Below are positions 1 to 30,894 of a stretch of 30,894 nt of DNA, in pieces. The position numbers and the translations under genes were made by a program. Position 1 is the stretch's first letter. Each line of letters opens with the position of its first letter. The stretch lies in contig ONPH01000007.1 of the NCBI GenBank assembly GCA_900319655.1, positions 1 through 30,894 of the forward strand. The letters run 5' to 3'. Under the pieces are notes generated by a model, which was not told the origin of the DNA, made no database searches, and saw nothing but the letters and a program-made list of their open reading frames with translations. This DNA comes from an uncultured Eubacteriales bacterium (GTDB taxonomy: Bacteria; Bacillota; Clostridia; Oscillospirales; Acutalibacteraceae).

Positions 1-113
1 ACCTCACTGTCAGCGTCGGGGGCAACTTCGGCAGAATTTACCGAGATTACGCCTATTGTACAAATTACGCACAAAGTCAAAACAAGAGCAAGTATTTTTT
101 TGAATTTCGACAT
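1..113 (-). CDS. Secreted or surface protein, N-terminal part only
   Basis: Only the first 37 codons and two bases lie in the window; the gene runs off the left edge. The ATG at 113-111 follows a perfect AGGAGG site about six bases upstream. The visible part is a signal peptide: a lysine-rich start (MSKFKK), a long hydrophobic core of Leu, Val and Ile, and a likely signal peptidase I site after Asn-Ser-Ala near residue 28. The mature part starts acidic (EVAPDADSE). The protein is therefore exported, but nothing shows its function. It is read away from the HAD gene on its right, from which it is separated by about 180 bases. Confidence 0.75.
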   Translation of the reverse strand, partial: MSKFKKILALVLTLCVICTIGVISVNSAEVAPDADSE

Positions 114-251
114 AGATACTCCTCCTTATAAAAGACTATACAATAATATTATAAATGAAGCGCAATCTTTGTTTATTTTTTTGAGAATTATATTTTTTCT
201 CCCCTGCCAAAGATTTACCCTTTAAATTAGGCAATTTAACTAAAGGAAGCG

Positions 252-286
252 CAAAAAAGAAAAACGCGGACAAAGCAGTCCGCGTT
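252..286 (-). terminator. Rho-independent terminator of the Cof-type HAD gene
   Basis: A perfect 9-bp stem (263-271 with 278-286) closes a 6-base loop and is followed on the minus strand by a T-rich run (252-262). It begins five bases after the stop codon of the HAD phosphatase gene, so it ends that transcript and separates it from the exported-protein gene. Confidence 0.85.
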
Positions 287-290
287 AAAA

Positions 291-1097
291 TTATAAAACA
301 TATTTTTCTATTGTTTTGGCAACGCCGTCGTCATCATTCGACTCGCAGATATACGCGGCGATTTTTTTGACCTCGTCCTCGCCGTTTTCCATAGCCACGC
401 CCATTCCGGCGTAACCGATCATCGTCATATCGTTGTAGTGGTCTCCGAAGGCGATTAGCTCCTCGCGCTGAATACCGATTTGCGGCAAAAGCTGAGCGAG
501 CATTGCGCCCTTGGAAACTCCGAACGGCATAATCTCCAGAAAATACGGAGCGCTCTTGTAGATATCGAGCAGGCCGTCGTAGCGCTTTTTAAGAAGAACC
601 TGGCAGGCGTCGAGCACGTCGGGCTCGCCTGCGACGAGAATTTTGTTGATGTCAAACTTTATTGCCGACACAAAATCGTCAACCACAACCATATCGGTCT
701 TGAGCACATCGTGCTCGATATAGGTGTAGTCGTTCACCTTATTGTTGGCGAAGATTTTTTTGTCGTCCCAGGACATTACGGTTACGTTGTAGTCGGAAAG
801 AACGTTCACGATATCGCTTAAATATTCAAGCGGAAAGTTCCTGCTGACTATCGTCCTGCCGGTGGCACATTCGATAATCTTGCCGCCGTTAAAGGACATT
901 ATGTAGCCGCCGTAATGAGCGAGCATTAAATCCTCCGCAATCGGATAAACTCCGATGGGGTGCCGTCCCGAGGTAATAATTACCTTTTTTCCCTTTTTTT
1001 GAGCCTCAAGCAGGGCGTAACGGTTGCGCGGAGAAACTTCCTTTTTAGAGTTTGTGAGTGTACCGTCAAGGTCAACCGCGATTAATTTGTAATCCAT
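291..1097 (-). CDS. Cof-type HAD-IIB family phosphatase
   Basis: A 268-residue cytoplasmic hydrolase of the haloacid dehalogenase superfamily, Cof/YidA type. These enzymes remove phosphate from sugar phosphates, flavin nucleotides or other small metabolites. Motif I (DLDGTL, residues 9-14) gives the nucleophile Asp9 and acid/base Asp11; motif II is TSGR near residue 42; the conserved Lys is in SKGAML and motif IV is GDHYNDM, which binds magnesium. The length is normal for the family and the large insert between motifs II and III is the C2B cap. The gene has its own promoter and terminator, so it is probably monocistronic. The Shine-Dalgarno site is weak (GGTGAT). The substrate cannot be told from sequence. 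Confidence 0.9.
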   Translation of the reverse strand: MDYKLIAVDLDGTLTNSKKEVSPRNRYALLEAQKKGKKVIITSGRHPIGVYPIAEDLMLAHYGGYIMSFNGGKIIECATGRTIVSRNFPLEYLSDIVNVLSDYNVTVMSWDDKKIFANNKVNDYTYIEHDVLKTDMVVVDDFVSAIKFDINKILVAGEPDVLDACQVLLKKRYDGLLDIYKSAPYFLEIMPFGVSKGAMLAQLLPQIGIQREELIAFGDHYNDMTMIGYAGMGVAMENGEDEVKKIAAYICESNDDDGVAKTIEKYVL

Positions 1098-1152
1098 AAA
1101 ATCACCAATTATCGTTATTCACACAATCAACAGCGCATTTCACGCTATATAT

Positions 1153-1181
1153 AGTATAACACAACCTTGTGAAAAATGCAA
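1153..1181 (-). promoter_or_regulatory. Sigma-A type promoter for the Cof-type HAD gene
   Basis: On the minus strand, TTGCAT (1176-1181) and TATACT (1153-1158) are spaced by 17 bp. They lie about 55 bases before the HAD start codon. The -10 box is good and the -35 box is weak. Confidence 0.55.
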
Positions 1182-1189
1182 ATTTTGTA

Positions 1190-1504
1190 TTATAGTTGCC
1201 TTGCCTGATATTTTTTGAGGTCAACGTGGTTTTCGAGCACCTCTATCCCTTCCTGTTCGAGCAAGTCCTTTTGAACGTTAACACCGCCAAAAACGAAGGC
1301 ATCAGCGAGCCTGCCCTTGGAATTTACAACCCTGTGGCAGGGGATTTCACCGAACGCAGGATTTTTATGCAGCGCGTTGCCGACAGCCCTCGCCGCGCCG
1401 CCGTTGCCTGCCGCCGCGGCGACCTGCCCGTAGGTTGCGACCTTTCCGCGCGGAATCCGCTTGACCGCGGCATACACCCTTTGGGTAAAGCTTACAGTAT
1501 CCAT
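1190..1504 (-). CDS. Single-domain O6-alkylguanine-DNA methyltransferase (MGMT family)
   Basis: A 104-residue protein matching only the C-terminal DNA-binding and catalytic domain of Ogt/Ada/MGMT. These proteins move alkyl groups from damaged guanine to their own cysteine. The acceptor motif PCHRV is present, so this is not an alkyltransferase-like (ATL) protein, in which Trp replaces that Cys. The recognition helix (TYGQVAAAAG) and the arginine finger (AARAVGNAL) are also present. The N-terminal Ada-type domain is missing, so it may be a damage sensor or a slow enzyme. The frame opens at a TTG (1507), but I choose the ATG at 1504, which shares its A with the TGA of the upstream small gene. 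It is the last gene of the lexA operon. Confidence 0.85.
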   Translation of the reverse strand: MDTVSFTQRVYAAVKRIPRGKVATYGQVAAAAGNGGAARAVGNALHKNPAFGEIPCHRVVNSKGRLADAFVFGGVNVQKDLLEQEGIEVLENHVDLKKYQARQL

Positions 1505-1677
1505 CAATTTTGTTTTTGTACTATTTTATACTCGTCGTAGAGCTGAAAATAGCTGCAGCCCTTGACGCTTTGCGTAAGAAACCTTGCCATCTCGTCCTCG
1601 TCGAGGCTAACGGAGCAGTAATCGCCGAGCTCCTCGTCCGCGACAAAGTGAGCGCACATCTCGCACATATCCGCCAT
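1504..1677 (-). CDS. Small four-cysteine protein, DUF6472-like
   Basis: A 57-residue open frame starting with ATG at 1677 after a good GAGGTGG site. The protein has cysteines at 5, 8, 21 and 41, an acidic stretch (SLDEDEM, residues 24-30) and ends in YDEYKIVQKQN. From memory it matches the small clostridial family DUF6472, which shares the pattern CxxC, LDEDEM and DEYKIV; no function is known for it. Four cysteines in so short a chain suggest a bound metal ion, which is an inference. It starts 9 bases after the LOG gene stops, and its TGA overlaps the ATG of the methyltransferase, so the two are probably translated together. Confidence 0.8.
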   Translation of the reverse strand: MADMCEMCAHFVADEELGDYCSVSLDEDEMARFLTQSVKGCSYFQLYDEYKIVQKQN

Positions 1678-1686
1678 ATGTCCACC

Positions 1687-2253
1687 TCAGTTATACTTAT
1701 TATACATAAACGCCTTGTAGTTATCGAGCTGTTCGATAACCTCCTCCTCGGTATTGGCGACGGTGTAGATTTTGTTGACCTCATCCGACATAAAATTCTT
1801 TTCGACCGAGGCTTTCATCATCGCCAAAAGCTCGTCGTAATATCCCTTGTAATTATAAATTATAATCGGCTTTGAATGCCTGCCGAGCTGTTTGAGGGTA
1901 AGCACCTCGAAGAATTCCTCAAATGTGCCGATTCCGCCGGCACAGATTATGAACGCGTCGGATTCGTCCTCCATAATGCCCTTGCGCTCGCGCATAGTTT
2001 CTGTAAAAATTATTTCGTCGGCGTAGTCAGCCAAAACGTCCATTTCCTTAAAAAACAACGGACTGATGCCGATAATCCTGCCGCCTGCCGCCTTTGCTCC
2101 GCGCGAAACCGCGCCCATTACTCCGTAGCGGCCTGCTCCGAACAAAACCGTCTTGCCTTTTTCGGCAAGCGTCTGTCCGAGGTGTTCAGCCGAATCAAGG
2201 AATTCCCTGTCTATGCTCTCGCTTGAAGAGCCGAACACACAAATTGTCTGCAT
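1687..2253 (-). CDS. LOG family protein, nucleotide 5'-monophosphate phosphoribohydrolase type
   Basis: A 188-residue Rossmann-fold protein of the TIGR00730/LOG family, whose characterised members split the N-glycosidic bond of cytokinin riboside or purine nucleoside monophosphates. The family signature is visible as GAGRYGVMGA (39-48), MRERK (87-91) and AGGIGTFEEF (105-114). The last motif normally reads PGGxGTxxE, so its Pro is Ala here, while the catalytic Arg and Glu are kept. The length is normal. A strong GGAGG site precedes the ATG. It lies 30 bases downstream of lexA and 9 bases upstream of the four-cysteine gene, inside the presumed SOS operon. The physiological substrate in bacteria is uncertain. 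Confidence 0.88.
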   Translation of the reverse strand: MQTICVFGSSSESIDREFLDSAEHLGQTLAEKGKTVLFGAGRYGVMGAVSRGAKAAGGRIIGISPLFFKEMDVLADYADEIIFTETMRERKGIMEDESDAFIICAGGIGTFEEFFEVLTLKQLGRHSKPIIIYNYKGYYDELLAMMKASVEKNFMSDEVNKIYTVANTEEEVIEQLDNYKAFMYNKYN

Positions 2254-2283
2254 AAATATCCTCCAAACTGTCTGCCGTAATTA

Positions 2284-2871
2284 TCAGTAATTTCTGATAA
2301 GCGAGATTACCTTGCCGAGCAAAATCACCTCGTCAACGATAATCGGTTCGTAATCGTCGTTTTCAGGCTGTAATCTGTAATGACCGTCCTCTTTATAAAA
2401 GCGCTTGACCGTCGCGCTGTCCTCCACGAGGGCAACGACAATCTCGCCGTTCTCCGCGACGGGAGTACGGTGGACAATTACGATATCGTCGTTCAGAATT
2501 CCGGCATTTATCATACTTTCGCCCTGAATTCTGAGCGCGAAAAGCTCTTTTCCGCGCTTTAGCTTTTCGGGAACGGGCACATAACATTCTATGTCCTCAA
2601 TCGCCACAATAGGATTGCCTGCGGCAACCTTTCCGAGAACCGGAACGCTGACGCTTTTTTCCTCGCCTGTAATCTGTATGCACCTGTTAACGCCGTGCTC
2701 ACGCACGATATAGCCCTTGTCCTCAAGGTGCTTTAGGTGGTAGTGGACGGTTGACGTGGAGCTTAGTCCCGTGTTTTCGCAAATCTCGCGAACCGAGGGA
2801 ACTCTTCCGTTTTCGGAGCACTCCTTTAGGTATTCAAAAATCTTAATCTGGCTTTTGCTGAGCTGTTTCAT
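2284..2871 (-). CDS. lexA: LexA repressor
   Basis: A 195-residue SOS-response repressor. The N-terminal winged helix covers about residues 1-68, with recognition-helix residues SSTSTVHYHLKHLE. The C-terminal S24 peptidase domain has the self-cleavage bond Ala84-Gly85 (VAAGNP), catalytic Ser119 (QGESM) and Lys156 (ATVKRF), so RecA-stimulated autocleavage should work. Its own promoter overlaps a good LexA box about 105 bases upstream, so it should repress itself. It heads an operon with LOG, four-cysteine and alkylguanine methyltransferase genes. The first Met is chosen because it follows a GAGGGG-type ribosome binding site. Confidence 0.96.
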   Translation of the reverse strand: MKQLSKSQIKIFEYLKECSENGRVPSVREICENTGLSSTSTVHYHLKHLEDKGYIVREHGVNRCIQITGEEKSVSVPVLGKVAAGNPIVAIEDIECYVPVPEKLKRGKELFALRIQGESMINAGILNDDIVIVHRTPVAENGEIVVALVEDSATVKRFYKEDGHYRLQPENDDYEPIIVDEVILLGKVISLIRNY

Positions 2872-2891
2872 ATCGGCACACCCCTCATATC

Positions 2892-2925
2892 AAGGCAACA
2901 CCGCGCAGTTTACGGTGCACGCCTT
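2892..2925 (-). promoter_or_regulatory. Leader hairpin of lexA
   Basis: An interrupted stem in the presumed 5' untranslated region: AAGGC (2892-2896) pairs with GCCTT (2921-2925), and CACCG (2899-2903) pairs with CGGTG (2913-2917), around a 9-base loop. It lies between the promoter and the ribosome binding site. No T run follows it, so it is more likely to affect stability or translation than to terminate. Confidence 0.45.
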
Positions 2926-2946
2926 AGTTTAAACCTTTTCAATAGT

Positions 2947-2975
2947 ATTGTACCACATAGCTTCGAAAAAATCAA
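2947..2975 (-). promoter_or_regulatory. Sigma-A type promoter of the lexA operon
   Basis: TTGATT (2970-2975) and TACAAT (2947-2952) on the minus strand are separated by exactly 17 bp. The expected transcript starts near 2940, giving a leader of about 70 bases. Confidence 0.7.
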
Positions 2976-2985
2976 ACATTTGTTC
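2974..2985. promoter_or_regulatory. LexA box (SOS operator)
   Basis: Read on the minus strand the site is GAACAAATGTTT, one base from the Gram-positive consensus GAAC-N4-GTTC. It overlaps the lexA -35 box by two bases, a position where bound LexA would block RNA polymerase. Confidence 0.75.
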
Positions 2986-3059
2986 ACGGTTTTTACAACT
3001 TTTTTCAAAAAAATTTAGGAAAATTTATTTCAGTATATGTTCAGTTTAATTTCACACAG

Positions 3060-3087
3060 TTTTCATATTTATGTTGTTTAATATAAC
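3060..3087 (+). promoter_or_regulatory. Possible promoter for a small RNA divergent from lexA
   Basis: TTTTCA (3060-3065) and TATAAC (3082-3087) with a 16-bp spacer. The match is moderate. It points at a 120-130 base non-coding stretch that ends in a strong terminator. Confidence 0.4.
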
Positions 3088-3093
3088 TGTACT

Positions 3094-3220
3094 CAAAAGA
3101 CGGAACCGCAACCGTAGAGTATTGTTCTACCCTCCTCAACACGGGTGAGTTCAAAACCCGTGATTGTACCCCTCATTTTTTACAGATAGAAAACGCCCGA
3201 ACCTCATCGGGCGTTTTCCT
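3094..3220 (+). ncRNA. Candidate small regulatory RNA with C-rich loops
   Basis: No open reading frame fits this stretch, but it folds in order: a short stem ACGG/CCGT (3100-3103 with 3112-3115), which competes with GTAGA/TCTAC (3114-3118 with 3126-3130, 7-base loop); a 7-bp stem CACGGGT/ACCCGTG (3140-3146 with 3156-3162, 9-base loop); and an 11-bp terminator hairpin. The parts predicted single-stranded carry C-rich motifs: CCCTCCTCA (3130-3138), CCCCTCA (3169-3175) and the terminator loop ACCTCA (3201-3206). Such unpaired CCTC motifs resemble the ribosome-binding-site-blocking loops of known Firmicute sRNAs. It matches no RNA family I can name. Confidence 0.45.
3190..3220 (+). terminator. 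Rho-independent terminator of the candidate small RNA
   Basis: An 11-bp perfect stem (3190-3200 with 3207-3217) with a 6-base loop; the stem ends in four T and is followed by a T-rich run. No protein gene precedes it on the plus strand, which is the main reason to propose an RNA gene here. Confidence 0.75.
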
Positions 3221-3266
3221 TTATTTTAAATCGTTTCATAGGTTTGTTGGTGACTTAACTTTTGTT

Positions 3267-3423
3267 CTCGACTTATAAGTTTCAGTTATAACTTACGTTG
3301 GCAAATTCCTATTTAAATGTTTGCTGTTATTCAATCTTGTCTCGACTTATAGTTTCGGTGAAATCTTACGTTGGCAAATTCTTCTTTATACGTTTGATGT
3401 TATTCAAACTGTTCTCGACTTAT
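3267..3423. repeat. Tandem repeat with a 73-74 bp unit, two and a bit copies
   Basis: The block CTCGACTTAT recurs at 3267, 3341 and 3414 (the last copy reads CTCGACTTAT up to 3423), and TTACGTTGGCAAATTC recurs 73 bases apart at 3293 and 3366. Units one and two are similar along their whole length with scattered changes. The third copy is cut off by the end of the HAD gene at 3429. No open frame or strong hairpin explains it. Confidence 0.75.
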
Positions 3424-3428
3424 AATTT

Positions 3429-4079
3429 TCAGCAAGTCTCCGCTATCCTAATAACATCCTCCAAACCGTTCGCTATGTCGAACAGCAGGGGCTTAATCTC
3501 CTCTGTCGGTTGGTCGAGGTCGGGAACCATCACCGTTTTACAACCTGCCGCGTTTGCCGAGCGAATTCCGTTTGGCGAATCCTCGAGCGCTATGCAGTCC
3601 TTCGGCGCAAGCTTCAGCTTTTCCGCGGCATACAAATATATATCGGGCGCAGGCTTGCCGTGCTCTACCATCCTCGCACTGCAAACCTCGTCAAAACACT
3701 CTAACAATCCCACCATATCAAGGTATTTCTTTGCTCTGTCGACCGGAGTAGCGGTTGCCAGGGCTGTTTTTATGCCTTTTTCCTTTAAATAGCGCAAAAG
3801 CGTTTCCGCTCCGGACTTAGCTTCAATTCCGTTTTTCTCGACAAAGCTGTCCATCAGCTCGACGCGCTTATTACGAACCTTGTCATAGTCGAAATCTTCT
3901 CCGAAAAATCCCTGCAAGCGTTTAATCGCATACGGTCTTGCCATTGAGCGGATACTCAGCGCGTGAAACTTTTGCATGGGATAGCCGTAAAAATTGCCTG
4001 CCTCGCACCAAAAGCGCACATACAGCTTTTCGCTGTCGAGAATTACGCCGTCCATATCTGAAATTACACCTTTAATCAT
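3429..4079 (-). CDS. HAD-IA family phosphatase, beta-phosphoglucomutase-like
   Basis: A 216-residue HAD hydrolase. Motif I is SDMDGVILDSE, with nucleophile Asp8 and acid/base Asp10; motif II is ATATP; the conserved Lys is in HGKPAPDIY; motif IV is LEDSPNGI. The four-helix cap between motifs I and II fits the phosphoglycolate phosphatase / beta-phosphoglucomutase branch. I start it at the ATG at 4079, preceded by AAAGGAG, and not at the first Met of the open frame 14 codons earlier, because motif I then sits at the usual distance from the N-terminus. The start lies inside the end of the EamA gene (8-base overlap), so the two are co-translated. The substrate is unknown. Confidence 0.88.
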   Translation of the reverse strand: MIKGVISDMDGVILDSEKLYVRFWCEAGNFYGYPMQKFHALSIRSMARPYAIKRLQGFFGEDFDYDKVRNKRVELMDSFVEKNGIEAKSGAETLLRYLKEKGIKTALATATPVDRAKKYLDMVGLLECFDEVCSARMVEHGKPAPDIYLYAAEKLKLAPKDCIALEDSPNGIRSANAAGCKTVMVPDLDQPTEEIKPLLFDIANGLEDVIRIAETC

Positions 4080-4995
4080 CTTCCCTGCTCCTTTTATTAT
4101 AATTAACGAGAAAAATTCCAAGTGAAATCAGCGCTAAAGCCAAAAATGTTTCTATCCTCAAAATGTCCTCGCGGAGAACTACTCCCGACAAAACCGTGCC
4201 GAACACCGGAACGAGCAAATTGAAAACCGAGATTTTGCCTGCCGGATGATACTTCAACAGCGCTGTCCAAATCGTGAACGCCGCCGCCGAGACAAACGCG
4301 AGCCAGAGCAAAATCAGAACTCCGTTTCCTTTCGCAAGGTTCAGTCCGCCGCCCATTATCAGTCCTGCGGCGAGCAAAACGAGCGACCCTGCGATAAGCT
4401 GAAACGCCGTGAGCCTTACGGGGTCAACTTTTCCTGCGGATTTTTTCGCAATGATATTTCCAAACGCCGCGCAGACGGTCGAGCAGAAAATCATCACGTC
4501 ACCGAAAAGCGTTCCTCCCCCGCCGAAGCCGAAGTTATTGATTGCCAAAACTCCTGCAAAGCCGAGCGCACAGCCCAAAATTTTTACAACCGTAATCTTC
4601 TCCTTAAAGAACAGCGCCGCTAAGCCTACAGTTATAAACGACGCGCAGGCGGTGATTATCGAGGTCGACGTGCCGCTGGTGAAACCGATACCTATATATG
4701 TAAATAGATACTGCGCCGCTGTCTGGACAAGCCCCAGTTTTATGACCGGCAACAGCTCGTCCTTTTTGATAAGCGTCATCCTGCGTTCTTTGAAGCAGCA
4801 GAAAATATACACCATTATTCCGGCTATCAAAAACCGTGCTCCGGCAAAGACGAGCTTTGTTCCGATGTCGCCGTCCGCCACCTCAAACTCGGCGTAGCCG
4901 AGCTTTATAAACGGAAAAGCCGTGCCCCACAGCAATGTACAGAACACCGCGGCAACATAGGCAAATATTCTGTTTTTCAGCAGCTTTTCTATCAT
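4072..4995 (-). CDS. EamA family (DMT superfamily) transporter
   Basis: A 307-residue integral membrane protein with about ten hydrophobic helices in two EamA repeats. It starts with a cytoplasmic basic end and FCTLLWGTAFPFIKLGYAE, typical of the drug/metabolite transporter superfamily. Members export amino acids, sugars or metabolites. A good AGAAGGA site precedes the ATG, and the last eight bases overlap the HAD phosphatase gene. The pairing may mean that the two act on related metabolites, but the sequence does not show the substrate. Confidence 0.9.
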   Translation of the reverse strand: MIEKLLKNRIFAYVAAVFCTLLWGTAFPFIKLGYAEFEVADGDIGTKLVFAGARFLIAGIMVYIFCCFKERRMTLIKKDELLPVIKLGLVQTAAQYLFTYIGIGFTSGTSTSIITACASFITVGLAALFFKEKITVVKILGCALGFAGVLAINNFGFGGGGTLFGDVMIFCSTVCAAFGNIIAKKSAGKVDPVRLTAFQLIAGSLVLLAAGLIMGGGLNLAKGNGVLILLWLAFVSAAAFTIWTALLKYHPAGKISVFNLLVPVFGTVLSGVVLREDILRIETFLALALISLGIFLVNYNKRSREDD

Positions 4996-5026
4996 AAAAA
5001 TCCTTCTCTAATTACAACTTATACAT

Positions 5027-5056
5027 ATAATAACACAAACCGCAAACACATTTCAA
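5027..5056 (-). promoter_or_regulatory. Promoter for the EamA-HAD operon
   Basis: TTGAAA (5051-5056) and TATTAT (5027-5032) on the minus strand, with an 18-bp spacer, about 30 bases before the EamA start codon. Confidence 0.5.
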
Positions 5057-5118
5057 TATAATTTTATTCTCCGAAAACTTTGTTATAAAATTGTCAAATC
5101 TACATAATGCACGAAGAA

Positions 5119-5172
5119 AACCGAATTTTTATATAAATAAATCGTCACGGCCACGCACACAAAAATCCGGTT
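5119..5172. repeat. Inverted repeat just upstream of the amylase promoter
   Basis: AACCGAATTTTT (5119-5130) is matched by AAAAATCCGGTT (5161-5172), 11 of 12 positions complementary, with 30 bases between. It ends six bases before the amylase -35 box. It could be a binding site for a regulator or a weak transcript end; no known operator is recognised. Confidence 0.4.
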
Positions 5173-5178
5173 ACATAC

Positions 5179-5206
5179 TTGAAATAATTTACCAAAATGT
5201 TATAAT
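5179..5206 (+). promoter_or_regulatory. Sigma-A type promoter of the amylase gene
   Basis: TTGAAA (5179-5184) and a perfect TATAAT (5201-5206) with a 16-bp spacer. The expected transcript starts near 5213. Confidence 0.75.
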
Positions 5207-5218
5207 TATAATGAATGA

Positions 5219-5241
5219 ATTTGCGGCATTTTTACGCAAAT
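5219..5241 (+). promoter_or_regulatory. 5' hairpin in the amylase leader
   Basis: A perfect 7-bp stem, ATTTGCG (5219-5225) with CGCAAAT (5235-5241), and a 9-base loop. It starts about six bases from the predicted transcript start and ends before the ribosome binding site at 5249-5256. Such 5'-end hairpins often stabilise messages. Confidence 0.5.
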
Positions 5242-5263
5242 AATTTAGAAAGGAAGTTTTGAA

Positions 5264-8227
5264 ATAAAAAAGAGATTTATCTCTGTACTCCTGTGCATTG
5301 CTCTTTTGGCTACGATGACAGCGTTTACAATTCCCGCAAACGCCGCTGCCGATGAGGGCGAAGCCGCAGGGTACAACAGAACCTCGCCGCTTGACGGCGC
5401 TGACGACTTTACATGGGACAACGCTTCCGTGTATTTCCTACTCACCGACCGTTTCTACAACGGAAACACTTCAAACGACCATTCCTACGGCAGAGCTACC
5501 GACTCGAGCGGTAAGGCAATTTCCGGCTGGAACACCAACCCCGGTACGTTCCACGGCGGCGACTTTGCCGGAATTACAAAGAAGATTAACGAGGGTTACT
5601 TTGACAACCTCGGCGTAAGCGCCATCTGGATTTCCGCTCCTTACGAGCAGATTCACGGCTACGTTACCCCAGGCGAAGGACAGGATTTTGCCCACTATTC
5701 ATACCACGGCTACTATGTTCTTGACTACACCGAGACCGACGCCAACTTCGGTACAAAGGCTGAGTTCAAGACAATGGTAGACACCGCGCATCAGCACGGC
5801 ATCCGCGTTGTTATGGATATCGTTATGAACCACGCCGGCTACAACACAATCAAGGATATGCTCCAGTACAACTTCGGTACCTTTAAGGACAAATCCGCGG
5901 CTCAGTCATATCTTTACAAGATTACCGGTGTTAACGGCCTGCACGACTATATCAACTACGATGAATCCGCCTCCGACTGGGGCAGATGGTGGGGCTCAGG
6001 CTGGGTTAGAAGCGGCCTTCCCGGATATTCAACGGGCGGCGGCGGAGACATCGAGATGTGCCTTGCCGGACTTCCCGACTTTAAGACGGAGTCCACAAGC
6101 CCTGTTTCGATTCCCACCTTCCTCAAAACCAAGTGGCAGGGCGAGGGCACTTACAAAACAAAGCTCAGCAAATACGGCAGCTCCGACACCGTATCTAACT
6201 ACCTTGTAAAGTGGCTTTCCGAGTGGGTTTCAACCTACGGCGTTGACGGCTTCCGCTGCGACACTGCAAAGCACGTTGAAGACGCTTCTTGGAAGAAGCT
6301 TAAGACAAGCTGCGTATCGGCTCTTAAGACCTGGCGTCAGAACAATCCCAACAGCCCGGGAGCTAACTGGGACGAGGACTTCTGGATGACCGGAGAGGCA
6401 TGGGGACACGGCCTAGGCTACAGCCACTACTACAGCGACGGCGGCTTTGACTCTATGATTAACTTCTCGTTCTCAGGCTCGGGTGTTAACGGAGTTGAGG
6501 GCATAAACGGAATTTACCAGAACTACGCGTCAACAATCAACAATCAGAAGGGCTTTAACGCTCTTACATACATCTCCTCGCACGACTCTAACCTCGCGAG
6601 AAGCAACCTGATTTATCAGGGCTCGGCGTTCCAGCTTATGCCCGGCGCGATTCAGATTTTCTACGGCGATGAGAGCAACCGTCCGCTTGTTCCTGGTATG
6701 AACTTTGACGGCAACGGCGGCAGCGGTCATTCGCTGAGAAGTGATATGAACTGGAGATCGCTCGACTCAAAAACACTTGCCCACTGGCAAAAGGTCGGCA
6801 AGTTCAGAAGCAACCACGTTGCGGTAGGCGCAGGCGACCATCAGCAGATTACCGCCTACAACTCCTCAACCGGATATACATTCTCGAGAAGCTACGACGA
6901 CGGTATGACCTCGGACGGCGTTATCTGCACAATCGGCGCTCCGGCTAACAAGTCTATTGCCGTTGACGTTTCATCAATCTGGCAGAACGGCAAGACCGTT
7001 ACAAACGCTTACGACGGCACAACGGCTGTTGTAACTAACGGCAAGGCTACCTTTAATTCAGGAGCTAACGGCACAATCCTTATTGAAGGTCCTATGCCCA
7101 CAATCAGCATGAGCCTTAAGGGCGACTACTCCTTCTACGATTCAGAGGAAGTTACCGTTTCTCTCCGCGGCGCTGACTACGCTATGGTTTCCGTAAACGG
7201 CGGAACGGCGTTCAGGGTTGTTGACGGACAGAAATTCTCTATCGGCGACGGAATTGACCTCGGCGAGGTATTTACGGTAACTATGACCGCGACAAACTCA
7301 ACCGAAACAATCACAAAACCGTTTAACTTCAAGAGAAAAGACCCCAATGCGGTAGTAAAAATTTACTTTGACAACACAAAGTACAAATGGAGCCCCGTTA
7401 CGGCGTATGTTTACACCGAGGATTCATCCGGCAATGTTGTCAGCAACGCTGACTGGCCGGGCGTAAATATGGATTACGACAAGAGCACAGGCTTTTATGT
7501 ATATGAACTGCCCGACAATCTCGAAAACGGACTGGTAATCTTCAGCAGCAACGGCAACAATCAATACCCCGGCGCACAGCAAAAAGGTCTTGAGATTCAG
7601 GAGACAAACAAGCTCTTCTCTTACGGAGAAAAATGGACGGATTACAACGGAGAAACAGCCGATCCCGACCAGACAGATCCGCCGGCTGACACCTACAACG
7701 TTTACTTTGACAACAGCAGTAACAACTTCTCCAATCCCTACATCTATTATTGGCGTTCAAAGACCGATAACGGTGAGGACACATGGCCGGGTATTCCGAT
7801 GAAGAAATACAAGGACAATGTTTACATGGCCACCATCCCCACCGATCACGATATGTGTATCTTCAGCGATAACGGCGGCAACCAGACATTTAACCAAACC
7901 ATTCCCGGCGCGGATTACATCTACCGCAACGGCGCTTGGGAAAAATACTCCGACGCTGAGGTTACTCCGACTCAGCCCTCAACAAGCGACGATAAGGACA
8001 AGGTTCTTGTAGGCGACGTTAACTTTGACGGCATTGTTTCCGTAGCTGACGCTACCGTAGTTCAGAGATGCGCAGCCGAGCTGACTACCTTTAACGCAAA
8101 GGAAAAACTTGCAGGCGACTGCAACGGCGACAAAATTATCTCCGTAGCCGACGCTACGCTGATTCAGAAATACGCCGCTGAGTTCAACGAGGACTTAAAG
8201 CTCACAGGCACATACGTAAACGCTTAA
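5264..8227 (+). CDS. Secreted GH13 alpha-amylase with two CBM26 modules and a dockerin (apparent AUA start)
   Basis: A 987-residue extracellular starch hydrolase. Order: signal peptide (about 1-32, KKRF, hydrophobic core, then ANA-A); GH13 barrel most like MalS (subfamily 19), with DIVMNHAGY, nucleophile Asp333 (GFRCD), acid/base Glu378 (GEAWG) and Asp441 (SSHDS); C-terminal beta domain and an Ig-like module to about 695; two CBM26-like starch-binding modules (about 697-795 and 810-895, each with IYFDN/VYFDN and WPG); a type I dockerin (about 913-977) with two calcium loops. The dockerin should anchor it to a scaffoldin. The only start giving the full signal peptide is ATA at 5264, seven bases after AAGGAAG; an in-frame stop lies at 5246. 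The first usual start codon is TTG at 5306, which has no ribosome binding site and would cut off the charged start of the signal. Confidence 0.92.
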   Translation: MKKRFISVLLCIALLATMTAFTIPANAAADEGEAAGYNRTSPLDGADDFTWDNASVYFLLTDRFYNGNTSNDHSYGRATDSSGKAISGWNTNPGTFHGGDFAGITKKINEGYFDNLGVSAIWISAPYEQIHGYVTPGEGQDFAHYSYHGYYVLDYTETDANFGTKAEFKTMVDTAHQHGIRVVMDIVMNHAGYNTIKDMLQYNFGTFKDKSAAQSYLYKITGVNGLHDYINYDESASDWGRWWGSGWVRSGLPGYSTGGGGDIEMCLAGLPDFKTESTSPVSIPTFLKTKWQGEGTYKTKLSKYGSSDTVSNYLVKWLSEWVSTYGVDGFRCDTAKHVEDASWKKLKTSCVSALKTWRQNNPNSPGANWDEDFWMTGEAWGHGLGYSHYYSDGGFDSMINFSFSGSGVNGVEGINGIYQNYASTINNQKGFNALTYISSHDSNLARSNLIYQGSAFQLMPGAIQIFYGDESNRPLVPGMNFDGNGGSGHSLRSDMNWRSLDSKTLAHWQKVGKFRSNHVAVGAGDHQQITAYNSSTGYTFSRSYDDGMTSDGVICTIGAPANKSIAVDVSSIWQNGKTVTNAYDGTTAVVTNGKATFNSGANGTILIEGPMPTISMSLKGDYSFYDSEEVTVSLRGADYAMVSVNGGTAFRVVDGQKFSIGDGIDLGEVFTVTMTATNSTETITKPFNFKRKDPNAVVKIYFDNTKYKWSPVTAYVYTEDSSGNVVSNADWPGVNMDYDKSTGFYVYELPDNLENGLVIFSSNGNNQYPGAQQKGLEIQETNKLFSYGEKWTDYNGETADPDQTDPPADTYNVYFDNSSNNFSNPYIYYWRSKTDNGEDTWPGIPMKKYKDNVYMATIPTDHDMCIFSDNGGNQTFNQTIPGADYIYRNGAWEKYSDAEVTPTQPSTSDDKDKVLVGDVNFDGIVSVADATVVQRCAAELTTFNAKEKLAGDCNGDKIISVADATLIQKYAAEFNEDLKLTGTYVNA

Positions 8228-8245
8228 ACTTAATAGCATAAGCTT

Positions 8246-8287
8246 AAGGCTAACCTTTTAATCAGAGGTTAGCCTTTGTCTTATTTA
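8246..8287 (+). terminator. Terminator between amylase and hydF
   Basis: An 11-bp perfect stem (8246-8256 with 8266-8276) with a 9-base loop and an interrupted T-rich tail. It follows the amylase stop by about 20 bases. It lies between convergent genes and may also slow transcripts coming from hydF. Confidence 0.75.
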
Positions 8288-9472
8288 AATTAACTTTTCG
8301 AGGTCAGGGAAAACGCTTAGTGTGCGTTTTAAAATCCCCTGCATATGGGCGATGGTTATGCCGTAGTTTGTGAACGGCACGGCGCTGTCCTCTGCGAATT
8401 TGCGGCGGTACTGAACCTCTTTTTCGTTTAGCATACAGCCGCCGCAGTGTATTATCAGCTTGTAGGGCGACAAATCCTCGGGGAAGCCCTTGCCCGACGC
8501 GGTTTCTATTATAATGTCCTTTTGCGTGCGCTGCTTGAGCCAGCGAGGAATTTTTACCGTGCCGATGTCGTCGCACTGGCGGTGGTGGGTGCAGCCCTCG
8601 GCGATTAATACCTTGTCGCCGTCCTGCAGGCGGTCAATCGCCGCCGCGCCTTTTACCGCGGTTTCGAGAAAGCCCTTGTACCGCGCCATTAAAATTGAAA
8701 ACGAGGTCAGGCGGATGTCGTCGGGAACGATATCCTTTACCTTATGGAACACCTGGCTGTCGGTTATCACAAGCGACGGCTTTGTTCCGAGACTTTTGAG
8801 AGTTGCTTCGAGCTCGGTATCGCGCACCATTAAGGCTGTTGCGCCTGTGTCGAGCAGGTCGCGGATCGTCTGCTGCTGCGGCAAGATAAGCCTGCCCTTT
8901 GGAGCGGCGGTGTCGATTGGAATTACCAAAACCGTAAGGTCGCCTTCGTTTACCAAGTCTGAGCAAATCACGCGCGTGTTCTCGGTTTTTCCGAGGCGCG
9001 CGATTGTCTCTTTTAAAAGGTTTATATTTATATTTTCGACCGCGCTGACAGAAATTCCGTCGGCATAGGTTTTGTCCGTCAAATCGCACTTGTTGTAGGC
9101 GATGACAAAGGGGATTTGCTTTGACTTAAACAGGTTGATAAGCTCGTCGTCCGCGGCGGTTTTGCCGACTGTTCCGTCTACTATCAAAACCGCGACGTCA
9201 ACGCGGTTTAGCACCTGCTTTGTGCGCTTAACGCGCTGTTCACCGAGCGCTCCTTCGTCGTCAAAGCCGGGCGTGTCGATTATCACGACAGGGCCCATGG
9301 GAAGCAGTTCCATTGTCTTTGTCACGGGGTCGGTGGTTGTGCCCTTTACGTCGGACACAACCGAGATTTGCTGGTTTGTCACGGCGTTTACAACGCTCGA
9401 TTTGCCGGCGTTGCGCCTGCCGAAAAAGCCGATGTGTATCCGCTCGGATACCGGCGTTGAGTTAAGGCTCAT
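8285..9472 (-). CDS. hydF: [FeFe]-hydrogenase maturation GTPase HydF
   Basis: A 395-residue scaffold and carrier on which the [2Fe] subcluster of the H-cluster is assembled before transfer to the hydrogenase. The N-terminal GTPase domain has G1 (GRRNAGKSS), G3 (DTPGFDD) and G4 (NKCD). The C-terminal [4Fe-4S] domain has the ligands CTHHRQCD and HCGGC. The open frame begins four codons earlier, but I start at the second Met (9472) because a GGAG site stands at the right distance before it and nothing stands before the first. It is the last gene of the regulator-hydE-hydG-hydF operon, 27 bases after hydG. Confidence 0.95.
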   Translation of the reverse strand: MSLNSTPVSERIHIGFFGRRNAGKSSVVNAVTNQQISVVSDVKGTTTDPVTKTMELLPMGPVVIIDTPGFDDEGALGEQRVKRTKQVLNRVDVAVLIVDGTVGKTAADDELINLFKSKQIPFVIAYNKCDLTDKTYADGISVSAVENININLLKETIARLGKTENTRVICSDLVNEGDLTVLVIPIDTAAPKGRLILPQQQTIRDLLDTGATALMVRDTELEATLKSLGTKPSLVITDSQVFHKVKDIVPDDIRLTSFSILMARYKGFLETAVKGAAAIDRLQDGDKVLIAEGCTHHRQCDDIGTVKIPRWLKQRTQKDIIIETASGKGFPEDLSPYKLIIHCGGCMLNEKEVQYRRKFAEDSAVPFTNYGITIAHMQGILKRTLSVFPDLEKLI

Positions 9473-9499
9473 ATTAAACTCCATAAAGATACATATATA

Positions 9500-10927
9500 T
9501 CAGAAACGGAAGTCGCGCTTGCCGTCCTTTTTGATCTCCTCAATGTAGTTCCTTGCGATGTTTCGAACCTTCTCCTTGGGAATGTTGAGGAGTTCTTTTT
9601 CTATGATTTTTTCGCCGATTTCGCGCGTTTCGGGGCTCGCGTAGTCCATGAGGTACTCCTCGAGAGTCATAAGCGCGTTGGGGTGGCAACAGTTTTGGAT
9701 TTGTCCGCTCTTGCACAACGCCATAAAGCGGTCGCCTGTTCTGCCCTCGCGGTAACAGGCAGTGCAGAAGGACGGAATATAGCCGAGCTCCATAAGCCAC
9801 CTTACAACCTCGTCAAGAGAACGGCGGTCGGAGACATCGAACTGTGCGGAGTTTTCGTCCTCGTCCTCCTCCTCTACATAACCGCCCACGCTGGTGCGCG
9901 AGCCGCCGCTGATTTGCGAAATTCCGAGGCGCAGAGCCTTTTCGCGGACGCTCTTTGACTCTCTGGTGGAGATAATCATACCCGTGTACGGCACGGCGAT
10001 GCGGATAATCGCGATGATTTTCGCGAAGGTTTCATCGTCGATTCCGTTGTCAAACTCGTCGGGATCAATGTCGTCAGCCGCCTTGATTCTCGGCACGCTG
10101 ATTGTGTGAGGACCTACGCCGTGAACAGCCTCGAGGTGCTCTGCGTGCATGAGAAGTCCGGCGAGCTCGTAGCGGTAAAGCTCAAGTCCGAAGAGTACGC
10201 CCAAGCCTACGTCGTCGATTCCGCCCTCCATCGCGCGATCCATCGCCTCGGTGTGGTAATCGTAGTTGTGCTTCGGGCCTGTTGGATGAAGCTCCTCGTA
10301 GCTCTTTTTATTGTAGGTCTCCTGGAAGAGGATGTATGTGCCGATTCCGGCGTCGTGGAGCTTTTTGTAGTTCTCGACGGTGGTGGCGGCAATATTTACG
10401 TTAACGCGGCGGATTGCGCCGTTTTTATGCTTGATTGAGTAGATTGTGTCAATGCACTCAAGGATGTACTCAATCGGGTTGTTGACCGGATCCTCGCCTG
10501 CCTCAATCGCAAGGCGCTTATGTCCCATATCCTGAAGCGCGATAACCTCAGCCTTAACCTCCTCCTGAGTCAGCTTTTTGCGGCAGATGTGCTTGTTCTT
10601 AAGGTGGTAGGGGCAGTAAACGCAGCCGTTTACGCAGTAGTTTGAGAGGTAGAGAGGCGCGAACATTACAATACGGTCGCCGTAAAAGTCCTTTTTAATC
10701 TGCTCGGCAAGGGCGTAAATTTCCTTGATTTTTTCCTCGTTTTCGCAGGCGAGCAGCACGCTTGCCTCGCGGTGGGTAATGCCCTTTCTGAGCTTTGCCT
10801 TTTCGATAATTTCATCAATAAGGGCGAGGTTATCCTTGTTTTCGTCGGCGTATTTTAATGAGTCGAGGATTTCGCCGTCGTTAATAAATTCCTCTGCCTT
10901 TAGTGATTTTGGATTGTAGATTGCCAT
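9500..10927 (-). CDS. hydG: [FeFe]-hydrogenase H-cluster radical SAM maturase HydG
   Basis: A 475-residue tyrosine lyase that makes the CO and CN ligands of the H-cluster from tyrosine. The radical-SAM cluster motif CxxxCxxC is at Cys98, Cys102 and Cys105 (NYCVNGCVYC). The C-terminal CX2CX22C motif (CTAC and the later NCC) holds the auxiliary cluster on which the Fe(CO)2CN unit forms. The length is normal. A strong AGGAG site precedes the ATG. It lies 23 bases downstream of hydE. Confidence 0.97.
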   Translation of the reverse strand: MAIYNPKSLKAEEFINDGEILDSLKYADENKDNLALIDEIIEKAKLRKGITHREASVLLACENEEKIKEIYALAEQIKKDFYGDRIVMFAPLYLSNYCVNGCVYCPYHLKNKHICRKKLTQEEVKAEVIALQDMGHKRLAIEAGEDPVNNPIEYILECIDTIYSIKHKNGAIRRVNVNIAATTVENYKKLHDAGIGTYILFQETYNKKSYEELHPTGPKHNYDYHTEAMDRAMEGGIDDVGLGVLFGLELYRYELAGLLMHAEHLEAVHGVGPHTISVPRIKAADDIDPDEFDNGIDDETFAKIIAIIRIAVPYTGMIISTRESKSVREKALRLGISQISGGSRTSVGGYVEEEDEDENSAQFDVSDRRSLDEVVRWLMELGYIPSFCTACYREGRTGDRFMALCKSGQIQNCCHPNALMTLEEYLMDYASPETREIGEKIIEKELLNIPKEKVRNIARNYIEEIKKDGKRDFRF

Positions 10928-10950
10928 TTTTATTCTCCTTATATGCTTGA

Positions 10951-11928
10951 TTATTTATAGTCGCCGCGGTCGGTGACGATGTTATAGCCGATTGATTTCA
11001 TTCTCAGTGACAGACAGCGAATACACTCCGCCGCCTCGTCTCCGGTGCAGATTTTGTTGTCGTAGAGCGAGTAGTCCGCCCTGTGCTCCGAGGGCGAGAG
11101 GTTCGGCATTACGACGTTTGCGCCGTGCAAAATTCCGAGCTCTCTGCCGTTGTGGGCGATTGTGCCGAGGGCGGTTGTCGCCGGCAGCAAAATTTTTGGG
11201 TTCATAAGCCGAATGAGTGAGAGCAAGGTCAGCGTTAATCGCAAGCTGCCCTGAGGCTTGTCGGCAAACTGTGTGTCGTGGTGCGGAACAAACGGCCCTA
11301 TTCCACACATTTGCGGTTTAAGCTCGCCTATAAACAGCAGGTCGTTTGCCAAATCCTCATACGTCTGGAACGGTGAGCCGACCATAAAGCCGATTTCGGG
11401 CGGATGAAGCTTTTTATAGTGTCCGGGATTTGCGGTTTCGTGCCGCAGAAGGTATCTGTCCGCGCCTGCTTCAAAAAGTTTTTTAAAGCTCTCTTTTCCG
11501 CGTTCACCGAGGGAGAGTGTTACCGCGCAGTCGGGGTAATTTTTCTTTATCTCTCTGACGATTTTGCACATCCGCTCGTCGGTGTAGTACGGGTCGTCGC
11601 CGCCCTGCAAAACAAAGGTTCTGAACCCGAGCGCGTAGCCCGTTTTGCAGCAGTCCAAAATTTGTTCCTCGCTCAGGCGGTATCGCACGGCGTTTTTGTT
11701 TGAGCGGCGGATTCCGCAGTAGTAGCAGTCGTTTTTGCAGTAACTTGACAGCTCGATAAGTCCGCGGATATATATGCTCTTGCCAAAGCTTTTCAGCGCG
11801 GCTTGCTGCGCCTTTTTGCGCAGGACTTCAAGCTCGTCATCGGTTATATTTTCGAGCAAAAACGTGAGCTCCTCTTTTGAGGCGGTTTTTTGCTTTTCGA
11901 TTTTTTCTATTATGCCTGTTACTTCCAT
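10951..11928 (-). CDS. hydE: [FeFe]-hydrogenase H-cluster radical SAM maturase HydE
   Basis: A 325-residue radical SAM enzyme of H-cluster assembly, acting with HydG and HydF on the iron-cysteine precursor and the bridging dithiolate. The cluster motif is SYCKNDCYYCG, and the SAM-binding GGDD motif follows. The open frame is longer upstream, but the added residues (KAQPPKRR) lie inside the preceding regulator gene, so I start at the ATG at 11928, one base after that gene stops. The ribosome binding site is weak, so translation is probably coupled to the regulator. Confidence 0.94.
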   Translation of the reverse strand: MEVTGIIEKIEKQKTASKEELTFLLENITDDELEVLRKKAQQAALKSFGKSIYIRGLIELSSYCKNDCYYCGIRRSNKNAVRYRLSEEQILDCCKTGYALGFRTFVLQGGDDPYYTDERMCKIVREIKKNYPDCAVTLSLGERGKESFKKLFEAGADRYLLRHETANPGHYKKLHPPEIGFMVGSPFQTYEDLANDLLFIGELKPQMCGIGPFVPHHDTQFADKPQGSLRLTLTLLSLIRLMNPKILLPATTALGTIAHNGRELGILHGANVVMPNLSPSEHRADYSLYDNKICTGDEAAECIRCLSLRMKSIGYNIVTDRGDYK

Positions 11929-11929
11929 A

Positions 11930-12187
11930 TTACACTTTTGAATACGCCGTTTTGGCGGTTGCGCCTTCAAGCCTGCCGAGCTTGCCTGAGACGTTGTTTA
12001 TAATGTTTACGGGAGCGTCGATTACAACGCTGATGATGTTGATATTCTTCTCTCTGTAGGGTATGCCCATTCTGCCGATGATGTATTCGGACGCGGAGTG
12101 GAGAATTTCGTTTATTTCGTTTACGCACTGAGGTTGTTCAACGATAATGCTGATTACCGCAACGCGGTTTTCGGTTGTGTTTTCCAT
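11930..12187 (-). CDS. TM1266-type putative regulator of the iron-only hydrogenase system
   Basis: An 85-residue protein of the ferredoxin-like/ACT-type fold family TM1266 (TIGR03959), found next to hydE, hydF and hydG in many anaerobes. The family pattern RVAVISIIVE, then IIGRMGIPYRE and IISVVIDAP, is visible. It is thought to be a regulator, but its ligand is unknown. I start at the ATG at 12187 after AGGAAAG; the upstream extension of the frame is basic and runs through a terminator-like hairpin. It is the first gene of the maturase operon. Confidence 0.88.
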   Translation of the reverse strand: MENTTENRVAVISIIVEQPQCVNEINEILHSASEYIIGRMGIPYREKNINIISVVIDAPVNIINNVSGKLGRLEGATAKTAYSKV

Positions 12188-12204
12188 AGTTATCTTTCCT
12201 ATTT

Positions 12205-12236
12205 TAAAAGTAAAAGCGGCGCCAAAATGACGCCGC
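12205..12236 (-). terminator. Terminator or attenuator before the hydrogenase maturation operon
   Basis: On the minus strand a 6-bp GC stem (GCGGCG/CGCCGC, 12216-12221 with 12231-12236) is followed by CTTTTACTTTT. A second small hairpin (AAGGGC/GCCCTT, 12251-12256 with 12261-12266) lies just upstream. It is only about 30 bases before the TM1266 start codon. It may end the TPM transcript, or act as an attenuator if the hyd promoter is upstream. Confidence 0.6.
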
Positions 12237-12326
12237 AAAATAAACACAGTAAGGGCATTAGCCCTTTTGGTGTCATCTTCGGAGTCAAGTCAAATGAGTT
12301 TCCTCGTCAGGAACAGATTATTTAAT

Positions 12327-13148
12327 TTAGAACGAGCCGCTGCTGCCGTGAGAGGAGCTTCCGCCCGAGGATGAATTGTTAGATGAAGATTGGATGGTAG
12401 TGTAGGTAGTGTGCTTGCTCACAAACACGTCCTGACTGTCAAGCAAAGTCATCTGACTGTTTTTGTTGAGGTCGTATGTGCCGCTCTTGCCGTTGTACTT
12501 ATATCTTCCGACATTGACAGCGACAAAGATAATCGCGATAATAACGCCTGCGATTCCGCCGATCCAGCCGAACTTTTTGAGCGACTGAAGGATTTTCGGC
12601 TCGTTGCTCTTTTCGGTTGGAGTTTGAACGACGTTGTTATATGTGCCGTTGCCCGAAACGCCTGCGGTTACATACTCCTGAACCTTGGCGACGTAAAGCT
12701 TTGCCGCCTGGTAGTTGTCGCCTGAGGCGAGGGCAGGCTTAAGCGTAGACTTAAGCGCGTCCATACGCGCGTCGTCAAAGTACTTTTCCGCCTTGCCGTA
12801 GGTGAGTATTACCCTGTTATTTGACTTGGTGTCAAACACGAGCATTACGCCGTCGGGCTGATATTTAGAGTCGGAATCGTGATACTTATTATAATAGGTA
12901 TCCATCTCCGACGAATCAATGTTCTTGTCGTCGGTGTGAACGGCCACCTGAAAGCCTGCCTGCTTGCCTGCGGCTTCGGCCGAGGTGCAGAGGTCTGCAA
13001 ACTGTTCGGATGTAAAAATGTTTGAGTCGTCGGTAACGGCGTAATTAATTGAATAGCTGTTCTGAGCGAATACCGGCATAACCGATATTGTCAGAACCAT
13101 CACAACGCAGATAACCGCCGAAAACCGTTTGGAAAGCTGTTTAATCAT
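12327..13148 (-). CDS. TPM domain protein, exported and membrane-anchored
   Basis: A 273-residue protein with a signal peptide (about 1-28, ending VFAQ), an extracytoplasmic TPM domain (about 35-165, with VTDDSNIFTSEQ and GVMLVFDTKSNNRVILTYG), one membrane helix (about 195-213, GIAGVIIAIIFVAV) and a tail ending in a Ser/Gly/His-rich stretch. TPM domains occur in plant thylakoid TLP18.3 and bacterial YgcG-type proteins; their role is unclear and has been linked to membrane protein quality control. Its ATG overlaps the TGA of the zinc-ribbon gene (ATGA), so the two are co-translated. Last gene of the cluster. Confidence 0.85.
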   Translation of the reverse strand: MIKQLSKRFSAVICVVMVLTISVMPVFAQNSYSINYAVTDDSNIFTSEQFADLCTSAEAAGKQAGFQVAVHTDDKNIDSSEMDTYYNKYHDSDSKYQPDGVMLVFDTKSNNRVILTYGKAEKYFDDARMDALKSTLKPALASGDNYQAAKLYVAKVQEYVTAGVSGNGTYNNVVQTPTEKSNEPKILQSLKKFGWIGGIAGVIIAIIFVAVNVGRYKYNGKSGTYDLNKNSQMTLLDSQDVFVSKHTTYTTIQSSSNNSSSGGSSSHGSSGSF

Positions 13149-14284
13149 AAGAACAACATACCTCCCAACGTAGCTAATGCAAAGATTATCACAGCGATAA
13201 CCGCCGCGATACCGATTACCTTGCCAAGCGCGATAGGAAGCTTGCCGTAGGTTTTGCCTGTCTGGCCGTTGATGGCGAAGGGCAAAAGCTGTCCGTTAAA
13301 CTTGTAGGTGACAATCCATACGGGCAAAAGGGTGTAGCGCCAATCCTGCTTAAAGGTCTCGTCGTTATAATCCTCTATAGAAATGCCGGAATAGCTGTTC
13401 ATTGTGTTTTTTAGCAGGGTTGTCGCGTACTCGTCCATTCGCTGAGCGATAACGGCGGTCAAATCCTGCTTTTCAATATCCCTTTTCTCAGCCTGGAAGC
13501 CCGAAAGGTAGCTCATTGCGAATGGTCTTTGCTTGCTTAAATCAAAGGGGTGAACGCAGGAGAGCATTTCCTGCTTTGTCTTTTGCGACACCTTGATATC
13601 CGCCTTAACGCTGTTTTCCTCGGTAATTCTGAGGGCGTTTTCGGCAACATTCTGAATTAAAATATCGCCGGTTCTGTAAAGGCGGTAGGTGCTGGTCTCG
13701 GTATATCTGCGGTTGCCGGACGTCCAGGTTCTCTCGGTCTGGCCGGTGGCGGTTACGCTTGAGCGCATTTGCTCGTCAACGTACCAATAGGGGAAGTAAA
13801 CGCCCTGCATTTTTTCAAACTGTTTGGACGACGTAAAGCCCTTCGGCAAAAACCACTTCTTTTTGCACATATTCAAAAAGACGTCGGTTGCCTTCTTTTT
13901 GTCGACAGCAAAGGGAATCACGGTGTCGGGCTTGAACTCGCCCGAAAGTCTGCCTCCCAGAACAACCGGGTTTTGGCAGTACACGCAGTGGGTAGCCGCT
14001 GTTGAGGCTGTTGTGATAATCTCAGCACCGCAGCTGGGACAGGAGTAGGACACCGGATAATCGTCGCCCTCAAAGCCCTGTTTCTCGGCCTCTGCCTTTT
14101 GCTTGGCGGCGTACTCTACGTCGCGCTCGTCCTTGGTAGTCTGCTGTTCACGCTCGGAGTAACGCTGCTGAACCTCCTGCTCGGTAAAGTCAGAGAAGCA
14201 GTACTCGCAGCTGAACATCTGTTTTTCGGGATTAAACTGCAGCGGTCCGCCGCATTTTGGACATTTATAATTTAATGTAGCCAT
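13145..14284 (-). CDS. Double zinc-ribbon protein with C-terminal membrane helix (TFIIB-type zinc ribbon family)
   Basis: A 379-residue protein of unknown function. Two zinc ribbons are plain: Cys8/Cys11 with Cys26/Cys29, and Cys82/Cys85 with Cys100/Cys103, joined by a charged helix rich in Glu, Lys and Gln. The middle part holds WFLPKGF and GVYFPYWYVDEQM, typical of this family. The C-terminus is a hydrophobic helix (GIAAVIAVIIFALATLGG), so the protein is probably anchored with its ribbons in the cytoplasm. Its ribbons would not be used for DNA binding by analogy alone. Its GGAG ribosome binding site lies within the last hairpin of the array at 14291-14526. Confidence 0.85.
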   Translation of the reverse strand: MATLNYKCPKCGGPLQFNPEKQMFSCEYCFSDFTEQEVQQRYSEREQQTTKDERDVEYAAKQKAEAEKQGFEGDDYPVSYSCPSCGAEIITTASTAATHCVYCQNPVVLGGRLSGEFKPDTVIPFAVDKKKATDVFLNMCKKKWFLPKGFTSSKQFEKMQGVYFPYWYVDEQMRSSVTATGQTERTWTSGNRRYTETSTYRLYRTGDILIQNVAENALRITEENSVKADIKVSQKTKQEMLSCVHPFDLSKQRPFAMSYLSGFQAEKRDIEKQDLTAVIAQRMDEYATTLLKNTMNSYSGISIEDYNDETFKQDWRYTLLPVWIVTYKFNGQLLPFAINGQTGKTYGKLPIALGKVIGIAAVIAVIIFALATLGGMLFL

Positions 14285-14290
14285 AATATT

Positions 14291-14526
14291 CTCCGTCGGA
14301 GAGCTAAATTACGGCTGCCGCCGTAGCTAAATTGCCGCGTTGCGGCAGCTAAATTATTTCGCTTCGCTCAATAGCTAAATTATCTCGCTGCGCTCGATAG
14401 CTAAATTTTTCGGTAAACCGAAAAGCTTAGTTAAAGAATAGCTCGCGCAAGCGAATTTAGCTACGGCGTAAGCCGTAATTTAGCTTGCCGAAGGCAAATT
14501 TAACTCGCCGTAAGGCGAATTTAGCT
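14291..14526. repeat. Mirror-symmetric array of about ten small hairpins joined by AGCTAAATT linkers
   Basis: On the plus strand the left half has AGCTAAATT at 14302, 14325, 14347, 14373 and 14399 (a decayed copy at 14424). The right half has the reverse complement AATTTAGCT at 14454, 14477, 14497 (one change) and 14518. Between linkers sit different short palindromes: CTCC/GGAG (14291-14301), ACGGC/GCCGT (14311-14324), GCCGC/GCGGC (14334-14346), two interrupted ones (14356-14372, 14382-14398), TTTCGG/CCGAAA (14408-14423), TCGC/GCGA (14443-14454), ACGGC/GCCGT (14463-14476), TGCC/GGCA (14486-14496) and CGCC/GGCG (14506-14517). The whole block can fold on itself. It fills the gap between the SPFH and zinc-ribbon genes. 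Confidence 0.9.
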
Positions 14527-14537
14527 CATTAGCTCAA

Positions 14538-15803
14538 TTACTCTGCTTTTGTTCCGCACTCGGGGCAGAATTTTGTTGTGGGTGAAAGCTCTGCGCCGCA
14601 GTTTGTGCAGAAGCGCTTTTTGGGAGCTTCGGGCTTAGCCTTGCCGCACTCTGAGCAGAACTTGCCCTGGTTTGTTGCACCACATTCGCATGTCCAGCCG
14701 CCCTGTGCAGGAGCCGCCTGCTGGGGAGCCTGCTGCTGAGGCTGCTGGGGCTGTTGCTGCTGAGGCTGAGCGTACTGCTGCTGGTTGCCGTACTGGGGAT
14801 TTTGCATATAGTTGCCCATTACGCCTGCGCCCATATTCTGAGCCATGTTCATACCCATAAAGCCGATAGCCGCGCCGCCGGGGTTGTTGCCCGCGCCGCT
14901 GATGCCTTCGCCGACGCTCTTTGCCATATACGCCTGCTGGTTTGCGGCGTCCTTGAGGTAGCTGACCTGAGAGGCCATCTTGCTGCGCTCGGTAACAATC
15001 TTCTGGCTTTCTTCGTCGTAAGCCGGGGGCTGCATACCTACAGAAGTAACCTGGAAGCCTCTGAGCTGGTTCCAGTCCTCGTCGAGGGCGTCAGCCATGT
15101 ACTTGCCCATTTCCTTTGTCTTTGAAGCGATGTGGCTTACGCGGAAGCCGTCTGCCGAATACTGGTTAAACGCAGTGCCGAGCTCTGACACGAACTCATC
15201 ATTGAACTGCTGGATAGCAGGCATTGCGAAGGTGAATTTTTCGTTGTTTGTGATAACCTCTCTCGGGATTACCTCCATATAGAACTTGAACGGGTCGGTG
15301 ATTTTGATTGAGTATGTACCGTGCAGGCGCATAAACAACTCTGACTCGTAGAAGTTGTCGAAATACTGAACGGGGTTCTGTGTTCCAAACTTAATTCCTC
15401 TGATTTCCTGCAGGTTGAGGAAGAAAACTCTCTGCGAGGTTGAGGAAATTCCGCCGTACTTGATACGGCTGAAGCTCTCCTTGATGGAGTCGCCAAACTG
15501 GCCGTTAAAGAGTGAGGGAAGCGCGCTGTTGTCAACCTTGTAGTAACCGGCTGTTGCAGTGTAGTCAACAATTTTGCCGCCGTCAACCAAAATCATAAAC
15601 TGGTTGTCGAGAACATGAATGATTGAACCGTTTGAAACGAGGTTTTCGCCGCCCTTTTTGTTCTGGCTTCTGCCCTTTTGGTCAACCGCCTGGCCGGGAA
15701 CAATAACGTCGTTATTGCCCATCGGGGCGGATTCGATGACTTCAAGCCATGTATCGGCAAGAGCGCCTGTTACCGCGTTTATCGCAGCCTTAATAATACC
15801 CAT
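14538..15803 (-). CDS. SPFH/band-7 domain protein with Gln-rich linker and two zinc ribbons
   Basis: A 421-residue protein. An SPFH-like domain (about residues 20-290, annotated in many genomes as a virion core protein-like family) is followed by a Gly/Met-rich part, a Gln/Pro-rich linker (about 335-369) and two CxxC-CxxC ribbons at the C-terminus (CECG with CSECG; CTNCG with CPECG). SPFH proteins build rings or scaffolds on membranes. No membrane helix is visible, so association with membrane would be peripheral or through partners. A strong AAAGGAG precedes the ATG. It follows the Tim44-like gene and has its own promoter at 15865-15893. The function is unknown. Confidence 0.88.
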   Translation of the reverse strand: MGIIKAAINAVTGALADTWLEVIESAPMGNNDVIVPGQAVDQKGRSQNKKGGENLVSNGSIIHVLDNQFMILVDGGKIVDYTATAGYYKVDNSALPSLFNGQFGDSIKESFSRIKYGGISSTSQRVFFLNLQEIRGIKFGTQNPVQYFDNFYESELFMRLHGTYSIKITDPFKFYMEVIPREVITNNEKFTFAMPAIQQFNDEFVSELGTAFNQYSADGFRVSHIASKTKEMGKYMADALDEDWNQLRGFQVTSVGMQPPAYDEESQKIVTERSKMASQVSYLKDAANQQAYMAKSVGEGISGAGNNPGGAAIGFMGMNMAQNMGAGVMGNYMQNPQYGNQQQYAQPQQQQPQQPQQQAPQQAAPAQGGWTCECGATNQGKFCSECGKAKPEAPKKRFCTNCGAELSPTTKFCPECGTKAE

Positions 15804-15864
15804 AATAAAAACTCCTTTATTGGTTATTTGAGGGTTATGCTTCCCCTCTATTATTTACAATATT

Positions 15865-15893
15865 ATAATAATATATTGCAAGTAAAATTGCAA
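15865..15893 (-). promoter_or_regulatory. Promoter before the SPFH gene, with paired TTGCAA sites
   Basis: TTGCAA (15888-15893) and TATTAT (15865-15870) on the minus strand with a 17-bp spacer. A second copy of the palindrome TTGCAA (15876-15881) lies in the spacer, 12 bp from the first. The pair could be an operator. Confidence 0.5.
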
Positions 15894-15924
15894 TGATTTT
15901 TACAAATTTTGTATACCGTTAAAA

Positions 15925-16710
15925 TCAATACGGCTTGCTCGTCACCTTTTCCTCTTTGACGTACTCAAAGCTCCACGAACGGACGTTGATTTCGCGGATA
16001 CCCGTTCCGCAGTACTCGCAGAACTTGTTGCCGAGGTTTGTTATGGGAGCACCGCAGTTGGGGCAGTTTATGCCGAGAGCGGTGGCATTGTAGCTTGACA
16101 TCTTCGCAACATCCTGAGCGTAAACAAGCGCAACGTCATAAACCGTTTGGCGTTTTTTCTCCTCAGAGCCCGAGACAATCTTGCCCTGCTCATTCCGCGT
16201 AACATCATAATGACCTACCGAGGTATTAAAGAGGATAGTGACGGTCTTGCCGTCCTTTTCGTATCTTGCGATTTCGGTCTGGTGGATTGTGACGTCGCTG
16301 ATTTTGCGCGTCAGCTGATTTGCTTCAAGATTTCTGACAATGCCGAGCGTTGTGTTCTTCATCGAGTCGGAGCAGTCGGAGGTAAGCTTTGAAACGTCCC
16401 TCGCGGTAATCGCCGCGAAGTAGCTTTTGAGCACGCCCTCTACCCTGCCGACGAAAACCTCGTAGTCAAATTCGGGAAAATCCTTTTGAATTTGCGGCAG
16501 GTAAATATCCGTCATTCCGTGGATTGCGCGCGCGGATTCGGAAGATTTTTCAATCTCCTTTGCCGCCTTTACGATGTCGCTTGTGCCGAAGGCTTCCCGT
16601 GAAAATCGGCGCACCTTGCCGCGGATATACAAAAATATGACGAGTATAACGACCGCCAAAATCGCGATAATCGCGAGCGGTACTATGAACGAATAAAGTG
16701 CGGATGACAT
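15925..16710 (-). CDS. Membrane-anchored Tim44-like protein with C-terminal zinc ribbon
   Basis: A 261-residue protein: one N-terminal membrane helix (about 7-29), a helical linker, a Tim44-like domain (about 65-215, with LKSYFAAITARDVSKL and VTIHQTEIARYE) and a zinc ribbon (CPNCGAP with CEYCGTG). Tim44-like domains bind membranes or protein partners. The gene starts one base after aspS stops and has AAGGAG, so it can be read through from aspS. It belongs with the SPFH, zinc-ribbon and TPM genes by shared ribbons and direction. The function is not known. Confidence 0.78.
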   Translation of the reverse strand: MSSALYSFIVPLAIIAILAVVILVIFLYIRGKVRRFSREAFGTSDIVKAAKEIEKSSESARAIHGMTDIYLPQIQKDFPEFDYEVFVGRVEGVLKSYFAAITARDVSKLTSDCSDSMKNTTLGIVRNLEANQLTRKISDVTIHQTEIARYEKDGKTVTILFNTSVGHYDVTRNEQGKIVSGSEEKKRQTVYDVALVYAQDVAKMSSYNATALGINCPNCGAPITNLGNKFCEYCGTGIREINVRSWSFEYVKEEKVTSKPY

Positions 16711-16711
16711 A

Positions 16712-18496
16712 TTATTCTCCTTGTTCGGTCTCGTTCACTGAGATTCCGAGAACATCGAGGCTCTCCTGATCTACAGGCGACGGACAAGCCGACATGAGCT
16801 CGCTTGCGTTTTGAACCTTGGGGAAGGCGGTTACATCGCGGAGGTTGTCAGCCTTACACATAAGCATTGTGATTCGGTCAAGGCCGATTCCCATTCCGCC
16901 GTGCGGCGGAGCGCCGTATTTGTAGGCTTCTACGAGGAAACCGAACTTTGCTTCAATCTCCTCGTCGGTGAGCTTCAATGCGCGGAACATCTTTTGCTGA
17001 AGCTCGTAGTCTGTGATACGCATTGAACCGCTCGAAAGCTCTACGCCGTTGAGGGTGAGGTCGAACGCCTTGGCAATAACCTTTGAGGGGTCGGTGTCGA
17101 GGTACTGAATACACTCCTCCTTGGGCATTGTGAAGGGGTGGTGCATTGCAATCCACTCGCCTGTTTCTTCGTCCTTTTCGAAGAACGGGAAGTCAACAAT
17201 CCAGAGGAACTTAAACTCGTCGGGAATGATGTCGAGCCTTTTGGCGATTTTTAGTCTGAGCGCGCCGAGGGTTGAGAGCACCGTGCTGTTTTTGTCAGCG
17301 ACAATCAAGATTACGTCGCCCTTTTCAGCGCCGAGGCGCTCATAAATCGCGCCGAGCTCGTCCTCGGTCATAAACTTCTTAAACGAAGCGTTCGGCTCGT
17401 CTACCCAGCGCACATACGCAAGTCCCTTCGCGCCGATTCCCCTGACGTACTCGGTGAGCTTGTCAATCTCTTTTCTGGTGTAAACCGAAGCGGCGTTTTT
17501 GGCGACAATCGCGCGTACCGAACCGCCGTTTTCAATCGCTGAGGTGAACACGCCGAAGCCGCAGTCCTTAACCAAATCCGAGATATCCTGAATCTTCATA
17601 TCAAAGCGGATATCCGGCTTGTCTGAGCCGTAGTTTTCAACGGCTTCTTTGTATGTCATACGCTCAAAGGGAGTTTTGAGCGTATGACCTAAAACTTCCT
17701 TGAAAAGTCTTTTGAACAGACCTTCGTTGACCTCGAGGATATCCTCAACATCAACAAACGAAAGCTCCATATCTATCTGTGTAAATTCGGGCTGACGGTC
17801 GGCGCGCAGGTCCTCATCGCGGAAGCAGCGCGCAAGCTGAATGTAGCGGTCAAAGCCCGATACCATCAAAAGCTGCTTGTAAATCTGCGGCGACTGCGGA
17901 AGCGCGTAGAACTTGCCGTTGTGAATGCGCGACGGCACAAGGTAGTCGCGGGCTCCCTCGGGGGTTGACTTAATCATCATCGGGGTTTCAATCTCGACAA
18001 AGCCGTTTTCGGCAAAGTAATCGCGAGCGGTTTTTGAGATTTTGCTGCGCGTAATAAGGTTGTTGAGCAGCGGTCTGCGGCGCAAGTCGAGGTAACGGTA
18101 CTTGAGCCTGAGTTCCTCGTTGGTGTTTGTGTTGTCTACAATTTCAAACGGAGGCGTCTGCGCCTTTGAGAGTACGCGGAGGTCGTCTACCGCAATCTCA
18201 ATCTCTCCTGTGGGGATTTCCATATTTTTAGAGCTTCTCTCACAAACCTTGCCCTTTGCGGCGAGCACGAACTCGCTGCGGCAGGCAAAAGCCTTATCAA
18301 AAATCTCCTTGTCAGTTTCGTCGTTGAACGCAAGCTGTACAATGCCTGTGCGGTCGCGCAAATCAATAAAAATAAGCTGTCCCAAATCGCGGCAGCGCTG
18401 AACCCAGCCGCATACGGTTACCTCTTTTCCGACGTCGGAAATTCTGAGGTCTCCGCAATAATTTGTACGCTTTAAGCCTGTCATATATTCTGCCAT
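16712..18496 (-). CDS. aspS: Aspartate--tRNA ligase
   Basis: A 594-residue class IIb aminoacyl-tRNA synthetase charging tRNA-Asp. An N-terminal OB-fold anticodon-binding domain (about 15-110) is followed by the catalytic core with motif 2 (CFRDEDLRADRQPEFTQ), the bacterial GAD insertion and motif 3 (GGMGIGLDRI). I start at the ATG at 18496 after GGAGG; the longer frame upstream adds 24 residues that match no synthetase. Whether it is discriminating (Asp only) or also charges tRNA-Asn cannot be read here. It follows hisS with a 105-base gap, a common order in Firmicutes. A 14-bp inverted repeat lies within the coding sequence. Confidence 0.96.
   Translation of the reverse strand: MAEYMTGLKRTNYCGDLRISDVGKEVTVCGWVQRCRDLGQLIFIDLRDRTGIVQLAFNDETDKEIFDKAFACRSEFVLAAKGKVCERSSKNMEIPTGEIEIAVDDLRVLSKAQTPPFEIVDNTNTNEELRLKYRYLDLRRRPLLNNLITRSKISKTARDYFAENGFVEIETPMMIKSTPEGARDYLVPSRIHNGKFYALPQSPQIYKQLLMVSGFDRYIQLARCFRDEDLRADRQPEFTQIDMELSFVDVEDILEVNEGLFKRLFKEVLGHTLKTPFERMTYKEAVENYGSDKPDIRFDMKIQDISDLVKDCGFGVFTSAIENGGSVRAIVAKNAASVYTRKEIDKLTEYVRGIGAKGLAYVRWVDEPNASFKKFMTEDELGAIYERLGAEKGDVILIVADKNSTVLSTLGALRLKIAKRLDIIPDEFKFLWIVDFPFFEKDEETGEWIAMHHPFTMPKEECIQYLDTDPSKVIAKAFDLTLNGVELSSGSMRITDYELQQKMFRALKLTDEEIEAKFGFLVEAYKYGAPPHGGMGIGLDRITMLMCKADNLRDVTAFPKVQNASELMSACPSPVDQESLDVLGISVNETEQGE
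17655..17688. repeat. Perfect 14-bp inverted repeat inside aspS
   Basis: GTCATACGCTCAAA (17655-17668) and its exact reverse complement (17675-17688) flank a 6-base loop. It codes for normal-looking AspRS residues (HTLK to FERMTY), so the frame is intact, yet the message can form a very stable hairpin there. Confidence 0.85.
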
Positions 18497-18549
18497 TTCC
18501 TGATTCCTCCAAAAAACACTTCTGTAATATGCAAAAGCATATTTACCGC

Positions 18550-18573
18550 AGGGTTCGGTCAAAACCAAACCCT
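18550..18573 (-). promoter_or_regulatory. Hairpin in the hisS-aspS gap
   Basis: AGGGTT pairs with AACCCT and two further G-C pairs follow after a mismatch, with a 6-base loop. It lies between hisS and the aspS ribosome binding site. It has no T run, so it is a processing or stability element more likely than a terminator. No T-box motifs are seen. Confidence 0.4.
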
Positions 18574-18601
18574 ACAGACAAATACATAAAACACAAAAAA
18601 C

Positions 18602-19897
18602 TTAAATACTGAACGAGCTGTTGTCGGTGAGGTTGAGCACCGAGAACTTTTCGGCAAAGCTTTCGTCAAGCGCAAGCTCGGTCTGCTCGCCTGTCTCCAT
18701 ATTCTTTACCTTAGCCTTGTTGTCACTGAGCTCGTTGTCGCCCAAAACGAGCGAATACTTTGCGCCGATTTTGTCGGCGTACTTCATCTGAGCGCGCAAG
18801 CCTCTGCCTACAACATCGGTCTCGGCAATCAGTCCGCACTCGCGCACGCGCCTTAACAGCTCGAACGCCTTGACCTTGGCGTCGTCACCCATTGTGGCGA
18901 TGTAAAGCGCGCATTTATCGTCGTCGGGAATGGCAATTCCCTGAGCGTCCATAACCATTAAAAGTCTTTCAAGTCCCATCGCGAAGCCCAAGGACGGCAT
19001 ATGCTTTCCGCCGAGCTCCTCGATCAGTCCGTCGTAACGTCCGCCGCCGCAGACAGTGCCCTGAGCGCCGATACAGTCGGTGACAAACTCAAAAACGGTC
19101 TTGGTGTAGTAGTCAAGTCCGCGAACGATTTTGGGATTTACGGTGTACTCAACGCCTGCGCTGTCGAGGTATCTTTTAACCTCGGAAAAGTGGTTTTCGC
19201 ACTCCTCGCAGAGGTAGTCGGTAATCTTCGGCGCGTCCTTCGCAAGCTCCTGATCCTGAGGGCTTTTGCAGTCGAGCAGGCGCATGGGGTTCTTTTCAAG
19301 GCGCGAAAGGCAGGTGTCGCACAGTCTGTCCTTAAACTGACCGAAGTACTCCCTTAAAGCCTGATTGTACTTTGCCCTGCACTCGGGGCAGCCGATTGAA
19401 TTGAGTTCCAAGTGGATTTGGTCGAACCCGAGCCTGTCGAGCACCGACTGAGCCGCGCAGATCAATTCGGCGTCTGCCGCAGGTGACTGAGTGCCGTACT
19501 CCTCAAGTCCGAACTGGTGGAACTCCCTAAGTCTGCCTGCCTGCGGTTTTTCGTAGCGGTAGCAGGAGACAAAATAGCTCGCCTTAATCGGCAGGCCTTC
19601 GTTGTCAAGCGCGTGCTCCAGCACCGCCCTTGCCGCGCCTGCCGTACCCTCGGGACGGAGCGTTACGCTCTCGCCGCCCTTGGTGGTGAAGGTGTACATC
19701 TCCTTTTGAACAACGTCGGTTGTCTGTCCCACTCCGCGCGCGAACAGCTCGGTGTGCTCAAACACCGGTGTGCGGATTTCCTTAAAGCCGTAGGCGCGCG
19801 ATTCCTCGCGCATTATTTTTTCTATAAACTGCCAGCGGTAGCTTTGCTTCGGCAAAACATCCTCTGTGCCCTTGATTTTTTTCGTTATCAGTGCCAT
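18602..19897 (-). CDS. hisS: Histidine--tRNA ligase
   Basis: A 431-residue class II synthetase that charges tRNA-His. It shows the start KKIKGTEDVLP, motif 1, motif 2 with a tyrosine-rich YFVSCYRYEKPQ followed by GRLREFHQFGLE, the histidine-specific GLDYYTKTVFE, and motif 3 GLERLL. A C-terminal anticodon-binding domain covers about 330-420. The length is normal. The ATG is preceded by GGAGG. It stands downstream of the minD and MGS-like genes and upstream of aspS. The leader is only about 125 bases and shows no T-box. Confidence 0.97.
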   Translation of the reverse strand: MALITKKIKGTEDVLPKQSYRWQFIEKIMREESRAYGFKEIRTPVFEHTELFARGVGQTTDVVQKEMYTFTTKGGESVTLRPEGTAGAARAVLEHALDNEGLPIKASYFVSCYRYEKPQAGRLREFHQFGLEEYGTQSPAADAELICAAQSVLDRLGFDQIHLELNSIGCPECRAKYNQALREYFGQFKDRLCDTCLSRLEKNPMRLLDCKSPQDQELAKDAPKITDYLCEECENHFSEVKRYLDSAGVEYTVNPKIVRGLDYYTKTVFEFVTDCIGAQGTVCGGGRYDGLIEELGGKHMPSLGFAMGLERLLMVMDAQGIAIPDDDKCALYIATMGDDAKVKAFELLRRVRECGLIAETDVVGRGLRAQMKYADKIGAKYSLVLGDNELSDNKAKVKNMETGEQTELALDESFAEKFSVLNLTDNSSFSI

Positions 19898-19956
19898 ATA
19901 TTCCTCCGTGTTGTTTTACTCAATTTACTCCATAAAAACAGCTTATATACACAATA

Positions 19957-19981
19957 ATCGGGCAGCGTTACGCCACCCGAT
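19957..19981 (-). terminator. Possible terminator between the MGS-like gene and hisS
   Basis: ATCGGG pairs with CCCGAT (19957-19962 with 19976-19981), and an inner GCG/CGC stem closes a 3-base loop, with two mismatched positions between the two stems. The tail on the minus strand is only partly T-rich (TTATTGT). A weaker CCCT/AGGG hairpin (20011-20024) lies right after the MGS-like stop. Confidence 0.4.
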
Positions 19982-20025
19982 ATTAAACAAAATTAAGCAT
20001 AGCAAATAAACCCTGCCAAAAGGGA

Positions 20026-20421
20026 TTATTTAAGAATATTTCTCCAGTCGAGATCGCCGCGCTCAAGACCGTGGATAAGAACCTCGGCAGTAGCGATATT
20101 GGTAGCAACGGGGATGTTGTGCATATCGCAGAGCCTGAGCATATTCATATCGTTCGGCTCGTTGGGCTTGGGGCTGAGCGGATCTCTGAAAAACAGGAGC
20201 ATATCAATCTCGTTGCAGGAGATGCGAGCCGCAATCTGCTGGCTGCCGCCCTGCGAGCCTGCAAGGAATTTTTGGATTGTCAGGCCTGTTGCCTCTGACA
20301 CCATCTTGCCGGTAGTGCCGGTAGCGCACAGGTTGTTGCGGCTGAGCACGCCGCAGTAAGCGATGCAGAACTGCACCATAAGTTCCTTTTTCTCGTCATG
20401 TGCTATTAGCGCTATATTCAT
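20026..20421 (-). CDS. Methylglyoxal synthase-like protein with altered active site
   Basis: A 131-residue protein of the MGS fold, which in MgsA turns dihydroxyacetone phosphate into methylglyoxal and phosphate. It keeps IALIAHDEKK (His and Asp of the active site), the phosphate loop ATGTTG, FFRDPL and the C-terminal VATNIATAEVLI. By remembered alignment with E. coli MgsA, catalytic Asp71 in the GGDQQ motif is Ser here (GGSQQ), and His98 is Asn (PNEP). It may therefore bind phosphate compounds without normal catalysis. The frame opens with TTG at 20427; I prefer the ATG at 20421, nine bases after GGAGG. It lies 33 bases downstream of minD. Confidence 0.82.
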   Translation of the reverse strand: MNIALIAHDEKKELMVQFCIAYCGVLSRNNLCATGTTGKMVSEATGLTIQKFLAGSQGGSQQIAARISCNEIDMLLFFRDPLSPKPNEPNDMNMLRLCDMHNIPVATNIATAEVLIHGLERGDLDWRNILK

Positions 20422-20454
20422 ATCCAAATTCCTCCAAATCGTTAAAATTAACTT

Positions 20455-21201
20455 CTAAATCATACCCTTTAGTTCAAGCGGAACCAAGCTTCCCTGAAGC
20501 CTGCTTGAAAGACGGTCAAACGCCGAAAAATGATAGCCGAAATCTATACCTGCCGCGCCGCGCTGCATTACAACCGAAATGTTGAGATCGAACGGAACAA
20601 CGGCGATAAGCTGGGTTTGCGCCGCGTCGATTACCGCGTCAAGGTCGGGATAAAAGCCGAGCTTTTTGAACAGCTTTTTGTCAAAGCGGTTGATAACCAG
20701 ACGGCTTTGCGTTACCCCGAGGGCATCGAGCTTGTTCCTTACCTTGACCGCACCCCTTACGCTTGTGGGCTCGGCGTTGGCGACAACCAGCGCTCTGTCC
20801 GCAGGAGCGGCGGCGGTTACAAAGCCCGAGCCGATTCCGGCGGGCGAATCTATTATTACATAATCAAAATTATCCTTTACGGCGTCGACAAGCTGGGTAA
20901 ATACCGACGGGCTCAGCTCGTTTTCAGCGTCGAACGGCGCCGCCATAAGATACAGATTTTCGTTGTGTTTGCTTTTATATACAGCCTCGCCAAAGGAGCA
21001 GTTACCGCAGACTGCATCGGAAGCGTCAAACAAAATTTCCTGCTCGATATCGAGCATAATGTCAAGTCCGCGCATTCCGCAGTCGCAGTCGATAAGCAGA
21101 ACCTTTTTGCCCTGTTTTACCAAAGCGACGGATAAGCATATGCACACCGTAGACTTTCCGGTACCGCCTTTGCCCGAAGCAACAACGATTACATTATTCA
21201 T
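20455..21201 (-). CDS. minD: MinD-like P-loop ATPase
   Basis: A 248-residue ParA/MinD family ATPase with deviant Walker A KGGTGKST (residues 11-18), switch I region and Walker B YVIIDSPAGIG, closest to septum-site protein MinD. MinD positions the division site by membrane binding and MinC recruitment. Its C-terminus (LVPLELKGMI) lacks the basic amphipathic helix that normally anchors MinD to the membrane, and neither minC nor minE is next to it, although minC usually stands between the pbp2 and minD genes in related genomes. It has its own promoter and GAGGT site. The symbol reflects the best family match. Confidence 0.8.
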   Translation of the reverse strand: MNNVIVVASGKGGTGKSTVCICLSVALVKQGKKVLLIDCDCGMRGLDIMLDIEQEILFDASDAVCGNCSFGEAVYKSKHNENLYLMAAPFDAENELSPSVFTQLVDAVKDNFDYVIIDSPAGIGSGFVTAAAPADRALVVANAEPTSVRGAVKVRNKLDALGVTQSRLVINRFDKKLFKKLGFYPDLDAVIDAAQTQLIAVVPFDLNISVVMQRGAAGIDFGYHFSAFDRLSSRLQGSLVPLELKGMI

Positions 21202-21221
21202 AATTACAATACCTCTTGTCT

Positions 21222-21274
21222 ATTTTATCACAAATTACTTGAAAGGGCAACAAATCTGTTTGATTTTATCAAAC
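21222..21274 (-). promoter_or_regulatory. minD promoter and adjacent inverted repeat
   Basis: TTGCCC (21245-21250) and TAAAAT (21222-21227) on the minus strand with a 17-bp spacer. Seven bases upstream lies a perfect inverted repeat GTTTGAT/ATCAAAC (21258-21264 with 21268-21274) with a 3-base centre, a possible operator. Confidence 0.5.
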
Positions 21275-21364
21275 AAAATTTACGTTATTATTTTAGGCAT
21301 AGTGTATAATTTTTGAGTTAAAATTGTATGTTTTCGATTTTTTTTACAAAATCTTTTAAAAATT

Positions 21365-23140
21365 TTACTTAAAATAGCCGTCGAGCAGGTCTTTTGCAAC
21401 CTGCATGGCATACTTTCCCTTAACGCCGTTTTCGATTACTACGGCAACGGCGACCTCGGGCTTTTCAAACGGAGCGTAGCAGATAAACACCGCGTGGTCG
21501 GACCCTGAATTTTCCGCAGTGCCGGTTTTTGCGGCGACGGCGGTTTTATAGTCACCGAAAACCGAGTAAGCCGTGCCCTCGGGGTTGCTTGCAACCTCGC
21601 GCATAGCTTTTTGGACGATTTTAAGATTTTTTTCGAAAAAGCTCGAGCTTTCCGCGGTTTCGGGCTTTGTGAAATCCGCAATGATTTTTGAGTTGTCGGC
21701 GCTTGTGATTTTTCCGACCAAGTGAGTTTTTAAGCGCGTGCCGTTATTCGCGAGCGTTGCGGTATAGGCGGCTAATTGGAGCGGAGTAAAGGCGTTGTCG
21801 GACTGCCCGATTGCGGCACGGGGAGTGTTGCCCGGCTGCCAGTCGTCGTCATTCCGGCCAGCCAAAACTCCGCCTGATTCGCCGGTTTCGAGCCCGGTTT
21901 TTACGCCGAGGCCGAGCTTTTCAGCGCAGGCGCAGATGTTCTTAATCCCTGCTCTGCGGCCTGCCTCCGCGTAGAACCAGTTGCAGGAATGTGCCGTCGC
22001 GGAATAGATGTCCTGCATGCCGTGGTAGTGCATACACTCGACAACGTTAGAGGGGTAATAGTCGTAGAATTTGTCGCAGAAAAATTGTGTGCTTTCGTCT
22101 ATCGCGCCGTTCTCCAAAGCCGCAAGCGCAACGCAGGGCTTGAACACCGAACCGCAGGCAAATTCTCCGTCAAACGCGCGGTTAAACATGGGCGAATTTT
22201 CATCGTTTGCAAGGCTCGAATAATAATCGCCGTACAGGCTGTATTTGTTCAAATCGTAGGTCGGGTAACTCGCCGCCGCGAGCACGGAAAAATCCTTGAC
22301 CGACAGCATAACGGCAGCGCCTGCGGAGCAGTCCTCTCCGTGGCCTTTTTCGGAGTAAATCTCCGACTCCGCTTTTCCCTCAGCCTTTGCCGCCTGAACG
22401 TTTTCCGCAAGGCTTTCCGCCGCGGTTTTTTGAAGCTTGCTGTCGAGCGTGAGCCAAATATTACTTCCCCTTTCCGCAGACTGTTTGAGCTCCTCGGAGA
22501 CCGCACTTCCGCCGTCAAAAAACACGAGCTTTTCTCCGCTTTTTCCGCGGAGCTCGGTTTCGAATTTTGCTTCAATTCCGAACTTGCCTGTCTTATCGTT
22601 CAGCGCGTAATCTCCGCTTTCGTACTCGTCCGCCGTGACCGCGCCAAGCGCGCCTAAAATATGCGGTGCAAGGTTCGGGCTTTCGGCGGTTCTTACAAGG
22701 TACGGCTCAACGCTTGCGCCGTTTATTTTCTGCAAATTCTCGGCAACCGCGCCTGCCGATTCGCTCTTGATATTGTCAGCGAAAATGTATGTTTCTCCGT
22801 CGGGAACAGCGTCGGGAATGTCGCTGTGATACGCTAATTTCAGCTTGTCAAAAATGCTGATTAGGGTTGGAAAAACCGACTTTTCCTCTCCGTCAAGTTC
22901 CGTTCCTCTAACGACAACCCTGTAGCGAGTTTGGTTGACAATCAAGCCTTTTCCGTCCTTATCAAAAATCTGTCCGCGAACAGGCTCGGACTTAATCTCC
23001 TCTGCGCCGTCAGCATATGCCTGTCCGCGGTAGTTTTCCGAATTAATAAGCTGCCAGTCAACAAGCCTTGCCGTAAACGCCGCGAAGATTATCAGGGTGA
23101 TTATCACGCAGAATGTATATACATTTATGTGCTTTTTCAT
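21365..23140 (-). CDS. mrdA: Class B penicillin-binding protein 2 (elongation transpeptidase)
   Basis: A 591-residue membrane-anchored transpeptidase that cross-links peptidoglycan during side-wall growth. One N-terminal membrane helix (about 9-27) leads into the dimerisation domain (with EPVRGQIFD). The transpeptidase domain has SxxK (Ser331-Val-Phe-Lys334), SxN (Ser386-Cys-Asn388) and KTG (538-540). Low similarity to named PBP2 in the middle is normal for the family. Its ATG overlaps the mreD stop (ATGA) and GGAGG precedes it. It is the last gene of mreB-mreC-mreD-pbp2 and would work with MreBCD and RodA. Confidence 0.92.
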   Translation of the reverse strand: MKKHINVYTFCVIITLIIFAAFTARLVDWQLINSENYRGQAYADGAEEIKSEPVRGQIFDKDGKGLIVNQTRYRVVVRGTELDGEEKSVFPTLISIFDKLKLAYHSDIPDAVPDGETYIFADNIKSESAGAVAENLQKINGASVEPYLVRTAESPNLAPHILGALGAVTADEYESGDYALNDKTGKFGIEAKFETELRGKSGEKLVFFDGGSAVSEELKQSAERGSNIWLTLDSKLQKTAAESLAENVQAAKAEGKAESEIYSEKGHGEDCSAGAAVMLSVKDFSVLAAASYPTYDLNKYSLYGDYYSSLANDENSPMFNRAFDGEFACGSVFKPCVALAALENGAIDESTQFFCDKFYDYYPSNVVECMHYHGMQDIYSATAHSCNWFYAEAGRRAGIKNICACAEKLGLGVKTGLETGESGGVLAGRNDDDWQPGNTPRAAIGQSDNAFTPLQLAAYTATLANNGTRLKTHLVGKITSADNSKIIADFTKPETAESSSFFEKNLKIVQKAMREVASNPEGTAYSVFGDYKTAVAAKTGTAENSGSDHAVFICYAPFEKPEVAVAVVIENGVKGKYAMQVAKDLLDGYFK

Positions 23141-23643
23141 CGTCCGCCTCCGAGTATCAAACGGTTCAAAAAGTAAAGCGGTACGGCGGCGGTAAAGGTG
23201 AGCACAATTTTTGAAAGTCCGTGGTACAAATACAAAACCGCGCTGTCCGCAAAGCCGTATGTAAAGGCGTTTACCACGTACCTCGCGGTTATCGTGACAA
23301 CGGTCGCACTGAAAATCAGCAGCAGTGCAGAGTAAAAATTCGGGTTAAGTTTTTTGCTCAAAAGCTCGGGAATCGCGTATCCGCAAAGCGAAAGTGCGAT
23401 TGCGTAAAAACCGATTCCTCCGCTTGAAAATATATCCGCCAACGCTCCGCACAACGCGCCGCAAATCACCGAGGTCGGGGTGTCCGCGCAGGCGGAAACC
23501 GACAACGCCGCCGCTGCGAGCAAAAGCGGTCTGCCTCCGAAAGTTTCGGGCATCAGTCCGGCGTAATTATATAGTGTCGCGATTAATAAAAGCTCAATCG
23601 CAAGCAGGATTCTCCGCGGCACCGCACCCTTGGTTTTAGTCAC
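23137..23643 (-). CDS. mreD: Rod shape-determining protein MreD
   Basis: A 168-residue membrane protein with about five hydrophobic helices, part of the elongasome with MreB, MreC and PBP2. Sequence conservation in this family is low, so position matters: it starts inside the end of mreC (8-base overlap) and its stop overlaps the pbp2 start. The start codon is GTG (23643), seven bases after GAGAGGTG. The length is normal. Confidence 0.88.
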   Translation of the reverse strand: MTKTKGAVPRRILLAIELLLIATLYNYAGLMPETFGGRPLLLAAAALSVSACADTPTSVICGALCGALADIFSSGGIGFYAIALSLCGYAIPELLSKKLNPNFYSALLLIFSATVVTITARYVVNAFTYGFADSAVLYLYHGLSKIVLTFTAAVPLYFLNRLILGGGR

Positions 23644-24451
23644 GCAAAGTCACCTCTCCCCTGCCCGAAAAGTCAGTTACCACCATGGCGCTTGTAACCT
23701 TTGAAATATCCTCATACGGCTCGACCACCGCATACGGCGTCGCGTCAAAGCCGCTGTACTCCACGCTTTTGACCTTGCCGACGGCTAAGCCCTTCGGATA
23801 AATTCCACCTGAGCCCTGAGTGGTGATTATATCGCCCTCATTAATGCTGTTGTCCTCGGTCAGCATTGTCAGCGCCGTGCGGTTTTTAAGGCTGAGCTCT
23901 GCCGTTCCGCTGACAACTCCGCCGTCGGCAGTGCGGCTGTCATAAGCGCCGATTTTAAGCTTAGGCGAAAGTATCGTTGTGACAACGGCGCTGTACTGCT
24001 CCGCCCTTGAAACCTGACCGATTAATCCATTTTCGGTTATCACAGGATTGCCCTCACTCACGCCGTCGGCAGTTCCTGCGCCGATTGTGAAGGAATAAAA
24101 ATCATCATCCGCGTCGCGCGCGATTACCTCGGCAGGCTTTAATGTTAAATCGGGCTTTTGCTTTGATATATTAAAATACTTCAAGAGTCTTTCGTTTTCG
24201 CGCTGTAAATCGAGATAATCAATAAGCTCGGCTCTGAGCTCCTCATTCTCCTTTTTAAGCCGCGTAAGCTCGTCGTTTTCCGCTGAATCAGGCGTGGATT
24301 TCGCAGAAGCCGTAAGGCTTGAAATTCCGAGCGGCACAAGGTTAAACGCTCCCGAAATAAAGCCGGTTTTTCCCTGCGCAAAAACACCCGTCACCGTCAC
24401 GGTGATGAGTGTGATAATCAAAAATTTTAAGCTGTTGCCTTTGCCCCTCAT
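23636..24451 (-). CDS. mreC: Rod shape-determining protein MreC
   Basis: A 271-residue bitopic protein that scaffolds the wall-elongation complex outside the membrane. An N-terminal basic end and one membrane helix (about 8-27) are followed by a coiled coil (about 58-92, [15 protein letters not shown]) and the two beta domains of MreC ([47 protein letters not shown]). Its ATG overlaps the mreB stop (ATGA). Confidence 0.95.
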
Positions 24452-25458
24452 ACGGCGCGTAACCTCTTGCGCCTTGAGGATTTTAAAAGGCGTTTTCCTG
24501 CGCCGTTTACAACGCAGTCTAGCGGATTTTGCGCGATATTCACAGGCATTCCCGTCTGCTGCATTATCAGCAGGTCGATTCCGCGCAGCAGCGCTCCGCC
24601 GCCTGTGAGCATTATTCCGCGGTCGATGATGTCCGCCGAGAGCTCGGGCGGAGTTTTTTCGAGCGTTGTTCTGACCGCGCCGACGATTACCGAAAGCGGC
24701 TCGCTCAAAGCCGTGCGGATTTCCTCGGCGGTTACGGTGATGTCCTTGGGCAGACCGTCGACGAGGTTGCGCCCCTTAACCGCCATTGATTCCTCCACCT
24801 CGCAGGGGAAAGCCGAGCCGATTTTTATTTTAATTTCTTCGGCGGTTCGCTCGCCTATTAGCAGGTTATATTTATTCTTTATGTGGCTCTGTATCGCTTC
24901 GTCAAGCTTGTCGCCTGCTACCCTGACCGAGCAGGCTGTAACGATGTCACCGAGGGAGATTACCGCGACCTCGCTTGTACCGCCGCCGATGTCCGCAACC
25001 AGACTTCCCGAGGGCTCGTCCACAGGCAAATCAGCGCCGATTGCCGCCGCCATTGGTTCTTCAATCAGGCTGACGGGCGGCTTTGCGCCTGCCTGATACG
25101 CTGCGTCCTCAACCGCCTTGCGCTCAACCTCCGTCACTCCGGTCGGCAGGCAAATCACCACCCTTTGGCGGCTGAAAAATCCCGGTCTCACGGAGCTTTT
25201 TATAAAGTGGCGTATCATTTTGGCGGTTATCATATAGTCTGCGATTACGCCGTCCTTGAGCGGTCTGACCGCGACTATTGAGCCGGGCGTTCTGCCTATC
25301 ATTTCCTTTGCTCGACTGCCGACCGCAAGCACCTCGTCGGTGCGGGTATCGACCGCCACAACGGACGGTTCGCGCAAAATAATACCCTTGCCTTTTAAGC
25401 AGACAAGGGTGTTGGCTGTTCCGAGGTCAATTCCGATGTCCTTTGAAAACGAAAGCAT
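24448..25458 (-). CDS. mreB: Rod shape-determining protein MreB (bacterial actin)
   Basis: A 336-residue actin-like ATPase that forms membrane filaments guiding wall synthesis. It shows phosphate 1 [11 protein letters not shown], phosphate 2 [15 protein letters not shown], the hinge VIADY, and the adenosine loop [13 protein letters not shown]. The length is normal. The ATG follows AAAGGAAG. It opens the mreB-mreC-mreD-pbp2 operon, about 90 bases downstream of dut. It indicates a rod or ovoid cell, or a coccus that keeps the genes. Confidence 0.97.
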
Positions 25459-25549
25459 TTTTAACTTCCTTTCATTGTTATGTGTATATCATATTTGTGT
25501 GAATATATCATACTACATCGAAATTATTAAATTTGTCGAAACCTGTATA

Positions 25550-25990
25550 TTATTTTCTTCCGCTTGAACCAAAGCCGCCTTCGCCGCGAGCGGTGTCGGA
25601 AAGCTCGTCAACCTCCGTGATGTCGGGAGTGAGCACAGGTGCGATTACCATCTGCGCTAAGCGCTCGAACGGCTCGATTACATACGGCTTGTCGGAAACA
25701 TTGCAAAGACCTACACAAACCTCGCCGCGGTAGTCGCTGTCGATTACGCCGACGCCGTTTGACAGGCAAATTCCGTGCTTAACGCCGAGTCCGCTTCTGG
25801 CGTACAGAAACGCCGCGCAGGTGTTGTCGGGCAGTTCAATCGCGATTCCTGTCGGAATTACGGTGAGCTGACCGGGAGCGAGGGTTACGCTCTCGGCAAT
25901 ACAGGCGTAAAGGTCCATTCCCGCCGAGCCGTTTGTCGCTCTTTGGGGGATTTTGGCGTTTTCTTTGAGCTTTTTAATTTTGAGTTCCAT
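25550..25990 (-). CDS. dut: Deoxyuridine 5'-triphosphate nucleotidohydrolase (dUTPase)
   Basis: A 146-residue trimeric dUTPase that splits dUTP to dUMP and pyrophosphate, keeping uracil out of DNA and supplying thymidylate synthesis. All five motifs are seen: GSAGMDLYA, ARSGLGVKHGI, GVIDSDYRGE, RLAQMV and the C-terminal ARGEGGFGSSG that closes the active site. I choose the second Met (25990): AAGGAAG abuts the first ATG directly but stands six bases from the second. It may share a transcript with mreB. Confidence 0.95.
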   Translation of the reverse strand: MELKIKKLKENAKIPQRATNGSAGMDLYACIAESVTLAPGQLTVIPTGIAIELPDNTCAAFLYARSGLGVKHGICLSNGVGVIDSDYRGEVCVGLCNVSDKPYVIEPFERLAQMVIAPVLTPDITEVDELSDTARGEGGFGSSGRK

Positions 25991-26102
25991 ATTCATCTTC
26001 CTTCATTTCTTGCAATTTTTTGCATAATCGCTTCATTTTGATTTTTATTATTCCAAACTGAAATTATCTTTTAGAAAATAAAACTCCGTCAAATTTCAAA
26101 AT

Positions 26103-26122
26103 AAGAAAATTGGAATTTTCTT
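26103..26122. repeat. AT-rich perfect inverted repeat upstream of dut
   Basis: Nine-base arms (AAGAAAATT and AATTTTCTT) flank a GG centre. It lies in the 169-base gap between the U32 gene and dut, which is otherwise AT-rich and holds no open frame. It may be a weak transcript end for the U32 gene. Confidence 0.4.
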
Positions 26123-26159
26123 CTAAAAAATTAAAAGTATTTTTGACATGTTGCACATA

Positions 26160-28223
26160 TCATTCCACACCGCGTTTGTACAAACCGCGGGTGAATTTAT
26201 CGTTTAACATCGAAATGCGGTTAAAATCTGGTATTCTTTCCACGTTTTCCACATAGTTTTCCACAGTAAAACGGAGAATGTTAAAATTTGTGGACAGCGT
26301 TCTAAATTCCTGCGGAGCAATATAAAGCGGCACGCAGTTAAGCACCTCGGTGCAGTTTCCGTCACATTTCAGATAAAAACTTTTGCCTTTTCTGTCCGTC
26401 ATTTTTGACTGATTTTTGCAGGATTTACAGCTTATGCCGTCGCCCTTGACAGGACAGCTGCGGCAGAGCATAAGCGGCAGATGGCCGTAGGTGATAATTC
26501 CCCTTTTGATATTGCCGCCGAGGCGGTTTATTCGGTTAAAGGTCAGCTCAAAGCTGAGCTCGACATCCTTTATTCCGTACTCCTCAGCCCAAAGCAGGTC
26601 GTAGGTATTCACAAGGTTAAGTCCATAGCCGCCGTGTAGAGTAAAGCCGAGGTTTTTCGCGGTGTGGAGCGCGCCGATATTGTGGCAGAGCGCGTCGGTC
26701 ACGCCGATTTCCTTTACCCTTTGGAGCTGGGCTTCAATCTGCTTTTCCCTGTCGAACATTCCCCTCGGGACTTCGACCGCGACATTATACCCCTCGTTTT
26801 TGAGGCGTTGGGTTTCCCTGATATCGGAGAAAAGCGGAACAAAAACAAGCTCGCAATCCTTAAATGCAGGGCTGATTTTCGTACCCCGAACGGACGCCCT
26901 TGTAAAATTTTCGCTCTTATTGTACGGCGCAAAGTCGCCGTTTATATCCACATCATTAATTTTATAATTATGGACGGTTTTTCTGAGCCTGTCGAGCTCG
27001 TCGGTGCACTCCCTGCGCATAGCGTTCAAGGCAGATACCGGGAGCGAAATGTTATCGTCAAGCGTTAGCTTAATATCCCCGACCGAGTACGCTGTCGAGC
27101 CTGTCTTTTTAAGCTGGGTAAAACATTTTTCGGCACTCAAAGCGACGTTTTTAGCCTGCTCGCAGATTACGTCCGCGGCGCTCTCAGCGGTATGAATTTC
27201 TTCAGTCATTTTCAAAACGGGACGTTCTCCCAAATGCGCGGTAAACTCCGCGGTGACGGCGATATTCTGCGCCTCGTTTTTGTACTTGGCGCGGATTTTT
27301 GAAAGCAGCTTTTCGTCGGCGGAAACAACGTCATCCTTGGTGCGCGTGCCGAACATTCCCCTGCCGATTTTGCCTGTATAATAGCCGTCGGTAAAGCCTG
27401 TGCGCGAAAATACCGCACGCAAAAGCTCGGCGGTTTCATCGGTGACAAAGCCCAAATCGCGCTGTTCCCTGCATGCCGTAACGGCGGCGCTTACATACTC
27501 GGGGCGCTTCATTCTGCCCTCGATTTTTGCCGAGGCAACGCCGATTTCCTCAAGCTCGTTTAGGTACGGAATAATGCTGTTGTCCTTAAGGCTGAGCGCG
27601 TATTTGCCCTTGCCACCCGACACCGTAAACGGCAGACGGCAGGTCTGGGCGCAGGCTCCGCGGTTTCCGCTCCGCGAACCGAGCATCGCGGAAAAATAGC
27701 ATTGACCGCTCACGCACATACACAATGCTCCGTGGACAAAAACCTCGAGCTCAACGGGGATTTCCGCCGCCTTTTTTATCTCGTCACGGCTCATCTCGCG
27801 CGCCAATACAACGCGCTTGAAGCCCTGCTCATACAGCGCCTTTACACCCGACGCGGTGTGAACACTCATCTGGGTTGAAGCGTGAAGCGCCAAGTCCGGC
27901 GCTATCCTTTGGGCAAGCCTTGCAACGCCCATATTTTGCACGATAAGTGCGTCGACGTCCGCCTTTGCGGCTTCGGTAATTGCCTGTTTAAGCTGCTTGA
28001 ACTCGTCGTCGAAAACTATAGTATTTATTGTAAGATAAAATTTAACGCCGTGAATGTGGCAGTATTCCACGGCGCTGCAGAGCTGTTCAAAATCAAAATT
28101 TTGAGCTGAGGCACGCGCCGAAAAGCTTTTTCCGCCCGCATAAACGGCGTCTGCACCCGAACGAACGGCTGCAATTACGCTATCGTAACCGCCCGCCGGA
28201 GCTAAGATTTCTATTTTTTCCAT
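26160..28223 (-). CDS. U32 family protein, long form (probable RNA hydroxylation enzyme or peptidase U32)
   Basis: A 687-residue protein. The N-terminal U32 barrel has ILAPAGGYDSVIAAVRSGADAVYAGG, ALCMCVSGQCYFSAMLGSR and NRGACAQTCRLP, the Cys-rich signature. A second part (about 360-687, DUF3656-like) carries more cysteines (CRSCPVKG, CKSCKNQ, CDGNC). Relatives RlhA and TrhP hydroxylate 23S rRNA or tRNA using prephenate-derived chemistry; older annotation is collagenase-like peptidase. The cysteines may hold an iron-sulfur cluster. The open frame starts earlier, but I use the ATG at 28223, one base after the zapA stop; the binding site is weak, so translation is coupled to zapA. Confidence 0.85.
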   Translation of the reverse strand: MEKIEILAPAGGYDSVIAAVRSGADAVYAGGKSFSARASAQNFDFEQLCSAVEYCHIHGVKFYLTINTIVFDDEFKQLKQAITEAAKADVDALIVQNMGVARLAQRIAPDLALHASTQMSVHTASGVKALYEQGFKRVVLAREMSRDEIKKAAEIPVELEVFVHGALCMCVSGQCYFSAMLGSRSGNRGACAQTCRLPFTVSGGKGKYALSLKDNSIIPYLNELEEIGVASAKIEGRMKRPEYVSAAVTACREQRDLGFVTDETAELLRAVFSRTGFTDGYYTGKIGRGMFGTRTKDDVVSADEKLLSKIRAKYKNEAQNIAVTAEFTAHLGERPVLKMTEEIHTAESAADVICEQAKNVALSAEKCFTQLKKTGSTAYSVGDIKLTLDDNISLPVSALNAMRRECTDELDRLRKTVHNYKINDVDINGDFAPYNKSENFTRASVRGTKISPAFKDCELVFVPLFSDIRETQRLKNEGYNVAVEVPRGMFDREKQIEAQLQRVKEIGVTDALCHNIGALHTAKNLGFTLHGGYGLNLVNTYDLLWAEEYGIKDVELSFELTFNRINRLGGNIKRGIITYGHLPLMLCRSCPVKGDGISCKSCKNQSKMTDRKGKSFYLKCDGNCTEVLNCVPLYIAPQEFRTLSTNFNILRFTVENYVENVERIPDFNRISMLNDKFTRGLYKRGVE

Positions 28224-28224
28224 T

Positions 28225-28767
28225 TTATTTCTTGTTTTTGTCGTCGTCAAAAAGCGAGCCCTGGCGCATGGGAACATAGCCCATTATTTTCTCGTTCTTT
28301 TTCTCGTTGACTGCTTTTTCAAACTTCTTTTCATTCTCATATTTTTTGTCGGACTTTTTGGATTCGCCGCTCCTTTTGAGCCTGTCGTTCTCCTTGGTGA
28401 GAGATGCAAGCTGATCCTCGAGCGCCTTTACGCGCTTAACCAGGGCGGTGTTCTCGTTGATAGCGTCGGTCAGCTTTTCGCGGTACTCCACAACCTGACG
28501 GTTCAAATCGTTATTCTTCTTGATGAACTGATCCGCCTTTTGAACCAAATCCTTGTTGCGCTTAACCGCCTTGTTTTTGTCGTCGCAAAAGTCCATCGCC
28601 GCCAAAATCGCGCAGTCGCGGACGTCAAGCTGCTGTGCCGAACGCGAGGCGTTCAATATCGCGGCTGACACGTCGTTTGCAACCTTTTTGACATATTCCT
28701 CGCTTTCGGTGGTGATAACCACATAACTTCTGCCCTCAAGCAGTACGCTGATTCTCTTTTTTTCCAT
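28225..28767 (-). CDS. zapA: Cell division protein ZapA with extended coiled coil
   Basis: A 180-residue protein. The N-terminal 90 residues are ZapA (RISVLLEGRSYVV, then VSAAILNASRSAQQLDVRDCAILAAMDFCDD), which bundles FtsZ filaments at the division ring. It then continues as a long coiled coil (about 75-135) and a Lys/Glu-rich linker, and ends in MGYVPMRQGSLFDDD, a short motif that looks like a docking peptide. Usual ZapA is 85-110 residues, so the tail is an addition seen in Clostridia. It has its own promoter and is coupled to the U32 gene. Confidence 0.9.
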   Translation of the reverse strand: MEKKRISVLLEGRSYVVITTESEEYVKKVANDVSAAILNASRSAQQLDVRDCAILAAMDFCDDKNKAVKRNKDLVQKADQFIKKNNDLNRQVVEYREKLTDAINENTALVKRVKALEDQLASLTKENDRLKRSGESKKSDKKYENEKKFEKAVNEKKNEKIMGYVPMRQGSLFDDDKNKK

Positions 28768-28800
28768 AACCGCACCTCTGTTATTTCAAAATTCATCTTT

Positions 28801-28829
28801 ATTTTATCATATTTTTAGTTAAACCTCAA
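28801..28829 (-). promoter_or_regulatory. Promoter of zapA-U32
   Basis: TTGAGG (28824-28829) and TAAAAT (28801-28806) on the minus strand with a 17-bp spacer, about 35 bases before the zapA start. Confidence 0.6.
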
Positions 28830-28880
28830 TAGCACCTTTTTAATATTCGGCGCGTATATTATTACAATTATATAACCATT

Positions 28881-28896
28881 TTGCAAACGGTTGAAA
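28881..28896. promoter_or_regulatory. Possible LacI/GalR-family operator at the GH13 promoter
   Basis: TTGCAAACGGTTGAAA has a central CG flanked by arms that are complementary at five of seven positions, like operators of MalR or CcpA-type repressors. It covers the -35 box, a place suited to repression. Confidence 0.35.
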
Positions 28897-28919
28897 AAAG
28901 TGACGATTTGTGGTAAAAT
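28891..28919 (+). promoter_or_regulatory. Sigma-A type promoter of the second GH13 gene
   Basis: TTGAAA (28891-28896) and TAAAAT (28914-28919) with a 17-bp spacer. It is divergent from the zapA promoter. Confidence 0.7.
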
Positions 28920-28952
28920 GAGATAACTATTGATGATTTACGGAGTGAAATT

Positions 28953-30746
28953 ATGCCTATTTCCTTTGATTCTCAAAAAGTTTTCTACCGCACGCCGTTC
29001 GGCGCGGTTGAACAGGGTACTTCGGTTCATTTCAGAATCCTTGTACCCAAGCAGGAGCATTCAAAAATTATTGAGCTCTGCGTTAAGTATGATTTTGACT
29101 ACAACTGGGAATATATCAAGCTGATTTGGTGCGGCAAATTTGACGACGCCACCGAGATTTGGGAGGGCGACTTTGCCCCCGACAGAATGGGATTGTATTG
29201 GTATTGCTTCAGGCTTTCCACCCCAAACGGAAACCGCTACCTCGTTCCGAGCGATCCGTTTGAAAAGAGCAAAATTCAGGATCACCCCGAGCGCAGCTGG
29301 CAGCTCACCTGCTACAAAAAGGGATTTGATACGCCCAAGTGGCCTGTCGGCGGCGTAATGTATCAGATTTTCCCCGACCGCTTTAACTTCAGCGGAGAGG
29401 AAAAAAAGCTTAAACGTACTGACTTCACCCGCAACAACGACTGGTACGCAACTCCCGTTTGGCAGCCCAACGAGCACGGCGAGATTACAAACTCGGACTT
29501 CTTTATGGGCGACCTAAAGGGTATCACCCAAAAGCTCGACTACCTTGAGCATTTGGGTGACCCGATACTCGGCACTGAGGACGACTTTAAGGAGCTGTGC
29601 GCTGAGGCTAAAAAACGCGGAATTCACGTTATCAACGACGGCGTGTTCTCGCACACCGGCTCGGACAGCGTTTACTTTAACCGCTCGGGACGCTACGGCG
29701 ACGGCGGCGCTTACCGCGATAAAAACTCGCCTTACTACAGCTGGTACAAGTTCAACGAATGGCCGGACAACTACAACAGCTGGTGGGGATTTTACACCCT
29801 GCCCGAGGTTATCGAAACCTCGCCGGCGTTTAACGAATACATAAACGGCGAAAACGGCATTATCCGCAAATATATGCGCCTTGGCAACTCTGGTTGGAGG
29901 CTCGACGTTGCCGACGAACTCCCCGATGAATTTATGGAAAACCTCAGAAAATCCGTCAAGGCGGAAAATCCCGAGGCGATTATCATCGGTGAGGTTTGGG
30001 AGGATGCGAGCAATAAGGAAAGCTACGGAGCAAGAAGGAAATTTTTGCTTGGTGAACAGCTTGACTCGGTTATGAACTACGTGTTCAGAGGAGCAATCCT
30101 CGACTTCTGCCGCGGTCAGGAAGCGCGTTACACCATGGCGGCGATTATGAGCGTAATCGAAAACTATCCGCGTCCGGTGCTCAGAGTTCTGATGAATTCG
30201 CTTTCTACCCACGACACCGAACGCGCGTTGACGGTTATTGCAGGCGAGCCGCTCAACGGCAGAGACAGATGCTGGCAGGCTAACACCCACCTCAGCCGTG
30301 AGCAAAGAGAACGCGGCGTTAAGCTCTTAAAGATTGCCGCCGCTATGCAGTATACACTGCCGGGCTTTCCCTGTGTTTATTACGGCGACGAGGCAGGCCT
30401 TGAGGGCTACCGCGATCCGTTCAACCGCGCCTGCTACCCTTGGGGCAGAGAGGATAAGGAACTTGTTGAGTGGCATTCTACGCTCGGCAAGCTAAGAGAA
30501 AGCTGCTCGGCGCTTTGGGACGGCGAATTTATTGACGCCTACGCAATGGGCAAGCACCTTGCGTATATCCGCCACGACAAGGAAACCGCGCTTTACTGCA
30601 CGTTTAATATGTATGACGAGGAAGTTGTTATCGATCCGCCGCCGGGCTACACAAACGCAAAGGTGCTGTTCGGTTCGAGATACGAAAACCAGAAGCTTTA
30701 CGTTAAGCCGTTGAGCTGTGAGTTTTTACTCGTTGACCTGAAATAA
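28953..30746 (+). CDS. Cytoplasmic GH13 maltodextrin hydrolase (neopullulanase-like), with an internal deletion
   Basis: A 597-residue enzyme without signal peptide: N-terminal beta domain (1-125), GH13 barrel, C-terminal beta domain. Such enzymes split maltodextrins, pullulan or cyclodextrins. Catalytic residues are present: Asp318 (GWRLD), Glu347 (IGEVWE) and Asp421 (STHDTE), and DGVFSHTG. However, the barrel runs LDYLEHLG directly into DPILGTEDD near residues 202-210. Family members have about 25 more residues there, with the IYLNPIF strand and the conserved HRYDTADY. The reading frame is kept. The protein may be misfolded or altered, or the sequence may be wrong here. The ATG follows CGGAGTG. 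Confidence 0.88.
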   Translation: MPISFDSQKVFYRTPFGAVEQGTSVHFRILVPKQEHSKIIELCVKYDFDYNWEYIKLIWCGKFDDATEIWEGDFAPDRMGLYWYCFRLSTPNGNRYLVPSDPFEKSKIQDHPERSWQLTCYKKGFDTPKWPVGGVMYQIFPDRFNFSGEEKKLKRTDFTRNNDWYATPVWQPNEHGEITNSDFFMGDLKGITQKLDYLEHLGDPILGTEDDFKELCAEAKKRGIHVINDGVFSHTGSDSVYFNRSGRYGDGGAYRDKNSPYYSWYKFNEWPDNYNSWWGFYTLPEVIETSPAFNEYINGENGIIRKYMRLGNSGWRLDVADELPDEFMENLRKSVKAENPEAIIIGEVWEDASNKESYGARRKFLLGEQLDSVMNYVFRGAILDFCRGQEARYTMAAIMSVIENYPRPVLRVLMNSLSTHDTERALTVIAGEPLNGRDRCWQANTHLSREQRERGVKLLKIAAAMQYTLPGFPCVYYGDEAGLEGYRDPFNRACYPWGREDKELVEWHSTLGKLRESCSALWDGEFIDAYAMGKHLAYIRHDKETALYCTFNMYDEEVVIDPPPGYTNAKVLFGSRYENQKLYVKPLSCEFLLVDLK

Positions 30747-30752
30747 AAATTT

Positions 30753-30789
30753 ACACGGAGCTGTCGGCTGACAACTCCGTGTTTTTTTG
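30753..30789 (+). terminator. Strong terminator of the GH13 gene
   Basis: ACACGGAG pairs with CTCCGTGT (30753-30760 with 30775-30782), and TGTC/GACA inside, around a GGCT loop with one mismatch between the stems. A run of seven T follows at once. Confidence 0.92.
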
Positions 30790-30853
30790 CTTTATTTAAT
30801 GTAAACTGAACAATCCCAATCATCCGATAAACAGTGCAAAAATCATCGAAATA

Positions 30854-30890
30854 TGGTATAATAAATGCAAGGAAAACGGCTGAAAAGCCG
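30854..30890 (+). promoter_or_regulatory. Promoter of a gene beyond the right edge, with 5' hairpin
   Basis: An extended -10 box (TG at 30854-30855, TATAAT at 30857-30862) has only a weak -35. About 15 bases later CGGCT (30877-30881) pairs with AGCCG (30886-30890) around a GAAA loop. The gene itself is outside the window. Confidence 0.5.
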
Positions 30891-30894
30891 CAAA

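Follow-up and report, generated by a model that had tools for sequence, protein, structure and literature searches.

A mirror-symmetric hairpin array in an uncultured Acutalibacteraceae bacterium: a probable copy of a dispersed, modular intergenic repeat

The gap between two minus-strand genes of an uncultured Eubacteriales bacterium is filled by short hairpins joined by one recurring linker. This block is probably one copy of a dispersed, modular intergenic repeat family that lives and changes as DNA, in the manner of BOX elements or MITEs. The unit of the array is a polar module, composed of a fixed linker and a short hairpin of free sequence. Such arrays lie in intergenic gaps, often at the 3' ends of genes, and their presence or absence varies at orthologous loci. 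Most likely, the array follows the same plan as elements that bear the linker of the Rfam Gut-1 RNA, and is akin to BOX elements in its behaviour. Whole elements would be copied to new sites, after which their arms may gain and lose single units; slippage, template switching, or an enzyme that acts on linkers or on single-stranded hairpins could bring this about. In the message, the block would have an incidental effect only, as stem-loops between two genes.

Layout of the array in the window

The window is the whole stretch of 30,894 bases that was analysed. The array (14285..14537) fills entirely the 253-base gap between an SPFH-type and a zinc-ribbon-type gene, names taken over from the original prediction, and comprises ten short palindromes, eight exact linkers, one one-base variant linker and one degenerate linker. 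From left to right, the features are as follows.

13145-14284, minus strand: zinc-ribbon-type gene, flanking the array
14291..14301, no strand: outermost hairpin CTCCGTCGGAG, with the GGAG upstream of the ATG of the zinc-ribbon-type gene on the minus strand
14302..14310, plus strand: linker AGCTAAATT, exact
14311..14324, no strand: hairpin ACGGCTGCCGCCGT
14325..14333, plus strand: linker AGCTAAATT, exact
14334..14346, no strand: hairpin GCCGCGTTGCGGC; identical hairpin on contig C111 of the same genome
14347..14355, plus strand: linker AGCTAAATT, exact
14356..14372, no strand: hairpin ATTTCGCTTCGCTCAAT, h2 type, with GCGAAGC within its minus strand
14373..14381, plus strand: linker AGCTAAATT, exact
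14382..14398, no strand: hairpin ATCTCGCTGCGCTCGAT, second of h2 type
14399..14407, plus strand: linker AGCTAAATT, exact
14408..14423, no strand: hairpin TTTCGGTAAACCGAAA, h3 type
14424..14443, plus strand: degenerate centre AGCTTAGTT-AAAGAAT-AGCT, in which AGCTTAGTT (14424-14432) is the degenerate linker
14444..14453, no strand: hairpin CGCGCAAGCG, h4
14454..14462, minus strand: linker, AATTTAGCT on the plus strand, exact
14463..14476, no strand: hairpin ACGGCGTAAGCCGT
14477..14485, minus strand: linker, AATTTAGCT on the plus strand, exact
14486..14496, no strand: hairpin TGCCGAAGGCA; identical hairpin on contigs C106, C111 and C138 of the same genome
14497..14505, minus strand: one-base variant linker AATTTAACT; AATTTAGCT at the same place in the sister genome G095
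14506..14517, no strand: hairpin CGCCGTAAGGCG
14518..14526, minus strand: outermost right linker, AATTTAGCT on the plus strand, exact
14538-15803, minus strand: SPFH-type gene, flanking the array

The exact linker occurs 8 times in the window, every time within 14302-14526, compared with an expectation of 0.53 copies per window and a maximum of 4 in 100 shuffles. Five copies read in the plus direction in the left half (starts at 14302, 14325, 14347, 14373 and 14399) and three in the minus direction in the right half (14454, 14477 and 14518). The original prediction had described nine or ten short palindromes on one fixed linker, with AGCTAAATT on the left and its reverse complement on the right, and this is confirmed, with ten palindromes. 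Its statement that all linkers within a half are identical is slightly too strong, because the variant AATTTAACT and the degenerate AGCTTAGTT exist; five linkers on the left and three on the right are exact. The GGAG of the zinc-ribbon-type gene does lie inside the outermost hairpin (14291-14301), as had been noted. The hairpins at 14356-14372 and 14382-14398 have internal mismatches. The neighbouring SPFH-type protein has a C-terminal Q/P-rich stretch and two Cys-pair (zinc-ribbon-like) motifs (window 14538-14800).

Distribution, common plan and turnover of the family

In the genome that contains the window (G000; 1.6 Mb, 226 contigs, 80.7% complete), the pattern of linker, 5 to 30 bases and linker was matched 30 times on 10 contigs, so that the arrays form a dispersed, multicopy intergenic repeat as MITE- or BOX-like elements do. 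A reversed control pattern had 0 matches in this genome, and the inside-out order (AATTTAGCT followed by AGCTAAATT, 4-26 bases apart) had 0 exact matches. Arrays with AGCTAAATT were found in 12 of 100 sampled genomes of the genus, some by one match alone (control hits, 0), and in 19 of 394 genomes of the order, from 15 of 168 genera (control, one hit in each of 3 genomes). Among the matches listed in a scan of named genomes, convincing arrays came from Ruminococcus, Oscillospiraceae and Clostridia MAGs of rumen and gut, together with scattered chance single hits in other taxa. The search of the genome and its relatives for the linker beside short palindromes, which the original prediction had recommended, revealed further copies, and the single, unvarying copy that would have refuted it was not what was found. 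Open-access PMC text, queried by topic and not by linker letters, yielded no description of this hairpin-array family.

Carriage by phages or plasmids was rejected, as the array had no blastn match in phage and plasmid collections. A pattern scan of viral contigs gave at least 120 stretches, and among the matches listed 2 pass the hairpin filter. One (L264) is a single chance-like unit on a contig filed as viral. The other (L333:4200-4435, IMGVR_UViG_3300018494_004344) is a convincing two-armed array whose linkers are AGCTAAATT and AGCGAAATT; the 4.4-kb contig that carries it is likewise filed as viral and may be host DNA instead.

Elements with a recognisable centre share the plan h1 > h2 > h3 > [X, few bases, AGCT or AGCG, h4] < h5 < h6 < h7 <, and are 161-183 bp long where each side has four linkers. 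The fullest copies consist of three hairpins, a centre X, four hairpins of opposite polarity, and an end X' that is complementary to X; X, for instance AAATTCGCC, is the reverse complement of a segment made up of the h7 end and the first bases of the last linker (GGCGAATTT). The outer linkers of two-armed copies are inverted repeats. Relative to this plan, the window copy has retained hairpins of the h2 and h3 types, has additional left units, and has a decayed centre. In genome G031, at least five elements (contigs C8, C13, C18, C26 and C56) share h3, as TTGCGATAAATCGCAA or a one-base variant. Mirror order is not universal: many arrays are one-armed, and inside-out arrays, with the AATTTAGCT units first and then those with AGCTAAATT, are present at L063:2517-2665, L063:7002-7151 and L060:4263-4439. 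These inside-out arrays slightly weaken the DNA-repeat reading.

In some Clostridia, among them one genome with two such loci (L103:2677-3015 and L112:6454-6821), the array is found inside a longer repeat of about 340-370 bp, which consists of a conserved upstream long hairpin (AACCCACT...AGTGGGTT), the array, and a downstream hairpin that in most cases has a T-rich end. Repeats resembling this type occur at L077, L122, L153 and L165; Rfam searches over the longer repeat in L103, L112, L122 and L153 gave no match at gathering level.

Around the block, the closest genome, G095, has 95.0% identity to G000 across 3,032 nt. It holds a matching array at the same place, with 4 differences in 253 nt, and an assembly artefact, which the original prediction had allowed for, is very unlikely because the same array stands at the same locus in this second genome of the genus. 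The divergence of the array (4/253 sites) is lower than the 5.0% of the whole 3,032-nt stretch (Fisher p 0.006). Given this slow change relative to its flanks, the window copy looks constrained or recently exchanged, which counts against the DNA-repeat reading.

A comparison covering the 10 arrays of G000 and the fetched arrays of G095 gave nine loci that were readable in both genomes. Units are the same at two of them (the window locus and C97) and differ in number or kind at five (C103, C138, C126, C16 and C19 of G000), and at the other two an array is present in G095 only (on its contigs C14 and C56). Internal module number is thus variable between species at 5 of 9 readable loci, as in MITE- or BOX-like repeats. 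C11, C106 and C111 were left out of this count owing to contig ends in G095; C11 differs between the two genomes over its readable part, and C106 and C111 have the same first linker. C100 (a gap of N), C114, and C45, C63 and the first array of C14 of G095 also fall outside the comparison. The second array on C14 of G095 provides one clean filled/empty pair, in which the G000 site is empty and the junction shares only TA. In the outgroup G053, the array is absent at five loci (window, C97, C106, C111 and C11). Growth by units, as first proposed, is supported by these differences between sister species at orthologous loci and by repeated unit pairs in C45 of G095 and C6 of G057. Hairpin types found identically at more than one locus number 3 of 30 in G000 and 3 of 41 in the fetched G095 loci; that so few are common to the loci of one genome is a point against the DNA repeat.

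Flanking ORFs were called by script. Where both neighbours of a two-armed array were called, they are co-directional in 25 cases, convergent in 16 and divergent in 3 (20 more arrays have a flank missing), and 32 of 134 array sides at gene 3' ends are within 11 nt of the stop codon; these context tallies, like the loop tallies below, are approximate because chance hits (e.g., L096, L141, L149) and related loci are included, and they count the window array and its G095 copy as two rows each. One-armed arrays within 11 nt of a stop codon read AGCTAAATT in the direction of the gene in 18 of 20 cases. Linkers can overlap the stop codon, and some right ends adjoin the terminator-like hairpin that belongs to a tRNA gene in convergent orientation. 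Of 31 elements of the AGCTAAATT class, 4 have a tRNA within 150 nt, and of 10 inspected elements of the GTGAAAT class (see below), 5 have one within 200 nt.

The suggestion that the block is a translation switch for the zinc-ribbon-type gene found little support. The position of the GGAG in the last hairpin is the sole observation in its favour. The SPFH locus had a match in 91 of 100 genomes; the next gene follows in 27 of the 30 congeners fetched, and at these 27 loci with the next gene readable the array is present between the two genes in G000 and G095 only, i.e. absent from 25 of the 27 orthologous gene pairs. One SPFH locus (L193) has a lone AATTTAGCT. Arrays resembling that of the window lie after the stop codons of other genes, and a switch appears extremely improbable.

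REP units are hairpins beside a short fixed sequence, and REP hairpins resemble one another in sequence. Like REP/BIME repeats, the arrays are intergenic hairpins in inverted pairs, and a REP/BIME-type repeat moved by a RAYT or IS200-like Y1 transposase would also accord with Y1 domain matches in 58 of 100 genus genomes. However, array hairpins differ from each other, and the arrays have no link to RAYT genes: a Y1 match is present in 7 of the 12 genomes with arrays and in 51 of the 88 without, and is missing from G000 (80.7% complete), and the exact linker was found at 0 of the 12 RAYT-like loci examined (16 fetched). This origin is therefore very improbable. RAYT/IS200 was rejected as the mover, as Y1 (Y1_Tnp, PF01797) is unassociated with array presence and the RAYT-like loci lack the exact linker, and no mobilising enzyme was found, a point against the DNA repeat. 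Two RAYT-like loci (L231 and L245) are near GTAGGG repeats instead of the linker. Several congeners (L231, L233, L234, L235, L237, L238 and L244) have their RAYT-like Y1 genes at one recurring spot, immediately upstream of a gene that starts about ATGATAAAAGCAGG and that we take to be argC-like.

A CRISPR array alternates fixed short repeats with variable segments, as does the array described here. In the latter, however, the repeat is 9 nt long, its orientation flips at the centre, and the variable segments are palindromic, in place of direct repeats in one orientation with non-palindromic spacers. The original statement that the block is not a CRISPR, REP or terminator cluster stands as far as tested, although it missed the nearest relative, the Rfam Gut-1 RNA. 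BOX modules are about 45 bp long and of one kind of sequence, in contrast to array hairpins, which are polar and free in sequence. The portion of the source drawn on here describes the BOX elements of Streptococcus pneumoniae as dispersed and modular, with a variable number of internal modules, a length that varies between genomes, and stem-loops if transcribed (PMC3049150). The arrays resemble this description in being dispersed and modular, with variable internal units and stem-loop potential, a likeness of behaviour and not of compared sequence. The same portion attributes a TIR and target duplication to BOX (PMC3049150), whereas the one clean junction of the array shares TA only.

Polarity and loops of the hairpins

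When 492 units with no more than one unpaired position are read in the linker frame, TN(N)C loops number 313 and GN(N)A loops 1. The remaining 178 are of other kinds, AAA and AAC triloops included; they break the TN(N)C rule and count against the DNA-repeat reading. In two-armed arrays, TN(N)C accounts for 88 of the 142 left-arm units and 90 of the 146 right-arm units, and linker variants have a similar spectrum in both directions. As loop and linker-variant spectra are alike in both arms and directions, polarity is a property of the module rather than of one transcript strand, and the right arm consists of the module in the opposite orientation. Since loop polarity is locked to the linker, two dissimilar kinds of hairpin occur together in one transcript, and this speaks against a simple RNA scaffold.

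A preference for GNRA is the tetraloop rule of RNA. When the 450 fully paired hairpins are read on the AATTTAGCT strand, the closing pair is C-G in 384. The C-G-closed tetraloops are GNNA in 99 of 118 cases, 53 of these being GNRA (about half, i.e. no preference), and GNNA in 50 of 69 distinct hairpins, with 25 GNRA. The C-G-closed triloops are GNA in 174 of 266 cases and in 67 of 127 distinct hairpins; the commonest others are AAA and AAC. In the part of the literature consulted, extra-stable DNA mini-hairpins combine two or more G-C pairs with a loop that is either GNA or GNNA (PMC4686876). The loops of the arrays follow this DNA mini-hairpin rule rather than the GNRA rule of RNA. Loops that fit it make up 44% (loop of 3) and 43% (loop of 4) of array hairpins, compared with 7.5% and 3.8% in other noncoding and 2.8% and 2.4% in coding sequence, i.e. 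a 16- to 18-fold excess over coding and a 6- to 11-fold excess over other noncoding hairpins. The match to this rule suggests that the form relevant for copying is probably single-stranded DNA.

Wobble pairs are unbiased in the linker frame (A-C 24, G-T 20). In the transcript frame, G-T exceeds A-C by 13 to 6, which weakly favours RNA; the excess is not significant (p 0.17), and a G-U bias was rejected as a sign of selection on RNA.

Gut-1 and other linker classes

Gut-1 is a noncoding RNA that, according to the section of Weinberg et al. (2010) used here, is found only in environmental sequence, from the human gut (PMC2864571). Its model matches the right arm of the array.

14449..14527, minus strand: match to Rfam Gut-1 (RF01706) that spans all 77 positions of the model and, at 37.7 bits, falls short of the 50-bit gathering score

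The model consensus has three hairpins with GUGAAAU linkers, and it resembles the array in its short hairpins spaced by a fixed linker and in consensus loops that fit TN(N)C. The array of the window differs from it in its score and in its linker, which is AGCTAAATT/AATTTAGCT.

GTGAAAT arrays occur in 7 of 100 genomes of the genus, with one control hit in an eighth. Several of the 16 regions fetched have the full plan: the left linkers read GTGAAAT, the right ones ATTTCAC, and X/X' is made of other bases (e.g., TAAATCCACC...GGTGGATTTA in L398 and L400, GAAATAAATTC...GAATTTATTTC in L402). The Gut-1 model thus represents one arm of three hairpins, whereas these elements have two mirror arms plus X/X'. 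Others are one-armed (L404, L405, L407, L408 and L409). The outermost right linker of GTGAAAT elements is unlike the inner linkers, and reads inward as AGCTAAAT in L397 and L406, AACTAAAT in L398 and L400, and AACGAAAT in L396, L402 and L403. Because GTGAAAT elements can keep the same plan with other bases, mirror complementarity survived the change of linker.

Both linker classes are found together in two genomes (G025 and G066), among 12 that bear AGCTAAATT and 7 that bear GTGAAAT. Such little-overlapping sets might be expected if the linkers were double-stranded binding sites of a DNA protein, e.g., a nucleoid or termination protein, with the hairpins as spacers, and the rarity of two-armed arrays between divergent genes (3, compared with 25 co-directional and 16 convergent) would agree with this. 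Binding sites would leave unexplained why the spacers are hairpins with a loop rule and why mirror order prevails, and we consider this function quite unlikely.

A structured noncoding or untranslated-region RNA, as the Gut-1 family would imply, deserves more weight and is nevertheless rather unlikely. Here the linkers would pair as a rod, with opposite hairpins at four-way junctions; pairing of X with X' as an alternative to the last hairpin is doubtful to the same degree. In addition to the Gut-1 match and the conservation of the window array above its flanks, linker pairing lowers the computed energy in 36 of 36 parsed elements, and in 30 elements the agreeing run between X and h7 averages 4.03, compared with 3.15 when h7 is shuffled among elements (0 of 2000 permutations reach the observed value) and with 0.83, 0.67 and 0.03 for h4, h5 and h6; these energies and permutations leave relatedness among the elements uncontrolled. 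Matching changes in X and X' are seen in several elements (CGGC in L100 and L109, TGCC in L168, CGCG in L170). That GTGAAAT elements preserve mirror linkers and X/X' in other bases fits an RNA fold as well, and is a further point against the DNA repeat. The minus-strand RNA of the 253-base gap folds at -109.9 kcal/mol, compared with -73.5 (sd 4.5) for 200 shuffles (z -8.1), a value in favour of RNA that is also what palindrome-rich sequence would give. Against RNA stand the two unlike hairpin kinds per transcript, the tetraloops without GNRA preference, the abundance of one-armed arrays, and the inside-out arrays (L063 twice, L060 once). Linker variants within an element are often unmatched by the partner linker, and strict linker-linker pairing within one element was rejected for this reason.

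The preferred DNA repeat can be extended, tentatively, to a class of genetic element made of polar single-stranded DNA hairpin cassettes. Dedicated machinery that reads hairpin shape and linker might add and remove units, linkers being species-specific, and the Gut-1 "RNA" might be one arm of such an element; in the same tentative scheme, stem sequence would be free, a C-GN(N)A-G loop favoured and the linker fixed. If so, an Rfam noncoding RNA family would belong to a broader system of two-armed repeats in Clostridia of the gut and rumen, with units of free sequence and common shape and polarity. Such a system would allow the idea of single-stranded DNA hairpins as modules that are inherited and copied to be tested in nature, and its turnover would alter message structure and intergenic content between sister species. 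It would also caution that conserved complementarity alone can give a DNA repeat the look of a functional RNA.

A de novo scan of the loci fetched earlier via AGCTAAATT or other queries revealed further arrays, with ATATCG, ATGATG, AGTTATA and ACGATG linkers; a block-shuffled control (one shuffle) gave no chain. One 6.9-kb stretch (L170) combines three GTGAAAT arrays, one AGCTAAATT element and one ACGATG-linker array (1439-1526, 2057-2137, 6648-6731 on the minus strand, 3162-3338 and about 3520-3600, respectively). Two of its GTGAAAT arrays reach the Gut-1 gathering score, with 52.1 and 51.8 bits.
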